DNA of 64,000 nt from Desulfatitalea sp. BRH_c12 (GTDB lineage Bacteria; Desulfobacterota; Desulfobacteria; Desulfobacterales; Desulfosarcinaceae), in contig LADR01000045.1 of the NCBI GenBank assembly GCA_000961655.1, positions 1 through 64,000 on the forward strand, read 5' to 3'. Of the stretch, positions 1 through 64,000 are shown piece after piece. The notes below the pieces were generated by a model. The model was given only the letters and a program-made list of their open reading frames with translations. It had not been told where the DNA came from and did not search any database. Numbering within the stretch: position 1 is the stretch's first letter; every line of letters begins with the position of its first letter. The position numbers were made by a program, and so were the translations under genes.

Positions 1-308
1 GGCATTGCCGCATCGGCCCCGGCAGGCGCGCCGCCCGCATCCGCAGAAGGGCCCGCACCCGGCGCCTCATCCGCGGCTGGCACCACGCCGGCTGCCAGGC
101 AGCGTCGGTACAGGTCGGTTTCCGTAAAGCGTGAAGGATCGGGCGCATCGGCCGCCTCCATCAACATGGTGAAAACCATGCGGCAGCCAACGCAGCAAAA
201 GCGGTAGCGCCGCTCGCCGAAAGGCGCGCCGAAGGCATCCGAACGCACCGGCAGGCCGCACAGGTCGCACGTTGCCGGAAGGGGTGAGGGCGAGGAAATG
301 ATGGTCAT
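1..308 (-). CDS. CPx-type heavy-metal P-type ATPase, N-terminal part (partial)
   Basis: The gene starts at 308 and runs off the left edge, leaving about 102 residues. The visible part has a CDLCGLPV motif near residue 14 and an FCCVGCRMVF motif near residue 38. This cysteine pattern is typical of the metal-binding N-terminus of CcoI/FixI-like copper-transporting ATPases. After it the chain becomes rich in Ala, Gly and Pro, as a linker would. An AGGAGT Shine-Dalgarno lies directly upstream. It follows the 324-2552 gene by 15 bases on the same strand, so the two are probably cotranscribed. The ATPase core itself is outside the window, so the class is inferred from the N-terminal motif only. Confidence 0.7.
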   Translation of the reverse strand, partial: MTIISSPSPLPATCDLCGLPVRSDAFGAPFGERRYRFCCVGCRMVFTMLMEAADAPDPSRFTETDLYRRCLAAGVVPAADEAPGAGPSADAGGAPAGADAAM

Positions 309-323
309 ACTCCTAAAGCCGGA

Positions 324-2552
324 TTAAAAATTCAGCGTCATCAGCAAAGCCATGCGATCGGGATCTGTCGGCTGAATCACCTCATCCTTATCGCGCTGCT
401 GCAGATCGCCGCCGGACTGCGCCTGCACCATGCGCATCGACGCTTGCATGTGGCCGATGAATTCCCCGGCCGGTATCATCTCGCCATAGGTGCGGGTGAA
501 AGAATAGATGCAAATGTCTCTTTTGTCCATGGTCGCGGCGATATCGGCGGCGCCTTGCAGCAGCCGCAGCGTGCGCCTGGCACCGGCCACGGTGCGCACC
601 GGAAATAGATCCCACCAGGCCACGGCCGTGCAGAAGTACGTGGTCGGCCGGTAGGCTTGTAAAGAGATCGAATCGTCATGGCTGACCGTCAGCAGCCGGA
701 AGATATTCTCCATCAGTGCGTAAGGCTGCTGCCCGGCAAGATCTTCGCGCACGAAACCCAACTGCCACTGGAGTTCGCCGATCGGCCGGTGCACGGTGTC
801 AGGATGGCCATCGATGGACCGCTGCACATCGCTGAAAAGCGCCGGATCGTTTTGCAGCACATGCGCGAGCACCTTGACCGTGTTGAGCAGGTAGTTGGCG
901 CGGATGCCGGTGGGCGACACCATCAAGCCGGTGCTGAGCAGGCGGTCGGCGTGCGCCAGGCAATCCATGACTTTTTGCTTCAACTGTGCGGCACGCTCGC
1001 TGCGCAAACCCGCCCCGGACGAACGCAAGTAGCGCAGGATCGCCATGGCCTCGGCCAAATAAACCACCGCATATTCGCAGTAGAAATCTTCTGACTGGAA
1101 AGCGCAATTGTGTTTAATGAAATCGGCTTCCAAATGGGCCTGGTCGAACATCCCTTCGGCAACCGAATAACCGGGGGCGTCGATGGCCAGGTTGCGCAGC
1201 AGAACCATGCGCAAGGTGCGGGCATTCAAATGGGTCGGATCGAGGCTCAACACGACCCGCAGAATGTCGATGGCATCCCAGAACCGCCGCCGGTAGTAGA
1301 GTGTTTTGGCGATTTCCAGACCGAGCAGCGAGTTCTGCGGAAACCGCAAAAATGTGGAAATCGCATTGGGCCGCGCCTGCGCCTCGGCGGTCGGGTCGTT
1401 GACGATTGAGGACCAAAGGATGCCCGACATCCGCTGCGCCGACAGCGCATCGTTTTGCAGCATCGGGTCCGTGAGCAGATCGGGTATGAAATCGAAGTAC
1501 AGCGTGCTCCAGAAACTGACCGCCCACCAGATCGTCAGGGTTTCGCCGTTAAACAAGGTGACTTCGGCGGGGCGGCTGCTCAGCAAGGCCCGGATGTCAT
1601 TGATCAGCACGCATTGGCGCGCGTAATCGGTCAGGCGGATTACCGGATCGCCCGGCAGCTTGGCGTTCAGGACCGGCAGCAGATGGTTGTCCAGTTTATC
1701 GAAGCTGCCGGCGGTCAGGCCGATGGCCAGAAAACGGTTCTGGGTGCAGTAATCGGACAGCGCCCAACGAATCGCCATCTGGTGCGCCAGCGACAGCGAG
1801 CTGCGCAGGCAGTGCCGGTACGCAGCCGGATTGCCCACCTTGCTCTCCTTGGGGAAATCCACATACAAGGTGGTGATGTCGTGCGAACGGACTTTACCCC
1901 AGCGCCCATATGAAAACCGCGCCAGGGACTGTTCGATATAGCTTTTGAGCTCCCGTTTGAGCCAGCCCACGATTTCGTGATCGATAACGTCACCGCGGCT
2001 GTACAGCGCAAACCCGATGCGCACCCCCTCTTTGTGATCGACCTGGGGTTTGCCTGCGCGGCACAGGCTCAGGAGCGTTTCGAAATTCCATTGCGGGCCG
2101 AGCTGGGCGCGCTCATGTCCCAGCCAGAAGGCCAGGCTCCTGAGCACATTCTGCTTATGCGGCGTATCGGCCGTCTCCTTTTTCAGCCGCGTCAACATCG
2201 CGTTGCTCACTTTGGGCAATTCGATGCGATATTCCTGCAACAGCGCGTTGATCCGCTCAGCGAGCGCGCGCGCCGACAATCGCAACGCCAGCAGCACATC
2301 CTTTTGCTCGAAAAAGGCCTCGAAGTCGAGATGCTTGGGCGCCGCGCACATCTCCGCGCTGTGGGCATGATCGCGAATGAAAGCTTCGAAGCAGTCTTGA
2401 GCGCTTGAGGCGATGAGCTGGGTTGCGGCGGCGAATGCGATGAGCGACTGCAGCATGGGTGCGTTTTCGCTGCTGCCGGCAAAGCGAAGGTAGCTGGCAT
2501 GCGTCGGAAAAACAGCCAGCAGGGCGGAGTGGGCGCGGGCTTTGTCTGGCAT
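324..2552 (-). CDS. Large cytoplasmic protein of unknown function (742 aa)
   Basis: I do not recognise a family. The 742-residue protein has no signal peptide or membrane segment and reads as mostly alpha-helical. A stretch around residues 410-450 (FWDAIDILRVVLSLDP) resembles a TPR unit, which hints at a helical-repeat scaffold. A GGGA-type ribosome site precedes the ATG at 2552. The gene ends 15 bases before the metal ATPase gene, so it probably heads that operon, but nothing in the protein shows a metal-related role. Coding quality is good throughout and no frameshift is visible. Confidence 0.7.
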   Translation of the reverse strand: MPDKARAHSALLAVFPTHASYLRFAGSSENAPMLQSLIAFAAATQLIASSAQDCFEAFIRDHAHSAEMCAAPKHLDFEAFFEQKDVLLALRLSARALAERINALLQEYRIELPKVSNAMLTRLKKETADTPHKQNVLRSLAFWLGHERAQLGPQWNFETLLSLCRAGKPQVDHKEGVRIGFALYSRGDVIDHEIVGWLKRELKSYIEQSLARFSYGRWGKVRSHDITTLYVDFPKESKVGNPAAYRHCLRSSLSLAHQMAIRWALSDYCTQNRFLAIGLTAGSFDKLDNHLLPVLNAKLPGDPVIRLTDYARQCVLINDIRALLSSRPAEVTLFNGETLTIWWAVSFWSTLYFDFIPDLLTDPMLQNDALSAQRMSGILWSSIVNDPTAEAQARPNAISTFLRFPQNSLLGLEIAKTLYYRRRFWDAIDILRVVLSLDPTHLNARTLRMVLLRNLAIDAPGYSVAEGMFDQAHLEADFIKHNCAFQSEDFYCEYAVVYLAEAMAILRYLRSSGAGLRSERAAQLKQKVMDCLAHADRLLSTGLMVSPTGIRANYLLNTVKVLAHVLQNDPALFSDVQRSIDGHPDTVHRPIGELQWQLGFVREDLAGQQPYALMENIFRLLTVSHDDSISLQAYRPTTYFCTAVAWWDLFPVRTVAGARRTLRLLQGAADIAATMDKRDICIYSFTRTYGEMIPAGEFIGHMQASMRMVQAQSGGDLQQRDKDEVIQPTDPDRMALLMTLNF

Positions 2553-2671
2553 CGGGCATATCCCTTATGAACCGGCGCTGCCGGCGGGTCAGTGTCACGT
2601 CACCCATCCATACAAAAAACAGCCCGGTGTTTCAACATAAGACGCAAATTTCCATGAAACAGCGCAACTAT

Positions 2672-2701
2672 TTGACAAGTGTTTCACTTGGACCTTAGGA
2701 T
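2672..2701 (+). promoter_or_regulatory. Sigma-70-like promoter overlapped by an operator dyad
   Basis: A perfect TTGACA (2672-2677) is followed after 18 bases by TAGGAT (2696-2701). The spacer begins with a perfect inverted repeat, CAAGTG-TTT-CACTTG (2676-2690), which overlaps the -35 box, as expected for a repressor operator. The site is about 140 bases upstream of the aldehyde/alcohol dehydrogenase fusion. The regulator is not identified. Confidence 0.5.
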
Positions 2702-2843
2702 ACACCTATCCTGACGCATCCGCCGGCCCACCCATTCCGGTCGCTTCCACAGCAAAGTAAAGATGTCACGCTCTCCCTGGCGCCAATGGGTGAATTGGAG
2801 GCGATCTTTTTTTATCAACCCACTATCCAAGCGAGGTGTCACC

Positions 2844-5504
2844 ATGGAACATTACAAACTGTTTATCGACGGCGAATTCGTCGATGCCGCCGACGGCGCC
2901 ACATTCGAATCGATCGACCCGGGCACGGGCATGCCGATCGCCACGGTGGCCAAAGCCGGCCCGGCCGATGCCGTGGCCGCCATCGGCGCCGCCCGCCGCG
3001 CCTTTGACAGCGGTGTGTGGAGCGGCCTGACACCCCGTGAACGCATGGCAAAGCTCAACGCCTTCGCCGACCAGGTTACGCAACAGACCCTGCGCATGGC
3101 CATTGTCGAAGCCATGGATTCGGGCCAAATCATCGGGTTGAGCAAATACTGGGGCATGCTGGGTTCCCAACTGCTGCGCAACTTCGGCCACTACGCGGCC
3201 ACCCGGTTCCCCTGGCAGGAAGAAATCCCCTACGCCGGCAACGTTTTCGCCCCCGGCCGCGACTACATCCGCCGCGAACCGATCGGCGTGTGCGTGGGCA
3301 TTATCCCCTGGAATTTCCCGCTGAGCATGGCCTTCTGGAAAATCGGCCAGGCCATCGCCATGGGCAACACCATCGTGCTCAAACCCGCCACGGGCACGCC
3401 CCTGGGAGCCATGATCATTGCCGAAGCGGCCAAAGCGGCCGGCATCCCCAAGGGCGTGATCAACATCATCGCCGGACCGGGCGGTCAGATCGGCAAAACC
3501 CTGTGCACCCACAAGGATGTGGACAAAATCGCCTTCACGGGCAGCACCGATGTGGGCCGCCAGATCATGACGATGGCCGCCGACACGGTCAAGAAAGTCA
3601 CACTGGAACTGGGCGGCAAATCAGCCAATATCATCTGCGAAGACGCCGACATCGACCTGGCCGTCGAAGGCGCCCTGTTCGGCACCTTCTTCCACCAGGG
3701 ACAGGTGTGCGAATCAGGCACGCGCGTGCTGGTCGCCGCCAAAATCTACAATGAATTTATGGACAAAATGCAACGGCGCGCCCAGAGCCTGCGCGTCGGC
3801 TACCAGCTCGATCCGGCCTCGCAGCAAGGCCCCCTGGTCAGCGCCGCGCAGCTGGACACTGTGGAACGCTATGTCCGCCTGGGTCAAGAGGAGGGCGCCG
3901 AGCTGGTCACCGGCGGGCAACGCGCCGAGGTCAGCGGCCTGGACGGCGGCTTCTACTATAAACCGACCATCTTCGCCGACGTGCGCAACAGCATGCGCAT
4001 CGCGCAGGAAGAGATTTTCGGGCCGGTGGTGTGCGTGCTCAAATACGACAGCGAAGACGAGGCCGTGACCATCGCCAACGATTCGGTTTACGGCTTGGCC
4101 GGCGGCGTTTTCTCGCGCAGCAACGCGCGTGCCGAAAGGATCGTGCGCCAGGTTAAAACCGGCACCATGTGGGTCAACAATTATCACGCCTTCGGCGACT
4201 TCTGCCCCTTTGGCGGTTACAAGCAATCGGGCGTCGGACGCGAATTGGGCCATGCCGGCCTGGCCGAGTACACCCAGATCAAACGCGTCCATGTGGCGGC
4301 CAGCGCGGACCACGAAAGCAACTTCACCATGAAGCTGTTTTCCGACAATCCTAAAATTCCCTTTGTGCAGTATATCAGCCCCACCTTGATCGTGGCCGGC
4401 CACGGCAGTCTGGGATCCATCTACCGCGAAGTGGTGCGCCTGGGTGGCCAGCGCGCCATGATCCTGACCGATGCCGGCGTGCGCAAAGCCGGCCTGACCC
4501 AGATGGCCCAGGAGGCCCTGGGCGAGTTCTGCGTGGCGGTGTTCGACGACATTGCCCAGGATACCGATTTGAGCACGGTGGATGCGGCCGTGGCCCTGGC
4601 GCGTGAAAAAGGCGTGGACATCATCGTCAGCGTGGGCGGCGGCAGCGTGATCGACACGGGCAAGGCGGTCTGCGTCACCTTGAAAAACGGCGGCAACGCC
4701 GACGACCACGTGGCCCTGATGCGGCTGACCGAACCGCAGACGCCGCACATTGTCATTCCCACCACCTCCGGCACGGGCAGCGAAGTCACCAACGTGTCGG
4801 TGATCAAAAGCGGCAGCGCCGGCCGCAAAGTGTATATTGTGGATAACTACATTGTGCCCAACACGGCCATCCTGGATCCGGTATTCACCATGACCCTGCC
4901 CCCGGCGTTGACCGCCTCCACGGCCATGGACGCCATGACCCATGCCATGGAAGCCCTTACCAGCACCATGTCCAACCCGATCTGCGACGGTCATGCCCTG
5001 AACGCCATCCGCCTGATTGCCGAAAACCTGCCCAAAGCGATCTCCAATGGCACGGATGAGCAGGCGCGGCTCAATTTGCAAATGGCCGCCACGGCCGCCG
5101 GATGGGCCTTTAACATCGCCCAGGTGGGCCTGGCGCACTCGATGGCCCACACGCTCGGCATGCTGGCCAATGTGCCCCATGGCGCGGCCTGCGGCATTGC
5201 CCTGCCGGCCGTCATGCGCTTCAACGTGGATTTTGCCGCCGACAAGTTGGCCCTGGCCGCCCAGGCCCTGGGCGTGAACACCAGCGGCATGGCCCAAAAA
5301 GAAGCCGCCCTGGCTGCCGCCGATGCGGTCGAAAGCTTGATGAAAGTCAGCGGCCACCCCTTGCGCCTGCGCGATATCGGCGTCAAAGAAGAGATGCTGG
5401 CCATGGCCGCCTTCCATGCCATCGCCGACACCCCCACCCTGTTCAACGCGCGACCGGTCAACGATCCGATGCTGGTGGATGGGTTGTTCAAGCAGATATA
5501 CTAG
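2844..5504 (+). CDS. Fused NAD(P)-dependent aldehyde dehydrogenase / iron-containing alcohol dehydrogenase
   Basis: The 886-residue protein combines two complete enzymes. Residues 1-485 are a classical, non-CoA-acylating aldehyde dehydrogenase: IPWNFP with Asn157, LELGGK with Glu255, and the nucleophile Cys289 in GQVCESG. Residues from about 500 are a group III iron alcohol dehydrogenase, with the GGGSVIDTGK nucleotide loop near 600 and likely Fe ligands Asp696, His700, His765 and His779. The 14-residue spacing of the last two is as in FucO. Predicted role: oxidise an alcohol to the acid through a retained aldehyde, or the reverse. It has the domain order of AdhE but a different aldehyde dehydrogenase class. 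ATG 2844 follows GCGAGGTG. An upstream in-frame ATG at 2763 would add 27 atypical residues. Confidence 0.88.
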   Translation: MEHYKLFIDGEFVDAADGATFESIDPGTGMPIATVAKAGPADAVAAIGAARRAFDSGVWSGLTPRERMAKLNAFADQVTQQTLRMAIVEAMDSGQIIGLSKYWGMLGSQLLRNFGHYAATRFPWQEEIPYAGNVFAPGRDYIRREPIGVCVGIIPWNFPLSMAFWKIGQAIAMGNTIVLKPATGTPLGAMIIAEAAKAAGIPKGVINIIAGPGGQIGKTLCTHKDVDKIAFTGSTDVGRQIMTMAADTVKKVTLELGGKSANIICEDADIDLAVEGALFGTFFHQGQVCESGTRVLVAAKIYNEFMDKMQRRAQSLRVGYQLDPASQQGPLVSAAQLDTVERYVRLGQEEGAELVTGGQRAEVSGLDGGFYYKPTIFADVRNSMRIAQEEIFGPVVCVLKYDSEDEAVTIANDSVYGLAGGVFSRSNARAERIVRQVKTGTMWVNNYHAFGDFCPFGGYKQSGVGRELGHAGLAEYTQIKRVHVAASADHESNFTMKLFSDNPKIPFVQYISPTLIVAGHGSLGSIYREVVRLGGQRAMILTDAGVRKAGLTQMAQEALGEFCVAVFDDIAQDTDLSTVDAAVALAREKGVDIIVSVGGGSVIDTGKAVCVTLKNGGNADDHVALMRLTEPQTPHIVIPTTSGTGSEVTNVSVIKSGSAGRKVYIVDNYIVPNTAILDPVFTMTLPPALTASTAMDAMTHAMEALTSTMSNPICDGHALNAIRLIAENLPKAISNGTDEQARLNLQMAATAAGWAFNIAQVGLAHSMAHTLGMLANVPHGAACGIALPAVMRFNVDFAADKLALAAQALGVNTSGMAQKEAALAAADAVESLMKVSGHPLRLRDIGVKEEMLAMAAFHAIADTPTLFNARPVNDPMLVDGLFKQIY

Positions 5505-5524
5505 ACAGTTTGGTTAGAATCGGA

Positions 5525-5563
5525 ATTCCGTGCCCCTTTTGCGCGAACGAGGGGGCACGGAAT
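5525..5563. terminator. Strong inverted repeat after the dehydrogenase fusion
   Basis: A perfect 12-base stem (ATTCCGTGCCCC at 5525-5536 with its complement at 5552-5563) encloses a 15-base loop, about 20 bases after the stop codon. There is no clean T-tract, so a terminator or mRNA-stabilising hairpin are both possible. Confidence 0.45.
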
Positions 5564-5581
5564 ATAGTGTTTAGTGTAAAG

Positions 5582-5640
5582 CGACAGAATACCTTCAGTG
5601 AATCTTTACACTTAACACTTTACACTTTTCCCTTAACCTT
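5582..5640 (+). repeat. Dispersed CGACAGAATACC / CTTTACACTT intergenic element, copy 1
   Basis: CGACAGAATACC is followed by repeated CTTTACACTTAACACTTTA-type motifs. Related copies lie at about 41619-41652 (reverse), 46432-46470, 46882-46940 and 63171-63213, all between genes. It is not coding. Confidence 0.5.
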
Positions 5641-5688
5641 CAACAGCGACATTGAATTCAAACCGGAAGCGTGCTACTCACATCCGCC

Positions 5689-7281
5689 ATGAAAATCGCA
5701 CTCATCGCACCGCCCTACCCTTTGGAAGAAGCCCCGTCGCCGCCGCTGGGATTGTGCTATGTGGCCGCCGCTTGTGAAGCGGCCGGCGCACAAACCATCA
5801 TTCTCGATTACATCGTCAGCCAATACACGCCTGAAAAGCTGCGCAACGCTTTGGCGCACTTCAAGCCGGATGTGGTCGGCGCCACCTCGGTTACAATGAA
5901 TTTTCCCGAGGCGATCCGCATCATCCAGGATGTCAAGGCTTTCGATCCAGGCATCATCACCATGATGGGCGGGCCGCATGTTTCCTTCGATGTGCACAAC
6001 ACACTGGCGCGCTGTCCGGAGCTGGATCTGATCGTGATCGGCGAAGGCGAGCAAACCTTACAGGAACTGCTTGCCACGATCCGCCAGCGCGACACCTGGA
6101 AGACCATACCCGGCATTGCCTTTCGCGACGGCACGACGGCCATTGTCACGCCGCCGCGTCCGCTGATCGCAAACCTGGACGCGCTGCCGCTGCCCGCCCG
6201 CCATCTGCTGCCGATATCGCGCTACCAGGCATTAGGCTTTCCGGTGAGCATCATTACCAGCCGGGGCTGCCCCAACCAGTGTATCTTCTGCCTGGGCAGG
6301 CGCATGGTCGGTCCGAAGGCGCGTTTCCGCGACGCCACGCAAGTAGTCGACGAAATCGAGCACATCCTGTCCTATGGGTTCACCCGCATCAATATCGCCG
6401 ACGACCTGTTCACCGCCAGCAGCAAACGCGTGGAAGCCTTGTGCGCGGAGATCAACGCCCGTGGCGTCCGTTTCGACTGGAGTGCTTTCGCGCGCGTGAA
6501 CACCGTCACGCCGCAAATGCTCAAGCGCATGCGCGCGGCCGGTTGCGACAGCATCAGCTTCGGCATCGAATCTGCCAATCCCGCCATCCTCGAACGGGTC
6601 AAAAAAGGCATCACCCTCGATCAAGCCCGGCGCGCGGTGGCCTGGAGCAAAGCGGCCGGCCTGCGCGCCCACGCGTCGTTCATGGTCGGCCTACCCGGCG
6701 AAACACCGGAAACCCTCGAAGAAACCCGCCGATTCGCCGAAGAACTCGACATCGAACATGGCTACCATTTTCTTTCCCCCTTTCCGGGCACCACCCTGCG
6801 CGAAGAAATCGACACCTACGACCTGGAAATTCTTACCGAAGACTGGCACCTGTACGATGCCAACCAGGCCATCGTCCGCACCGCCCACCTTTCCGCTGCG
6901 CAGATGAATGCCTTTGTGGCAGCGATCTATGCCAAATACCAGGCCAAAACCGACGAAATTGAAGCGCGCTACCTGCAAGGCACCTGCACGGAAGCAGAGT
7001 TTTTCATGATCGAAGGATATTACCGCATGAAGCTCATCTACAAACTGCTGGCCGAGGACATCATCGAAAAAAACCTCCTGCCGCCGGATGCCGGCACAGA
7101 TCCCCTTGAAGCCCTAACCGCCCATGTGATTCAGGCCACTGACATGGCGCCCGCGCTGGTAACCCGCACCGTAAAGAGCCTGGCCGACGTCGGCCACCTG
7201 CGCAACGAGCCCACCCAGGCCGGAACGACGTGGTTCTGGACCTACAATCGCCAACAGGCGCACTCGCCCTACATACATTGA
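5689..7281 (+). CDS. B12-binding domain radical SAM protein
   Basis: The 530-residue protein has an N-terminal cobalamin-binding-like Rossmann domain (about 1-140, with MMGGPH and VIGEGEQT) and a radical SAM domain (about 185-400) with Cys194-x3-Cys198-x2-Cys201 in RGCPNQCIFC for the 4Fe-4S cluster. A C-terminal helical extension ends at 7281. Members methylate or rearrange unactivated carbons in cofactors, lipids or natural products. The substrate here cannot be told. No biosynthetic neighbours are present. The start is uncertain: a GTG at 5671 in the same frame would add six residues, and neither start has an ideally spaced ribosome site. Confidence 0.85.
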   Translation: MKIALIAPPYPLEEAPSPPLGLCYVAAACEAAGAQTIILDYIVSQYTPEKLRNALAHFKPDVVGATSVTMNFPEAIRIIQDVKAFDPGIITMMGGPHVSFDVHNTLARCPELDLIVIGEGEQTLQELLATIRQRDTWKTIPGIAFRDGTTAIVTPPRPLIANLDALPLPARHLLPISRYQALGFPVSIITSRGCPNQCIFCLGRRMVGPKARFRDATQVVDEIEHILSYGFTRINIADDLFTASSKRVEALCAEINARGVRFDWSAFARVNTVTPQMLKRMRAAGCDSISFGIESANPAILERVKKGITLDQARRAVAWSKAAGLRAHASFMVGLPGETPETLEETRRFAEELDIEHGYHFLSPFPGTTLREEIDTYDLEILTEDWHLYDANQAIVRTAHLSAAQMNAFVAAIYAKYQAKTDEIEARYLQGTCTEAEFFMIEGYYRMKLIYKLLAEDIIEKNLLPPDAGTDPLEALTAHVIQATDMAPALVTRTVKSLADVGHLRNEPTQAGTTWFWTYNRQQAHSPYIH

Positions 7282-7638
7282 GGCCAGCGCTGCGACGGAT
7301 GCAGTAGACAACACGAGAGCGTCGCAGCGCTTGCGCCGGGAATTACAGTCTCCGCTGGTACGTTCGTGAACGCGCACAAGGTGCCGCACCTGAGTTCGAC
7401 AAAACCAAACCAAACATTGACACACAGGCAGATTTCCGATTGACTGCCGGAAGTTCCCGCAACAATTGTTCATGTGCAGGCAGTGCCAGTGGTGGGGGGA
7501 GATGAGGGCCCGGCGACACGCCTTCCAGATATCGCAAATCCAGCAGATCAGCCAATAAACCCTAACGTTGCATAGGTCTGAGGTGTCCAGGGGTGGTATT
7601 TTCAAGGGTGAAGCCGTTTCCGGCTTTTATATACGCCC
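7282..7638. other. Convergent gap with repeats and a hairpin
   Basis: No convincing gene. It holds one copy of a repeat that also flanks the other side of the binding-protein gene (7554-7600). It also holds a hairpin, AAGCCG-TTTC-CGGCTT (7611-7626), followed on the plus strand by TTAT, which could end plus-strand transcription. Confidence 0.5.
7554..7600 (-). repeat. Flanking direct repeat, downstream copy
   Basis: Read on the minus strand this copy contains ACCCCTGGACACC, then CAGACC and TATGCAACGTTAGGGTTT. A second copy in the same orientation is at 8580-8625, on the other side of the binding-protein gene. The end CAACGTTAGGGT resembles the GTTRRRY core of integron attC sites. Confidence 0.5.
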
Positions 7639-8562
7639 TCAATCGTAGGCCTCTCCACGCCGGATGCGTTCCTGCAAATACTTTTCTTCGAGTTTTTTCT
7701 GTTTTTCGGCAATGAATTTGTTTCTCATCAACTGGGCTTTGGTGAGGTGGGCTTCGCGCGTCGGTTCTATTCCGGCCCACTGCATCTCGACGAAATACCG
7801 GTGTTTCAGCAGGTCCATGGTCCCATCGACGTGTACCTGGGTGATAAACAGGTTGAGCCAATTGAGAAAGTCCGGATCGCCTTGGCGGATAGCAAACGCA
7901 TAATATTCTTTGGTCACCGGCGTCAGCAACGGTTTGATGCGGTCGGCCGCCTCCGGGTGCGTGGCGACCCACACGTTGACGTAAGGTGAATCGTGAACCG
8001 TGGCATCCACCTTTCCGTTAAGCAGCGCATCCACCGCCTGGGGGTGGTCGGGATAGGTTATGACGGCATCCGCGGGAAAGAGTTCTCGGGCGAAGTGCTC
8101 GATGGTGGTGTCGGCTTTTACGCCGATACGAATGCCCGCGATGTCGACCAGATCAAAATAAGAATCAGCTTGGGGCGCCACCAGCTTCCGGTTGACCAGC
8201 GCCGCCTGGCTGACTTCGAAATACGGCGCGCTGAAATTGACCTGCAAGCCTCTTTTCACGGTGCGGGTCATGGCGGCAATGATAATATCGGACTCGCCGG
8301 CGAGCAGTTTGGGGATTTGATCTTTATATTGTTCCGGTATGATAAACCTGGCCTTGACGCCGAGGTGCTCGGCGATCATTTTTCCCAGGTCGACGTCCAG
8401 TCCCTGCAAAGAATCTTTCTCGACAATGGCAAACGGCGGGTAACCGTTGTTCAGGGAAATCACCACTTCCCCTTTTTGAATGATGCGCTCCATTTCCCCC
8501 GCAATGGCCCGGTTCGACGTCAGGCAGAGGATTGCAAGCATGCATACGAGAAGTCGTTTCAT
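7639..8562 (-). CDS. Family 3 extracellular solute-binding protein (amino-acid type)
   Basis: The 307-residue protein has a Sec signal peptide (MKRLLVCMLAILCL... cleaved near AIAGE) and a periplasmic binding fold of the SBP_bac_3 type: NNGYPPFA, GLDVDLGKMIAEHLG, and AMTRTVKRG in the hinge region. Such proteins deliver polar amino acids to ABC permeases or act as sensory domains. Here there is no permease or ATPase gene beside it. The C-terminus carries an unusual charged tail of about 40 residues (KLEEKYLQERIRRGEAYD). A GGAGG site precedes the ATG at 8562. The gene lies between two direct repeats, so it may have been inserted as a unit. Confidence 0.82.
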   Translation of the reverse strand: MKRLLVCMLAILCLTSNRAIAGEMERIIQKGEVVISLNNGYPPFAIVEKDSLQGLDVDLGKMIAEHLGVKARFIIPEQYKDQIPKLLAGESDIIIAAMTRTVKRGLQVNFSAPYFEVSQAALVNRKLVAPQADSYFDLVDIAGIRIGVKADTTIEHFARELFPADAVITYPDHPQAVDALLNGKVDATVHDSPYVNVWVATHPEAADRIKPLLTPVTKEYYAFAIRQGDPDFLNWLNLFITQVHVDGTMDLLKHRYFVEMQWAGIEPTREAHLTKAQLMRNKFIAEKQKKLEEKYLQERIRRGEAYD

Positions 8563-8579
8563 TGTAAACCTCCGATGGT

Positions 8580-8625
8580 CTTTACCCTACCGTCGCAAAA
8601 GTCTGCGGTGTTCAGGGGTGCTACT
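8580..8625 (-). repeat. Flanking direct repeat, upstream copy, with an inverted partner at 8648-8666
   Basis: On the minus strand: ACCCCTGAACACC, CAGACTTTTGCGACGGTAGGGT. It matches the 7554-7600 copy at about four bases in five. At 8648-8666 there is an inverted match to the end of the repeat (TATGCAACGTTAGG), so the upstream site can fold as a stem. Confidence 0.5.
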
Positions 8626-8765
8626 ATGCGCTCTTGTCATCTTTTTTTATGCAACGTTAGGTTTTATCTTCATGATCACCACCTGTTTTGGCGGACGATC
8701 ATGCCGGCTGAGGATCATTCGACGGTTGCGCGGCGTGTACCTTCAAGGCCGCAAGCCCGGACAGG

Positions 8766-10622
<1,857 letters not shown>

Positions 10623-10720
10623 GCCCCTATCCTTTCCGTGGTTTAAATCGGACGCTGTCGGCCGGCGGTGCGGCCCTTGCATTCCAACGCCGGCCGCCGG
10701 GACCGGAATACCCCATCGAA

Positions 10721-12028
10721 TCAACCCAGCACAGCCGACGCTGCAACCTCGTCGTCTTTCTTTCTCCAATAAGCCTCGTCTATTTCTCCTTCGGATTTGG
10801 CCACGACACAGGTGACGGCCAGGTCGCCGGTCACATTCAAGGCCGTGCGCCCCATATCCAGCAGCGCGTCTATGCCGAAGATCATGGCATAGGCCATGGC
10901 CACCTTGGTGCCCGGTTCAACCGTCAAGCCGACCGAGTTGAGCACCATCAGCAGCATGATGGCGCCTGCACCCGGCACCCCCGCCGTTCCGATGGAGGCC
11001 AGCACGGCCGTCATGATCACCGTCAGTTGCTGGCCGAAGGTCAGCGGTGAGCCGATCGCAAACCCCACGAATATGGCGCACACGCCCTGGTAAATGGCCG
11101 TGCCGTCCATATTGATGGTCGCCCCCAGCGGCAGCGTAAACGAGTAAACGCCTTTGGAAATCCCCATCTTTTCCTTCGCAATGCCCAGGGACACCGGCAG
11201 TGTGCCGCCGCTGCTGCGCGTGACAAAGGCGGTGATGATGGCTTCTTTGGCCCGAGTAAAAAAGTGCATTGGATTAATTCGAAACAGGGACAGCAGGACG
11301 CCGTAGACCAGTATCATGTGCACGGCCAGGGCCAGGTAAACCGACAAAGTGACCATGCCCAGCGGTCCGAAGGCTTCAGCGCCTTGGTTGCCGAAGACGA
11401 CGGCAATCAAGGCGAAAACGCCGATGGGCGCGTATTGGAGAATCCAATGGACCACCTTGTACATCACTTCTGCGCCGCCTTCGAAGAATCGGAACACGAT
11501 ATTGGCCGCATCCTGAACGCGCGCCTGGTCGCTTTCGCGCAAATAGGCCACACCGATACCGAACATGAGAGAGAAGAAAATGGTCGGCAGAATGTCGCCG
11601 CTGGAAATGGCACTGAATGGGTTGGTGGGAACAACATTGATCAGCGTATCGATCAAGGAGGGCTGCGCAAGGTCTTTCCCGAAGGCGCTCGCGGCGCCGA
11701 CCAGTTGCAGCCCCCGGCCGGGTGACAAAAGGTTGCCCATGATCAGCCCCAATGCCAAGGCAGCGACCGTGGTGAGCATATAAATGACCAGCGCCTTTAC
11801 GCCCACACGCCCCAAACGAGCGGGGTGGATGCTGGCGGCGCCCACAATCAAGGTGAACATGACCACCGGCATGACGATCATTTTAAGCAGGCGTACGAAG
11901 ATATCGCCGAAAGGCGTGACCCACTCGATTTTGGGCCCGAAGATCAGTCCGGCAGCAGCCCCTAAAATCAGACCGAGCAGAATCCGGACCAGCAAATTGG
12001 TTTTGAAATACCAGTCCACTCCCTTCAT
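10721..12028 (-). CDS. Dicarboxylate/amino acid:cation symporter (DAACS family)
   Basis: The 435-residue membrane protein has the DctA/GltP fold. Two signatures are clear: the serine-rich re-entrant motif TRSSGGTLP (about 258-266) and the substrate/sodium-binding LPLGATINMDGTAIY. Late segments AGVPGAG and DMGRTALNVTGD carry the Asp and Arg/Asn that contact the substrate carboxylates. It imports aspartate, glutamate or C4-dicarboxylates with Na+ or H+. GGAGGAACAATCC precedes the ATG at 12028. Cotranscription with the downstream aspartase fusion suggests that aspartate is the physiological substrate. Confidence 0.9.
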   Translation of the reverse strand: MKGVDWYFKTNLLVRILLGLILGAAAGLIFGPKIEWVTPFGDIFVRLLKMIVMPVVMFTLIVGAASIHPARLGRVGVKALVIYMLTTVAALALGLIMGNLLSPGRGLQLVGAASAFGKDLAQPSLIDTLINVVPTNPFSAISSGDILPTIFFSLMFGIGVAYLRESDQARVQDAANIVFRFFEGGAEVMYKVVHWILQYAPIGVFALIAVVFGNQGAEAFGPLGMVTLSVYLALAVHMILVYGVLLSLFRINPMHFFTRAKEAIITAFVTRSSGGTLPVSLGIAKEKMGISKGVYSFTLPLGATINMDGTAIYQGVCAIFVGFAIGSPLTFGQQLTVIMTAVLASIGTAGVPGAGAIMLLMVLNSVGLTVEPGTKVAMAYAMIFGIDALLDMGRTALNVTGDLAVTCVVAKSEGEIDEAYWRKKDDEVAASAVLG

Positions 12029-12798
12029 GGATTGTTCCTCCCTGCACCTGCAGCGTTGATAACACTCAAGCTGTGATCCCGGCAAATGAGGTAGATCATC
12101 CCGCAGGTGTCCGATGAATGATCACCCCTTTGCCCAAACCCGGTTCTGTGTCCGCCATTTGCAGTTCAACCCCGTTCATTCGAGACCGGGTCGTGCCATT
12201 TGCAGACAGGAAATCCAGATTCATCACGACAGGTATATTGTTCAATATGGGGTATCCCATGCATGCTGACCCGGTTGCGCACGTCGCGTCAGGGAAACGA
12301 GCCCGAATCCAGCGGGGGGTCATTGCGGACCGGAGGATTCACCTTGCTTCCGATGTAATTGTGGGACAAAGAAATCGAGATTCGGCGGGAGTCGCAAACA
12401 GCGCTGATGCTCTTGCTATAGGGCGCCACAGGTCGCGATTGCAACTTATGAATCACAGGAGGTTGCTTGTGCAATTTGAACCTGTGTTAACAATTGCAAT
12501 GGCCTGAGGGTAAGTCAAGGAAAATCTCTATATGCCGCGGCGGGGCGTCCAGGAGCGGCCTTCGCCGCCCCGGGATGCTACTGGCTGTCAGTGCACCGAA
12601 CGATGGCAGACCGTTGTAACTTGAATAGCGCCACGTGCCGCCTTCGGTACAGCCGTACAGCCATGGCATCCCGACGTGCCGCCGGGCGAGGATTTAGGGA
12701 TTTAGGGGGATTTAGGGGGGGATTTAGGGACGCCCTTAACTGGGGGATTTAGGGACGCCCTTAACTTGTTAACTTATCAAACCACAAACAACCTGTGC
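12029..12798. other. Gene-poor region upstream of the symporter
   Basis: About 770 bases with no recognisable gene. It presumably contains the symporter promoter. Short open frames on both strands have no family features. At 12691-12770 the motif GGGGATTTAGGGACGCCCTT is repeated in tandem with variations, leading into a transposase remnant. Confidence 0.5.
12691..12776 (+). repeat. Tandem GGATTTAGGG / GGGACGCCCTTAACTTGTTAAC repeats
   Basis: Four GGATTTAGGG units and two GGGACGCCCTTAAC units occur directly before a REP-associated transposase remnant. The same GGGACGCCCTTAACTTGTTAAC unit precedes the second remnant at 18192 and occurs inverted at 18521-18545. Confidence 0.6.
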
Positions 12799-12890
12799 AT
12801 GCCAAGAAAAGCCCGAATAGATTCCGCTGGAGCCCTGCATATTAGTGTGCACGGCATCGAGCGGCGCAATATTAAACAAAAAGCAAGTTT
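12799..12890 (+). pseudogene. REP-associated tyrosine transposase (RAYT) remnant 1
   Basis: The translation MPRKARIDSAGALHISVHG then IERRNI is the N-terminus of RAYT/TnpA_REP proteins, which bear the Y1 transposase fold. The similarity stops after about 30 codons and the catalytic His-x-His and Tyr are absent. Only a 5' fragment is left. It is preceded by the GGGACGCCCTTAAC repeats at 12691-12776. Confidence 0.7.
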
Positions 12891-13453
12891 CCTATCTTTT
12901 CTTTCAAGTTCCTATCTCCTGGGATCGAAAATGGATATAACCTCTTGCGCTTGCGCGCCCAGGCAACGGGTCGTCTGGGACGCCCGCCTTGAAATCACCT
13001 AATTGCAAAGGTTATATCGCATCGGCCGGACTTTCCGCTGGATTGAGGATTTATCTTCGTCGCGGATTACCTGAACACGACGTCGACAACGAAGACGACG
13101 AAGACGACGAAGAAGAAGTCGTTTTAGGCCGGTCGGGAGGGGGCGGCTGTTTCATCGAACAGGCCTCGGGCAGGTAAAACCAGACGTTGATTTTTACAAG
13201 ATTTAAGCAGTCGACCAAGAACAGTGAGTCAACTTCAGCAATGCACAAAAACAGCTCAAAGTCCACTATCGTTTATGGCTCTGATGGCTATAGCCTCAAA
13301 CTTTCTATAGAAGTCAAAAAGGCACTTATTTGGAATCAAATATGCTGGGCGTCCCCCAGGGCACCTGTTCCAGGAAAACTGTGAGGCGCGTGGTCGAAGA
13401 GGCAGGCGGGCGGCGCAGGGGCAAAGATGTCCACAGCGCCGCCCTTTATCTTC
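12891..13453. other. Non-coding gap with trinucleotide repeat
   Basis: No supported gene. At 13078-13125 there is a GAC/GAA trinucleotide run that encodes poly-Asp/Glu on one strand and poly-Ser on the other. Nothing else is recognisable. Confidence 0.5.
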
Positions 13454-14113
13454 TTAATTGGTGTACTGCTTTGATTTGGCGCGTTCCCATTCTTCGATCG
13501 GCGTGCCCTCGGGCACGTCTTCCCAGCCGGTGATCATGGCTTTGATATGCGCGAAGATTTTGTGCCCGGTGGTGGTCATGTAGACATGCACGATCAGAAA
13601 AGACAGCAAAGCGAAGGCGCCTGCCGTGTGCAGGACCGCCAGAACCTGCAGCGACAGGAAACCCATCCCCCATGCCTCCCAGCTGTTGTACCCCCAGTAA
13701 AGCAGACCGGTGATCATCTGCACCGGAAGCAGAAAGGCCGACAGGGAGAGATAAGTGAGGCGCTGCAGAGGATTGTGCTTGGCATCCTTGCGTTTGGGCA
13801 CCGGGTGCGGCTCGCCCCGGAAGATGCCGTATCCGTAATAGCGAATCATTTCCAGCATTTTGCGGGTCGTGGGAATATACTGGCGCCACTCGCCGGTCGT
13901 GAACACCCAGAAGACGAAGAAGGCGAAGGCAATCAACCAGCTCAGGCCGACGAAATTGTGAACCAGCATCGCCCGGTGAAAGCCCAGCAGGTTCAGGCCG
14001 TTGTGGATTTCAAAACCGGTCAGCAGCAGTATGATGATCAGCAGACCCTGCAGCCAGTGCCAGAATCGCTCGTACCGGGAGTATAAGTATATGGTCGTCA
14101 ATTTGCCCGTCAT
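13454..14113 (-). CDS. Cytochrome b561-like membrane subunit
   Basis: The 219-residue protein has four or five membrane helices with His residues in helices 1-4 (ERFWHWLQG, GFHRAMLVHNFVG, VLHTAGAF, FLIVHVYMTTTGH). This is the pattern of di-heme cytochrome b subunits of Ni,Fe-hydrogenases, thiosulfate reductases and related systems. It should pass electrons between the quinone pool and the periplasmic octaheme cytochrome encoded 4 bases upstream. GGAGGAATAAACCC precedes ATG 14113. It is the last gene of the minus-strand respiratory operon. Confidence 0.85.
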   Translation of the reverse strand: MTGKLTTIYLYSRYERFWHWLQGLLIIILLLTGFEIHNGLNLLGFHRAMLVHNFVGLSWLIAFAFFVFWVFTTGEWRQYIPTTRKMLEMIRYYGYGIFRGEPHPVPKRKDAKHNPLQRLTYLSLSAFLLPVQMITGLLYWGYNSWEAWGMGFLSLQVLAVLHTAGAFALLSFLIVHVYMTTTGHKIFAHIKAMITGWEDVPEGTPIEEWERAKSKQYTN

Positions 14114-14117
14114 GGGT

Positions 14118-15758
14118 TTATTCCTCCTTCCGCCCGCCGGTGAATACCCGGCCCAGGCCATGCAACGTCACGCCTAGCAGCGAGCCCAGTACGGCGACCC
14201 AGCCCAGCGTGTCCAAAAGGTTGAGCCTGTCGCGGCCGGGCAGATAAACCTCCGTAATGCTTGCCAGGCGCCCGTCCGTGCGGACGTGGCATTCGATGCA
14301 CCCGACCACGTTCTGCTTGGGCGCCACCATGTGCGTGGTGGGAAGATAATAACTCGATTCGACGAAATCGTACTCGCCCGAGAACGGCACCCCCAGGGCT
14401 GCCTGACCCTTGGCGAGTGCGCTCGGCCAGTCCAGCGTGGCCCAGTACCCTTCCTTTCCGGAGAGCAGCGGCGCCAACAGGGCTTTGTGGACCTTGTCGT
14501 AGGGCTGCCTGCCCTGGTGGACCTTGAACGGGAAAATGCGCGACCGCGGGTCGCCCTGATCGCCGACCGGTGCGCTGACCGCCACGCGCGTGGCGGGATC
14601 GATCATATCTTTGACCGTCAGGGTCTTCATGGATCCGTCGAACCAGCGGTATTCCGGTTTGACGTCCTTGGCCCAGGTCATTCGACCTTTGATCGACAGG
14701 TAATCTTCCTTGCCCAGCGGTCCGACTTCTTTGTACGGCTTGCCGTCTTTGAGTTTGCCGGACTGCGACCAGTCCCATGACATCTTGGTCGGGTTGACGC
14801 GGGCAAAGGAAGGAATGTGGCAGCTCTGGCAGGCCACTTTGTCGCTGTGGTCGTTGGCCTTGTGCCCGGGCTCGTGGGGCGTACTGCCGTGGCATGACTC
14901 GCATGTGATCTTGGGCGTCAGGTCGTCCTCGATCAGGCTCTTGCGCTCAGTGAAGGCCGGCTTGGAGTAAATGCGGCCGGCGATATTGTGCTCCAGGGTG
15001 GTGTGGCAGCGCGTGCATTCGAAGTTCTGGCCGTCCACCCCCATGTGCACGTCCAAGTCCTTGTTGGGCTTTGTCAGTGACGTGTCCAGGTCGCCGTGCT
15101 TCACGCCGTCGCCGCCGCCGCCCTTGAAATGGCACTCACCGCAGTTTTGGCGCGTGGGGCGGCCGATGCTCTGAGCGGCGGCCAGCACATTGGCCTGAAT
15201 TTCTTCGGCGATTTCCTTTTCGTCCGGGTCGTCCGAATCGGCGAAGGCGTTGTAATCCTCAAAGGCCTCGCCGAAATTGATGTTCTTCTGACCGTGGCAG
15301 GCCAGGCAGTTGACGACCTCTTTCCGGCCGTCCCAGCTCGGGTGGCAGGCCATGCAGCCCTTGTCCTGCATGCTGTTGGCCGAAAGGCAGAAGTTGTTAA
15401 GGGCATCGCCGGCCTTGCCAAGGCGCTTGCCGCTCTCGTCGGTGTAGCCCACCCAGGTCCAGTGTATCGTCGTGTGTAACTGGCTTTCCGCTTCGGAGTG
15501 GCAGGACAGGCAGGCCGCGGTGATTTCCGCGCCTTTGCGGAATTCCCCCTGCAGCGCGGGATGCTTGCTGTGGTCCGTGGTCGTCCAACCCTGCTGCGGC
15601 TTGGCCGCTTTGCGGGCGAGCGCGCGCCCGGGGGAGACCGCGAGATCATTTTCTTCCCGGTCCTCATCCGCCATGCCGGCCCCGGCGCAGACCAGCCCGC
15701 CGATGACGATCAACAGCACTGCCAGAAAATACAATTTATTCCTGAAAATCTTTTTCAT
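14118..15758 (-). CDS. Octaheme c-type cytochrome, tetrathionate reductase (OTR) family
   Basis: The 546-residue protein has a Sec signal or anchor at the N-terminus, eight CXXCH motifs (CLSCH, CMACH, CLACH, CGECH, CTRCH, CESCH, CQSCH, CIECH in order) and a C-terminal membrane helix before GGRKEE. Length, motif count and spacing fit the octaheme tetrathionate reductase family, which reduces tetrathionate, nitrite or hydroxylamine in vitro. The C-terminal anchor and the cytochrome b gene 4 bases downstream suggest a membrane complex coupled to quinones. The physiological substrate is unknown. The rhodanese lipoprotein in the same operon points to sulfur chemistry. Confidence 0.88.
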   Translation of the reverse strand: MKKIFRNKLYFLAVLLIVIGGLVCAGAGMADEDREENDLAVSPGRALARKAAKPQQGWTTTDHSKHPALQGEFRKGAEITAACLSCHSEAESQLHTTIHWTWVGYTDESGKRLGKAGDALNNFCLSANSMQDKGCMACHPSWDGRKEVVNCLACHGQKNINFGEAFEDYNAFADSDDPDEKEIAEEIQANVLAAAQSIGRPTRQNCGECHFKGGGGDGVKHGDLDTSLTKPNKDLDVHMGVDGQNFECTRCHTTLEHNIAGRIYSKPAFTERKSLIEDDLTPKITCESCHGSTPHEPGHKANDHSDKVACQSCHIPSFARVNPTKMSWDWSQSGKLKDGKPYKEVGPLGKEDYLSIKGRMTWAKDVKPEYRWFDGSMKTLTVKDMIDPATRVAVSAPVGDQGDPRSRIFPFKVHQGRQPYDKVHKALLAPLLSGKEGYWATLDWPSALAKGQAALGVPFSGEYDFVESSYYLPTTHMVAPKQNVVGCIECHVRTDGRLASITEVYLPGRDRLNLLDTLGWVAVLGSLLGVTLHGLGRVFTGGRKEE

Positions 15759-15828
15759 GCATCACCCGTCCCGGCGACGCGCTCCGGACCGGCGGACCGG
15801 CCGGAACACGCCTGCGGATTAATTATGG

Positions 15829-16965
15829 TCAGGCCGGTTCCTTGAGCGCGAAGGTGCCGTCCTTGTGAATGGTGAGTTCTCCATCCAGGTAGTAGACCTC
15901 CTTGAGCTCGGGACGCAGGTCCTTGACCATGTAGTACGACTCGCCGCTGCGCGCGCCGGTGCCGCACACGAAGACAATCGGTTTGTCCGCCGGCAGCGTC
16001 GCAATCTTCTTTTCCAGATCGTCGACAGGCATATTGATCGCCGTTTTCAAGGTGCCCTTGTCGTATTCGTTCTTGTCGCGCACGTCGATCAGCAGAATCT
16101 GGGCAGGATTTTCGGCCAGGATCTGCTTGAACAGCGCCGGGTCGATTGTGCCTTCGGCCTTGCCGGCCTTCATTTCGCTGCCGCCGGCCTTGGCCACCGT
16201 CGACGTGCCGGCCGCCGCCACCCACCCCGGGTAGCCTTCGGGATAGACTTTGACATTGGTGTACCCCAAGGCGATGGCTTTGGTCGCGGATTTGTTGCTC
16301 AAAGGACACGCCAGCCCCCCGCAGTAGAAGACCAGCATTTTACTCTTATCGGCGGGCAGCTGGGAGGCGTATTTGTCGAACTGGGTGTCGGAAATGGAAA
16401 TGGCGCCGGGAACATGACCCTTATCGTACTTGCCCTGCTTGGGCCGCGAATCGACCAGCACGACGTCGGCCTTGGCCGCGACCTGCTGCTTGACCCAATC
16501 GGTGGAAACGGCCGCGAAATTGCCGGAGACCTTTATCCAGCCCGGGAAGCCGTCGGCGAACACCTTGACGTTGGTGTAGCCGAGCGCTTCGGCCTTGCGC
16601 GCCGATTTGTGGCTCAGATCGCAGGCCCGTCCGCCGCAGTAGAAAATCAGCAATGCGTTTTTATCTGCCGGCAATTGGTCCCGCATCTGCTCGAATTTGC
16701 TGTCGGGAAGGCTGACCGCCATTGGAATGTGCCCTTCGTCGTATTTGGGCCGCCGGGGACGCGAATCGATCAGCATCACCCCCTCGGGCATGGGCGCCTG
16801 AACGTACTGCTTGACGTAATCGGCGTCCACGATGGCATGAAAAGGCGCAAATTCCGCCGCCGCCTGCGGGGCGACTGCGGTGGGGGCCGTGGTGCTGCAT
16901 CCGACCATGAAGACGAGCAGCACGCCCAGGGCCGTCACGATGTTCAAAGCTTGTCGCGTTCGCAT
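15829..16965 (-). CDS. Periplasmic lipoprotein with three rhodanese domains
   Basis: The 378-residue protein begins with a lipoprotein signal (FMVGC lipobox, Cys23) and carries three rhodanese-like domains at roughly 45-150, 155-260 and 270-375. Each keeps a catalytic-loop cysteine: YCGGRACDL, YCGGLACPL and VCGTGARSGE. All three may therefore carry persulfide sulfur. The first two domains are close copies and suggest an internal duplication. It should act in the periplasm on sulfane sulfur, perhaps delivering it to or from the octaheme cytochrome encoded downstream. It follows the heme-less cytochrome-like gene by 18 bases. Confidence 0.88.
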   Translation of the reverse strand: MRTRQALNIVTALGVLLVFMVGCSTTAPTAVAPQAAAEFAPFHAIVDADYVKQYVQAPMPEGVMLIDSRPRRPKYDEGHIPMAVSLPDSKFEQMRDQLPADKNALLIFYCGGRACDLSHKSARKAEALGYTNVKVFADGFPGWIKVSGNFAAVSTDWVKQQVAAKADVVLVDSRPKQGKYDKGHVPGAISISDTQFDKYASQLPADKSKMLVFYCGGLACPLSNKSATKAIALGYTNVKVYPEGYPGWVAAAGTSTVAKAGGSEMKAGKAEGTIDPALFKQILAENPAQILLIDVRDKNEYDKGTLKTAINMPVDDLEKKIATLPADKPIVFVCGTGARSGESYYMVKDLRPELKEVYYLDGELTIHKDGTFALKEPA

Positions 16966-16983
16966 GGTTTTTCTCCTTTTCCT

Positions 16984-17328
16984 TTACTTGCATTTGGCCG
17001 GGGTCGGCGAATCCGCCGCGAATTCCCACAGATAGCTGTAGATATCGTTGACATCTTCAGCGGGCAGCGCGGCCCACTCCTGGTCGCAGCCGAACTGCGC
17101 AAAATCCCTGTTTGCGAAAACCTGCTCCCACTGCGCGCGGGTTTTGGCATCCGGGTTGACCGTGGGTTTAGGCGATTCAACAGCGCCGCGCGCCATGCAG
17201 GTCGAGTACACCTTGCGATAGGTGTATTTGCCCTTGCGCGGATTGCCTTTTTCCATGGCCAGGGCCGTGCCGATAAACACCAGGCACAGGGTCAGCGCAA
17301 CCACTCCAATTACAAGACGTTTGATCAT
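16984..17328 (-). CDS. Secreted cytochrome c-like protein without a CXXCH heme site
   Basis: The 114-residue protein has a signal peptide ending near GTALA. The mature part resembles small class I cytochromes c (RKGKYTYRKV..., AQWEQVF, DVNDIYSYLWEFA near the C-terminus). The place where CXXCH is expected reads YSTCMARGA, so one cysteine is kept but the second cysteine and the heme-ligand His are missing. It may be a cytochrome fold converted to another role. GGAGAAAAAAACG precedes ATG 17328. It is the first gene of the rhodanese/octaheme/cytochrome b operon. The family link is by eye and moderate. Confidence 0.65.
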   Translation of the reverse strand: MIKRLVIGVVALTLCLVFIGTALAMEKGNPRKGKYTYRKVYSTCMARGAVESPKPTVNPDAKTRAQWEQVFANRDFAQFGCDQEWAALPAEDVNDIYSYLWEFAADSPTPAKCK

Positions 17329-17544
17329 CGTTTTTTTCTCCTTTAAACTTTTAAACTTTTTTTGATTCACATGGCATTCACGCTATGACGCCTGAACCGT
17401 GTATGAGCAAAGGGTGTGCCAAGCGCCGGACCTTGCGGTAAAGTTGCCTGTTCATGGGCATTCCCGCTTTCGACCAGTGGCTGAAGCGCCCGTTTTCAAC
17501 GGCGGCATTAACAGGTCAGGTTAACAAGTGTTGCGGCTCTCGGC

Positions 17545-17998
17545 TCAGAAAACGAGCCGGCGGTCACAGGCGAGCAGCAAACCGGCGATTTCCCGGCAGG
17601 ACAGCAGCACCGGCGGGTCGAATCCGCGCAGCATCTCTTCCACCCCGAGTTCACGCGCGCTTTCATGGCATACGTAGACGCGGCTCTGCGCGACGAGGCT
17701 AATCCGTTCCTCAACAGGGGATCACCAGATCGGCGTTTTCGATGTACTCCGCCAGCGCCTGCCGGGAGAGCAATTCCAGGCCCAGACGCTCGGCCAGCAT
17801 GGGGCTGACCGTCTTGATGGGCCGCGCGCCGTCGACGCTCTTGCGGGTCATCCTCAAATCACACGGCCAATCGGAATCCAGGCACACGAGAACCGTCCAG
17901 ACCGCCGCGCCCCCCGCGTGCAGAGCGTCGCGCAACGACCGGACCTCGTCCAGGCGGAAAGGCTGTCTCACCAAAATGATAACGTCCGGTGTACTCAT
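17545..17998 (-). pseudogene. DsrE-like protein, interrupted by a frameshift
   Basis: From ATG 17998 the frame encodes 95 residues (MSTPDVIILVRQPF...) and stops at 17711 after ENADLVIPC. Directly after it the next frame encodes PVEERISLVAQSRVYVCHES..., ending at 17545. Removing one base from the G4 run at 17717-17720 (C4 on the coding strand) joins DLVIP to VEERIS and gives one protein of about 150 residues. The joined product looks like the DsrE family of sulfur-relay proteins, with Cys in VYVCHES. It lies upstream of the rhodanese/octaheme operon on the same strand. It is either a pseudogene or a sequence error. Confidence 0.6.
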
Positions 17999-18191
17999 AA
18001 TGATCCCGTTTCGATGGCATGTGGTCAGCATTTCCGAGCAAAGAATGTGCCACATAGGGCGTCGCGCCGGATTCCCGCAAAAGCGGGGTTGCCGCACCTC
18101 GGTGGGTTGACACCCCGTGTTAACGGATGTTAATCAGGTTAACACAGAAGCAACGCATGGATCTGTTACTTTACTGGAGGGGGGAGGGGAG

Positions 18192-18545
18192 TTGGGACGC
18201 CCTTAACTTGTTAACTTGTCCCTCCACCTGATAGACTTCCGGCATGCCAAGAAAGGCCCGAATAGATGCCGCTGGAGTCCTGCCCATATTAGTGTGGGCG
18301 GCATCGAGCGGCGCCATATTTTCAGAAACGATCAGGACCGGTATGATTTCCTGTCGCGCATCGGCCCCATTCTGGAACAGACCCAAACGGCCGTTACGCC
18401 TGTGCATTGATTTCCAACCATTTTCACCTGTACTGCGCACCGGCTCCTATCCGGTGGTCACGGTGATGAGTAAGACGGGGCGCTGAGATTGCGGCCAAAG
18501 AAGAGTATAAACCTCAAAACAAGTTAATAAGGTAAGGGCGTCCCC
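18192..18545 (+). mobile_element. RAYT element remnant 2 with inverted terminal repeats
   Basis: GGGACGCCCTTAACTTGTTA at 18192 matches, inverted, TAATAAGGTAAGGGCGTCCC ending at 18544. Between them lies a decayed REP-associated transposase (18244-18486). Protein traces are MPRKARIDAAG in one frame, then GIERRHIFRNDQDRYDFL with GPILEQTQT in another, then LRTGSYPV. So there are at least two frameshifts and a lost C-terminus. The element is immobile by itself. Confidence 0.7.
18244..18486 (+). pseudogene. Degenerate REP-associated tyrosine transposase
   Basis: RAYT fragments appear in order but in different reading frames. The catalytic His-x-His segment survives only as a degraded FQPFSPVLRTG, and the Tyr region is missing. 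It starts at ATG 18244. Confidence 0.7.
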
Positions 18546-18610
18546 AAATACCCAAATACCCTAATACCCCCTTGCCTCTTCGAGATTTCGAAAAACGTGC
18601 CGCGTCTCTT

Positions 18611-18913
18611 CTACGGCTTGCGGGGCGGGTACGCCAGGCTGTCGTGGATGAAGGCTTCGCCTTCGGCGGCGGCCTTGTGGTCGGTGTAGTAAATGGCGGA
18701 GGGACGCAGATCGTAGGTTTCGATGCGCTCGGCCATGGTCACCAGGGCTGGCACCCGGGCGCTGAAGAGTGTGGCGCCGGCCATGAAGAGGGCCAGCAGA
18801 CCCAGTCCGATGGCCAGCCGGATATAGGCGCGAAGGCGCGCCCCCGGGACGAGAACCCGGGGGGCGGAATCTTCGACTTGAAGTGGATCAATAGGCGAAG
18901 GATTAGAGCGCAT
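18611..18913 (-). CDS. Small single-span membrane protein next to a YeiH-like transporter
   Basis: The 100-residue protein has a hydrophilic start, one membrane helix (about 30-52, LAIGLGLLALFMAGATLF) and a short outer domain with YDLRPSAIYYTDHKAAAEGE. No family is recognised. Its ATG at 18913 overlaps the 3' end of the YeiH-like gene by 11 bases, so translation is probably coupled and the protein may be an accessory subunit of that transporter. Confidence 0.65.
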   Translation of the reverse strand: MRSNPSPIDPLQVEDSAPRVLVPGARLRAYIRLAIGLGLLALFMAGATLFSARVPALVTMAERIETYDLRPSAIYYTDHKAAAEGEAFIHDSLAYPPRKP

Positions 18914-20660
18914 TGGTCACTTCTATAAAGACGATGTAGAACATGATGTAGCCCACTAGCAGGGTCAGGGCGAGTTGGAAACTCTGACCGACCACATACA
19001 ATGTAAAAGGCTTGCCGCCTTTCAAATAAGGCTTGAACTCCTTGAAGTTGGTCTCCAGGCCGATGGACGTAAAGGCCAGGGCGAAGAACAACTCCCGGGC
19101 GTTTTTGGTCAAGCCTTTGAGGACACCGTTATCGATTATCACCGAGCTGACATCCTTGCCCATGTTCTGGTCGATGACGGAAAAAATGATGGATGCCAGG
19201 ATGAAGCCGATGACGAATTTGGGGAAACGGTACCACACTTCCCACCAGCTCACCTTCTGGTTGGGCGCGCAATCCACCTTGGCGCACCAGTAGACCGCCA
19301 CGCAGAAAGCCGTGACGCCGATGAGCACGTTCTGGATCATCTTGACCGTGGCGGCCACGTAGAGCGCTTTTTCACCATAAAAGGCGCCGGCCGCTGCCAC
19401 AGCGCCGGTAGAGTCGATGGTGCTGCCCATCCAGGCGCCGGCAAGGACCTCGGGCATGCCCACCAGCTTGGCGAAGGCGGGCTGGGCCACCATCATGATA
19501 GCTGTGAAGACCATGGAAAGGCCGATGGCCAGGGTCAACTCCTCCTTCTTGGCGCGACAGGCGGCGGCTGTGGCGATGGCCGCCGACACGCCGCACACCG
19601 ACATGTCGGCCGAGATGGTGATATTTAATGTCTTGGAAGCCATCTTGAGCACCTTCTGGCCGAACCAGTAGGTTAGGATCAGGGTGATGGGGGTGCAGAT
19701 CCAGGCCACGAAGATACCCGGTTTGCCGATGGCCAGGATCTTGCCCATGAGAATCTCAGCGCCCAGCAGCACCAGGCCGGTCTTGATGAAAAATTCGGTG
19801 GAGACCGCCGGCTGCACCCACTTGGGGGTGCCGATGGTGTTGCTGATCAGCATGCCGAAGATGATGGCCCACAGGGGAAATCCGAAGCCCCAATGCTTCA
19901 TGGTGGTCTGGGTTTCACCCATGTAAGCCAGCACGGCGATGAAGAAGACAAAGAAGAAGCCCACAAAAAATTTTCCGAAGGATTGGCCCATGATCGCCTT
20001 GCCGATGCCGAAGAAAATCCCGAAGATCACGGCCAATCCGATAAGATAGGGGATACGGTTGAATGGCTTGTTGGTGGCCTTGGCCTTGGCTTTGGAGATC
20101 TTGCCGTTGGCAGCCACCCAGGCGGCGATGTCCGTTTCGGCTTGGGCGTTCAGGGTGGTATCGCTGAATCCGGCGGCAGCGGCGGCCTCTTCCGAGATCT
20201 GGGCCTTGGTCAGGGCCGCGGCCGCGGCGGCCTGGGCTTTTTCAAATCCGTCCTTGCCCCTGGCGTTCAGGGCGTCGGCCGCTGCCTGGCTGCGATAGAC
20301 GGCATCCAGAGGATTGCTGGTCCAGCCGCTGGGCGGATTGAAATACTTTTGAATGGTTTTGGCGAAGGGCTGGTCCGTGGCCTTGATGCCTTTCTTGGCG
20401 TTGGCGGCCTGATGCCAGGCCACGGTTTTAAAAGGCGCCATGGTGGCCTCGGCTTTCATGATCGCATTGCTTTTGGCGATATTCTCGGCCATCTTCATCG
20501 GCGGCCGGGGCAAAAAGATCAGCAGACCGATGATGAGGATCAGGAACCCCATCCAGATGGCCATCCAATCCTCTCTGGTGTAGAGATCCTTCAGGGTGGT
20601 TTTGCCGCTCTCGATGACGACATAATCATGTTCAGCCGCCGCACTCGCTATCCTTTCCAT
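18903..20660 (-). CDS. YeiH/UPF0324-family transporter with a large N-terminal insertion
   Basis: The 585-residue membrane protein has the YeiH (PF03601-type) core from about residue 210 to the end: SNTIGTPKWVQ, ADMSVCGVSAAIATAAA, GSTIDSTGAVAAAG and ALAFTSIGLETNF. Homologues are proposed sulfate, sulfite or taurine-related anion exporters but are poorly characterised. Between the first helix (about 38-55) and the core lies an Ala/Lys-rich insertion of about 150 residues predicted to be soluble and helical, absent from ordinary 330-350-residue members. GGAGGTTATC precedes ATG 20660. The small membrane gene at 18611-18913 overlaps its end. Substrate is unknown. Confidence 0.78.
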   Translation of the reverse strand: MERIASAAAEHDYVVIESGKTTLKDLYTREDWMAIWMGFLILIIGLLIFLPRPPMKMAENIAKSNAIMKAEATMAPFKTVAWHQAANAKKGIKATDQPFAKTIQKYFNPPSGWTSNPLDAVYRSQAAADALNARGKDGFEKAQAAAAAALTKAQISEEAAAAAGFSDTTLNAQAETDIAAWVAANGKISKAKAKATNKPFNRIPYLIGLAVIFGIFFGIGKAIMGQSFGKFFVGFFFVFFIAVLAYMGETQTTMKHWGFGFPLWAIIFGMLISNTIGTPKWVQPAVSTEFFIKTGLVLLGAEILMGKILAIGKPGIFVAWICTPITLILTYWFGQKVLKMASKTLNITISADMSVCGVSAAIATAAACRAKKEELTLAIGLSMVFTAIMMVAQPAFAKLVGMPEVLAGAWMGSTIDSTGAVAAAGAFYGEKALYVAATVKMIQNVLIGVTAFCVAVYWCAKVDCAPNQKVSWWEVWYRFPKFVIGFILASIIFSVIDQNMGKDVSSVIIDNGVLKGLTKNARELFFALAFTSIGLETNFKEFKPYLKGGKPFTLYVVGQSFQLALTLLVGYIMFYIVFIEVTNAL

Positions 20661-21085
20661 GATAACCTCCAATCATCCCTAATGGGCAAAAAAAGGAACG
20701 TTCATGAAAGTACTACATATCAACTATATGACCCACACTGGCAAATCCGGGACGAGGTTCAAGTTCAATTCCGTCTCGAGCCCCTGGCCACTTCTTCTGG
20801 ACATACGCAAGAGCCGGGCCATCCCGTTCGGAATATCTTGGATCGGACGGAGCGGCAAATCAGGCGCTCCCGACCCGCGGCCCCGGAATCAGGGGGTAGG
20901 GAAGATCCGCCCCAAGGCGTCCGTTTTCTTTACAATCCGGCAAGACCTTTACCGGGTTATCGCCTGCCGAACATGGCGCCCATGAGCCCCCGGATGATCT
21001 GGGGCCCCAAATGGGTGCCGATGGACCGGGCCGCGCTCTCGGTCAGCGGGGATTAGGAGGGGGTTTACCTGGTTAGGCTTCCGGC
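20661..21085. other. Gap upstream of the transporter
   Basis: Presumably the transporter promoter and leader. No gene or clear signal is recognised. Confidence 0.4.
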
Positions 21086-21250
21086 ATGCAAAGAAAAGCC
21101 CGAATAGTCGCCGCTGGAGCCCTGCCACATTCACCTGATTGTGTATGGAAAAGACAACAGTGATACGATACCCAAGTCAATAGATCTTTGGGCGGGTCTG
21201 GACGGACCAGGAGTACAACCAGAGAATAGAAGGGGCGTGAATTTAGTCAG
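21086..21250 (+). pseudogene. Y1/RAYT-type transposase remnant 3
   Basis: It begins MQRKARIVAAGALP, the RAYT start motif. It continues in another frame as HIHLIVYGKDN and DTIPKSIDLW, then a further frame gives DQEYNQRIEGA. These are successive conserved segments of IS200-like transposases, but frameshifted and truncated. Confidence 0.6.
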
Positions 21251-21454
21251 CACATCGGGATTGGATCGAAGCAGCGTTAGCTGACAACAGGACAACAGAA
21301 TGCAAAGAGAGAAAAACTGCACAAAAGCATAGCCACTGGAGAGGCTGTCAAAAGCCAGATGCGCGGATTTACGATTGGCCGTCAGATTCGTCAGAATGCG
21401 GACGGTTTTGAACTGCGGGAGCCTCAGTTGCCCAATAATGCCCTTGGGGGTCGA

Positions 21455-21535
21455 AAAACACCATATTGAAGGCGAAAACCTATGGCTTTGGAAAGTATAA
21501 AGTGAAATAATAATTGCTTTAGCTTGGTCCGACCC
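21455..21535 (+). repeat. AGCTTGGTCCGACC repeat, copy 1
   Basis: It contains GAAAGTATAAAGTGAAATAA and TTAGCTTGGTCCGACC. A second copy in the same direction is at 23482-23571. It lies just upstream of the first gene of the cassette-like array. Confidence 0.6.
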
Positions 21536-21632
21536 CAAAGAACAACCTTCCGTAGACGTCCACAGGCGGCGAGGGGCATGCCCGCCCGTGGCGCTTACCT
21601 TCGGCGCCAATAACATTATAAGGAGAAATTTT

Positions 21633-22052
21633 ATGAGAGCCTACCCCAGAGAACGCTTCTGCTCCGAAGTAGCACTCTCCCCGGCGATGGTGGCCGAGTT
21701 CGCTAATGCTGCCGGTGATGACAACCCAATACATCACGACCCAGAATTTGCCGCAACCACCCGCTTTGGGAGGCCGATAGCCAGTGGCCCTCAAACAACC
21801 GCGTTACTGCTTGGGCTGACTGCCTCTCATTTTTCGAAGAAAGGGGCAATATTGGGTCTTGAGTTCTGGGTTCGATTTCGTCAGCCAATTTACGCAGACG
21901 AAACGATTCGTCTTGAATGGATAGTCGTAAAGGTAACCCCAAACGAGAAACTGAAAGGCGAAATAGTTGAGCTGCGCGGCCGTATCAAGGGCCAAAACGG
22001 CAAAACCTCTCTCGGTGCGAAAGGCCGAGTCTTGGTTACCGATCAGCTGTAG
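21633..22052 (+). CDS. MaoC-like (R)-specific enoyl-CoA hydratase / dehydratase-domain protein
   Basis: The 139-residue single hot-dog-fold protein has the hydratase signature near residues 24-36: NAAGDDNPIHHDP, with the Asp/His pair used by MaoC-type (R)-enoyl-CoA hydratases, followed by FGRPIASGPQT. It should hydrate an enoyl-CoA or a related thioester, but no fatty-acid or PHA genes are nearby. AAGGAGAAATTTT precedes the ATG. It is the first gene of a run of unrelated small plus-strand genes separated by attC-like sites, which suggests horizontal origin. Confidence 0.8.
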   Translation: MRAYPRERFCSEVALSPAMVAEFANAAGDDNPIHHDPEFAATTRFGRPIASGPQTTALLLGLTASHFSKKGAILGLEFWVRFRQPIYADETIRLEWIVVKVTPNEKLKGEIVELRGRIKGQNGKTSLGAKGRVLVTDQL

Positions 22053-22070
22053 AGACGCCGTGCCCACATT

Positions 22071-22181
22071 GCGCCGAACAAGTCACCCGTGCGGACGCGA
22101 ACAGCCGACGTGCTTTGCCGGAGAGTCCACAGCAGATCGAAAGTCCTTGCCCGCGCGCCGCACAGTTCAATCGGTTAGCGC
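22071..22181 (+). other. attC-like recombination site A
   Basis: It starts with GCGCCGAAC (22071-22079) and ends with GTTAGCGC (22174-22181), which are near-complementary. Inside, CCGTGCGGACGCG (22088-22100) pairs imperfectly with CGCGCGCCGCACAG (22152-22165). This outer plus inner pairing around a variable centre is the attC plan. Confidence 0.45.
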
Positions 22182-22211
22182 CGGATTAATTTCGTCCATA
22201 GGAGAAAAGTC

Positions 22212-22694
22212 ATGCTACCTCGTATCTGGTGGTGGATCACGCTGCTCCTGGCTGCCCTCGGTCTCGTAATGGGCGGCGCGCACCTGCTCGAACTCCCCGT
22301 GCGGGCGCAGTACGATCCGCAATTCTACATGCGCGTCACCAGCACGCTTTACCGCTACTTCGGTCTGGTGGGCGGTCCTTTGCAGGTGCTTGCGCTCCTC
22401 TTCTCGATCAGGCTCGTGTGGCTCATCCGCGCTCATGCTGCGTTCCGCCTCACCCTTGCAGGCACGCTGGGTCTCGCCTTCTCCCTGCTCCTGTGGTTCC
22501 TGCTGGTCCAGCCAGTGAATGCCGCATGGTTGGATGCGCTTCACGCCGGTCCCAGCGAAGCGGTGAAAGCGTATGCGCAACTGCGGCACCGCTGGGAAGT
22601 CGGTCATGTGGCCGCGTTCACGGCGTGGCTGGTCGGGTTCGCTCTGCTGCTGTACGGGGTGCTTCAAAAAGTAGATGAGGGAGAACCTCGGTAA
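22212..22694 (+). CDS. Four-helix membrane protein, DUF1772-like
   Basis: The 160-residue protein has four predicted membrane helices (about 8-28, 48-70, 78-100 and 132-152). HLLELPVRAQYDP after helix 1 and RHRWEVGHVAAF before helix 4 recall the DUF1772 / anthrone-oxygenase-like family, but the match is only suggestive. TAGGAGAAAAGTC precedes the ATG. It sits alone between two attC-like sites. Confidence 0.6.
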   Translation: MLPRIWWWITLLLAALGLVMGGAHLLELPVRAQYDPQFYMRVTSTLYRYFGLVGGPLQVLALLFSIRLVWLIRAHAAFRLTLAGTLGLAFSLLLWFLLVQPVNAAWLDALHAGPSEAVKAYAQLRHRWEVGHVAAFTAWLVGFALLLYGVLQKVDEGEPR

Positions 22695-22742
22695 CAGACG
22701 TCAAGGTATTGCTGCGTTTGTCCGGCTAATTCATCGTTGGCA
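22689..22742 (+). other. attC-like recombination site B
   Basis: CGGTAAC (22689-22695) and GTTGGCA (22736-22742) bound a 54-base site. AACAGACG (22693-22700) can pair with CGTTTGTC (22715-22722), allowing one G-U pair. The terminal TTGGCA is the expected first part of the next cassette and is complementary to TGCCAA at 23411, the start of site C. Confidence 0.4.
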
Positions 22743-22799
22743 TTCAAATTTGACTTTCGGTCCGAATGTGGTACTGTATTCGGACAGGAGACAAAAATT

Positions 22800-23081
22800 A
22801 TGAATATAACACGTGATATCAAGCCAGTTACCTATATGAAGTCACGGGCAGCCGATTTGCTTAATCAAATTAATGAAACGCGTCGGCCCGTAATCATAAC
22901 CCAAAATGGTGAGCCACGAGCTGTTCTGCAAGATCCTCAAAGTTATGAAAATATGCGTAATGCCATCGGCATTTTGAAACTTATTTCAGAAGGGGAGGCA
23001 GATATCAGGGAGGGGCGATCAAAACCGCAGGATGAGGTTTTTGATGAAATCGAAAAAGCGCTGAAAGACAGTCGCGGATGA
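22800..23081 (+). CDS. RelB/Phd-type antitoxin
   Basis: The 93-residue protein has the Phd/YefM fold: DIKPVTYMKSRAADLLNQI and RRPVIITQNGEPRAVLQ near the N-terminus form the DNA-binding dimer, and an acidic C-terminal helix (EVFDEIEKALKD) should wrap the toxin. It overlaps the toxin gene by 4 bases (ATGA). Such antitoxins usually repress their own promoter. The pair lies in one predicted integron cassette, a common setting for stabilising toxin-antitoxin systems. Confidence 0.88.
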   Translation: MNITRDIKPVTYMKSRAADLLNQINETRRPVIITQNGEPRAVLQDPQSYENMRNAIGILKLISEGEADIREGRSKPQDEVFDEIEKALKDSRG

Positions 23082-23404
23082 CCAAACAATATCAAATAAT
23101 ATGGGCGGCAGTTGCGCAAAGTGATTTGAAGCAAATCATCGATTCCATAGCGCGTGAAAGCCCTGGCAATGCATTGCAAATGATAGGCATGATAAGAAAA
23201 ATAGCATCAGATTTATACCCCCTGCCTGATCGTGGTAGGATTGTACCGGAGTTGAAAGATCAAGGAATACATATCTATCGAGAAATAATATTGCCTCCCT
23301 GGCGGATTAATTACAGAATATCAGATACAACTGTTTTTGTGTTATCTGTTATAGATTCGCGACGGAATGTCGAAGATCTTCTATTGAACCGATTCGTCAA
23401 ATGA
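23078..23404 (+). CDS. RelE/ParE-type toxin
   Basis: The 108-residue protein has the RelE/ParE fold: IIWAAVAQSDLKQIIDSIA, then LYPLPDRGRIVPEL, IYREIILPPWRINYRI and FVLSVIDSRRNVEDLL. The REIILPPWRINYRI strand and the following RR near the end are typical of ParE/RelE toxins, which either poison gyrase or cut ribosome-bound mRNA. Which action applies cannot be read from sequence. Its start overlaps the antitoxin stop, so translation is coupled. Confidence 0.88.
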   Translation: MTKQYQIIWAAVAQSDLKQIIDSIARESPGNALQMIGMIRKIASDLYPLPDRGRIVPELKDQGIHIYREIILPPWRINYRISDTTVFVLSVIDSRRNVEDLLLNRFVK

Positions 23405-23410
23405 AAGAAT

Positions 23411-23465
23411 TGCCAACCAGCGCGTGTTACTCGGCGGCGCGGAAGATCGCCACGCGCTGTTTACG
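23411..23465 (+). other. attC-like recombination site C
   Basis: TGCCAAC (23411-23417) is followed directly by CAGCGCGTG (23418-23426), which pairs perfectly with CACGCGCTG (23451-23459). GTTTACG follows. TGCCAA is the complement of the TTGGCA that begins the toxin-antitoxin cassette at 22737, exactly as expected for a cassette and its own attC. Confidence 0.5.
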
Positions 23466-23481
23466 CACAGCATTCTATTCT

Positions 23482-23571
23482 GGTGCCACTATCGAAGGTA
23501 AAATAGAAAAAGCGAGACCTGATAGTATTGGGAAGTATAAGTGAAAAAAAATTGCTTAGCTTGGTCCGACC
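23482..23571 (+). repeat. AGCTTGGTCCGACC repeat, copy 2
   Basis: It contains GGAAGTATAAGTGAAAAAAA and TTAGCTTGGTCCGACC, matching copy 1 at 21455-21535. It lies between attC-like site C and the acetyltransferase gene. Confidence 0.6.
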
Positions 23572-23629
23572 GCAACATAAACCAGACCCAAAACGATATA
23601 ATGATACAAATAACCACGAGGAATTAGAA

Positions 23630-24130
23630 ATGATTATAAGAAGTGAAAGAACTTCCGATAGCGATGCAATAACCGAAGTCACAACAGCGGCCTTCAGAAC
23701 TCTCGCAGTCAGCAATCACACAGAGCAGTTCATAATAAATGCATTGCGGGTTGCCGATGCGTTGACGATCTCGCTTGTGGCGGAAATGGATGGGCAAGTC
23801 GTCGGACATGTGGCTTTCTCGCCGGTAACAATTTCTGACGGTTCGACAGGCTGGTACGGTCTCGGTCCTGTTTCCGTGTGGCCGGCGTATCAAAGGCAAG
23901 GCATTGGGAAAGCACTTATCAACGAAGGTTTGTCTATGCTGAAAGAGTTGGACGGCAATGGTTGTGCGCTTGTGGGTGATCCGAACTACTACAAGCGTTT
24001 CGGGTTCAGAAACATTCCGGATTTGGTTTATGAAGGGATTCCACAAGAGTATTTCCTTGCCTTGGCATTCACCGAAAATATGCCGCGAGGAATTGTGGTG
24101 TTTCATGAAGGATTCCTGGCCAAGGCCTAA
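23630..24130 (+). CDS. GNAT-family N-acetyltransferase
   Basis: The 166-residue protein has the GNAT fold. The acetyl-CoA pyrophosphate loop reads PAYQRQGIGKALINEG, preceded by the beta-4 strand GLGPVSVWP, and a YYKRFGF motif near residue 125 is typical of YhbS-like members. The substrate is unknown; antibiotics, toxins, amino acids and proteins are all acetylated by relatives. ATG 23630 follows CCACGAGGAATTAGAA. An upstream start at 23528 would read through a repeat and is rejected. The stop codon falls inside attC-like site F, common in integron cassettes. Confidence 0.85.
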   Translation: MIIRSERTSDSDAITEVTTAAFRTLAVSNHTEQFIINALRVADALTISLVAEMDGQVVGHVAFSPVTISDGSTGWYGLGPVSVWPAYQRQGIGKALINEGLSMLKELDGNGCALVGDPNYYKRFGFRNIPDLVYEGIPQEYFLALAFTENMPRGIVVFHEGFLAKA

Positions 24131-24177
24131 TCCATTATTCAAGCGGGCGCGGCCTGACGCCGCGTCTGCGGTTGGCT
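24125..24177 (+). other. attC-like recombination site F
   Basis: GCCTAAT (24125-24131, containing the acetyltransferase stop codon) and GTTGGCT (24171-24177) bound a 53-base site. GGCGCGGC pairs with GCCGCGTC around CTGAC. The GCCTAATCCATTATTCAAGC start resembles that of well-known attC sites. Confidence 0.45.
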
Positions 24178-24208
24178 TTTCGCGCCGGGTGCGACTGAGG
24201 GAAAAACA

Positions 24209-24453
24209 ATGCAGGTCACAAAACTAATACATGCGCTATATTTGTTGATGGTGGCAACATACTGGAAATGGAAAAAAACATAACCAGCAAAATTATTCAT
24301 ACCCCTGGTCATTCAAAGGGCTCTATTTCATTACTGCTTGAAGAAGAAAAATCCTTGTTTACAGCAGATGCATTAATTTTTCCTTCGCATCAAGTCTTAT
24401 GGCTGAATCAAAATAAACAACTCAACTTTCGGGATTGGCACGTAGTGAGGTGA
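24209..24453 (+). pseudogene. Metallo-beta-lactamase-fold protein, internally deleted remnant
   Basis: ATG 24209 begins MQVTKLIHALYLL. A second frame carries AIFVDGGNILEMEKNITSK and then IIHTPGHSKGSISLLL and FTADAL, the last metal-binding part of an MBL-fold hydrolase. The HxHxDH motif is absent, so the middle has been lost. The 3' end runs into a REP palindrome. It is not functional as read. Confidence 0.6.
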
Positions 24454-24511
24454 TCCGGGCGGGTGGTCCGCGCCACCCGCCCGGATCACCGGCGTTTGAA
24501 ACCGAAAGTTG
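24423..24511. repeat. REP palindrome GGTGATCCGGGCGGGTGG with outer inverted arms
   Basis: GGTGATCCGGGCGGGTGG (24449-24466) and its exact complement (24473-24490) leave a TCCGCG loop. Outer arms CAACTTTCGG (24423-24432) and CCGAAAGTTG (24502-24511) extend the fold. Related units are at 33557-33594 and, as a pair, at 46524-46701. Confidence 0.8.
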
Positions 24512-24523
24512 AATAAATAATCT

Positions 24524-24583
24524 GCACAACAAAGCTTTGCAGCGCGCAAAAAAGCTGCGCCAGCTTCAAAAGCAACGTTATGC
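24524..24583 (+). other. attC-like recombination site D (60 bp, best example)
   Basis: GCACAAC (24524-24530) and GTTATGC (24577-24583) are complementary at six of seven positions. Inside, AAGCT-TT-GCAGC (24532-24543) pairs with GCTGC-GCC-AGCTT (24554-24566), leaving unpaired bases on one arm as in folded attC sites. The total length is 60 bases. Confidence 0.6.
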
Positions 24584-24597
24584 CTGGGGAGGTAAAA

Positions 24598-25020
24598 ATG
24601 AAAGAAACTTTGCAGCCTGGAATCGAGCACGAATTGACTTTCACAATCACTGAGACAAAGACTGTTCCGGCCTTGTATCCAGAATCAAATGAGTTCCAGG
24701 CAATGCCTGACGTTTTTGCAACTGGCTACATGGTCGGGTTGATCGAATGGACCTGCATCCAAGCGGTAAACCCTTTCCTTGACTGGCCGGAAGAACAAAC
24801 GGTGGGTACCCATATTGATGTGAGCCACATTGCCGCGACACCACCTGGACTGGAAGTCACTGCCAAAGTCAAACTTGTGGAGGTAGATGGCCGACGGTTG
24901 GTATTTGAGGTAGAGGCACATGACGGTATTGACCTCATTACTCGGGGAATACATGAACGCTTTATCATTAATAAGGACAAGTTCGATCGCAAGATAGAAT
25001 CCAAAGCCAGAGTCACATAA
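24598..25020 (+). CDS. Fluoroacetyl-CoA thioesterase (FlK)-like hot-dog protein
   Basis: The 140-residue protein resembles the FlK-like thioesterase family: FATGYMVGLIEWTCIQAVNPFL, then EEQTVGTHIDVSHIAATPPGLEVTA and VFEVEAHDGIDLITRGIHER. The Thr/Glu/His elements of FlK-type active sites have counterparts (EWTC, GTHIDVSH). It may hydrolyse a small acyl-CoA, and the family is also seen as stand-alone stress genes. GGGGAGGTAAAA precedes the ATG. It directly follows attC-like site D and is probably its own cassette. Confidence 0.8.
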   Translation: MKETLQPGIEHELTFTITETKTVPALYPESNEFQAMPDVFATGYMVGLIEWTCIQAVNPFLDWPEEQTVGTHIDVSHIAATPPGLEVTAKVKLVEVDGRRLVFEVEAHDGIDLITRGIHERFIINKDKFDRKIESKARVT

Positions 25021-25092
25021 TCCACCGCTTTATCGCGAATGGCGGGCGCACTATCTCGGAAAAACCCTAACAGCGCGTTGTGTGCAAGCCCC

Positions 25093-26223
25093 TTATGGCC
25101 CTTCGGGCATGTCGAGGGCCGCAACAGCGATTTCGGCGGCCACCAGGCCCGGGGCGCTCGCCTTCAGCGTTTCCAGAACGGTGCGGGCTTTGATGGTCCG
25201 AATGCGGCCAAGTGCCCAGGCGGCCATGGCGCGCACGCGTTCATCCCCATTGCCTTGACAGGCCTGGGCCAGCGGCTGAATGTACTTTTCGTCGCGCGTG
25301 TTGCCCATGGCACGGGCCGCGTTCATCTGCCAGCGCCACATCTGTTCCGGCGGCATGTAAAACATGCGCGGCCAGATGCGGTTTTTAAAGTAGGCTTTGT
25401 CCATGCCCAGCAGTTGTTCGAGTTGGAAATCCGCCTGCATGGCATCCACCGCGGGGTTCGGCGGCAGTTGCTCGGCCAGCCAGGCGGCATTGCGCGGGCA
25501 GACATTCTGACAGCGATCACAGCCATAGACATACAGCCCCATGGGTTCGCGCAGCTCGCGCGGCGTCAATCCCTCTCCGTAGTAGGTCAGGTAGGAGATG
25601 CAGCGGCGTGGATCGACGGCGGCATTGCCTTTTAAAGCGCGGGTCGGGCAGGCGGCGATGCAGGCATTGCGGCACCAGTCCGGGCATCCCATGCGAATGG
25701 TCGGTGCATCGGGCTCAAAGGGTTGGTCCACCACCACAGTAATGGGCAGCACCCACGAGCTTTGCCGGGCGGCTTTGCGCGAATAAAACAGCCCGTTTTT
25801 ACCGAAAGTCCCCAGGCCGGCGCGGGCCGCAGCCATGCGATGGGGCAGATTGAAAGGCACCTTGGAGGCAATGCCGTTATCCTGTAGAAAGGCGCGCAAG
25901 GCCTTGACCTTCACTGCCAAACCGTTCTTGGTGATGCGATCGTCGTCCAGATAGCAGCGTCCGAAATGCCCTTCCAGATATTTGGGATAAGCGTTACGCA
26001 GGTAGACCGACATCAACACGATGATGGATTGGGCCTGGGGCAACGCATTCCTGGGATCGGTGCCCTGCAGCAGGGCTATCCCTTTTTCTTCGACCCAACC
26101 GTACTCTTGCTGGCGTGCGGCCAAGACCTCCCGGTGGGAATCGAAGGGCTCGGCGCTGGTAAAGCCGATATCTTCAAAACCCAGGGACTGCGCCTGACGG
26201 ATCACATCCTCTTTTGAAAGCAT
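25093..26223 (-). CDS. QueG-like iron-sulfur protein with HEAT-like C-terminus
   Basis: The 376-residue protein has the DUF1730/QueG layout: an N-terminal cobalamin-binding-like part (LPHRMAAARAGLGTFGKNGL), a double 4Fe-4S region (DWCRNACIAACPTRAL, then YGCDRCQNVCPRN) and C-terminal helical repeats (MAAWALGRIRTIKARTVLE). QueG reduces epoxyqueuosine in tRNA to queuosine. Here the first cluster motif has three-residue spacings (C-x3-C-x3-C-x3-CP), not the usual CxxCxxCxxxCP. So this may be a paralogue with another job. ATG 26223. The thioesterase gene ends 10 bases upstream and is in the same operon. Confidence 0.75.
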   Translation of the reverse strand: MLSKEDVIRQAQSLGFEDIGFTSAEPFDSHREVLAARQQEYGWVEEKGIALLQGTDPRNALPQAQSIIVLMSVYLRNAYPKYLEGHFGRCYLDDDRITKNGLAVKVKALRAFLQDNGIASKVPFNLPHRMAAARAGLGTFGKNGLFYSRKAARQSSWVLPITVVVDQPFEPDAPTIRMGCPDWCRNACIAACPTRALKGNAAVDPRRCISYLTYYGEGLTPRELREPMGLYVYGCDRCQNVCPRNAAWLAEQLPPNPAVDAMQADFQLEQLLGMDKAYFKNRIWPRMFYMPPEQMWRWQMNAARAMGNTRDEKYIQPLAQACQGNGDERVRAMAAWALGRIRTIKARTVLETLKASAPGLVAAEIAVAALDMPEGP

Positions 26224-26233
26224 GGCCGCTCCT

Positions 26234-26785
26234 TCACACTGAAATGACGCCGCACACAGGGGCCTCCCAATCCAGGCCGCTGTCTCTTTGCAGGTGGGCA
26301 TCGAGCCGCTCGGCAATTTCGGGAGGCAAGGGTGAGGATTTGCGCAACCGCAGGTCGGCGTGGGTGCCGAGCGATTCGAGGCCTGCGGCGACTTGCCCGG
26401 TGGTCTCGTTGATCAGAAAATGCATGAAATGAAAACGCCTGTCGGATCGCCCCACCACACGGGTCCTGACCGAGACGGTGTGCCCGGCCTGCACCTCGTT
26501 CCAATAATGGATGAACTGTTTGAGGGCGAACCCGCCGGCATGACAGCGCTGAAAGTAGCCGCCATCCAAACCGACCGCTTCGAAAAAGCGCCAGGTCGCG
26601 TTGTCGAAAAGGGCCATGTACCAGCGCACGTTCATGTGCCCCATGGCATCGAGATAGTCAACTGGGATCGTTTGCTGGGAATACAGCGGCAGAGCGCTCA
26701 ATTGCGCCAGGGTCGCCCGGCAGCCGTTTACTTTGTCCCGGATGCCGCAAGAGGCATCCGGGTCGGAGGAAGATTGTTGTTGCAT
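26234..26785 (-). CDS. 4-hydroxybenzoyl-CoA-type (hot-dog) thioesterase
   Basis: The 183-residue protein carries the thioesterase signature VDYLDAMGHMNVRWYMALFDNA, where Asp and the D-x-M-G-H-M-N motif match the 4HBT active-site region. It then has the FLKQFIHYWNEV-like and VRTRVVGRSDRRFHFMHF strands. It probably hydrolyses acyl-CoA or carnitine-type thioesters. An N-terminal extension of about 40 residues is poorly conserved, so a later start (for example near MGHMN's upstream Met residues) cannot be excluded. It lies 10 bases upstream of the QueG-like gene. Confidence 0.75.
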   Translation of the reverse strand: MQQQSSSDPDASCGIRDKVNGCRATLAQLSALPLYSQQTIPVDYLDAMGHMNVRWYMALFDNATWRFFEAVGLDGGYFQRCHAGGFALKQFIHYWNEVQAGHTVSVRTRVVGRSDRRFHFMHFLINETTGQVAAGLESLGTHADLRLRKSSPLPPEIAERLDAHLQRDSGLDWEAPVCGVISV

Positions 26786-26823
26786 ATTGCTGTTTCCGGG
26801 CCATCGGCTAAAGTGCCATGGCC

Positions 26824-27270
26824 TTAATTAAAAGGGTTGACGACATATTCGCCGTCACCGGTACTGATTCCTAGGCCCCCCGTTTGGCCGTCGGCCGCCT
26901 GCGATTGGGTGACTTTGATCTTGATCGTATCGGATCCCACTATACCTTTCTGATCTGAAACATCAAGGGTGATCCGATGCAGCCCGACGCTCAGCAGGTT
27001 GGTCGTGAATTTTGCACCCGTGCCAAGCTTGCCATCGAGATTGGAACGCCAGACCAGGGAAGCCTCCTTGATTTCCTCACCACTGCCATTGCCCACACTA
27101 CAGGCAAAAACGACTGCACTGCCGGTCACGTGCTGGCTGTCATAGCTGGGCTCGGTGATATGCACGGTCACCGGCGATTCGGCAAACGCGGGCATGACAC
27201 CGCCCGCGCTCAAAGCAGCCATTGCGGTGCCACATAGAATCAGACATCTCAAAATGCTTTGCTTCTTCAT
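26824..27270 (-). CDS. Secreted protein with one Ig-like domain
   Basis: The 148-residue protein has a signal peptide cleaved near PAFAES. The rest is one beta-sandwich: VTVHITEPSYDSQHVTGSAV, SLVWRSNLDGKLGTG, GLHRITLDVSDQKGIVGSD and IKIKVTQ. This is the pattern of PKD/cadherin-like or bacterial Ig-like domains, often found at the surface or in the periplasm. The short tail is Gly-rich. GGAGTGGTTACT precedes ATG 27270. No function can be assigned from the neighbours. Confidence 0.7.
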   Translation of the reverse strand: MKKQSILRCLILCGTAMAALSAGGVMPAFAESPVTVHITEPSYDSQHVTGSAVVFACSVGNGSGEEIKEASLVWRSNLDGKLGTGAKFTTNLLSVGLHRITLDVSDQKGIVGSDTIKIKVTQSQAADGQTGGLGISTGDGEYVVNPFN

Positions 27271-27944
27271 AGTAACCACTCCTTTATAAATGCAAACGTA
27301 ATAGACCGGAGAATACTATCGCCACTTGGGGCTTAAACTTAATGGGAAATGCCTGAAAAACGTACGCCGCACGCGGCCCAAGATCTTAAACGGTGTAGGT
27401 TGCGAGAAGATCTAAAACCGTTCTGCATATACTACTTTGGTGTACCGGGCAACCATTAACGCCGAATGAATAATGAAGCACTTTCACAAAAAGAATTCCC
27501 CCCACAATGGTGCGCGGATCGTGGCTGTAGCGTGATGCCGACATTTGAAATCGGAAGAAAATCCTTGGATGCTGGAACCGGCTCAGCAGGATGCGGGGCA
27601 ACGCTTATCTGTAGGTGCGGTGTTCGCCGGTGCGTGCGACGATGGGCGATCTTCTTGCGTAAGTCCGTGTGTCGATCGCGGGGGAACACAAGGTTCGCCC
27701 CTACGGGTGCCACGCGGCACCGAGGGGTACCCGGAATCAGGCGCAACAAGCGCACCATCACCAACCAACGCAAGGATACCCTGCGCGGACGGAACTTCCC
27801 CGTTCACGTCCGCCCGTGCGGGAAAACGGTGCCCATGCGGCCGAAAAATACCGGCGAGCCCGATCAGGGCTTAATTTGAACCGTTGGTGGAAAGTTAAAA
27901 AAGGCTGATTCTCACATGGTTTTGGATGTGAGCCGGCATAATGC
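27271..27944. other. Long gap with a GGGCGAACACAAGG-type repeat
   Basis: No supported gene. At 27681-27706 there is a copy of a dispersed inverted-repeat element (GGGGAACACAAGG, TTCGCCCCTACG). The 3' end leads into the aro attenuator. Confidence 0.5.
27681..27706 (+). repeat. GGGCGAACACAAGG...TTCGCCCC repeat, copy 1
   Basis: This short imperfect palindromic element recurs at 36992-37013 (reverse), 37069-37095, 37221-37245 and 39422-39446. Confidence 0.65.
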
Positions 27945-27973
27945 TTGACAAATGTGAAGCACAGTGCTCTTAT
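27945..27973 (+). promoter_or_regulatory. Promoter of the aro operon leader
   Basis: A perfect TTGACA (27945-27950), a 17-base spacer and TCTTAT (27968-27973, four of six consensus bases). Transcription would start near 27980, about 15 bases before the leader peptide ATG. Confidence 0.6.
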
Positions 27974-27994
27974 CCGGTCAATCCGAGGTGAAAG

Positions 27995-28072
27995 ATGACG
28001 GCATTCGGCAACATTCAATTTCTGGGTCTCTGGTGGCGCTTCACGCTGTGGCGAGTAGTGCCCCTCGGTTAA
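27995..28072 (+). CDS. Trp- and Phe-rich leader peptide of the aro attenuator
   Basis: The 25-codon frame reads MTAFGNIQFL, then GLWWRFTLWRVVPLG and TAA. It contains three Trp codons, two of them adjacent, and three Phe codons, which is far above chance for 25 codons. A GAGGTG Shine-Dalgarno sits just upstream. It ends 32 bases before a terminator hairpin and 115 bases before the DAHP synthase start. Ribosome stalling at scarce tRNA-Trp (or Phe) should disrupt the terminator, as in trp and phe leaders. Confidence 0.75.
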   Translation: MTAFGNIQFLGLWWRFTLWRVVPLG

Positions 28073-28104
28073 TTGTGCCGGACCTGCCAAAAAAAGGACA
28101 TACG

Positions 28105-28139
28105 GACCGTGGGCATCTGCAGCCTACGGTCTTTTTTTT
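28105..28139 (+). terminator. Attenuator terminator upstream of DAHP synthase
   Basis: GACCGTGGG (28105-28113) pairs with CCTACGGTC (28123-28131) at eight of nine positions around CATCTGCAG and is followed by eight T residues (28132-28139). An A-rich stretch upstream (28089-28095) could take part in a competing fold. It lies between the leader peptide and the structural genes. Confidence 0.8.
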
Positions 28140-28187
28140 GCCGTGGACTGTGCGCTCCGAAGCCGGTAAAACAAAGGAGGAAAGCGC

Positions 28188-29198
28188 ATGTTGGTTGTCA
28201 TGGATAAAAACGCCACCCCTGATCAAGTTGACCGGGTCGTTCGAACGATTGCGTCCAAAGGCTTCGTCGCACGACCGATTCCCGGCGGAGATCGCATTTC
28301 GATCGGCATTCTGAACAATGAAGGCCCGGTGGACCCTGCCCTTTTCATGGGCATGCCCGGGGTCAAGGACGCCATTGCGGTCACGCGCCCTTACAAGTTG
28401 GTGAGCCGCGAAACCAAAGCGGAAGACACTTTGATCCAAGTGGGCAACGTCACGATCGGCAAAGGTCACCTGACGATCATCGGCGGGCCCTGCGCCATCG
28501 AGAGCGAGACCCAGGCCATGACCATTGCCGAGCGGGTCAAACAGGCCGGCGGGAACATTTTCCGCGGAGGCGCCTTCAAGCCGCGCACCTCGCCCTACAG
28601 TTTTCAGGGCATGGAACTGGAAGGGTTGAAAATTCTGGCCAAGGTGCGCGAAACCTTCGGCATGCCGGTGATCACCGAAGTGATCGACCGCGAAACCTTC
28701 GACCAGGTTGAAGCGTATGCCGATATCGTGCAGATCGGCACGCGCAACATGCAGAACTTCAGTTTGCTCAAGCGGGCCGGCCAGAGCCATCGACCCGTGA
28801 TGCTCAAACGCGGCATGTCGGCCACCCTTGAAGAGTGGCTGATGGCGGCCGAGTATATCATGGCGGCGGGCAATCCCAATATTCTGCTTTGCGAGCGCGG
28901 CGTGCGCACTTTCGTGCGCCACAGTCGCAACACCCTGGATCTGTCGGTGGTGCCGGTCATCGCCAAAGAGAGCCACCTGCCCGTGCTGGTTGACCCCAGC
29001 CACGCCGCCGGGGTGCGCGATCAGGTGATCCCGCTGAGCCGGGCCGCTTTGGCGGTCGGCGCCCACGGCCTAATGGTCGAAGTGCATCATGAGCCCGAAA
29101 ACGCGCTGAGCGACGGCGCCCAATCGCTCTATCCGGACCAGTTCACCGATTTGTGCGTATACGCCCGTAAAATTCACGACCTGCTGCGGGAGCACTGA
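28188..29198 (+). CDS. aroF: 3-deoxy-7-phosphoheptulonate (DAHP) synthase
   Basis: The 336-residue protein condenses phosphoenolpyruvate with erythrose 4-phosphate, the first step of aromatic amino acid synthesis. Residues 1-75 are a ferredoxin-like regulatory domain typical of the I-beta type. The TIM barrel follows with GGPCAIES near 104, FRGGAFKPRTSPYSFQG, LKRGMSAT and DPSHAAG (metal and substrate loops). AAGGAGGAAAGCGC precedes the ATG. It leads an operon with aroB and an aminotransferase. The upstream attenuator, rich in Trp and Phe codons, should control it by aromatic amino acid supply. Confidence 0.95.
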   Translation: MLVVMDKNATPDQVDRVVRTIASKGFVARPIPGGDRISIGILNNEGPVDPALFMGMPGVKDAIAVTRPYKLVSRETKAEDTLIQVGNVTIGKGHLTIIGGPCAIESETQAMTIAERVKQAGGNIFRGGAFKPRTSPYSFQGMELEGLKILAKVRETFGMPVITEVIDRETFDQVEAYADIVQIGTRNMQNFSLLKRAGQSHRPVMLKRGMSATLEEWLMAAEYIMAAGNPNILLCERGVRTFVRHSRNTLDLSVVPVIAKESHLPVLVDPSHAAGVRDQVIPLSRAALAVGAHGLMVEVHHEPENALSDGAQSLYPDQFTDLCVYARKIHDLLREH

Positions 29199-29298
29199 TC
29201 CGCGTCCGGCCGCGGCCACGCATCAAGTCAGCGATGAGGCGACGATTTACTGTTTACCTATTGCGACGTTGAACGACGCCACGAACAGGAAGTTCACT

Positions 29299-30327
29299 AT
29301 GTACGAAATCACCGTCAAAGGACAAACCGGACACTCGCGCATCCAGGTCGGTGGACGGCTGGCCGACCTGGCGGGGCATCTGTCCGGCCAGCGGGCCATA
29401 TTCATCACCGACCGCAATGTTGCGGCGCTTTACCAGGACCGCTTTCCCCCTGGAGACGTCATTGTCATCGGCTGCGGTGAAACGAACAAAACCCTGGACA
29501 CACTGGCCGCCATCTACGAGCAGCTCATTGCCCTCGAAGCGGACCGCACAACGGTCATTGTGGGCATTGGTGGCGGCATTGTGGGCGATATCACCGGCTT
29601 TGCCGCCTCTACCTACATGCGCGGCCTGCGCTTCGGCTTTGTGGCCAGCTCGCTGCTGGCCCAGGTGGACGCCACTGTCGGGGGCAAAAACGGCGTCAAT
29701 TTTAAAGGCTACAAGAACATGGTGGGGGTGTTCAACCAACCCGCGTTCGTCATCGCCGACATCGACCTGCTTACCACCTTGCCGCGCGCAGAAATCGCCT
29801 GCGGAGTGGCGGAGATCGTCAAACACGCCTGCATCGCGGATGCCGCCTACTTCGAGTATATCGAAGCGCACTGTGACGGCATCGCCGCCCTGGACCCGGC
29901 CGTGATGCTGCACCTGGTTCACCGCTCGGTGGTCATCAAGGCCGGCGTGGTCAATCAGGATGAACGCGAGGCCGGTGAGCGGCGCAAGCTCAACTTCGGA
30001 CATACTCTGGGCCATGCCTTCGAAAAGACCCTGGGCATCTCCCACGGCGCGGCGGTAAGCGCCGGCATGCTGCTGGCGGCCGAATTTTCCATGCACAAAG
30101 GGCTGCTGAGCGCCAACGCGTTCAACCGGCTGCGCGCCTTGCTGGAACGGCTCGGTCTGCCGGTGGCGTTGGCGTTCGATCGCACGGAAGTCTTCAATGC
30201 ATTGAAAAAAGACAAAAAGCGTCAGCAGCAAGAAATCCATTTCGTGTTGCTCGAAAAAATCGGGCAAGCGACTGTGGCCTCGGTCTCATTGGAAGAAGTG
30301 GCCCGCTGGCTCATGCAGCGTCCGTAA
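29299..30327 (+). CDS. aroB: 3-dehydroquinate synthase
   Basis: The 342-residue protein converts DAHP to 3-dehydroquinate, the second shikimate step, using NAD and a divalent metal. Recognisable elements are GGGIVGDITGFAAS (NAD loop), TYMRGLRF, LLAQVDATVGGKNGVN, EIVKHACI and the metal-binding His motif NFGHTLGHA with a later SHGAAVSAGM. Length is normal. ATG 29299 follows AGGAAG. It lies 100 bases after the DAHP synthase gene on the same strand. Confidence 0.95.
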   Translation: MYEITVKGQTGHSRIQVGGRLADLAGHLSGQRAIFITDRNVAALYQDRFPPGDVIVIGCGETNKTLDTLAAIYEQLIALEADRTTVIVGIGGGIVGDITGFAASTYMRGLRFGFVASSLLAQVDATVGGKNGVNFKGYKNMVGVFNQPAFVIADIDLLTTLPRAEIACGVAEIVKHACIADAAYFEYIEAHCDGIAALDPAVMLHLVHRSVVIKAGVVNQDEREAGERRKLNFGHTLGHAFEKTLGISHGAAVSAGMLLAAEFSMHKGLLSANAFNRLRALLERLGLPVALAFDRTEVFNALKKDKKRQQQEIHFVLLEKIGQATVASVSLEEVARWLMQRP

Positions 30328-30438
30328 AAGAGAGGCTTCGCCGGCGTTTATTCTTTGACACAACGGCGTGTGCCGCTCACACGGACGGATCTTGTGTGCG
30401 TCACATTTCAACTCCGGCCACGCCGGCTCAGGACCATC

Positions 30439-31614
30439 ATGTTCTCGAATCGATTCGATTGGCTGGCGCCCGACAATGCCCTGGGCCGCCTGATCGCCCA
30501 AAAAAGAGCCGCCGGTGACGTGTTGTTGGACCTGACGCAATCCAATCCGACCCGCGTCGGCCTGCAGTATGAAAGCGACACGATTCTGGCGGCGCTGGCC
30601 AGCCCTGCGGCCATTACCTACCTGCCCGACCCGCACGGGATCATTCCCGCGCGACGCGCCGTGGCCGAATACTACCGGCCGCACGGTGCACCGCTTGACC
30701 CGGAGCGTCTTTTTCTGACCGCCAGCACCAGCGATGCCTACGCTTTGCTGTTCAAGCTGCTCGCGGATGCCGGTGACGAAGTGCTCATTCCCAGTCCGGG
30801 ATACCCTTTGCTGTCCTATCTGACCCGCTTTGAAGCATTACGGCCGATTGCATATCCGCTGCGCTACGATGATGCCGACGGCTGGACCATCGACATGGAT
30901 GTGCTGGAGGCATTGATCACGCCCCGCACGCGCGCCGTGGTGCTCGTCAACCCCAACAACCCGACCGGCTCCTACGTCAAGCATCACGAACTGAGCATTC
31001 TGGATGCTATCTGCCGCCGGCACGATCTGGCCCTGATCGTGGATGAAGTGTTCGCCGACTATGCCGCCGCCGACGCCCCCGCCACCCGCGTTGCAACAGC
31101 TTTGGACGCTACCGAATCGCTCTGTTTTGTGCTGAACGGATTTTCCAAGCTGGTCGCCCTGCCCCAAGTCAAACTGGGATGGATACTGCTCAGCGGCCAA
31201 GCCGCCGCCGTCCACGCGGCCGGACAAAGACTGGAAACCTTGCTCGATTTCTATCTCAGCATCTCGACCCCGGTGCAACACGCCGCCCAGACGCTGCTTT
31301 CATCGCGGCAAGGTATTCAACAGCAGATTAACCTGCGCATCGCCGCCAATGAACAGTTTCTTCAACGGCAAATAGCAAAAACACGCCATTGCCGCCTGCT
31401 GCGGAGGGAAGGCGGATGGTACGCGGTCGTGGATTTCACCGATACACTGGGCGACGAGGAACGGATATTAGACCTGCTGGCGCACACCAATACCGTGGTC
31501 CATCCCGGCTACTTCTATGACTTTCACCGGGAAGGATTCGTGGTCATCAGTCTGCTGCCCCGCGAAGAAGTATTTTGCAAAGGTGTCAGACATCTTTTGT
31601 CGGCAGGCGGTTGA
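30439..31614 (+). CDS. Class I/II pyridoxal-phosphate aminotransferase
   Basis: The 391-residue protein has the fold type I aminotransferase layout: DLTQSNPTRVGL at the N-terminus, SPGYPLLSYL, VLVNPNNPTGSYV, LIVDEVFADY and the PLP-lysine segment NGFSKLVALPQVKLGW. Its position after aroF and aroB suggests a role in aromatic amino acid transamination (phenylpyruvate, hydroxyphenylpyruvate or prephenate), but the substrate cannot be read directly. ATG 30439 follows CTCAGGACCATC. An in-frame upstream start at 30355 adds residues unlike the family. Confidence 0.85.
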   Translation: MFSNRFDWLAPDNALGRLIAQKRAAGDVLLDLTQSNPTRVGLQYESDTILAALASPAAITYLPDPHGIIPARRAVAEYYRPHGAPLDPERLFLTASTSDAYALLFKLLADAGDEVLIPSPGYPLLSYLTRFEALRPIAYPLRYDDADGWTIDMDVLEALITPRTRAVVLVNPNNPTGSYVKHHELSILDAICRRHDLALIVDEVFADYAAADAPATRVATALDATESLCFVLNGFSKLVALPQVKLGWILLSGQAAAVHAAGQRLETLLDFYLSISTPVQHAAQTLLSSRQGIQQQINLRIAANEQFLQRQIAKTRHCRLLRREGGWYAVVDFTDTLGDEERILDLLAHTNTVVHPGYFYDFHREGFVVISLLPREEVFCKGVRHLLSAGG

Positions 31615-31683
31615 CCATGAATCCGTCTTTCGGCGGGTGCTATGCAAAAAGGGGAGATTTTACACCACTTTCGAGGAGGCGTT

Positions 31684-33432
31684 ATGCGCAAAGGTCTTGT
31701 TGTTTTAATCATCCTTCTGCTGGCCATCTCAGCCGGAGCTTATGTTTACTTCTACCAACCTTTCAACCAGCCAAAAGCGATTGAATCATTATTGCCCTCC
31801 GATACGGTAAGCATGCTGCGCGTGTGTGAATTGAAAAAGCAAATCGAGCAATTCAAACACAGTCGATTAGGACGTTCCCTGGCCGGCATCGACGTTGCCC
31901 GACTGCTGGACGCCATGGAGATACCGCCACACCAGCGCGATGACTTTTTGCGCAAACTGGAAACCTTGAAACAAACCGCGGAGAGCCCATGGCTGGACAC
32001 GCTTTTCGGACAGGATGTCGCCGTGGCGCTGCAACGCATCACCTTCGCCCCCGACGGACTGCAAGAACCCGATTTGCAGACGCTTCTGGATTCCGTAACC
32101 ATCATCGCCCGGCCCAAACAGCCCACCCGCGTTTTGGAGAGCCTCCAAAGCATTTTCGCCACGCAACAGGTGGCCACGGCCACTGAAACCTACCAACAAT
32201 GGAAAATTCATGCCATTGCGCTGGAGGGGGATGCGACGGCCTATTATACCCTGGTCGATGGCGCGATGATCGCCGGCTTCTCCGCCGCGCCGGTCAAGCG
32301 CTGCCTGGATCAATCCCTGAACGAAAGCACCTCTTTGTTGCACGCACCCGCTTACCAGAAGCATTCCGCCGATCTTTTCAAATCCGGAAAAACCGATCTT
32401 CTGGCCTTTGCGGATGTGGCCGATATCCTGCGCACCCTCGGCGAAACGGTCGACCATTTCAATGAAGACATTGAGCAACGCAAAATCCTTCACGCCCAGA
32501 TCGATCAGTTCAGAGGCATCGAAACCCTCAACCTAACCGGGTATGATGACGGCAGCCCCTTGATCACATACAAAATGGTCGTGGGCTTCGATCGCCAGCA
32601 GATGTCGCCCAAAATGACTCAGATCACCCGTTTTACACCGACGGCCAATCCCACACTGAAAAGAATCCCGGCCAATGTCCTTCTGTACAGCTGGCAAAAC
32701 AATTTTGACTTGGCATCCTACTGGGCGGAATTTCAGGAGAATCCGCAAATCAGCCTGGAAACGGTGCAAGACATCCAAAGCACGTTTGAAACCAATATGG
32801 GCCTGACGCTTGAGGAACTCTTGCAAGCGTTGGGCACCCAGGCCGGCCTGCTGATCAATGATATCAACACCGGAGGCATGTTTCCAATGCCCGAGTTGGC
32901 CCTGTTTATCGAAGTAAAACAACCCGAGATTATCGACCAGCTGATCAAAACGCAGGCTTCTCAATACAATTTTGCCCTGCAAACCGAGCCCTACAAGGCA
33001 ACGGTCATGAATTATACGGTCCTGCCGTTTGGAGATAACCTGAGCCCGGCCTATACCATGGCCGACGGGTTCTGCACTATCGCCCTGAATCGGATGCTTC
33101 TTAAAACGATGTTCGACACCGAAGGCAGCGGCGCCCTGACCGGCCAACCGAATTTCCAAGCCGTCGACCAGGGTTTGACGGCCAAGAACAACCAGGTATT
33201 CTACATGAATCCGCAAGGACTGCTGGACAAGACACGCCAGACGATTTCATGGGCCATGGCATGGATGGCCATGACCAAACCCGATGATGCCAAGCGGGCC
33301 CAACAGATTATCACGCTCGGCATCGACCCGCTTATCGACGGCCTTTCCATGATCAAGGCGGTGGGTGGACGCACGTATATCGAAGATGACAGCGTCCACA
33401 GCGACACGCAAGTACTTCTGGACCGCTCCTGA
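31684..33432 (+). CDS. Membrane-anchored periplasmic protein, DUF3352-like
   Basis: The 582-residue protein has one N-terminal membrane helix (residues 5-24) and a large exported domain. ESLLPSDTVSMLRV near residue 35 recalls the 'LPADTALYVRV' start of DUF3352 proteins, whose function is unknown. Later parts repeat a similar pattern (KRIPANVLLYSWQNNFD near 320), indicating tandem related domains. It follows the aminotransferase by 69 bases. GAGGAGGCGTT sets ATG 31684 over an upstream ATG at 31642. Confidence 0.65.
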   Translation: MRKGLVVLIILLLAISAGAYVYFYQPFNQPKAIESLLPSDTVSMLRVCELKKQIEQFKHSRLGRSLAGIDVARLLDAMEIPPHQRDDFLRKLETLKQTAESPWLDTLFGQDVAVALQRITFAPDGLQEPDLQTLLDSVTIIARPKQPTRVLESLQSIFATQQVATATETYQQWKIHAIALEGDATAYYTLVDGAMIAGFSAAPVKRCLDQSLNESTSLLHAPAYQKHSADLFKSGKTDLLAFADVADILRTLGETVDHFNEDIEQRKILHAQIDQFRGIETLNLTGYDDGSPLITYKMVVGFDRQQMSPKMTQITRFTPTANPTLKRIPANVLLYSWQNNFDLASYWAEFQENPQISLETVQDIQSTFETNMGLTLEELLQALGTQAGLLINDINTGGMFPMPELALFIEVKQPEIIDQLIKTQASQYNFALQTEPYKATVMNYTVLPFGDNLSPAYTMADGFCTIALNRMLLKTMFDTEGSGALTGQPNFQAVDQGLTAKNNQVFYMNPQGLLDKTRQTISWAMAWMAMTKPDDAKRAQQIITLGIDPLIDGLSMIKAVGGRTYIEDDSVHSDTQVLLDRS

Positions 33433-34040
33433 TATCTTGGCAAACGTCTTGCTCCGAATCTGAAGCGTTATGCGTCTCACCCTGGATGCAACAAAGGAGG
33501 TAATCCAGTTCGCTCCAGTGACAATGGCGAAGTACATTCGGGATTGACACGGAAGTGGTGATCCGGGGGGGGGGTGGTCCGCGCCACGTCAGCCCTTTTT
33601 TGCGCGAACGTGAACAGTGGTTTGAAACTGATCGACAGCGCTTTGCAACGGCTCCCAACTGCGTTTGAGAACGAAATGAAGATTTGTCGTACCGGGCGAG
33701 AGTGCCTTGAAAGAAAACGTCCGTATACCGCCGCCGCCGAGGGCCACATCTGCGGATCGTGCAAATTTGGATCCCGACAGCATTAGTATTTGCGCATCGA
33801 AAGCGTGTACTTCCCACAAGTAGCCGGTCGCGGGATTTCAGTGTTTCTGGCTTGAAGCCCCTGATCTTTTGTTTTATACGATGGGTCGCGGCGATAAATT
33901 CAGAAACGAGGGAGTTCACAGACCATACAGGCAATGCCTTCCCGTCGCAAGCTAACTTTCCTCCATCAAACCTTTTGCCAGTGGTTGCACATGTCGGAAC
34001 GGGTCGATTACCTGCACTACACTGGCAAGAAAGCGGGCGT
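33433..34040. other. Gap with one REP-like unit
   Basis: About 610 bases without a supported gene. 33505-33594 is a repeat (TGGCGAAGTACATTCGGGAT, then GGTGATCC and GGTGGTCCGCGCCACGTCAG). Beyond it I see nothing. Confidence 0.5.
33505..33594 (+). repeat. REP-like unit GGTGATCCGGG...GGTGGTCCGCGCCACGTCAG
   Basis: It matches the single arms of the 46524-46755 element (in reverse for the right arm), including the shared lead-in ATTGRCACGG. Here the central G-run is expanded to ten. Confidence 0.7.
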
Positions 34041-34643
34041 ATGTCGCTATTTCTGAGTATATGGATCAAGCTGTTTTTCGTGTTTACGCCTTTTTTCGGG
34101 CTTTCCATGTTTCTCAGCACGACCGAGGGATATGACGAGGGCCGACGCCGCCGGTTGGCCATGACGGTATCCATGGCTGTCGCCGTTTTGTGCCTGATTT
34201 TGTTTTTTGGCGGCAGACAACTGTTTTCGTTGTTCGGAATCACCCTCGACGCTTTTCGCATCGGCGCCGGTGCGTTGTTGTTTCTGTCGGGGGTAAGCCT
34301 GGTCCAGGGGAAAAAAACGGTCAGCGATGGTCTTGCCTCCGATGGCGATGTCGCGGTGGTCCCGTTGGCAATTCCCATCATTGTGGGACCTGCAACCACA
34401 GGCACCTTGCTGGTCATGGGCGCCGAGTTGGAAGGTGTGAAAGAAAAGATACTCGGCTCTCTGGCCTTGCTTTCGGCCGTGGTGTGTATTGCCGTGGTGC
34501 TCCTCATGGCCTCTTTTATTCAGCGTGGGGTGGGTGCCAGAGGCGTCGGCATTCTCAGCAAATTGACCGGGTTGGTCCTGGCCGCGCTGTCAGCGCAAAT
34601 GGTTATGACCGGAATCCAAGGGTTTCTTTGTCTTCAGCCCTGA
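34041..34643 (+). CDS. MarC-family integral membrane protein
   Basis: The 200-residue protein has six predicted membrane helices and the MarC/UPF0056 pattern: FFVFTPFFGLSMFLSTTEG at the start, FGITLDAFRIGAGALLFLSG, AIPIIVGPATTGTLLVMG in the middle and LTGLVLAALSAQMVMTGIQG at the end. The family is widespread but has no firmly established transport function. The frame is open far upstream, but sequence before ATG 34041 is not family-like and overlaps repeat material. The ribosome site is weak (AAGCGGG). Confidence 0.85.
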   Translation: MSLFLSIWIKLFFVFTPFFGLSMFLSTTEGYDEGRRRRLAMTVSMAVAVLCLILFFGGRQLFSLFGITLDAFRIGAGALLFLSGVSLVQGKKTVSDGLASDGDVAVVPLAIPIIVGPATTGTLLVMGAELEGVKEKILGSLALLSAVVCIAVVLLMASFIQRGVGARGVGILSKLTGLVLAALSAQMVMTGIQGFLCLQP

Positions 34644-34677
34644 AAAGGTCGGCGGTATGCTTTTGGGTGCTGCTCGA

Positions 34678-34699
34678 GGGTGCCGGGATAGCGGCACCC
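34678..34699. terminator. Hairpin between convergent genes
   Basis: GGGTGCCG (34678-34685) pairs perfectly with CGGCACCC (34692-34699) around GGATAG. It sits between the MarC stop and the Tim44-like stop. There is no T-tract, so it is a candidate only. Confidence 0.4.
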
Positions 34700-34748
34700 G
34701 ACCATGCGGAGCGACGATCCACACATGGCCGGGCGCCTGCGCATATCA

Positions 34749-35630
34749 TTATTCGACTTGCTGAATGCCTTCCAATAACCAGAAGGCCTCTGGTTTGTCC
34801 CGATCCTGACTGAAATGCCACAACTCGCGTACCTGCTTGGACAATGCGTCTTCTTTTTCACGCAGCATGACATCGAAAAGCACGGAAACAATGGTCTGGG
34901 TATCGGTGTCACGAACTTCGATGATGCGCGGGGTGATCAGGAGCAATTCGGTTTTCCCGGGGGTGGGGTCTTCCTGGGCTTGGCGCTGGATTTCCGCATA
35001 GACTTCAGCTGACGTGAACTGGCCAATATCATCGAGATCGCGCTTATCCCAAGCCGCCTGCAAACGAACATAGAGGGCATTGGCCCCTTTCAAAAACTCA
35101 TCCGCATCAAACCCCGGCGGCAGGCTCAACTGCTCCGGTCCCCCGGTCGTATCTGCGGCCAGTGTGTCGTTGGCGCTGCCCCATCCTTGGGCGGGACCGC
35201 GCTCAAACGCACTGGCACCGCCTATGGAGGGTTCGGCGGCCATGCGCCGGGCGCGTAAAAAACGGAACAAGAGGAAAAGACCGCCGCCCACCAGCAACAG
35301 GTCAAGCAACCCGGGACCGCCGGCGCCGGTGCCCCCGAAGAGCATCGAACCGATCAGGCCGCCCATGAGCAGTCCTCCCATCATTCCGCCAAAACGGCCC
35401 ATCGGAGATGAAGGGGTTGCAGTGCCCGGTTGGGCCGTCTGTCCGGGTTTGGTTTGGGTGGAGGTGGGGCTCTGCGCCGGGGCTGGGGCACTGCGTTGGT
35501 AGCTCGGTTTGCTGCCGAAGGACCTGCTGCGCCCAAAGCGTGCGGCCTCTGCGGTGTCGTGCCAAAAATAGAGCAGCCCAACGGTCAAGCTGAAAAACAT
35601 CAGGATGAAATAGCGCCTGTTTTTGTTCAT
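34749..35630 (-). CDS. Membrane protein with Tim44-like domain
   Basis: The 293-residue protein has an N-terminal signal or helix, a Ser/Pro/Thr/Gln-rich linker (about 40-75), a Gly/Met-rich hydrophobic pair (GGMMGGLLMGGLIGSML and GLLDLLLVGGGLFLLFRFLRARR) and a C-terminal Tim44/TIM44-like domain (FDADEFLKGANALYVRLQAAWDKRDLDDIG, then VRELWHFSQDRDK and WLLEGIQ). Bacterial members are membrane proteins of unclear function, possibly structural or chaperone-like. ATG 35630. The gene stands alone. Confidence 0.82.
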   Translation of the reverse strand: MNKNRRYFILMFFSLTVGLLYFWHDTAEAARFGRSRSFGSKPSYQRSAPAPAQSPTSTQTKPGQTAQPGTATPSSPMGRFGGMMGGLLMGGLIGSMLFGGTGAGGPGLLDLLLVGGGLFLLFRFLRARRMAAEPSIGGASAFERGPAQGWGSANDTLAADTTGGPEQLSLPPGFDADEFLKGANALYVRLQAAWDKRDLDDIGQFTSAEVYAEIQRQAQEDPTPGKTELLLITPRIIEVRDTDTQTIVSVLFDVMLREKEDALSKQVRELWHFSQDRDKPEAFWLLEGIQQVE

Positions 35631-36062
35631 GGTTTCATTTACCTTTTTTCTGTGATCGATATGTCTGGTTATACACACAACGCGGTTGCCCATATAAAAA
35701 AAAAGGCCTTTATCCGTGATAATGGTCGGCGGGTAAGGGTTTTTTGAAAAGTATTAAAATGCCCCTGACCTGTCAACATCATTCGGATGATCCGTCAGGG
35801 TAACCGCATTTGCGTGTGGGCTAATGCTCGCTGTAGGGCGACCGGCGGTCGGCCACGCGAACCACTGTATTCAGGTCATCGTCAAAAATGGCGAGGTCTT
35901 ATTCTTCCGCACCCATGATTGCCTGGAATGCTGGCTTTGCGCCTGCACCGGGCGACCGCCGGTCGCCCCTACAGATGGAATCCTCTGCGAAACACGGCAA
36001 TGAGGTTCTCGTAAAGCCGAGGAAGGATGCGGCAAGATGCTTCCCTATTTCTCCCTGCTGCG
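35631..36062. other. Gap with two inverted GGGCGACCGGCGGTCG copies
   Basis: No supported gene. GGGCGACCGGCGGTCGGCC at 35836-35854 and GGGCGACCGCCGGTCGCCCC at 35950-35969 are self-complementary elements about 100 bases apart. Confidence 0.55.
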
Positions 36063-36857
36063 CTATTCCATGAGAAGCATCGCGAAAAGCAGGCCCGACA
36101 AGCCTATGCGGTACCAGCCAAAAATGCTGAAGGTATGGGTCTGGACATAGCGCAGCAACCATTTGACCACCACAAACGACACTGCCGCGGATACTATGAA
36201 GCCCAGCAGCACCATGTCCCAACGTTCGGGCAATGCATCGGCAAAGGGGTGCGACAAGGCCCGGTAAATTTTCAACCCGCCGGCAGCCAGCATCGTGGGA
36301 ATGCCGACCAGGAATGAAAATTCGGTGGCGGCCGGCCGGCTCAGGCCGACAGCCAGCATCAGCAGAATCGTTGCGCCGGAACGCGAAATACCCGGGAAAA
36401 CCGCGGCGATCAACTGCCCCACCCCTACAATGACGGCAATCGTCCAGGTCACCGAAAGATCGAACGGCCGGTCGCGCAGCCATCTTTCCACCATAACAAA
36501 ACCGATGCCGCCCAACAGGATGGCCCAGGCTATAGGCGCCAGTGCTTCCGGCAATACAAACCCGAAGTGATCCAAGAGCAATCCACCGATGCCGGTGATG
36601 ACTACCGCAAGAACGATTTTCAGAGCATACTGCTGGGTAGCTGGTTCGCGCCATTCGAAGACGAATTGGTGCAGGCGCTGGGGAAAAAGAGGCAACACGG
36701 CGATCACGGCACCGCTTTGAATGACGATGTTGAACAGATCGCTCTGCCGCGGCAACCAGTGTTGGGCGATGAGTAAATGGGCTGTGGAAGATATGGGCAG
36801 AAATTCGGTAATACCTTCGATAATGCCGAGAATGACAACAGCGATCCAGTCGTACAT
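36063..36857 (-). CDS. uppP: Undecaprenyl-diphosphatase
   Basis: The 264-residue polytopic enzyme removes a phosphate from undecaprenyl diphosphate so the lipid carrier can be reused for peptidoglycan and O-antigen synthesis. Both BacA/UppP signatures are present: GIIEGITEFLPISSTAHL with Glu and Ser/His at residues 14-28, and AVFPGISRSGATI with the catalytic-region Arg near residue 160. Length is typical. It stands alone, convergent with nothing close by. Confidence 0.95.
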   Translation of the reverse strand: MYDWIAVVILGIIEGITEFLPISSTAHLLIAQHWLPRQSDLFNIVIQSGAVIAVLPLFPQRLHQFVFEWREPATQQYALKIVLAVVITGIGGLLLDHFGFVLPEALAPIAWAILLGGIGFVMVERWLRDRPFDLSVTWTIAVIVGVGQLIAAVFPGISRSGATILLMLAVGLSRPAATEFSFLVGIPTMLAAGGLKIYRALSHPFADALPERWDMVLLGFIVSAAVSFVVVKWLLRYVQTHTFSIFGWYRIGLSGLLFAMLLME

Positions 36858-36991
36858 GAGACTCCGTCCGTTGGTCGAAAAAGGGTCCTTGTTCTATCCA
36901 ATATCGCTTGGCTTCTTATCTATAACCGCTGCGGGCATCGTCAAGAAGGCCCCTGGACGCTTTCCAGCACGGGGCACCGGTTTCACCTGCA

Positions 36992-37013
36992 GGGGCGAAC
37001 CTTGTGTTCGCCC
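36992..37013 (-). repeat. GGGCGAACACAAGG repeat, copy 2 (reverse)
   Basis: It reads GGGGCGAACCTTGTGTTCG on the plus strand, the reverse complement of copy 1. Confidence 0.65.
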
Positions 37014-37038
37014 GGTGTGGTCAGGGCCCTTCGGCGTC

Positions 37039-37095
37039 GCACTGAAGACCGTGCGTCAACGCGGGACGCGGGCGAACACAAGGTCCACCCCTACA
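37039..37095 (+). repeat. GGGCGAACACAAGG repeat, copy 3 with lead-in
   Basis: CTGAAGACCGTGCGT leads into GCGGGCGAACACAAGG and CCACCCCTACA. Confidence 0.65.
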
Positions 37096-37196
37096 CAGTC
37101 AACGCAACCGCAGACCAGAGCGGCAGCCATTGGAAATCGCTATTTAGCAGAGAACCGGCATTTATTAAACTGTTTTGGTTTGCAATTCGGCCTTCT

Positions 37197-37245
37197 CGCT
37201 GACGACCGTGCGTAAAATGCGGGCGAACACAAGGTCCGTCCTACA
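37197..37245 (+). repeat. GGGCGAACACAAGG repeat, copy 4 with lead-in
   Basis: CTGACGACCGTGCGT leads into GCGGGCGAACACAAGG and CCGTCCTACA, parallel to copy 3. Confidence 0.65.
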
Positions 37246-37416
37246 GGAAAACCGCGTATCGTTCGGCTGGGGCGGTGGCGCCGGGGACGCTGTGCCAACG
37301 ACCGCCCTTCGGGCCGGAAAAAAATATTGCCATTTTCGCCTTCAACGTTGAATAGTGTCATCACTGGCCGCGGGGTTCAATAGGCCGTTTCTCATCCAAA
37401 CAGCAAAGGAGGTAAA

Positions 37417-38886
37417 ATGACCTCTGCATCGATGATCATCGGGGCGGCCCAGGGAGAGTTGGTCCGGCAGATGGGCCGTATGGCCAATCGCCATGGGTTG
37501 ATCGCCGGAGCCACGGGCACCGGCAAAACCGTTACCCTGCAGGTGCTGGCCGAGGGGTTTTCACGCATGGGCGTTCCAGTGTGGGCGGCCGATATTAAAG
37601 GCGATCTTTCGGGCCTGGCCACCGCAGGGCAGCCGCACCCCAAAATCGACGAACGCCTGGCCGCCATCGGATTGCCTGCGTACCGGCAGCAACCCACGCC
37701 GGCCCTATTTTGGGACATGGACGGCCAAACCGGTCATCCGGTGCGTACGACCATGTCTGAAATCGGGCCTTTGCTGCTGAGCCATCTGCTCGAACTCAAC
37801 GAAACACAGACCGGCGTGATCTATGCCGCATTCGATTATGCCGACGACGAGGGCCTGCTTCTGCTGGACCTCAAGGATCTGCGCGCCCTGCTGGCCTGGA
37901 TGGCCGAAAATAGCTCGTCATTGAGCACCACTTACGGCAATATCAGCGCCGCCAGCGTAGGCGCCATCCAACGCCGGCTGCTGGTGCTCGAAGAGCAGGG
38001 CGCCGAGCGTTTCTTCGGTGAACCGGCCCTGCTGCTGACCGACCTGATGCACACCGATTTTTCAGGTCGCGGGGTCGTCAGCCTATTCGAGGCCGGCCGT
38101 TTGATTCAACAGGCTCCACGCGTCTACGCCGCCTTTCTGCTTTGGCTGATGGCCGAACTGTTCGAGCAACTGCCTGAAGCGGGCGACCTGCCGGTCCCCA
38201 AGTTGGTTCTCTTTTTCGACGAAGCCCATCTGCTTTTCACCGGCACGCCCAAGCCGCTGGTGGAGAAGATAGAACAGGTGGTGCGCCTGATCCGATCCAA
38301 GGGGGTAGGCATCTACTTTGTCACCCAGAACCCGCTGGACATTCCGGATGCTGTTCTGGGGCAGCTCGGGCTCAAGATCCAGCATGCCCTGCGCGCCTTC
38401 ACGCCCAAGGACCAAAAAGTGATCAGGGCCGTCGCAGCGGGTTTCAGGGCCAATCCGGCCTTCAATACCGCCGACATCCTTACGCAGCTGGGCACGGGGG
38501 AAGCCCTGGTGTCGGTGCTGGCCGAGGACGGCCGGCCCACGCCGGTACAGCGTACCCTGATCGCGCCGCCCGAGGGCCGCATAGGGCCAATCGACCCGGA
38601 ACAGCGAAACGCACTGCGCGAACGCTCGCCGCTGCGCGGCAAATATGACCAGGACGTGGACCGCGAGTCAGCCTATGAGTTACTGAAAAATCGCGCGCAA
38701 GCCTCTCAAGCCGCGGCGCAGGATGAGGCGCTCGCAAAGAAGCCGTCCCGCCGCGGGAGCGGGACACAACGCCAATCGATCGGCGAAGCCATGGTTAAAA
38801 GTGCGGCGCGCAGCATCGGCAGCCAACTGGGCCGCCAGATTTTGCGCGGCCTGCTTGGGGCGATGTTCGGAAACAAAAGCAGGTGA
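37417..38886 (+). CDS. HerA-like ATPase, DUF853/YjgR family
   Basis: The 489-residue protein has the FtsK-HerA-type P-loop ATPase core: Walker A GATGTGKT near residue 31, WAADIKGDLSGLA, Walker B VLFFDEAHLLF near 270, and VTQNPLDIPDAVLGQLG near 305. The C-terminal tail is basic and helical (VKSAARSIGSQLGRQILRG). Homologues such as YjgR are cytoplasmic ATPases of unproven function, possibly DNA-associated. AAGGAGGTAAA precedes the ATG. A terminator follows at 38897. Confidence 0.88.
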   Translation: MTSASMIIGAAQGELVRQMGRMANRHGLIAGATGTGKTVTLQVLAEGFSRMGVPVWAADIKGDLSGLATAGQPHPKIDERLAAIGLPAYRQQPTPALFWDMDGQTGHPVRTTMSEIGPLLLSHLLELNETQTGVIYAAFDYADDEGLLLLDLKDLRALLAWMAENSSSLSTTYGNISAASVGAIQRRLLVLEEQGAERFFGEPALLLTDLMHTDFSGRGVVSLFEAGRLIQQAPRVYAAFLLWLMAELFEQLPEAGDLPVPKLVLFFDEAHLLFTGTPKPLVEKIEQVVRLIRSKGVGIYFVTQNPLDIPDAVLGQLGLKIQHALRAFTPKDQKVIRAVAAGFRANPAFNTADILTQLGTGEALVSVLAEDGRPTPVQRTLIAPPEGRIGPIDPEQRNALRERSPLRGKYDQDVDRESAYELLKNRAQASQAAAQDEALAKKPSRRGSGTQRQSIGEAMVKSAARSIGSQLGRQILRGLLGAMFGNKSR

Positions 38887-38896
38887 TAAAATATAA

Positions 38897-38930
38897 AAAG
38901 CCCAGCGGCCGACGCGCGGCGCAGGGCTTT
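38897..38930 (+). terminator. Terminator of the HerA-like gene
   Basis: AAAGCCC (38897-38903) pairs with GGGCTTT (38924-38930), with a GC-rich inner stem between. It lies ten bases after the stop codon. Confidence 0.65.
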
Positions 38931-38939
38931 GGTATATGG

Positions 38940-38964
38940 AAAAAACGGGAGCAAGGCACTCCCG
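38940..38964 (-). terminator. Terminator of the small minus-strand gene
   Basis: On the minus strand CGGGAG pairs with CTCCCG (38946-38964) and is followed by six T residues. It lies 15 bases after the 38979 stop codon. Confidence 0.7.
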
Positions 38965-38978
38965 CCAGGCGCGACCTG

Positions 38979-39302
38979 CTAGCGCATTGCCGCGCGCGGT
39001 GCTTTGCCTGCCAGGGGGTTGTAAAGCTTCATGATGGCGAATTTCATCACGTCCAGGGTCTTCATTTCAGCGATGATGCCAACCAGTTTGGCTTCCGCCT
39101 CGGCAGGAAGCACGCAGGCATTGGCGCTATCGAAGGAAAGGTCTGTGAAACCCTTGGCGAGTTTCTTTTGTTCCTTGGCGCTCATCTCGACCTGAACGGC
39201 CTTCTTACCGTCAAGTTCGATGATTTTGTCCGCCAATCCAGCATCCTCGATTTTTTTGCGCTTCTCGTCGTCCAGAAAAACATTGATCAAATAGTCCGCC
39301 AT
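38979..39302 (-). CDS. Small conserved-looking cytoplasmic protein (107 aa)
   Basis: I do not recognise a family. The 107-residue protein is soluble and charged (MADYLINVFLDDEKRKKIED, then EMSAKEQKKLAKGFTDLSF), with an A/E-rich helix and a tail LYNPLAGKAPRAAMR. An AGGAGAATCCCTC ribosome site and its own downstream terminator on the minus strand support it as a real monocistronic gene. Confidence 0.65.
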   Translation of the reverse strand: MADYLINVFLDDEKRKKIEDAGLADKIIELDGKKAVQVEMSAKEQKKLAKGFTDLSFDSANACVLPAEAEAKLVGIIAEMKTLDVMKFAIMKLYNPLAGKAPRAAMR

Positions 39303-39421
39303 GAGGGATTCTCCTGTGATTTAAAGGTCGTTGGTAAAGGCCTTAATTCGATTTCCTTGAATATGTGACTCCGAACGGCGTGTCAAGCCCCTAACGGTAC
39401 TTATCCGGGATAATTACGCAC

Positions 39422-39446
39422 CGGGCGAACACACGTTTCGCCCCTA
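39422..39446 (+). repeat. GGGCGAACACACG repeat, copy 5
   Basis: It reads CCGGGCGAACACACGTTTCG then CCCCTAG, a variant of the dispersed element, just after the octaheme cytochrome stop. Confidence 0.55.
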
Positions 39447-39466
39447 GGGGCCACCGGGCAAATGCC

Positions 39467-40957
39467 CTAACGGGCCTCGCGCATCTGCAGCCAGTCCTGC
39501 ATTTCCATAATCGTTTTGCTCAGGTGATAGCGGCCGTCCTCGAAAACGCCATAATCGCCGCCGCCGCCCATGGCGGAGACAAAGCGGGTGTTGTTCGCAT
39601 AGAGCAGCCAGGCATCGCTCCAGCGCCGTTCGATATATTCATCAAAAGGGCTGCCACCCCGGTCTGGGCCATGGGCCCATTTTTTTTGCCATATGCGCTG
39701 CATGAGCTGGGTAGCCGTGCGCACCTGCTGATCGGTGGTGGCGATCGTGTTGTCCAGCCGTTCGAAATGGGTGCGGGTCCAGGATGTGCCGTGGCAGGCC
39801 AGACAGGTGCGCTGCATGGTCGCCCGTCGGCTCTTGATCTCATCGGCATCGATCAGAAAACGTGCGGCCGGGGTGCCGTCCAGGTCGGTCGGCAGCGGCA
39901 TCCCAGCCGCATTGCGAATGCGGGTGGTGTCCGGTGACAATGGCTGGGCATGGGCGTAGACCAAGCCGAAAATACGCATGCCCAGCCGATCGCTCATCCG
40001 GTGGCTGCGGTGGCTGATAACCTCGCCGTTGCTGTCGACCACCAGGCTGATGTGGCAGGCGGCGCAGGTCGGCGCGCTGAAATCCCGGCCGATAGTCCAC
40101 GGCACGGGGTCGAAACGCCACTGGCTCTGCTTGCTCGAAAATATGTTGCCGTGTTTGCTGGCCGAATAGACCTTATACGCTGGCACATCCGGTCCGGCGT
40201 GACACTCTTTGCAGGTGTGTGGCTTGCGTGCCATTTCGATCGAAAAGTGATGGCGCGTGTGGCAGCTGCTGCACGCGCCCTGGCTACCGTCGAGGTTGAT
40301 GCGCCCGACGCCCTGATTGGGCCATCCCTTGATAATGGGAAATTCCAGCTCACCCATGTCCGTATCGCGCTGTTCGGTTCCGGCGAGCGAAAGCCGGGTA
40401 CCGTGGCAATAATAACAGCTTTCGGCCTGGGTCATCGGATCGGGTGGGTCGAACTGGATTTTGCCGCCTTCTCGCCTGCTTTTACCGAGGATCGAACGTT
40501 CCAGTTCATTGTAGAGCGCGTTATCGGCCAGGTTGCCATGCGCGGCGGACATGATGTTATCGGCATACTCCGTCCGCTCCGCGACATGGCAGACGACGCA
40601 ATCGTCCGGGCTGACCACCATGTGGATCTGGTGGCCATTGTGCTCGAAAGTGTCGGCATGGGCTTCGGGCCGCAAACTGTGGCATTCGGCGCATCCCACT
40701 GCCGTAGTGCGCAGTGTGTCGGGCACCTGCTTGCTCGAGAGTTTGCGGCCCAAGCCCTGGACCTGCATGGCCATATGGGGACTGACGACCGCATGACGGC
40801 TGTTTTTCCAATCCGCCACAATGCCCGGATGAACGGCACTATGGCAATCCAGGCACTCTTGCGTGGCCGGGCTCACGGGCGCGCCGGCGGGTGTTGCTGA
40901 AACGGGGCTCGCACAACACAGAAATCCGACCAGAACCACAAGGGACAAACGGGGCAT
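39467..40957 (-). CDS. HAO-like octaheme cytochrome c
   Basis: The 496-residue periplasmic protein has a signal peptide ending near SPVSA and eight CXXCH motifs (CLDCH, CAECH, CVVCH, CYYCH, CSSCH, CKECH, CAACH, CLACH). Order, spacing and length resemble the hydroxylamine-oxidoreductase-like octaheme family, which in anaerobes often works reductively on nitrite or hydroxylamine. The C-terminal part (FDEYIERRWSDAWLLYANN) is the helical region where true HAO has its crosslinking Tyr. I cannot confirm that residue. It is unrelated in sequence to the OTR-type octaheme at 14118. No quinol oxidase partner adjoins. Confidence 0.8.
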   Translation of the reverse strand: MPRLSLVVLVGFLCCASPVSATPAGAPVSPATQECLDCHSAVHPGIVADWKNSRHAVVSPHMAMQVQGLGRKLSSKQVPDTLRTTAVGCAECHSLRPEAHADTFEHNGHQIHMVVSPDDCVVCHVAERTEYADNIMSAAHGNLADNALYNELERSILGKSRREGGKIQFDPPDPMTQAESCYYCHGTRLSLAGTEQRDTDMGELEFPIIKGWPNQGVGRINLDGSQGACSSCHTRHHFSIEMARKPHTCKECHAGPDVPAYKVYSASKHGNIFSSKQSQWRFDPVPWTIGRDFSAPTCAACHISLVVDSNGEVISHRSHRMSDRLGMRIFGLVYAHAQPLSPDTTRIRNAAGMPLPTDLDGTPAARFLIDADEIKSRRATMQRTCLACHGTSWTRTHFERLDNTIATTDQQVRTATQLMQRIWQKKWAHGPDRGGSPFDEYIERRWSDAWLLYANNTRFVSAMGGGGDYGVFEDGRYHLSKTIMEMQDWLQMREAR

Positions 40958-41047
40958 GACATCTCCTGCACGCAGTGGGGGTACATCCGCATTGAACCTA
41001 TGCCATATAGGCCGGCTTCGACACGTAGTCGTTTTGTGATTTTTTCT

Positions 41048-41584
41048 TTATTCCACGATCACGCCGCAGGCGATTCTGCCGCCGCCACCGCCCATTTCGG
41101 GGGTGTCGGAGTAATTATCACCGCCGCTGTGGATCATCAAGGCGCGGCCCTTCAGGTCTGCCGCTTTGAGCCTCGGCGCCAACACCGGCAAGGTGGCATG
41201 ACCTTGATCGTCCACATACAGGGCCGGCAGGTCACCCAAATGCCCGTTTCCGTAAGGGCCTTTGTGGGCGCCGGTGCCGGCCGGGTCATAGTGGCCGCCG
41301 GAAGCCAGGCCGGGCACCATGACCCCGTCTTTTTCCAGCGAACCGCATGTGCCTTCGGTATGCAGATGGAAGCCATGCAGGCCGGGCGGCAGGCCTTTGA
41401 GGTCGGGCGTGAACAAGATGCCATATTCCGATTCGGTCGTTCTGACGGTACCAATGTTTTCGCCGGTACCCTCTTCGGTGAGCATGTGGATTTTGATCAC
41501 ATTCGGATCATCGCCCGAACCACATGCCCACAAAAACATAACGACCATGCTGGCCAAGACCACCATCGATAACGCTTTCTTCAT
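41048..41584 (-). CDS. sodC: Periplasmic Cu/Zn superoxide dismutase (lipoprotein)
   Basis: The 178-residue protein dismutates superoxide in the periplasm. A lipoprotein signal ends at LWAC, so it is probably membrane-attached. Metal ligands are visible: [11 protein letters not shown] (two Cu His and the disulfide Cys), [20 protein letters not shown] (Zn His and Asp) and [13 protein letters not shown] (last Cu His). The second disulfide Cys is in RIACGVI. GGGAGGCTGAC precedes ATG 41584. It is placed 91 bases downstream of the HAO-like cytochrome promoter side, in the same orientation. Confidence 0.93.
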
Positions 41585-42051
41585 GTCAGCCTCCCTAACC
41601 GGCTTTGCCGGCGTTAAAGGTGGAAAGTGCAAAATAGAAGGATTTCTGTCGACTTTATCCTTCATGACCTTCTTCAATGGCAAACCCTTTTTTAGGTATG
41701 TCCGTGTTCATGATTCAAAGGCCGACGGGGCCGGTCTGGCGCACAAGCGCCTGGGGCAAACTGCGTTAAAGTATTGCCCAAAAGAAATTTGTCCAGATGC
41801 CGGAAGCGAACCCACGCAACCGCATCGACTTTTTTTCGTTGGTCCATGGTGTATGAAATGCGCCTTCAATCGTCTCCCGAAAGGGTCGCGACAGGCGATT
41901 GCCAAAAGGCCTTCGTGAAGCGCTTGTTTTCAGACAGGGGCCGTGCTAATGGCCTTCCGGCATTTGCGGCGGCTGTCGGGTTGTTTTCAGGATGCCATGC
42001 ACCGTGCCGGCGCACTCACCGGACCACTCGGATCATAAAGGATTTCAATTC
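41585..42051. other. Divergent gap between sodC and the ion transporter
   Basis: About 470 bases with no gene. 41619-41652 carries a reverse copy of the CGACAGAA...CACTTT element. No clear promoter is called. Confidence 0.45.
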
Positions 42052-43269
42052 ATGTGGGCCGCTTTCATCTTCGCTGTCACCTATGTCGGCGTGGCTGTCG
42101 GCCGCATCCCCTGGCTTCTTCTGGATCGGACCGGCATCGCGCTGCTGGGCGCCATCGCCATGGTCGTCAGCGGTGCCGTGGCTGTCGATCGCGCCGTCGG
42201 AAGCATCGATGTGTCCACCATTTTGCTGCTGTATGCCCTGATGATCATATCGGCGCAACTGCGCCTGGGCGGTTTTTACACGTGCATCGCCCGGCGTATT
42301 GCAGCCCTGTGCGTTTACCCGCGGCGTTTTCTGCTGGTCTGCATGGGGATCGGCGCGTTTTTATCGGCAATCCTGGCCAACGATATCATCTGTCTGGCGT
42401 TCACACCGGTGCTGGCCTATTCGCTGCTCAGTGCCCGTTTGAACCCAATGCCTTTTCTGCTAGGCTTGGCGGTATCGAGCAACATCGGATCGGCCGCCAC
42501 TATCATCGGCAACCCTCAAAATATGCTCATCGGACAGATTGGACACCTTTCGTTTGCGTCGTTCACGGCCTGGTGCGGTCCACCAGCCCTGGCGGCCCTG
42601 GCCGGCAGCTATGCCATCATCGTGGCGCTGTACCACCGGCAATGGCTGCGGCCGTATAGCGTCGCCCCTGAAACACCGTTACCGGCCTGGCCATCGTTCA
42701 ATCCCTGGCAAAGCACCAAAGGGCTCATTGCGGCGACATGCCTGGTAATCCTGTTTCTATTTACGGCCGTTCCCAGAGAGCTGGCCGCCATCGGGATCGC
42801 CGGCTTACTGCTGTGCAGCCGCAAGATGCGATCGCGTCACATCACCGAGTTGATCGACTGGCACCTGTTGACCCTTTTCTGCGCCCTGTTCGTAGTCATC
42901 GAGGGCATTGCCATGGTCCACCTGCCCGAACACATCGTGGCCATGCTGGCGCGCAATGGCATCGACTTGCAACATCCAATTGTGTTGACGGGCGTGGCGA
43001 CCCTGCTGAGCAATATGGTCAGCAATGTACCGGCGGCCATGCTGCTCGTGCGCTTTTTGGACAGCGCCCAACCCGAACAGTGGTATCTGCTGGCCCTTTC
43101 CAGCACCTTTGCCGGCAACCTGATCACGATCGGCAGCATCGCCAACCTGATCGTCATCGAGCAGGCCCGCGCCTACGGTATTGTCATCGGCTTCAAAACC
43201 CACGCCAAGGTGGGGTTGGCGGTCACCGCATGGTCGCTGCTGGTGGTGATCGGCTGGATCTATTTATAA
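42052..43269 (+). CDS. ArsB/NhaD-superfamily (SLC13-like) ion transporter
   Basis: The 405-residue protein has about 11 membrane helices and the IT-superfamily motifs SSNIGSAATIIGNPQNMLIG (helix-break motif 1, residues about 142-161) and FAGNLITIGSIANLIVIEQA (motif 2, about 356-375). Members export arsenite, exchange Na+/H+ or import anions. The NIGSAATIIGNPQN wording fits the ArsB/YbiR-like anion permease branch better than dicarboxylate carriers. AAAGGATTTCAATTC sets ATG 42052. No ars genes are nearby. Confidence 0.83.
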   Translation: MWAAFIFAVTYVGVAVGRIPWLLLDRTGIALLGAIAMVVSGAVAVDRAVGSIDVSTILLLYALMIISAQLRLGGFYTCIARRIAALCVYPRRFLLVCMGIGAFLSAILANDIICLAFTPVLAYSLLSARLNPMPFLLGLAVSSNIGSAATIIGNPQNMLIGQIGHLSFASFTAWCGPPALAALAGSYAIIVALYHRQWLRPYSVAPETPLPAWPSFNPWQSTKGLIAATCLVILFLFTAVPRELAAIGIAGLLLCSRKMRSRHITELIDWHLLTLFCALFVVIEGIAMVHLPEHIVAMLARNGIDLQHPIVLTGVATLLSNMVSNVPAAMLLVRFLDSAQPEQWYLLALSSTFAGNLITIGSIANLIVIEQARAYGIVIGFKTHAKVGLAVTAWSLLVVIGWIYL

Positions 43270-43398
43270 TTGAAAAGCATCGTGCAGTTGAATTGGCCGA
43301 TGATCTGCTTACCATAGGAGAACATATCCGAAGCGTGGTCAGCCTTGGTCTGCACGGGCTGGGAACCTCCCGTAAATCCCTGCACAAGAGGAGGAAAA

Positions 43399-45318
43399 AT
43401 GGCATCAAGCAACACGACCGTGAAAGGTTCCAAGCGGCTGCTGATTCGTGATGGCGTTCAGCAGCGCTACCCTGACGTTCTGACACCGGCGGCCCTCGAT
43501 GCCCTCGAGGCGTTGGCGGACTTTAACCGTGAGCGCCAGGACCTCATGCATGCGCGCATTGCGCGGCGTATCAGGCGCTTCAACGAGGGCCAGCGGATCG
43601 CCTTCCTCGATCCGGCCGCACAGATCGCAGACAGCGGGATCAGCGTGCAGCAGGCCCGCGCGGGCCAGTTTGATGGCTCCGAGATCCCGCATGACCTTCA
43701 ACGCCAATGGATCCAGGGCACCGGACCGGCCACCAAACCGCGTGCGACGGTGGCGGACGGGATCCGCAACGTGGCTTACGCGCTGCTTTCGGGCGCCGAT
43801 GGCTGGATGTTCGATGGCGAGGACGCCCTCGGCCAGGTAGACACCATGTCGCTCGATAACCAGCGCAATCTCATGCTCGCCCTGGCTTTCAAAGAGCCGT
43901 TTCCAAAGGTCGCCGAATCGGTGGCTGCGGAAATGAACGCCTGGTCGCAAACGTTTTTCGGCCGCCGAATTGTCGAGGATTGGAAGAAGCAGTTGGATTT
44001 CACCACGCGCATTTTCCGTCCCCGCGGCCTGCATTTGGACGACCGGCACGTTTGTGACGCCAATGGCAGCGGCTTTTCTGCCGCCATCGTCGACGCAGCG
44101 CTGTATGTGGTCGGCAACCATCACACCCTGCGCAGCCAGGGGCGTTCGATTGTACTGTACCTGCCCAAGATCCAGACCGCCGAGGAGGCCGCCCTGTGGA
44201 ACCGGATGCTGGCGGCGCTGGAACAGCACCTCGGCCTGCCGGTCGGCACTGTAAAGGTGTACGTGCTGATTGAGCAACTCGAAGCCTGTTACCAGCTGAT
44301 GGAGATACGGGCCGCCCTGGCCTGCCGATTCGTCGGTTTCAATACGGGCCGCTGGGACTACATCAACAGCGTTGCCGACGCCTTGGCCTGGGACCAGGCC
44401 TTTCACAATCCCAACATTGACGCCATCACGATGACCTACGGCTACATGCGGATCTATGAAGACCGGGTGCGCCGGGCGGTCAACACGCCTGACCGCAACG
44501 GCCATTTCGCGCTGTGGCAGGGCGGCATGGAGCCCAACATTCCGGTAGGGTCCGAAAAGGGTGTGGCCGAGGCCATGAAACGCGCCAAGGCCGGCGGTCA
44601 GCGTGAACAGCAGGCCGGGGCCAGCGGCAAATGGGTGGCGCACTGGAAGATGGTGCACATCGTCCGGCCGATCTGGGCGGAGGCCGGTGCCGCCAATCAA
44701 CTGGGGCGCAGTTTCCCGCCGCTGACCTACTCCGAAAAAGACGCGGCCGACCTGATGCTGCTCGAACCGGCGCCGCGCACGGTGCGCGGGGCCCGCGACC
44801 TGCTTTCGGTGGCGCTGCAATACGGCAATGCCTTCGGCCGTGGATTTCAGGCCGCAGCACTCAAGCCGGCCGATTTTTTCGGCAACGACGACGTGCTTTA
44901 CCTGATGGAAGACATGGCCACTGGCGAGATCCGCTTGAGCATCCTCTGGGAGTGGCTGCACAAGCAAGCCCGTTTCACTGAAGACGACCCGGACAGCGGC
45001 ACGCAGGCCGGGGAGCCGTTCACGCCCGCCTTTTTCAACAAGATCCTGGAAGAGGAGTACGACAAGCTGCGCCGGGCCGACAACCGGGATGTGCACGACG
45101 ACTCCAAGGACACCACCCTGCCGATTGCCCTGGAAATCGTCAAGCGCTATGTCACGCATCCGTACAAGGCCCCCTGGTACATCGACCTGCTCAACTGCAA
45201 CCTCAACAACCATGACCAGGCGACGGCGCGTCAACGCATTGAAGCGTACCTGGCCTCGTTCGAACGGGACGGCACACGTCTGACAGCCAACCCTGATTTC
45301 GAGGTTCCAGACGCCTGA
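43399..45318 (+). CDS. Malate synthase A-like protein (extended, variant active site)
   Basis: The 639-residue protein follows malate synthase through the TIM-barrel core: DGWMFDGEDALGQ, RPRGLHLDDRHV, YLPKIQTAEEAALWNRM, KVYVLIEQLEACYQL and GFNTGRWDYI. Malate synthase condenses glyoxylate with acetyl-CoA. Two features differ: the family's Lys/Arg-x-His-x-x-Gly-Leu-Asn signature reads ACRFVGFN, and the usual DGTWVAHP segment reads SGKWVAHW, losing the Asp. It is about 100 residues longer than MSA. GAGGAGGAAAA sets ATG 43399. It may use another 2-oxo-acid or have low activity. No isocitrate lyase is seen. Confidence 0.75.
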   Translation: MASSNTTVKGSKRLLIRDGVQQRYPDVLTPAALDALEALADFNRERQDLMHARIARRIRRFNEGQRIAFLDPAAQIADSGISVQQARAGQFDGSEIPHDLQRQWIQGTGPATKPRATVADGIRNVAYALLSGADGWMFDGEDALGQVDTMSLDNQRNLMLALAFKEPFPKVAESVAAEMNAWSQTFFGRRIVEDWKKQLDFTTRIFRPRGLHLDDRHVCDANGSGFSAAIVDAALYVVGNHHTLRSQGRSIVLYLPKIQTAEEAALWNRMLAALEQHLGLPVGTVKVYVLIEQLEACYQLMEIRAALACRFVGFNTGRWDYINSVADALAWDQAFHNPNIDAITMTYGYMRIYEDRVRRAVNTPDRNGHFALWQGGMEPNIPVGSEKGVAEAMKRAKAGGQREQQAGASGKWVAHWKMVHIVRPIWAEAGAANQLGRSFPPLTYSEKDAADLMLLEPAPRTVRGARDLLSVALQYGNAFGRGFQAAALKPADFFGNDDVLYLMEDMATGEIRLSILWEWLHKQARFTEDDPDSGTQAGEPFTPAFFNKILEEEYDKLRRADNRDVHDDSKDTTLPIALEIVKRYVTHPYKAPWYIDLLNCNLNNHDQATARQRIEAYLASFERDGTRLTANPDFEVPDA

Positions 45319-45384
45319 CAGACTGCCAATGGTTTTGCGGCGACGTAAAGAGGCAAGGCGGGGCGGGCGTTCAGCCTCCTGCCC

Positions 45385-46362
45385 TTACGTCTGCCTATAC
45401 TCCGGATTGAGCAGGTTGGGCGGTTTGCCGGTGGTCAGGGCCGCCACCAGGTTGTGGGCGGCCAGCATGGCCATGCCGTGCCGTGTGGCCGCCGAAGAAC
45501 TGGCGATGTGCGGCGTGAGGACAACGTTCGCCAACGCGACCAGGGCCGGGTTCAGGGCGGGTTCGTTTTCGAAGACGTCTAGCCCGGCACCGGCCAGCGG
45601 CCCGCCTGCCAAGGCTTTCACCAGGGCTGCGTCATCCACCACGCCCCCGCGCGCGGCATTGATGAGGATGGCCCCGGGTTTCATCATGGCCAATTCCGGG
45701 CGGCCGATAATGTGGTGCGTCTCGGGTGTGTAAGGCACATGCAGGCAGAGAATGTCGGCCTGCGCCAAAAGCGCCTCCTTGCTCACGAAGGTGGCGTTGC
45801 AGGCACGTTCCACCTCGGCAGATGCCTGCCGGGCATTGTGGTACAGGACCGTCATGTCGAATCCGGCAGCCCTGCGCGCCACCTTGCGGCCGATCCGTCC
45901 CATCCCCAGAATACCTAACGTGGCATGGTGCACATCGGTGCCCAGAAACTGCTTGAGGTACCAGCCTTGCCACTGTCCGGCGCGCAGATGCGCATCGGAT
46001 TCCACGACCCGCCGGGCCGTGGCCAGGATCAGCGCCCAGGTGAAATCGGCCGTGCTGTCATCCAGAACCCCGGGCGTGTTGGTCACCATGACCCCGGCCC
46101 TGGCGCAGGCCGCAAGGTCGATGTTGTTAAAGCCCACGGCGATATTGCAAACCGCTTTGAGGGTGGGGCAGACGGCCAGCAGGTCCGCATCCACGCGGTC
46201 GACCAGGGTCGTCATCACGCCGGACATGCCGGCCAGGTTCCGGACGAGCGTCTCACGGTCCATGGGCAGGTCGGCCTGGTTGGAAGCCACCTCGAAAAAG
46301 CCGGCCAGATACGCCAGCACATCGTCGAATACTTCACGGGTCACCAGTACTTTTGGTTTCAT
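45385..46362 (-). CDS. D-2-hydroxyacid dehydrogenase, glyoxylate/hydroxypyruvate reductase type
   Basis: The 325-residue protein should interconvert 2-oxo and D-2-hydroxy acids such as glyoxylate/glycolate or hydroxypyruvate/glycerate with NAD(P)H. It has the Rossmann motif GILGMGRIGRKVARRA near residue 150 and the three catalytic positions: Arg in INAARGGVVD, Glu in DVFENEP and His in LTPHIASS. It lies downstream of, and convergent to, the malate-synthase-like gene, and next to the TRAP transporter. ATG 46362 follows GGAAAAGACG. Confidence 0.88.
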   Translation of the reverse strand: MKPKVLVTREVFDDVLAYLAGFFEVASNQADLPMDRETLVRNLAGMSGVMTTLVDRVDADLLAVCPTLKAVCNIAVGFNNIDLAACARAGVMVTNTPGVLDDSTADFTWALILATARRVVESDAHLRAGQWQGWYLKQFLGTDVHHATLGILGMGRIGRKVARRAAGFDMTVLYHNARQASAEVERACNATFVSKEALLAQADILCLHVPYTPETHHIIGRPELAMMKPGAILINAARGGVVDDAALVKALAGGPLAGAGLDVFENEPALNPALVALANVVLTPHIASSSAATRHGMAMLAAHNLVAALTTGKPPNLLNPEYRQT

Positions 46363-46431
46363 CGTCTTTTCCAATCGGTGTAAAACCCCCTTATCGAAAG
46401 TGTGCCACCGGTACCCTGCGCGCCCATCACG

Positions 46432-46470
46432 TCGACAGAATACCTTTACTTCCCACTTTATACTTCAATC
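46432..46470 (+). repeat. CGACAGAATACC / CTTTATACTT element, copy 3
   Basis: TCGACAGAATACCTTTACTT is followed by CACTTTATACTTCAATCTGG, parallel to 5582-5640. Confidence 0.5.
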
Positions 46471-46523
46471 TGGTCGTCCACTTCGGTCAAGTGAGATACG
46501 GGTGTGGGTGACGTAGGAACCCC

Positions 46524-46755
46524 GGTGATCCGGGTGGGTGGTCCGCGCCACCATCCATTCGATTAAGTGAGGCTATAAGGTGCGCTCCGGACGGGCCGCA
46601 AACTCGCTGCGCTCAAACAGTGCGGCCCCATGTCCTGCGCACACCTTATGCCTCACTAAATCTCACGGCTGACGTGGCGCGGACCACCCACCCGGATCAC
46701 CTCCTCCGTGCCAATTCCGAGTACTCTTCGCCAATAGTCGCTGGCGCAAAATGGA
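46524..46755. repeat. Long REP doublet palindrome (REPIN-like)
   Basis: Left arm GGTGATCCGGGTGGGTGGTC (46524) and right arm GACCACCCACCCGGATCACC (ending 46701) are inverted. Between them ATTAAGTGAGGCTATAAGG and GCGGCC pair with the complement further right, so about 178 bases can fold as one hairpin. A further lead-in with CGTGCCAATTCCGAGTACTC extends to about 46755 and matches the copy at 33505. Confidence 0.8.
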
Positions 46756-46881
46756 TAGCCAAATACTTCAATATGGTTATGCAGTTCGTTCCAGTAAGCA
46801 CAAGTATGGGGTGTAATTTTAGACTCTTTAACAAAAATCATGCACAAAAAGCGTCCAACATGGGGAGGTGGGCATATCCAA

Positions 46882-46940
46882 TCGACAGAATGCCTCCCTT
46901 TACACTTTAAACTTTACACTTAACACTTAACTCTTAACTC
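46882..46940 (+). repeat. CGACAGAATGCC / CTTTACACTT element, copy 4
   Basis: TCGACAGAATGCCTCCCTTT is followed by ACACTTTAAACTTTACACTT and AACACTTAACTCTT, ending at the TRAP gene side. Confidence 0.55.
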
Positions 46941-46981
46941 TTCGCCAATAGGCACTGGCGCAAAATGCATAACCGGAAGCT

Positions 46982-48889
46982 TCAATTATACACCTGCGCC
47001 GGCAACCACAACCCGATCGCCGGGAACAGGTAGAGCAATGCCACCATGATCACCTGAATGGCCATGAAGGGAAGCATCCCGAGAAAGATCTGGTTGAGCG
47101 TGACATAACTGGGCGCCACCCCCTTGAGATAAAATGCGGCCATGGCCACCGGCGGCGAGAGAAAGGCGGTTTGCAGGTTGAGCGCCACCAGCAGTCCGAA
47201 GAACAGCGGATCGATGTTGAAGTGCGCCAGCAACGGCAGGAATATCGGCATGAAGATGACAATGATTTCGGTCCATTCCAAGGGCCATCCGAGCAAGAAG
47301 ATAATGACCTGGGCCAGGAGCATGAACTGCACGGGCGTCAGGTCCAGCGATATCACCCAGGTGTTGATGATCTCCTGGCCGCCGAGCAGGGCGAAAGCCG
47401 CGGCAAAAATGCTGGAGCCGACAAACAGCCAGCAGACCATGGCGCTTGTTTTGGCGGTGAGATACACGGATTCTTTGATCATGCGCACGTTGAGTTGGCG
47501 GTAGGCCGCCGCCAACACAAAACCGCCGAAAGAGCCCATGGCAGCCGCCTCGGTCGGCGTGGCCAGACCGAGAATAATGGTCCCCAACACCCCCAGGATC
47601 AACATCGCCAAGGGAAAGAAAGAGCCCAACAGCATTTTGAAAATTTCTAGGCGTACAAAAGTAAAAATAACATAGAAAATCGCCAAGCCTGCCGTGACGA
47701 TGCCCAGCGTGATCCAAAACCCGGCCGGCGCGGGTTTGCGTTGGCCCGACAAGGCCGATGTCTCTTCGTCCGGCGCTTGCAAAGGCTCCGCCAGGGTGTC
47801 CGGTGATGTCCCGGCCGGGGGCTCCATGGGCGCTTCGTCGCGGGGCGGTTCCTGCAACCCCCCGCCGTAGCGCTCTTCTTCCTGTTCTTGGTAAAACTCC
47901 GATCCCATAGGGACCAGTCCCTCGGGCACCGCTATGTCGGGTGCAGTAATGGACAGAAAAATCGCACCCATCATCAGGGCCGCCGCCAGGGCCGGCAACA
48001 GGGCGATAAACAGGTGGCTGACCAGGGTGCGCAGGGGAACGGCAGCGTTGCGCCGGCCCTTGAGCGCACCGATCAACCCGGCCAGCACGTTGGCGCTCCA
48101 CGCCTTGGTGATGATTTGTTGAAATTCAGGGATAGGCACGCGCCGGTCTTCTTCGGAAAGGGCAGGCGCCCCGCTCGGTTTGAGTTTCGCATAGACAATA
48201 ACGCTGCCGATGTACATTCCCGCCAGTATGAGACCCGGGAAAAATGCGCCGGCGTAAAGCTTGACGACCGACACCCCCGCGGTGGCGCCATAGAGGATCA
48301 ACAGCACCGAGGGCGGGATCAAAATGCCCAGGGTGCCGCCTGCGGTCACGGCGCCTGCCGCCAACCGGACATTGTAGCCGGCCTTGAGCATCGCCGGAAA
48401 GGCCAGCAGGCCCATCAGCGTCACGACCGCGCCGATGATGCCGGTGGCCGTGGCGAACACAGCGCAGGTCACGATGGTGGCCACGGCAAGCGACCCCGGA
48501 ATCCGTGACGTGGCCAGGTGCAGGCCCTTGAACAGTTTCTCGATCAGATTGGCCCGCTCGACCAGGTAGCCCATGAACACGAACAGGGGCACCGCGATCA
48601 GCACATCGTTGTTCATTACCGCGTAGGCGCGATGCACCATCAGATCAAGCGTCCGCACCACCGCCGTTGCCGGCTCCTGGCTTCGGTAGAAGAAGAAAGT
48701 GAACATCGTGCCCATTCCCATCAGCGTGAATGCCGTGGGAAATCCGAGCATGATGGTCACCACGATCATGGCCAGCATCAGCAAACCCAGATGGCCATTG
48801 GTCATCTGCGAGGGCGGCGGCATCATCCAAAAAACACCGATCACCACGAGGGCCATGATGGAGAGTCCGAACCAGACTTCCTTCTTCAC
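46982..48889 (-). CDS. TRAP transporter large permease (DctM), with central insertion
   Basis: The 635-residue protein has the DctM pattern at both ends: AVPLFVFMGYLVERANL, TVTLMGLLAFPAMLKAGYN, GILIPPSVLLILYG, LGLATPTEAAAMGSFG and PVQFMLLAQVIIFLLGWPLEWTEI. Between about 260 and 430 lie two extra hydrophobic segments and a Pro/Glu-rich soluble linker (EEERYGGGLQEPP...), which makes it about 200 residues longer than ordinary DctM. It overlaps the small permease stop by 4 bases. With DctQ and the binding protein it forms a complete Na+-coupled TRAP system. Confidence 0.9.
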   Translation of the reverse strand: MKKEVWFGLSIMALVVIGVFWMMPPPSQMTNGHLGLLMLAMIVVTIMLGFPTAFTLMGMGTMFTFFFYRSQEPATAVVRTLDLMVHRAYAVMNNDVLIAVPLFVFMGYLVERANLIEKLFKGLHLATSRIPGSLAVATIVTCAVFATATGIIGAVVTLMGLLAFPAMLKAGYNVRLAAGAVTAGGTLGILIPPSVLLILYGATAGVSVVKLYAGAFFPGLILAGMYIGSVIVYAKLKPSGAPALSEEDRRVPIPEFQQIITKAWSANVLAGLIGALKGRRNAAVPLRTLVSHLFIALLPALAAALMMGAIFLSITAPDIAVPEGLVPMGSEFYQEQEEERYGGGLQEPPRDEAPMEPPAGTSPDTLAEPLQAPDEETSALSGQRKPAPAGFWITLGIVTAGLAIFYVIFTFVRLEIFKMLLGSFFPLAMLILGVLGTIILGLATPTEAAAMGSFGGFVLAAAYRQLNVRMIKESVYLTAKTSAMVCWLFVGSSIFAAAFALLGGQEIINTWVISLDLTPVQFMLLAQVIIFLLGWPLEWTEIIVIFMPIFLPLLAHFNIDPLFFGLLVALNLQTAFLSPPVAMAAFYLKGVAPSYVTLNQIFLGMLPFMAIQVIMVALLYLFPAIGLWLPAQVYN

Positions 48890-49512
48890 TTGTCACGTCC
48901 TTTCCCAGCCGTCACGCTCGCGTCGGCTTCGGCGATATCCTCGTCACTGACGTGCACCATGGCCTTGAGTTGACTCACATCGACTTCCTTGACATCCTCC
49001 TGGCGCTGTGGCCACTGCCCCTGTTTCAGACAGAGGATACAGCGGATGATCTCGACAATACCCTGGGCCAAAATGATTGCGCCGGCCGCGGGAATGACAG
49101 CCTTGAACATGTAAATCGGCGGTCCACCGGAGCCGATGCTGGAGCGCTCGCGAATCGCCCAGGAATCGGCTGCGTAATCGTAGCCGGCCCAGCACAGAGC
49201 CACGACCCCGGGCAAAAAGAACACGATATACAATATCAGATCGAGGCCGGCTTGAAGCCGCGCCGGGAAAAAGCCATAGAGGACATCGCCGCGCACGTGG
49301 CCGTTCTTGGACAGCGTGTAGGCGCCTGCCATCATGAACAAGGTCCCATACATGATGAGCATGACATCGAAAACATAGGGATGGGGGGTGTTAAGCACGT
49401 AACGCGAAAACACTTCGTAGGTGATCAGAAAGGTGAGCGATACGATGAGCCAGGCGAAAATCTTGCCGACAAATGTGCTGATCCTGTCAACCGTAAACAG
49501 TACTTTTTGCAT
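48886..49512 (-). CDS. TRAP transporter small permease (DctQ)
   Basis: The 208-residue protein has four membrane helices, the typical FLITYEVFSRYVLNTPHPYVFDVM after the first, and AYTLSKNGHVRGDVLYGFFP, as in DctQ subunits. The C-terminal tail is longer and acidic. It overlaps dctM by 4 bases (ATGA-type). With DctM it forms the membrane part that takes substrate from the periplasmic binding protein encoded 78 bases upstream. Confidence 0.88.
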   Translation of the reverse strand: MQKVLFTVDRISTFVGKIFAWLIVSLTFLITYEVFSRYVLNTPHPYVFDVMLIMYGTLFMMAGAYTLSKNGHVRGDVLYGFFPARLQAGLDLILYIVFFLPGVVALCWAGYDYAADSWAIRERSSIGSGGPPIYMFKAVIPAAGAIILAQGIVEIIRCILCLKQGQWPQRQEDVKEVDVSQLKAMVHVSDEDIAEADASVTAGKGRDK

Positions 49513-49590
49513 ATCCGACCCTTCTCGAAATCAGCTTGGCCACCCGGAAACGATCTCCGGGCGGCCGATCGATGAAGCGCGTTGCGGAAA

Positions 49591-50769
49591 TCAACTTTTT
49601 TTGGCCGGCGCCTTTTTGCCGAAGTAGTGGTAATGGGCCAGGCGCCGGTTGACATTGGTGTCCTGATCCCAACTCACGGCACGGGCGGCAAAGGCTTTCT
49701 GCGATGCAACGATTTCCTTGAACAACGGATTCTGCGCCGACTTTTTCTCGACAACCTGGTCGTAAACATCCAGTTCCTTTTGCAGGAGCGCATCGGGGGT
49801 TTTGTAGAACTTGACGTTGTCCTTGGTTTGCATGTCGAGGTAGTCTTGGGAGTATCGGTCGATGGCCTTCCAGGACATATCCGCCGAGGCCGCTTCCACG
49901 GCATTTTCAATGATGGCTTTCATCTTGTCGGGCAACGCATTGAACCTGTCCTTGTTGAACAGGATTTCGAATGATTCGGCGTTCTGGTGGTAGCTTTGCA
50001 GCATACACACCTTGGACACGTCCGGAAAACCGAGAAGCCGGTCGGAAGAAGCATTGTTGAACTCGGCCCCGTCCAGCAGGCCGCGATCCAGCGCCGGCAC
50101 GATTTCACCGCCGGGCAGCGCGTTGACCGCCGCACCCAGCCCAGTGAAGACATCGATGGAAATACCGACTGTGCGGAATTTTACGCCCTTGAGATCTTCC
50201 GCTTTGGAGATCGGCTTTTTGAACCAGCCCAACGGTTGGGTCGGCATTGGCCCGTAGGCGAACGAGACGACGTTGGCGCCGATGGATTCGTAGAGTTTGG
50301 CAAGCAACTCCTTGCCGCCGCCGTATTTATGCCACGCCAGCAGCATATTGGCGTCCATGGCATAAGCCGGTCCCGACCCCCACAAGGCCAAGGCCTCCTG
50401 CTTGCCGTAGTGATAGACCATGACACCATGGCCCCCGTCGAGGGTTCCCTTGGACACCGCTTCCAGCAGACCGAAGGCTGGAACCACGGCCCCGGCCGGC
50501 AACACTTCGATCTTGAGGTCACCGCCCGTCATGTCGTTGACCTTTTTGGCAAAGTCCAGGGCGTACTCGTGGAAAATGTCCTTGGTCGGCCAGGTGCTCT
50601 GCCAGCGCATCGAAATCGGCCCTTGCGCCTTGACGATCATGGGGAACCCCATGGTCACGACCCCGGCCGCGGCCGCTGCTTTGAAAAATTTGCGCCTGCT
50701 GGCCATCTTTAGCGAACCGATTTTTCGCTTCCTGATGTCTGCCCAGATGTTTTTTTTATCCGTATCCAT
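49591..50769 (-). CDS. TRAP transporter solute-binding protein (DctP family, Tat signal)
   Basis: The 392-residue periplasmic protein has a twin-arginine-type signal at residues 22-48: MASRRKFFKAAAAAGV, hydrophobic stretch, VKAQG. The DctP fold follows: MRWQSTWPTKDIFHEYALDFAKKV, LKGVKFRTVGI with the carboxylate-binding Arg, GGEIVPALDRGLLDGAEFN. In the family that Arg (about residue 192) binds an organic acid. Neighbouring genes suggest a hydroxy- or keto-acid, or mannitol-like or haloaromatic substrates of this subclass. GGAGGCAGCTGAA precedes ATG 50769. Confidence 0.88.
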   Translation of the reverse strand: MDTDKKNIWADIRKRKIGSLKMASRRKFFKAAAAAGVVTMGFPMIVKAQGPISMRWQSTWPTKDIFHEYALDFAKKVNDMTGGDLKIEVLPAGAVVPAFGLLEAVSKGTLDGGHGVMVYHYGKQEALALWGSGPAYAMDANMLLAWHKYGGGKELLAKLYESIGANVVSFAYGPMPTQPLGWFKKPISKAEDLKGVKFRTVGISIDVFTGLGAAVNALPGGEIVPALDRGLLDGAEFNNASSDRLLGFPDVSKVCMLQSYHQNAESFEILFNKDRFNALPDKMKAIIENAVEAASADMSWKAIDRYSQDYLDMQTKDNVKFYKTPDALLQKELDVYDQVVEKKSAQNPLFKEIVASQKAFAARAVSWDQDTNVNRRLAHYHYFGKKAPAKKS

Positions 50770-51074
50770 TTCAGCTGCCTCCTTGGTTGTTATGCGGGAC
50801 TACACCGGTCCCGCCGGTTGGTGAATACTGCGCCGGATTGCTGAGAGCGTGCATGATCCCGGTGTTTTAGGGGCTTGCGAAGTCTGTTGGGAATCTCAGC
50901 GGGGGTGAATGGAATGGGATAGGCAAAAGGGATGAATGGTGTGAATAGTATTCACATTATACTATTAGGTAAAAAGATAAATGGGCATTATTGTGTTGTC
51001 AAGTAAGGGTTGCAGGTGTTGACAGCAGATGACCGCTGCAACGGTTGCGTCAACGGAAATGAAAGGAGAGAACC
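50770..51074. other. Divergent regulatory region of dctP and the hydroxyacid dehydrogenase
   Basis: About 305 bases with no gene, containing the palindrome at 50940 and AT-rich promoter-like sequence around TTATACTATT (50957-50966). Confidence 0.55.
50940..50956. promoter_or_regulatory. Perfect operator palindrome TGTGAATAGTATTCACA
   Basis: This 17-base perfect palindrome with a central G lies between the divergent TRAP operon and the 51075 gene, next to a TTATACT -10-like box. It is a strong candidate binding site for a dimeric regulator (GntR, IclR or Crp/Fnr type). A weaker half-match, GTGAATGGAAT, lies upstream at about 50905. Confidence 0.65.
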
Positions 51075-51965
51075 ATGAAAGTAGGTTTCATCGGTCTGGG
51101 GATCATGGGCACGCCAATGGCCGGCCACCTCTTGCAGGCAGGACACGCGCTTTACCTGCACAGCCGCAGCGGCGTGCCGCGCGAGTTGATCGCGGCAGGC
51201 GCAAAGGCCTGCGCCGCATCCCGGGAAGTGGCCCAAAACGCAGATGTGATCATCATCATGGTGCCGGACACGCCTGATGTGGAAACGGTTCTGTTTGGCG
51301 AAGCCGGAGTGGCCGAGGGCTTGTCCGCCGGTAAAATTGTCGTGGATATGAGTTCGATCTCACCCATGGCCACGAAAGATTTTGCCCGGCGCATTGCAGC
51401 CTTGGGATGTCAGTACCTGGATGCCCCGGTTTCAGGAGGCCAGGTGGGGGCCCAAAACGCTTCCCTGACCATCATGGTCGGCGGCGAGCAGGCGACGTTC
51501 GAGCAGGTAAAGCCCTTGTTTGCACTGATGGGCAAGAACATCACGTGGGTGGGAGGCACCGGCGACGGTCAGACGGCCAAAGTCGCCAACCAGATTATAG
51601 TGGCCTTGACCATCGAAGCCGTGGCCGAAGCCCTGTTGTTTGCCGCCAGGGCCGGCGCCGATCCGACCAGGGTGCGCGAGGCCCTGATGGGCGGGTTCGC
51701 CAATTCGCGCGTTCTGGAAGTCCATGGCGAGCGAATGGTCAAGCGCACGTTCGATCCCGGATTCCGAATCGAACTGCATCAGAAGGACTTGAATCTGGCA
51801 CTGACCAATGCCCGACAGCTGGGCCTGTCCCTGCCCAACACGGCCACCACCCAGGAGCTGTTCAACGCCTGTGCCGCGCATGGCGGCAAGGCCTGGGATC
51901 ATTCGGCCATGGTGCGGGCCTTGGAAATATTGGCCGATTTTCAGATCGGTCAAAAACCGGGATGA
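51075..51965 (+). CDS. 2-hydroxy-3-oxopropionate (tartronate semialdehyde) reductase-like dehydrogenase
   Basis: The 296-residue protein belongs to the beta-hydroxyacid dehydrogenase family. It has the NAD(P) loop GFIGLGIMGTPMAGHLL at the N-terminus, DAPVSGGQVGAQNASLTIMVGG near 118-139, and the catalytic Lys in GQTAKVANQI near residue 170. GarR-type and HibD-type enzymes share these motifs. The hydroxyacid context favours tartronate semialdehyde reductase, but 3-hydroxyisobutyrate dehydrogenase is possible. GAAAGGAGAGAACC precedes ATG 51075. It diverges from the TRAP operon over the 50940 palindrome. Confidence 0.85.
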   Translation: MKVGFIGLGIMGTPMAGHLLQAGHALYLHSRSGVPRELIAAGAKACAASREVAQNADVIIIMVPDTPDVETVLFGEAGVAEGLSAGKIVVDMSSISPMATKDFARRIAALGCQYLDAPVSGGQVGAQNASLTIMVGGEQATFEQVKPLFALMGKNITWVGGTGDGQTAKVANQIIVALTIEAVAEALLFAARAGADPTRVREALMGGFANSRVLEVHGERMVKRTFDPGFRIELHQKDLNLALTNARQLGLSLPNTATTQELFNACAAHGGKAWDHSAMVRALEILADFQIGQKPG

Positions 51966-52066
51966 GCCCATTCCGCTTCAATCGGCCGCCCACGCCGGTG
52001 CCCTGTCCCATACCGTGTCGGGCCGATCGCGGCGATATCAAACCACGTACCAGCGCCTGCAGGGCG

Positions 52067-53356
52067 TCATTTACCCGCGGCGGCCCCCCAGTAGGGATTG
52101 AGGGCGCGACGGATGTGCGCCTGGATGATGGCGGTCGGATCGACCGGAAGGTCCGTTGCGCCAATCGCAGGGTATAGGTCGGGCAGGCAGCGCTGCAGCA
52201 GCTCGGCGGGGATCGGCCGGCCCAGGTTGCCGAGCAGTTGCCGGACGGCCTGGCGGGCCTCGGGCATGGCCCAGTAGTAACGGATACGATCACGCAGGCT
52301 ATACTGCCGCAGGTACGCTTGCTCTTCGGGGGAGCCTGCGTAATGGGAGCGCCAGTGTTCGGGATGGGCGGTCATCAGATGCGTCATCACCTGCCGCAGG
52401 TTGGCCGGACGCTCGATACCGGGCAGCGCCGCTTCAATGTCAGACAGGGCCCACAGGGCTTCGCGCAGGGCGTTGGTCAAACAGGGGCCCACTTTGAGCA
52501 AGACAAAATGATCTTGAACCATCTGCCGCAGCGCGTCGGGGCGTTGGTAATCGGTGGCGTGGATCTCGTAGGTCATGAGGCCGGGTAAACGGGCATGCGC
52601 GGCGGACAGCGGACCGGCAGGCGCATGGCGATAAGCAGCCACATGCCGATCGCCGAAGTCGACGCCGGGCTGTACCACGACGGCCACAACGCGCTGCCAG
52701 GCCTCAGTCACGCCGGCGTGGGCAAAGGCTTTTTCATACATGTGCAGGGCCGCCATCAGGTCATCGGGATCGGTGACTTGCAATGCCCGGCCCTGCGCGA
52801 GCGCGCCGCCGGGTGCGGGCACTTCGTTACCGATGACATACAAAGGCGCAGGAAGGTTGCCGGCCTGCGTCTGGGCCTCTTCGGCCACCCGGCACAACTG
52901 TGCGGCCCGCTGCACGATCAGCGTAAGGGGCAGATCGTCGGTGCCGGGTTCGTCGGCGCAGCGGGCGGCGGTATCCAAGTGGATTTTTTGAAAGCCGGCC
53001 TGAATGCATTGGTGAACGAGAACCTCGGCTTTTTGCATGGCTGCTGCGGCGGGTTCTTGCTTCCAGACATGCGGACCTAGATGGTCCGCACCGATCAGGA
53101 CCTGACGGTCGGCCAGACCGATCTGCCGCGCCATCGTATGAATGGATCGCGAAAATTCATCCGGCCGCATGCCTGTGTAGCCGCCAAAGGGGTTGACCTG
53201 GTTGGCGGTGGCCTCGATCAGCAGAGGCGCGCCGCTGTCAAGGGCCATCCGCATGGCCGTGCGCAAAACAAATGGATGGGAAGAACACACGGCCACCATG
53301 CCGCCGAGCTCGCCTCTAAGATGCCGCGCCCGCAGGCGCGTCAATGCACGATGCAT
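52067..53356 (-). CDS. GatZ/KbaZ-like D-tagatose-bisphosphate aldolase accessory protein
   Basis: The 429-residue protein matches the GatZ/KbaZ family: GMVAVCSSHPFVLRTAMRMA, GAPLLIEATANQVNPFGGYTGM, VLIGADHLGPHVWK, FQKIHLDTAARCADEP and YVIGNEVPAPGG, a TIM-barrel without its own aldolase chemistry in the characterised cases. GatZ stabilises the class II aldolase GatY. No GatY gene is in the window. Many such proteins occur alone and may act on other sugar phosphates. It is convergent with the 51075 gene. Confidence 0.85.
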   Translation of the reverse strand: MHRALTRLRARHLRGELGGMVAVCSSHPFVLRTAMRMALDSGAPLLIEATANQVNPFGGYTGMRPDEFSRSIHTMARQIGLADRQVLIGADHLGPHVWKQEPAAAAMQKAEVLVHQCIQAGFQKIHLDTAARCADEPGTDDLPLTLIVQRAAQLCRVAEEAQTQAGNLPAPLYVIGNEVPAPGGALAQGRALQVTDPDDLMAALHMYEKAFAHAGVTEAWQRVVAVVVQPGVDFGDRHVAAYRHAPAGPLSAAHARLPGLMTYEIHATDYQRPDALRQMVQDHFVLLKVGPCLTNALREALWALSDIEAALPGIERPANLRQVMTHLMTAHPEHWRSHYAGSPEEQAYLRQYSLRDRIRYYWAMPEARQAVRQLLGNLGRPIPAELLQRCLPDLYPAIGATDLPVDPTAIIQAHIRRALNPYWGAAAGK

Positions 53357-53648
53357 ACGCGTCCTCCCAATGCTGGTTCAATGGCACCATAATGGTCAAA
53401 ACAGGTGCTGGCAATACCGACTGGATCCTGACGAACACTTTCGATATTGTAATTTTGGCGCAAAAAAGGTAACCACCGCTTTCGACCGGTGGCGAGAAGT
53501 CGCCTGACTGCCCCATGAATAGGGAGAAATCGTTTGGCACATCGATTGCTTAACGCTTGACCATAGTTGCCACCCCCTAAAGAGTCGCACTGCCGATGAC
53601 GTGTTTGTTCAATTAGAGACTGCAACAGAAACACAACGGAGAATATTC

Positions 53649-55721
53649 ATGAAAAAGACGATCATTCTATCCTTTATACTGTGGCTGATCGGAGCCGGCG
53701 CATTCACCATGGCGGCGCAGGAGCAAAACCCACCGGAGGCGCTGAAGATTCACGGCCCTGAAAACGCCGCCCAATTGAGCCATCAACAGTTGGAAGAAGG
53801 CAAATTGCTCATAACGGTCACTGATGCCGATGAAAATCCGATCAAGGGCCTCACGCGCGACCATTTCAAAATCCTGCGCGGGCGCAAGACAGCCAAAATT
53901 CTCTCGGTCGAACCCTTGGCAACCAGCAAGGAAGTGCCGCTGAACATTGTCATGGTCGTGGATAACTCAAAATCCATGGAGCAGCGCAATGCCGTCACGC
54001 CCCTGATCGAAGCCCTGAACGCTTTTTACCGGACGGTCCGGCCGATCGATACGGTTTCCGTAGTGGTTTTTGACGAAAAGGGCAGCATGACCGTCAACGG
54101 CCATAGCCTGCATGCCAAGATGCTGCAGACCAGTTCGGCCGAACAGCTGAGCCGGTTCGTATCCGACAGCATGTACCGCGGGTTGACTGAAGGCACCTAT
54201 TTGTACGATGCCATGTTGCTGGCTTTGGATATCGCCGGCAAGATGCCGGCCAAGAACAATAAATTTCTGGCGGTCTTCTCAGACGGAGAGGATATCAACT
54301 CCGTTGTCAAAAAACCCGACCTGCAAAACGCGGCCAAGGACATCGCCAACTTTTCCGTATATGCCGTGGACTATATGCCGGCTCCGGAAATCAACCCCTT
54401 CCTGAACAGTTTCGCCGTCGATCACCGTGGCCGTGCATGGAAAGCCGGCTCGGCAGCCGAACTGCTGCCGGTGTTCGAATCGTTCTCATCCACTTTGCTG
54501 CACCGCTATGTGGTTGCCTACCGGTTCCTGGAACCTCCCAGCGGAACGATGCGCTTTGCCGACCCGAAACTGACGATCGAAGAGGTGACGACCATCGACA
54601 GCGCGCCTCTGCTCAACCATATCTATTTTGGAGAAGCTCAAAGCGAGCTCGGCCATCCATATCACCTGTTTCAGAACAAGAACGAAACCACGGCCTTCGA
54701 CGAGAAAAATTTCAAAGGCGCGATGGAAAAGTACCGGCATGTGCTGAACATTATCGGCCGGCGCCTGGTGGCCAACCCCGATGCCAGCGTGCGACTGGTC
54801 GGCTGTAATGCCAACACCGGCATTGAAAAAGCACGCATCGATATGTCGCGCGCACGCGCCGAAGCGGTACGCGCCTACCTGCGCTACGTGTGGGGCATCG
54901 ACGGGAAACGCATGAAAGTCGAACAGCGCAACCTGCCTCAGATGCCGAGCACCAACCGCATTCCCGAAGGCCAAGCCGAAAACCGGCGCGTGGAAATTCT
55001 CTCCGATCATCCGGCCATTCTCGATACGGTCGACAGTGCTTATGTCGAAAAAGCCTGCGACCTGACCGACCTGCGGATTTTACCGCAGATCCGGGCCGAG
55101 GCGGGAATCAGCGACTGGCAGGCGAAATTAATGTGTGGTGACAGTGACAAAGAGATCAAGGCTATCACGGGCGAGGGCGATCTGCCTGCAGAGTGGCGGA
55201 TGCCGCTGGATGCCGCCATGTTGGATCAGATCGCCGGCTGCGATACGCTGCAAACCCGGTTGCACATTACCGACCGTGAGGCCAACGTCTATGATAGCCA
55301 GGAGACCACGATGCTGCCGGTCACTTTCGTGCAGCGCACAAAACAGATGACCGAGACCCTGGAGTATAAAGTCAAAGAGCAGTATGCCCTGATCCTGTTC
55401 GATTATGACAGCGATGCCATCAAAGCGCGCAACAAAACTATTGTGGATCGCATCATCACGCGCATGCAGCAGATCCCCCAGGCATCGGTCACCATCACGG
55501 GCCATACCGACTCGATCGGTGCCGAAGCATACAATCTGAAGTTGTCCGAGCGGCGGGCCCAAGCGGTCCGCAAATCGATCGTCAGTGCTTCCAGCGGCAT
55601 GGCCGAACGCCTGCATGTCATGGGCGTTGGACCGAGCAATCCGCTGTACGATAATGCACGCGCCGAGGGCCGCTCGTTGAATCGCACGGTGACGATCACA
55701 TTGGAGTACCTGCAGAAGTAA
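53649..55721 (+). CDS. Envelope protein with VWA domain and two OmpA-like domains
   Basis: The 690-residue protein has a signal peptide (cleaved near TMAAQ), a von Willebrand A domain at about 95-290 with the MIDAS motif VDNSKSM and SDGED, a first OmpA-like domain at about 365-465 (GRRLVANPDASVRLVGCNAN, ...NRRVEI), and a second at about 590-690 (LFDYDSDAIKARN, ITGHTDSIGAEAYNLKLSERRA, LNRTVTI). OmpA domains bind peptidoglycan, and VWA domains bind ligands through a metal. It should sit at the outer membrane or wall. GGAGAATATTC sets ATG 53649. A strong terminator follows. Confidence 0.87.
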   Translation: MKKTIILSFILWLIGAGAFTMAAQEQNPPEALKIHGPENAAQLSHQQLEEGKLLITVTDADENPIKGLTRDHFKILRGRKTAKILSVEPLATSKEVPLNIVMVVDNSKSMEQRNAVTPLIEALNAFYRTVRPIDTVSVVVFDEKGSMTVNGHSLHAKMLQTSSAEQLSRFVSDSMYRGLTEGTYLYDAMLLALDIAGKMPAKNNKFLAVFSDGEDINSVVKKPDLQNAAKDIANFSVYAVDYMPAPEINPFLNSFAVDHRGRAWKAGSAAELLPVFESFSSTLLHRYVVAYRFLEPPSGTMRFADPKLTIEEVTTIDSAPLLNHIYFGEAQSELGHPYHLFQNKNETTAFDEKNFKGAMEKYRHVLNIIGRRLVANPDASVRLVGCNANTGIEKARIDMSRARAEAVRAYLRYVWGIDGKRMKVEQRNLPQMPSTNRIPEGQAENRRVEILSDHPAILDTVDSAYVEKACDLTDLRILPQIRAEAGISDWQAKLMCGDSDKEIKAITGEGDLPAEWRMPLDAAMLDQIAGCDTLQTRLHITDREANVYDSQETTMLPVTFVQRTKQMTETLEYKVKEQYALILFDYDSDAIKARNKTIVDRIITRMQQIPQASVTITGHTDSIGAEAYNLKLSERRAQAVRKSIVSASSGMAERLHVMGVGPSNPLYDNARAEGRSLNRTVTITLEYLQK

Positions 55722-55744
55722 ACCGCCATGATTTTCTTGCCAAG

Positions 55745-55773
55745 GAAACCGCCGGCCCCGCGCCGGCGGTTTC
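55745..55773 (+). terminator. Intrinsic terminator after the VWA/OmpA gene
   Basis: GAAACCGCCGGC (55745-55756) pairs perfectly with GCCGGCGGTTTC (55762-55773), followed by TTTATTTG. Confidence 0.85.
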
Positions 55774-55931
55774 TTTATTTGACTCGGCCACCTTCGCGAC
55801 CTACTATTCACTTCCAGCGGCCACAAGGCCCCAGTCCCCGTCCCGGTGTATTCGCCTGCCGGCAATTCGCCGTGCGGCAGCCCCGGAGGCGCGCTTTGCA
55901 GCCCAAAACCCCAATCCACAGGGAAACGGTC

Positions 55932-56855
55932 ATGAATAAAAAGGTTCACGTCGATCACGTGTTGGCAGGCCAGGTGGTAGAACGCCCGCCAGTGAGTTTA
56001 TGGTATCATTTCGGCATTCAACATGGCGGCGGAGAGCAGTTCGCCCAAACCACCCTGGATTTTTTCCGTCACTACGATTTTGACTTTCTTAAAGTCATGA
56101 ACGATTATTTCTACCCGGTGCCCGAAGGCGTCGATGCGGTGCGCACCCGCCAGGACCTGCAAAAGCTCAGCTGGTTTCCCGTGCGTGAATCCCCCTGGCA
56201 GGAGCAGTTCAAGGCCATCGACCGCATAGCCGCTGCCTTAAAGGACGAGGCTTACTTTATCGATACTGTTTTTGATGCCTGGCAAAGTCTGCACCGCAAC
56301 CTGGCCTCGGAGAACATGAAGCACTTGATGCGTGCCGAGCCCGAGGCGCTGCTGTCCGCCCTGGACCGGATCAGCGACAATTTGATCGACTATTGCAAAA
56401 CCGTCCTGTCGTTAGGCGCGGCCGGAATTTTTCTTTCGATTCCGGCCGGATCGGAAATCCTCACCCGCCAAGAGTTTCTGACCTTCGTCAAACCGTTTGC
56501 CCGCAAAATCCTGGATGCCATAAACCCGCTGGCCCGCATGAACACCTTGCACGTTCATGGTAAAACCCTTTTTTTCGACGATGTGCTCGACCTGCCCGCG
56601 CATGTTTTCAACTGGTGTGACCGCGGACCGGACGGCCCCTCTCTGCAATGGGTGCTCGAACGCATTCCCGGCTGCGTCATGGGGGGCATCGACCAGACGC
56701 TTGTGGCGCGCCGCACGCGCGCATTTCTCAAAACCCACGTGCGCGAGGCCATGGAATTGGGCGGCAACCGGCGCTTTTTTCTGGCAAATGGCTGCACCAT
56801 CGATGCCTGGGTATATCCCGGCGCCTTGCAAACCATTGTCAGCACGGCACGATAG
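55932..56855 (+). CDS. Uroporphyrinogen decarboxylase-family protein
   Basis: The 307-residue protein has the UroD TIM-barrel pattern: RPPVSLWYHFG at the N-terminus, FDFLKVMNDYFYP, LGAAGIFLSIPAGS, NTLHVHGKTLFFDDVLDLPAHVFNW and GGIDQTLVARRTR. Such proteins include heme-pathway UroD and corrinoid methyltransferases. This one is shorter than UroD and lacks a clear heme context, so a corrinoid or other methyl-transfer role is possible. ATG 55932 was chosen since the upstream open frame is low-complexity and includes the preceding terminator. Confidence 0.75.
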   Translation: MNKKVHVDHVLAGQVVERPPVSLWYHFGIQHGGGEQFAQTTLDFFRHYDFDFLKVMNDYFYPVPEGVDAVRTRQDLQKLSWFPVRESPWQEQFKAIDRIAAALKDEAYFIDTVFDAWQSLHRNLASENMKHLMRAEPEALLSALDRISDNLIDYCKTVLSLGAAGIFLSIPAGSEILTRQEFLTFVKPFARKILDAINPLARMNTLHVHGKTLFFDDVLDLPAHVFNWCDRGPDGPSLQWVLERIPGCVMGGIDQTLVARRTRAFLKTHVREAMELGGNRRFFLANGCTIDAWVYPGALQTIVSTAR

Positions 56856-56940
56856 GCACCCAGTGGCAGGCACCTGTTACAGATCACCCGAAAATGCAAC
56901 CATGGCCATCTTTGACCCGACACTTAGAAAGGCATGATCC

Positions 56941-57396
56941 ATGTCCCCATCCCTCTACGAGCCCACGGACCCACACTACGCAGCGCGCGTGCGCGATAGC
57001 TTCGATCGCCAGCATTTCATGCATCACATCGGTGCCATCGTCACGGCGGTTACACCGGGGTACTGCGAAATCGAACTCGCCTATCGGCCGGAATTGACGC
57101 AGCAGCACGGCTACTTTCATGCCGGCATTATCGGCACTCTGGCCGACAATGCCGGTGGATATGCCGCGCTGAGCCTGCTGCCACCCGGCAAAGAGGTTCT
57201 CACCGTGGAATACAAGCTCAACCTGTTGCGGCCGGGTGAAGGAGAGCGCCTGGCCAGCCGCGGCCAGGTCCTCAAAGCGGGACGCACCTTGATTATCAGC
57301 CAGGTCGATGTTTACAACATCAAGAACGGCAGCGAAACGCTGGCCGCAACGGCCTTGATGACCTTGATGGGGGTAGCGCAAAAGGAAGCGGTATAA
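56941..57396 (+). CDS. PaaI-family hot-dog thioesterase
   Basis: The 151-residue protein has the PaaI/YiiD-like motif HGYFHAGIIGTLADNAGGYAA at about 56-76, where the His-Gly and the Asp-Asn pair contact the thioester. VEYKLNLLRPGEGERLASRG follows. It should hydrolyse an aromatic or medium-chain acyl-CoA. It lies 85 bases after the UroD-family gene and 52 bases before the MFS gene, all on the plus strand. Confidence 0.85.
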   Translation: MSPSLYEPTDPHYAARVRDSFDRQHFMHHIGAIVTAVTPGYCEIELAYRPELTQQHGYFHAGIIGTLADNAGGYAALSLLPPGKEVLTVEYKLNLLRPGEGERLASRGQVLKAGRTLIISQVDVYNIKNGSETLAATALMTLMGVAQKEAV

Positions 57397-57448
57397 AACC
57401 TGAACCTTCTCTATTGCATCCCCTGCTGCCATCACTTAGAAAGCCATT

Positions 57449-58627
57449 ATGGATCAGTCTACCTCTTTCCGGCTGCAATTAAGCGTTTTCGCCCTGGTTT
57501 CGGCCGCCTTTCTCAACATCTATATTACCCAGCCGGTCCTGCCGGTGCTGCAGCAAGAGTTTGATTCCGACATGGTGCGCGTGTCCCTGACGGTGTCGGC
57601 GGTGATCCTGGGCATTGCCTTGTCCAACCTGCCGTTCGGCATGCTGGCCGATCACCTGCCGATCCATCCCATCATTTTCACCGGCGGGCTGCTGGTGTCG
57701 CTGGGCAGCCTGCTCTGCGCCGCCACCGGTCATCTGTGGGTTCTGATCGGCGCGCGCTTCCTGCAAGGTCTCTTCATTCCGGCCCTGACCACCTGCCTGG
57801 CAGCCTATCTGGCCAAAACGCTGCCGGCCGAACGGTTGAATGTGGTCATGGGATCTTATGTAGCGGCCACCGTGCTGGGAGGATTGGGCGGCCGGTTGCT
57901 GGGCGGCTGGATTCATCCGCCGCTGCATTGGCGCTATGCGTTCGTTTCGGCAGCGGCGCTGACGCTTTGTGCCACCGTCATCGCTGTGCGCGGCCTGCCC
58001 CGCGTCACTGTCGCCCAGCCTTCCGGCCACAACGGCAGCGGTTTTTGGGACCTGTTGCAGCGCTGGGACCTGCTGCGGATCTTTTTATGCGCGGCCGGCA
58101 GTTTTGCCATCTTTTCGTCCATTTTTAATTACCTGCCCTTCCGTCTGGCGGAGCCGCCTTTTTATTTTTCCACCGAACGGACCACGTTGCTCTACCTGGT
58201 GTATGTGGTCGGCATTTTCCTGGGACCGATGGCCGGCCGCATCAGCAATCGTTTCGGCAGCGGCAATACCCTGGTAGGCGGCGCGCTGGTGCTGGGCGGC
58301 GCGCTGGCGCTCGTTCTGGCACCCTCGACCGCGGCCATCGTGGCCGGGCTGGTCGGGATCTGCGCCGGATTTTTCACCGTGCACGCGGCGGCGGTGGGGT
58401 CGCTGAACCGCAAACTGGTCAGTGGGCAAGGGCGCGCCAATGCGCTCTATGTCCTTTTTTACTACGTGGGCGGTTGGTTGGGCATCACCATCAGCGGATT
58501 CGCCTACCGTCATGGGGGCTGGTCGGCCGTCGTGCTGATCGGCTGGACACTTCTGCTGATCCCGATCGGGGCCGGCCTTGGGGAAAAACGAATGCGCAAA
58601 CGCAGCATTGGAGGATCAGCGCGATGA
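57449..58627 (+). CDS. MFS transporter (YnfM/YbcL-like)
   Basis: The 392-residue protein has twelve predicted membrane helices and MFS motifs: FLNIYITQPVLPVLQQEF at helix 1, GMLADHLPIHPIIFTGG (motif A region), GARFLQGLFIPALTTCLAAYLA and GPMAGRISNRFGSG (motif A repeat). The helix 1 wording and overall layout fit the YnfM/NarK-distant drug-efflux branch. The substrate is unknown. Its stop overlaps the methyltransferase start by 4 bases. Confidence 0.85.
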   Translation: MDQSTSFRLQLSVFALVSAAFLNIYITQPVLPVLQQEFDSDMVRVSLTVSAVILGIALSNLPFGMLADHLPIHPIIFTGGLLVSLGSLLCAATGHLWVLIGARFLQGLFIPALTTCLAAYLAKTLPAERLNVVMGSYVAATVLGGLGGRLLGGWIHPPLHWRYAFVSAAALTLCATVIAVRGLPRVTVAQPSGHNGSGFWDLLQRWDLLRIFLCAAGSFAIFSSIFNYLPFRLAEPPFYFSTERTTLLYLVYVVGIFLGPMAGRISNRFGSGNTLVGGALVLGGALALVLAPSTAAIVAGLVGICAGFFTVHAAAVGSLNRKLVSGQGRANALYVLFYYVGGWLGITISGFAYRHGGWSAVVLIGWTLLLIPIGAGLGEKRMRKRSIGGSAR

Positions 58628-59472
58628 ACGACGAAAAACCTTACGCAGCCGCCGTGTCGGCCCATTACGGTCGTCCGCATCTACAGGAAGAGATTCTTCA
58701 GGCCCTGGAACAGGCAGGCCGTTCTCTCTCATCGTATCGGGACACGATGAGCTTCGATCAATTTCACATCCGCGGCGCGGAAGCCACCCGCGAACTGGCC
58801 CGCTTGAGCGGCATTGCCAAGGGACAAGCGCTGCTCGATCTGGGATGCGGCATTGGCGGGGCCAGCCGGCTGCTGGCTGCTGAATTCGGCTGTCATGCAA
58901 CCGGCATCGATTTAATGACCGAATTCATCCAAACCGCAACGGCGTTAACCACCCAAGTCGGCTTGAGCGACAGCGTGGTTTTCCAGCAGGCCGACATGCT
59001 CAGCCTGCCATTTGCCGAGCATACATTCGATGTGGCCTGGTCACAGCATACGCTGATGAACATCGCGGACAAATCCCGCCTGCTGGCCCAAGTTCGGCGC
59101 GTGCTGAAGCCCGGCGGTCTGCTGGTGCTGTATGAAATCGCCCAGGGGCCGGTCACGCCGGTACACTATCCCGTGCAGTGGGCCAGCGATCCTTCGATCA
59201 ATTTTCTGCTGCCGGCCACTGCGCTCGTGCACCTGATCACAGCAGCCGGCTTTGACCGGCTGCACTGGCAAGACATGACCGAGGCCTGCCTGCAATGGTT
59301 TCAGGCGGTGGTCGCTAAGATGAAAACGCGCGTCCAGGGTGCCGCGCCCCCCATTGGATTGAACCTGGTCATCGGGCCCACGACGGCCGAAAAGGCGCGC
59401 AATACGGTGCGCAACCTGGCCGAAGATCGTATTCACGTTTTTTACGGGGTGTTCAAAAAAGCGGGCGCATAG
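58624..59472 (+). CDS. Class I SAM-dependent methyltransferase
   Basis: The 282-residue protein has the SAM motif I LLDLGCGIGGASRLLAAEFG near residue 70, acidic position ATGIDLM, motif II region FAEHTFDVAWSQHTLMNI and post-motif VLKPGGLLVLYE. It resembles glycine/sarcosine or small-molecule N- and C-methyltransferases. The substrate is unknown. Translation is coupled to the MFS transporter (ATGA overlap), so the pair may modify and export, or import and modify, the same compound. Confidence 0.85.
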   Translation: MNDEKPYAAAVSAHYGRPHLQEEILQALEQAGRSLSSYRDTMSFDQFHIRGAEATRELARLSGIAKGQALLDLGCGIGGASRLLAAEFGCHATGIDLMTEFIQTATALTTQVGLSDSVVFQQADMLSLPFAEHTFDVAWSQHTLMNIADKSRLLAQVRRVLKPGGLLVLYEIAQGPVTPVHYPVQWASDPSINFLLPATALVHLITAAGFDRLHWQDMTEACLQWFQAVVAKMKTRVQGAAPPIGLNLVIGPTTAEKARNTVRNLAEDRIHVFYGVFKKAGA

Positions 59473-59475
59473 CGT

Positions 59476-61461
59476 TTATTGAAGCAGCGTCTGTTGTTCA
59501 ACGACCGTATGGCGCATGGACGTACCCGCGAAGCTGGGAAAATCGCGAACGAACTGCTGGTCGAGCAACTGCGTACTGAGGATCGCCACCAGCGCCATGT
59601 TTTCTCGTTCGCTGGTCAGACGGCCGTTTTGCTGGCGGCATTTGGCAATCAGACGCCCGACTTTGGCGACATCGAAATAGCCGCTTTCTTTCAGACGGGT
59701 CTCCGAGAGCAGTTCGGACACATAGGCAGGGGCGTTGCCGGACACGAAGCAGTCGCTGATCGGCGCGCGGTAAGGCTGCTTGGGACGGTCGATCAGCGCC
59801 GCAGGCACCTGTTGGCGAGCGATCTGTTTGAGCAGGAACTTTTCCGTCAGTCCGTTGAGGCGCAACGTGACCGGCAGGCGCGCGGCCATCTCCACGACCC
59901 GATGATCCAGAAAGGGATAGCGCCCTTCTATTGAATTGGCCATGGCCATGCGGTCGCCCTGGGAAGAGAGCAGGTAGTTGGACAGAAAAAGAGTGCTCTC
60001 CAGATACTGGCCTTTGGCCATGGAAGACCAACGATCGAAGCTGGCCGGCAGCGCGGCGCTGATGCGCGCGACAAAGGCGTCCAGACCGGCATCGCCCGCG
60101 CGCAGGGCGGGTGCGAAAAAGCTCTTCAACTGGCCGGTATTGTGCCAGCGCACCAGGTGGGAGTACACCGGCGAGCCCACATCCTGTAAATTCTTCCGGA
60201 AAAAAGCGATCAGAAAAGGATTGGGCCGACTGCCGTCAAAGATGTAGGGATAAAGTTTTTTGAGCAGCAGCGGGCGACATTGCGAATCGGGATGGCGCGC
60301 CCAGAAGCGCCTGATCTTGGCCTCTTTGAAAATGTTGTAGCCGCCGAAAATTTCATCGGCGCCCTCGCCGGTCAGCACCACCTTGAAGCCGCTGCGCCGC
60401 ACCAGGGCCGAGAGCATCATCAGGGGCGCCGGCGCGGTGCGGATCAGCGGCACTTCGGCATGCCAGACCACCTGGGGAAAGATGCGGCCGATATCTTCTT
60501 GCGAACACTGTACGGAACGGTGCTCGGTCCCGAGGGCGGCAATGGCGGTCTGCTGAAAACGGGTTTCATCGAAACGCGGGTCGCTGAACTGGACTGAAAA
60601 GGTGTTGAGCCGGTTGTTGAAGTTGCGTTTGACCAGTGTGCTGATATAGGTCGAGTCGATGCCGCCGCTCAGGTACGCGCCCACTGGCACATCGGCGCGC
60701 AAGCGGATGCGGGCGGCATCCAGGAGCACGCTTTTCATCGCCTCGGCCCAGTCATCGAAGGATCGCTCATCGGGTTCGGCTTCGTCATCGAAATGCAGCT
60801 GCCAATAGCGCTTTAGCCGTAAACCGTCGGCATCGAATACGGCCAGGTGGCCGGGCGGCAGCTGCGCAACATCCGCAAAAGCGGTCGATGGGTCCACGGG
60901 CGTCCAGCAGGTGAACACGTCCGACAGGGTCTGGGGATCGAGCCTGCGCGGCACACGCGCATCGCTGAACAAGGCCTTGATCTCCGAGGCGAAATGCAGG
61001 CGCCCCGCGCTCAAGTGGTAGTACAACGGGCGAATGCCGAGCCGGTCGCGGCCCAGCAGCAGCCGGCGCTTACGCTGATCCCATAGGGCAAGGGCGAATT
61101 GGCCATTGAGATGGGCAAAAACATCCGGCCCATGCTCCTCGTACAGGTGTATGATCACCTCTGTGTCGCTTTGCGTATAAAATCGGTGGCCTTGGCGCGC
61201 CAATGCCGCTCGCAATTCAGGGTAGTTGAAAATCTCGCCATTGAAAACGATCCAGACACTGCGGTCTTCGTTGTGCATGGGCTGGTGGCCGCCGCTAAGA
61301 TCGATAATGCTCAGACGCGCATGCCCCAGCCCGCATGTATCGCTCAAATAAAGACCGGTGGCGTCCGGCCCACGATGCGCCATGGCGCGCAGCATGCGGT
61401 TGAGAATCGCCGCTTGCGGTTCCTGGCTTCTGAAATTGACGATGCCGGCGATGCCGCACAT
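59476..61461 (-). CDS. asnB: Asparagine synthetase, glutamine-hydrolysing
   Basis: The 661-residue protein transfers glutamine amide nitrogen to aspartate using ATP. The glutaminase domain starts with the nucleophile Cys2 (MCGIAGIVNF) and has MAHRGPDATG, RLSIIDLSGGHQPM and NGEIFNY. The synthetase domain has the PP-loop YLSGGIDSTYIS near 268 and VLTGEGADEIFGGY. The start at 61461 follows from the need for Cys2. An upstream extension in the frame is rejected. It lies downstream of glnA on the same strand, consistent with glutamine supply. Related amidotransferases of exopolysaccharide loci are an alternative. Confidence 0.9.
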   Translation of the reverse strand: MCGIAGIVNFRSQEPQAAILNRMLRAMAHRGPDATGLYLSDTCGLGHARLSIIDLSGGHQPMHNEDRSVWIVFNGEIFNYPELRAALARQGHRFYTQSDTEVIIHLYEEHGPDVFAHLNGQFALALWDQRKRRLLLGRDRLGIRPLYYHLSAGRLHFASEIKALFSDARVPRRLDPQTLSDVFTCWTPVDPSTAFADVAQLPPGHLAVFDADGLRLKRYWQLHFDDEAEPDERSFDDWAEAMKSVLLDAARIRLRADVPVGAYLSGGIDSTYISTLVKRNFNNRLNTFSVQFSDPRFDETRFQQTAIAALGTEHRSVQCSQEDIGRIFPQVVWHAEVPLIRTAPAPLMMLSALVRRSGFKVVLTGEGADEIFGGYNIFKEAKIRRFWARHPDSQCRPLLLKKLYPYIFDGSRPNPFLIAFFRKNLQDVGSPVYSHLVRWHNTGQLKSFFAPALRAGDAGLDAFVARISAALPASFDRWSSMAKGQYLESTLFLSNYLLSSQGDRMAMANSIEGRYPFLDHRVVEMAARLPVTLRLNGLTEKFLLKQIARQQVPAALIDRPKQPYRAPISDCFVSGNAPAYVSELLSETRLKESGYFDVAKVGRLIAKCRQQNGRLTSERENMALVAILSTQLLDQQFVRDFPSFAGTSMRHTVVEQQTLLQ

Positions 61462-61583
61462 GGCCCGCTCCAAAGTTTTAAGATGACAACTGACGCGAAC
61501 CAGTTTGTGTGTAGCACACAATCTAGATTCTTTTTGGGCGATGGCAAGCGTGCAGGTGGACGGCGTGTGCAGCAAGGGGGAAC

Positions 61584-61620
61584 ATCGGCCGCTGCGGGCA
61601 CAAGGCCCGCGCCGGCCGAT
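61584..61620. terminator. GC-rich hairpin after glnA
   Basis: ATCGGCCGCTGCGGGC (61584-61599) pairs almost fully with GCCCGCGCCGGCCGAT (61605-61620). It lies between glnA and asnB. No T-tract follows on the minus strand, so it may stabilise or partly terminate the message. Confidence 0.45.
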
Positions 61621-61642
61621 AAGCGTTCATGCAGGACGGGAT

Positions 61643-63055
61643 TTATATGTCGTAATACAGCGCAAACTCATGCGGATGGGGACGCAGTTTGACCGGATTG
61701 ACCTCACGTTTGGTCTTATAATCGATCCACATTTCGATGGCATCCTCGGTGAAGACATCGCCTTTGAGCAAGAAGGCTTTGTCTTCCATCAAGGCGCGCA
61801 AGGCTTCTTCCAACGATCCCGGCGCAGAGGGAATCTGGGCCAACTCCTCGGGGGGCAGACCATAGATGTCCTTGTCCAGCGGGTCGCCCGGGTCGATCTT
61901 GTTCTCGATGCCGTCGATTACCGCCATCAGGCACGCGGCAAAAGAGAGATAGCCGTTGCAGGAAGGATCGGGTGTGCGGAACTCGATGCGCTTGGCTTTG
62001 GGCGAAGCCGAATACATGGGAATACGGATCGCCGCGCTGCGGTTGCGGCTGGAGTAGGCCAGGTTGACCGGCGCTTCGAACCCGGGCACCAACCGTTTGT
62101 AGGAGTTGGTGGTTGGATTGGAAAACGCGCAAATGGCGCGCGCATGTTTGAGGATGCCGCCGATGGCGTACAAGCCCATCTGACTGATGCCGGCGTACTT
62201 GTCACCGGCGAACAGCGGCTGGCCTTCTTTCCAGATACTGATATGGGTGTGCATGCCGCTGCCATTGTCTTCGAAGAGCGGTTTTGGCATGAACGTCACC
62301 GTATGGTTGTTGCGGATGGCGACATTTTTGAGCACATATTTGAACCACATCAACTGATCGGCCATTTGCAGCAGGGGCTTGAAGCGCATATCGATTTCGC
62401 ACTGGCCGGCGGTTGCGACCTCGTGATGCTGGGCTTCGATCTCGATCCCCAAAGATTGCAGTACCAAAACCATCTCGGTTCGCAGATCCTGGAACTTGTC
62501 CATGGGGGGAACCGGGAAATAGCCTTCTTTGTAGCGTGGTTTGTAGCCCAGGTTGGGGCCTTCGTCACGGGCGGTGTTCCAGACGCCCTCGATCGAATCG
62601 ATTTTGTAAAAGGCCGTGTTGCTCTTGGACTCGAAACGGATATCATCGAAGACAAAGAACTCGGCTTCGGGTCCGATGTAGGCGGTGTCGCCGATGCCGC
62701 TGCTTTTCAGATAGGTTTCGGCTTTTTTGGCGATATAGCGCGGGTCGCGGCTATAGGGCTCGCGGGTGACCGGGTCGGCGATGTCACAGATCAGCACCAG
62801 GGTCGGCTCCTTGAAAAAGGGGTCGATCTTGGCGGTGGCCGGGTCCGGAATCACCAACATGTCGCTGGCATGAATCGGCTGCCAGCCGCGGATGCTGGAA
62901 CCGTCAAAACCGTAACCGTCTTCGAAATTGCTCTCATCCAACATGCTGACCGGCACCGAAAAATGCTGCCATAATCCCGGAAAATCCATGAAGCGCAGAT
63001 CGACCATCTTAACGCCCTGCTCCTTGGCCAACTTGAGTACGTCTCTGGGTGTCAT
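61643..63055 (-). CDS. glnA: Glutamine synthetase, type I
   Basis: The 470-residue enzyme condenses ammonia and glutamate with ATP. GSI motifs are in order: [79 protein letters not shown], and RSAAIRIP. Near the C-terminus, [11 protein letters not shown] matches the region before the adenylylation Tyr of GSI-beta enzymes (NKDLYDLP type), so control by adenylylation is possible. The ATG at 63055 follows a GGAGAAG-type site. It is flanked by glnB upstream and asnB downstream. Confidence 0.97.
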
Positions 63056-63170
63056 TACTTTACTTCTCCTTTCGATCCAATCAGGTATCGATCACCTATT
63101 ATGTGTAGAACCGTTATTAGAGCCATCCACGCCAAGCACCTATCTTGCAGGAAGCTCGTGGCGCATAAAT

Positions 63171-63213
63171 CGACTGAATACCGCAACTTTTCACTTTGTA
63201 CTTTTATCTTTCC
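63171..63213 (+). repeat. CGACTGAATACC / CACTTTGTACTT element, copy 5
   Basis: It lies between glnB and glnA. It reads TCGACTGAATACCGCAACTT then TTCACTTTGTACTTTTATC, a variant of the 5582 family. Confidence 0.45.
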
Positions 63214-63235
63214 ACTGCCACTCCAGCGAAGCCGG

Positions 63236-64000
<765 letters not shown>

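Follow-up and report, generated by a model that had tools for sequence, protein, structure and literature searches.

Parts of a probable attenuator upstream of aroF-aroB

The window, by which we mean the whole stretch of 64,000 nucleotides that was analysed, encodes on its forward strand a type I-beta DAHP synthase with a ferredoxin-like N-terminal domain (aroF, 28188-29198; NF006421, TIGR01361, PF00793 and PF18152), preceded by the Shine-Dalgarno sequence GGAGG (28176-28180). It is followed on the same strand by aroB, encoding 3-dehydroquinate synthase (29299-30327, TIGR01357 above cut-off). The two genes adjoin each other in nine out of nine aroF loci of the genus, and aroB is probably co-transcribed with aroF.

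The region upstream of aroF, likewise on the plus strand, holds a promoter, a short open reading frame and a terminator, in this order. The promoter, read by eye, consists of a -35 element TTGACA (27945-27950), a 17-nt spacer and an extended -10 element TGC-TCTTAT (TCTTAT at 27968-27973), from which transcription would presumably start. A consensus promoter scanner called no promoter at the leader because it requires an A at the second position of the -10 element. By eye, TTGACA and a 17-nt spacer followed by TCTTAT, TTTTAT or TCATAT were recognized at all eight loci of the genus that have the leader, and at L011. A leader peptide of 25 codons, MTAFGNIQFLGLWWRFTLWRVVPLG, is encoded at 27995-28072 (ATG at 27995, stop codon at 28070-28072) and is presumably translated from the Shine-Dalgarno sequence GAGGTG (27985-27990), 4 nt 5′ of the ATG; the assignment draws on sequence, fold and conservation. 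It contains the tandem pair Trp13-Trp14 (28031-28036), a further Trp19 (28049-28051) and three phenylalanines (Phe4, Phe9 and Phe16). The intrinsic terminator follows at 28104-28139, with a stem of 28104-28114 and 28122-28132, a loop of 7 nt and a T8 tail (28132-28139).

A sequence-only reading of this DNA had already described this arrangement, and every part was found where it had been placed, including the tandem Trp and the three Trp and three Phe codons in all. The T8 tail of the terminator was confirmed as well, whereas the stem had been given as 8 of 9 base pairs and in fact comprises 11 pairs including two G-U pairs, which is better than claimed. When both strands of the 64 kb were searched for Trp-rich ORFs (ATG, ribosome-binding site, at least three Trp in nine codons), two were found, and only the one upstream of aroF is followed by a terminator.

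Competing folds and modelled ribosome stalling

The fold of the naked leader RNA favours the terminator together with a protector (1:2) hairpin at 28035-28062, in which GGCGCU (28035-28040) pairs with AGUGCC (28057-28062); this hairpin is predicted for a leader free of ribosomes. Pairing of segment 2, the predicted antiterminator strand in the last part of the leader ORF (28058-28070), with 28105-28116 in the 5′ arm of the terminator (segment 3) would give a duplex of about -18 kcal/mol that competes with a terminator hairpin of about -19 to -20 kcal/mol. For a stall scan, a ribosome footprint was moved codon by codon along the leader and the probability of the antiterminator was computed. With the A-site at codons 11-18 this probability was 0.95-0.97, and Trp13 and Trp14 therefore lie within the effective range. 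It was 0.49 at Trp19, 0.00 at the stop codon and 0.01 for naked RNA. Upstream, the control region has no sharp limit: codons 7, 8 and 10 gave 0.65-0.82. As a control, the same method was run on E. coli trpL; codons 8-12, with Trp10 and Trp11 among them, scored 0.94 and the stop codon 0.36. A mutually exclusive pairing, which the sequence-only reading had proposed to look for, is thus present and is freed in silico by stalls at Trp13 and Trp14. At equilibrium and with segment 4 present, stalls at Trp14 (0.58) or later favour the full terminator over the antiterminator, and the model therefore requires co-transcriptional kinetics. In the accepted E. coli scheme, antitermination is described as being decided during RNA synthesis (PMC1183508).

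Statistics on the structures themselves were less informative. The fold energy of the leader region is unremarkable (z -1.43) and was dropped as evidence for an attenuator, as 17 of 200 shuffles were equally good. In strength of the antiterminator the window ranked 34/300 against shuffles, and a narrower segment 7/200. Among 29 hand-chosen leaders, eight fell below 5% (mean z -1.2); the combined Fisher p of 3e-7 comes from relatives that are not independent and is weakly informative, and the hairpin picker put the terminator at the wrong place in several distant loci of this set. The helices were then aligned over nine sequences, namely the eight genus loci and L011. In this alignment the antiterminator helix had 84.7% of cells paired versus at most 57.1% in slid controls, and the terminator helix 92.9% versus at most 53.5%. 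The same alignment showed neither a pairing excess over column shuffles (48/500 as high for the antiterminator, 500/500 for the terminator) nor compensatory changes on both sides of either helix, because the arms are nearly invariant. Such near-invariance is expected of a segment with two alternative pairing partners. The structural support for an attenuator is real but limited.

Conservation of the Trp leader

Conserved Trp codons, and not fold energy, carry the case for the attenuator, and it is conservation that decides. Of 60 genomes covered by a first search, the window's own included, 57 had a match resembling DAHP synthase; the upstream regions of 38 aroF loci were read. A class-wide sample contained aroF in 82 of 147 genomes (E <= 1e-120), all of them in the order of the window, and added 63 upstream regions. 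These counts include L188, L191 and L206, each with less than 120 nt upstream, while L142, L143, L174-L181, L182, L183 and G148, whose gene is cut at the contig start, are outside the analysed rows. A region was counted as carrying a Trp leader if an ORF of 12-45 codons had two or more Trp in a stretch of four codons and was followed by a hairpin with a T-run; dinucleotide shuffles served as controls.

Under this rule 72 of the 101 aroF upstream regions carried a Trp leader compared to 12 of 505 shuffles (28/38 relatives with 7/190 shuffles, 44/63 further loci with 5/315 shuffles). With a stricter threshold of at least three Trp in four codons the numbers were 43/101 (14/38 and 29/63) versus 0/505. 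The remaining 29 loci had no leader and terminator detectable by the rule, three of them being clipped at contig ends. L007, a locus of the same genus with a clearly homologous leader, fails the rule because its two Trp are six codons apart. The tandem pair is split in three of the eight genus leaders (L005-L007), and Trp is present in all eight. The earlier reading had proposed aligning the leader in relatives, and its Trp codons do recur across the order. Of the features of a leader-peptide attenuator, an ORF with clustered codons, an intrinsic terminator, an antiterminator freed in silico by stalling and conserved regulatory codons are found at this locus.

Several loci depart from the common arrangement. 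In the same genus, aroF of G007 (L009) lacks a leader and follows a GTACTC-type repeat, and G001 and G004 showed only fusion-type or weaker matches, with no aroF under the stricter cut-off (the G004 assembly is 86% complete). L020 has an aroF without leader, with trpE on the same contig and strand; its aroF is preceded by what we take, from sequence, to be the end of trpF. A decayed leader with one Trp left was seen by eye at L035. By eye, the promoter and a second hairpin are kept at L012 (aroF) and at L161, L163 and L172 (trpE), where the leader and the first hairpin are absent; this looks like a clean deletion, which could be biological or an assembly effect. Two successive hairpins follow the Trp leader at the aroF loci L021, L029, L030, L032, L036 and L038, by eye also at L010, L014-L016 and L019, and likewise at the trpE loci L158-L160 and L162. 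In several of these double-hairpin loci only the second hairpin has a good T-run, and they may represent tandem or differently wired attenuators. On named genome contigs outside the order (80 loci) no convincing Trp leader was found. Nine of these loci had at least three Trp in nine codons, five of which (L044 and L046-L049) are from Desulfobacterales; the Trp clusters at L079, L087, L105 and L123 look like chance.

Probable attenuation by ribosome stalling and its alternatives

The reading that we hold with high confidence is that aroF-aroB is controlled by a ribosome-mediated transcription attenuator responding to charged tRNA-Trp; peptide-mediated attenuation, as proposed before from the letters, is strongly supported by the conserved leader with its Trp codons and by the competing fold. 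Where Trp is ample, a ribosome would pass Trp13-Trp14, reach the stop codon and cover segment 2, so that segments 3 and 4 would form the terminator and transcription would stop near 28139. Where tRNA-Trp is scarce, the ribosome would stall at the tandem Trp pair of segment 1 and leave segment 2 free to pair with segment 3 ahead of the synthesis of segment 4. This pairing would block the terminator, and aroF-aroB would be transcribed. Leader RNA that is not translated would adopt the 1:2 hairpin and the terminator and keep the operon off. Very probably, then, a shortage of Trp turns aroF on through this switch of leader and terminator.

A chance or leftover arrangement, with an untranslated Trp-rich ORF and a hairpin that serves to end a different transcript, would fit the ordinary fold energy (17/200 shuffles). 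It is very improbable given that short ORFs with Trp clusters and a terminator behind them occur in 72/101 loci versus 12/505 shuffles, that promoter, Shine-Dalgarno sequence and ORF are correctly ordered, and that the 64 kb hold one such site only. Even less credit is due to a ligand-binding RNA (a riboswitch, a T-box or a protein-bound terminator) acting in place of ribosome stalling. The long conserved GGACCGTGGGC arm could be expected of such an element, whereas the window had no Rfam match at gathering score, with E up to 5 allowed, the leader matched no more than a miRNA at chance level (13 bits, E 2.5), and it is the Trp codons that recur in distant leaders. The T-box (RF00230) gave no match in the window, the leader or the genome, in a genome search that recovered the control genomes; TrpR was not found in the genome by a search that likewise recovered its controls. 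The trp leader family RF00513, which needs at least 41 bits, was detected neither in the leader, with E as high as 5, nor in the genome (150 of 470 first-look candidates scored), while the E. coli positive control reached 93 bits. Filing the leader under RF00513 was rejected because Rfam gave nothing relevant.

A Trp rather than a mixed Trp/Phe leader

The sequence-only reading had proposed control by Trp and Phe together. In such a mixed sensor the leader would answer Phe as well as Trp via Phe16, perhaps also Phe9, and either amino acid would control the common pathway. Phe16 does lie inside the modelled control region (0.97 in the stall scan), with Phe9 at 0.39 and Phe4 outside it at 0.07, and it is retained in six of the eight genus leaders. 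Phe-dense leader ORFs with a terminator also exceed shuffles, as the two-residue rule for Phe applied to 29/101 loci (11/38 and 18/63) versus 32/505 shuffles (14/190 and 18/315), which is a mild enrichment; for Tyr the numbers were 4/38 and 9/63 versus 1/190 and 8/315. Against these stand the replacement of Phe16 by Tyr in L004 and its absence in L008, the 14 of 72 leaders without any Phe, and the separate Phe leader of the second DAHP synthase type, present in 17 of 20 loci read (see below). Nor does the control region hold a conserved Phe cluster of the pheA, pheST or aroR type, as Phe16 alone lies well inside. With Phe only mildly enriched, and with its position occupied by Tyr or lost in two of eight genus leaders, we therefore regard the element as a Trp attenuator and joint sensing of Phe as unlikely. 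The Trp half of the earlier proposal is borne out by the 72 of 101 loci; its Phe half is not supported, given the loss of Phe16 in two of eight leaders and the Phe leader elsewhere. A secondary response to Phe starvation via Phe16 may occur in this species.

A probable Trp regulon with trpE

The Trp leader is shared with trpE. In the same genome trpE has a leader ending in ..NWWWRLWCIRACGALPIV, and the GGACCGTGGGC arm of the aroF terminator returns in the terminator of trpE. Among relatives, 29 of 30 trpE loci with sequence were evaluated (L155, with a partial gene, was left out), and the Trp rule applied to 26 of these 29, compared to 3 of 145 shuffles. Within the flanks searched, trpE lies head to head with aroF in 4 of 30 aroF loci (L011, L023, L025 and L029). 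At L011:2503-3156 a single intergenic region holds both outward Trp leaders and both GACCGTGGGC hairpins with near-identical terminator arms. From their sequences this suggests an inverted duplication of the attenuator at L011, and the aroF and trpE attenuators appear to be of common origin. The genome pattern TGGTGG-N{45,75}-CGTGGGC proved too loose and was rejected, with 30 matches, both true leaders included, versus 14 in the backward control.

Comparison with described systems

The E. coli trp leader has a protector hairpin. The aroF leader resembles E. coli trpL in this hairpin, in tandem Trp codons followed by Arg, in an antiterminator and a terminator that share one arm, and in the stall profile computed for both in the same way. 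The two differ in what they control, a DAHP synthase and a dehydroquinate synthase here and trpEDCBA there, in leader length (25 versus 14 codons) and in the position of segment 2, here at the ORF end and stop codon; the covariance model of trpL is unmatched here.

For Corynebacterium glutamicum, a DAHP synthase operon under leader-peptide attenuation is described, in which the aroR leader before aroF has Phe-Tyr-Phe codons and responds to Phe (PMC11802643, citing Neshat et al. 2014); there the amino acid is Phe, here it is Trp. A table of predicted RNA elements in Shewanella lists 'possible transcription termination' for aroH, the Trp-sensitive DAHP synthase, and an 'attenuator sensing tyr-tRNA' for aroF, the Tyr-sensitive one, with reference to older E. 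coli work (PMC2659441); for aroF of E. coli, attenuation has been hypothesised. These are gamma-proteobacterial predictions for other DAHP synthases, and the table gives no Trp leader peptide for aroH. The uORFC-13-1 motif before aroF of Acholeplasma is a candidate uORF-terminator with 24 sequences from Acholeplasma and the environment (PMC8632094); it too would control a DAHP synthase by uORF and terminator, and unlike the present leader it is Phe-based and predicted only. In Simkania a DAHP synthase (AroA I-beta) is part of the trp operon, for which trpR autoregulation was proposed (PMC3937554); the enzyme is similarly tied to the Trp branch, whereas here it has its own attenuator. In Actinobacteria, Trp leaders are reported before trp operons and trpS (PMC1262725). 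Among the matches listed in a literature search that left most subscription journals outside its coverage, none described a Trp leader peptide before a DAHP synthase or an attenuator in Desulfobacterota. The mechanism is classical and already known; its lineage and its isozyme-by-isozyme use were not found in the literature searched. Classical Trp attenuation, familiar from the trp operon, would also reach the first enzyme of the shikimate pathway, here in a group of environmental anaerobes (sulfate reducers).

Phe and Tyr leaders of other DAHP synthases

The other DAHP synthase of the genome is fused to prephenate dehydratase and ACT domains. About 330 nt 5′ of its gene lies a Phe-rich leader, MTIFNFICGCFFYFRSIHPAA, at L039:2314-2379 (G000:C66), followed by hairpins; in the fold of its own locus its Phe codons sit in a hairpin of their own. 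Reading 20 loci by eye, we found a leader with a core of the form GCFFFSFRSxHP in 17. The three exceptions are L041, whose Phe-rich leader is of another kind, L140, where no leader was seen in the 400 nt examined, and L141, a stand-alone isozyme preceded by a Tyr leader. The Phe statistic at fusion-type loci is weak (18/20 versus 445/1200 shuffles), and the recurring peptide core argues better for a Phe leader than the shuffles do. The third, stand-alone DAHP synthase isozyme was found in 4 of 116 genomes of the order (E <= 1e-125). In four out of four loci (L247-L250) it has a Tyr-rich leader about 110-380 nt 5′ of the gene with hairpins behind it, and the motifs are YYFYY, FFYYYYYWY, FYFYYWY and YYYW.

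The lineage seems to give different DAHP synthase copies their own amino-acid sensor, and we find this more interesting than the aroF attenuator itself. On balance we favour a scheme in which the order splits its supply of aromatic precursors among DAHP synthase isozymes, each operon with a branch-specific leader-peptide attenuator, namely Trp for aroF-aroB, Phe for the fusion and, in some members, Tyr for the stand-alone isozyme. The set of leader peptides would thus replace the TrpR/TyrR repression and isozyme feedback of E. coli, which suggests a way to split flux to three end products without the E. coli repressors. Such a scheme is readable from sequence and testable codon by codon, and the leader alone could predict which branch a DAHP synthase copy serves. 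Outside this phylum, a DAHP synthase locus of Calditrichota (L111) carries MASTERLNHFFGFYFGYYYWTQ and a hairpin with a T-run about 100-170 nt 5′ of the match, possibly a Tyr/Phe leader in another phylum.
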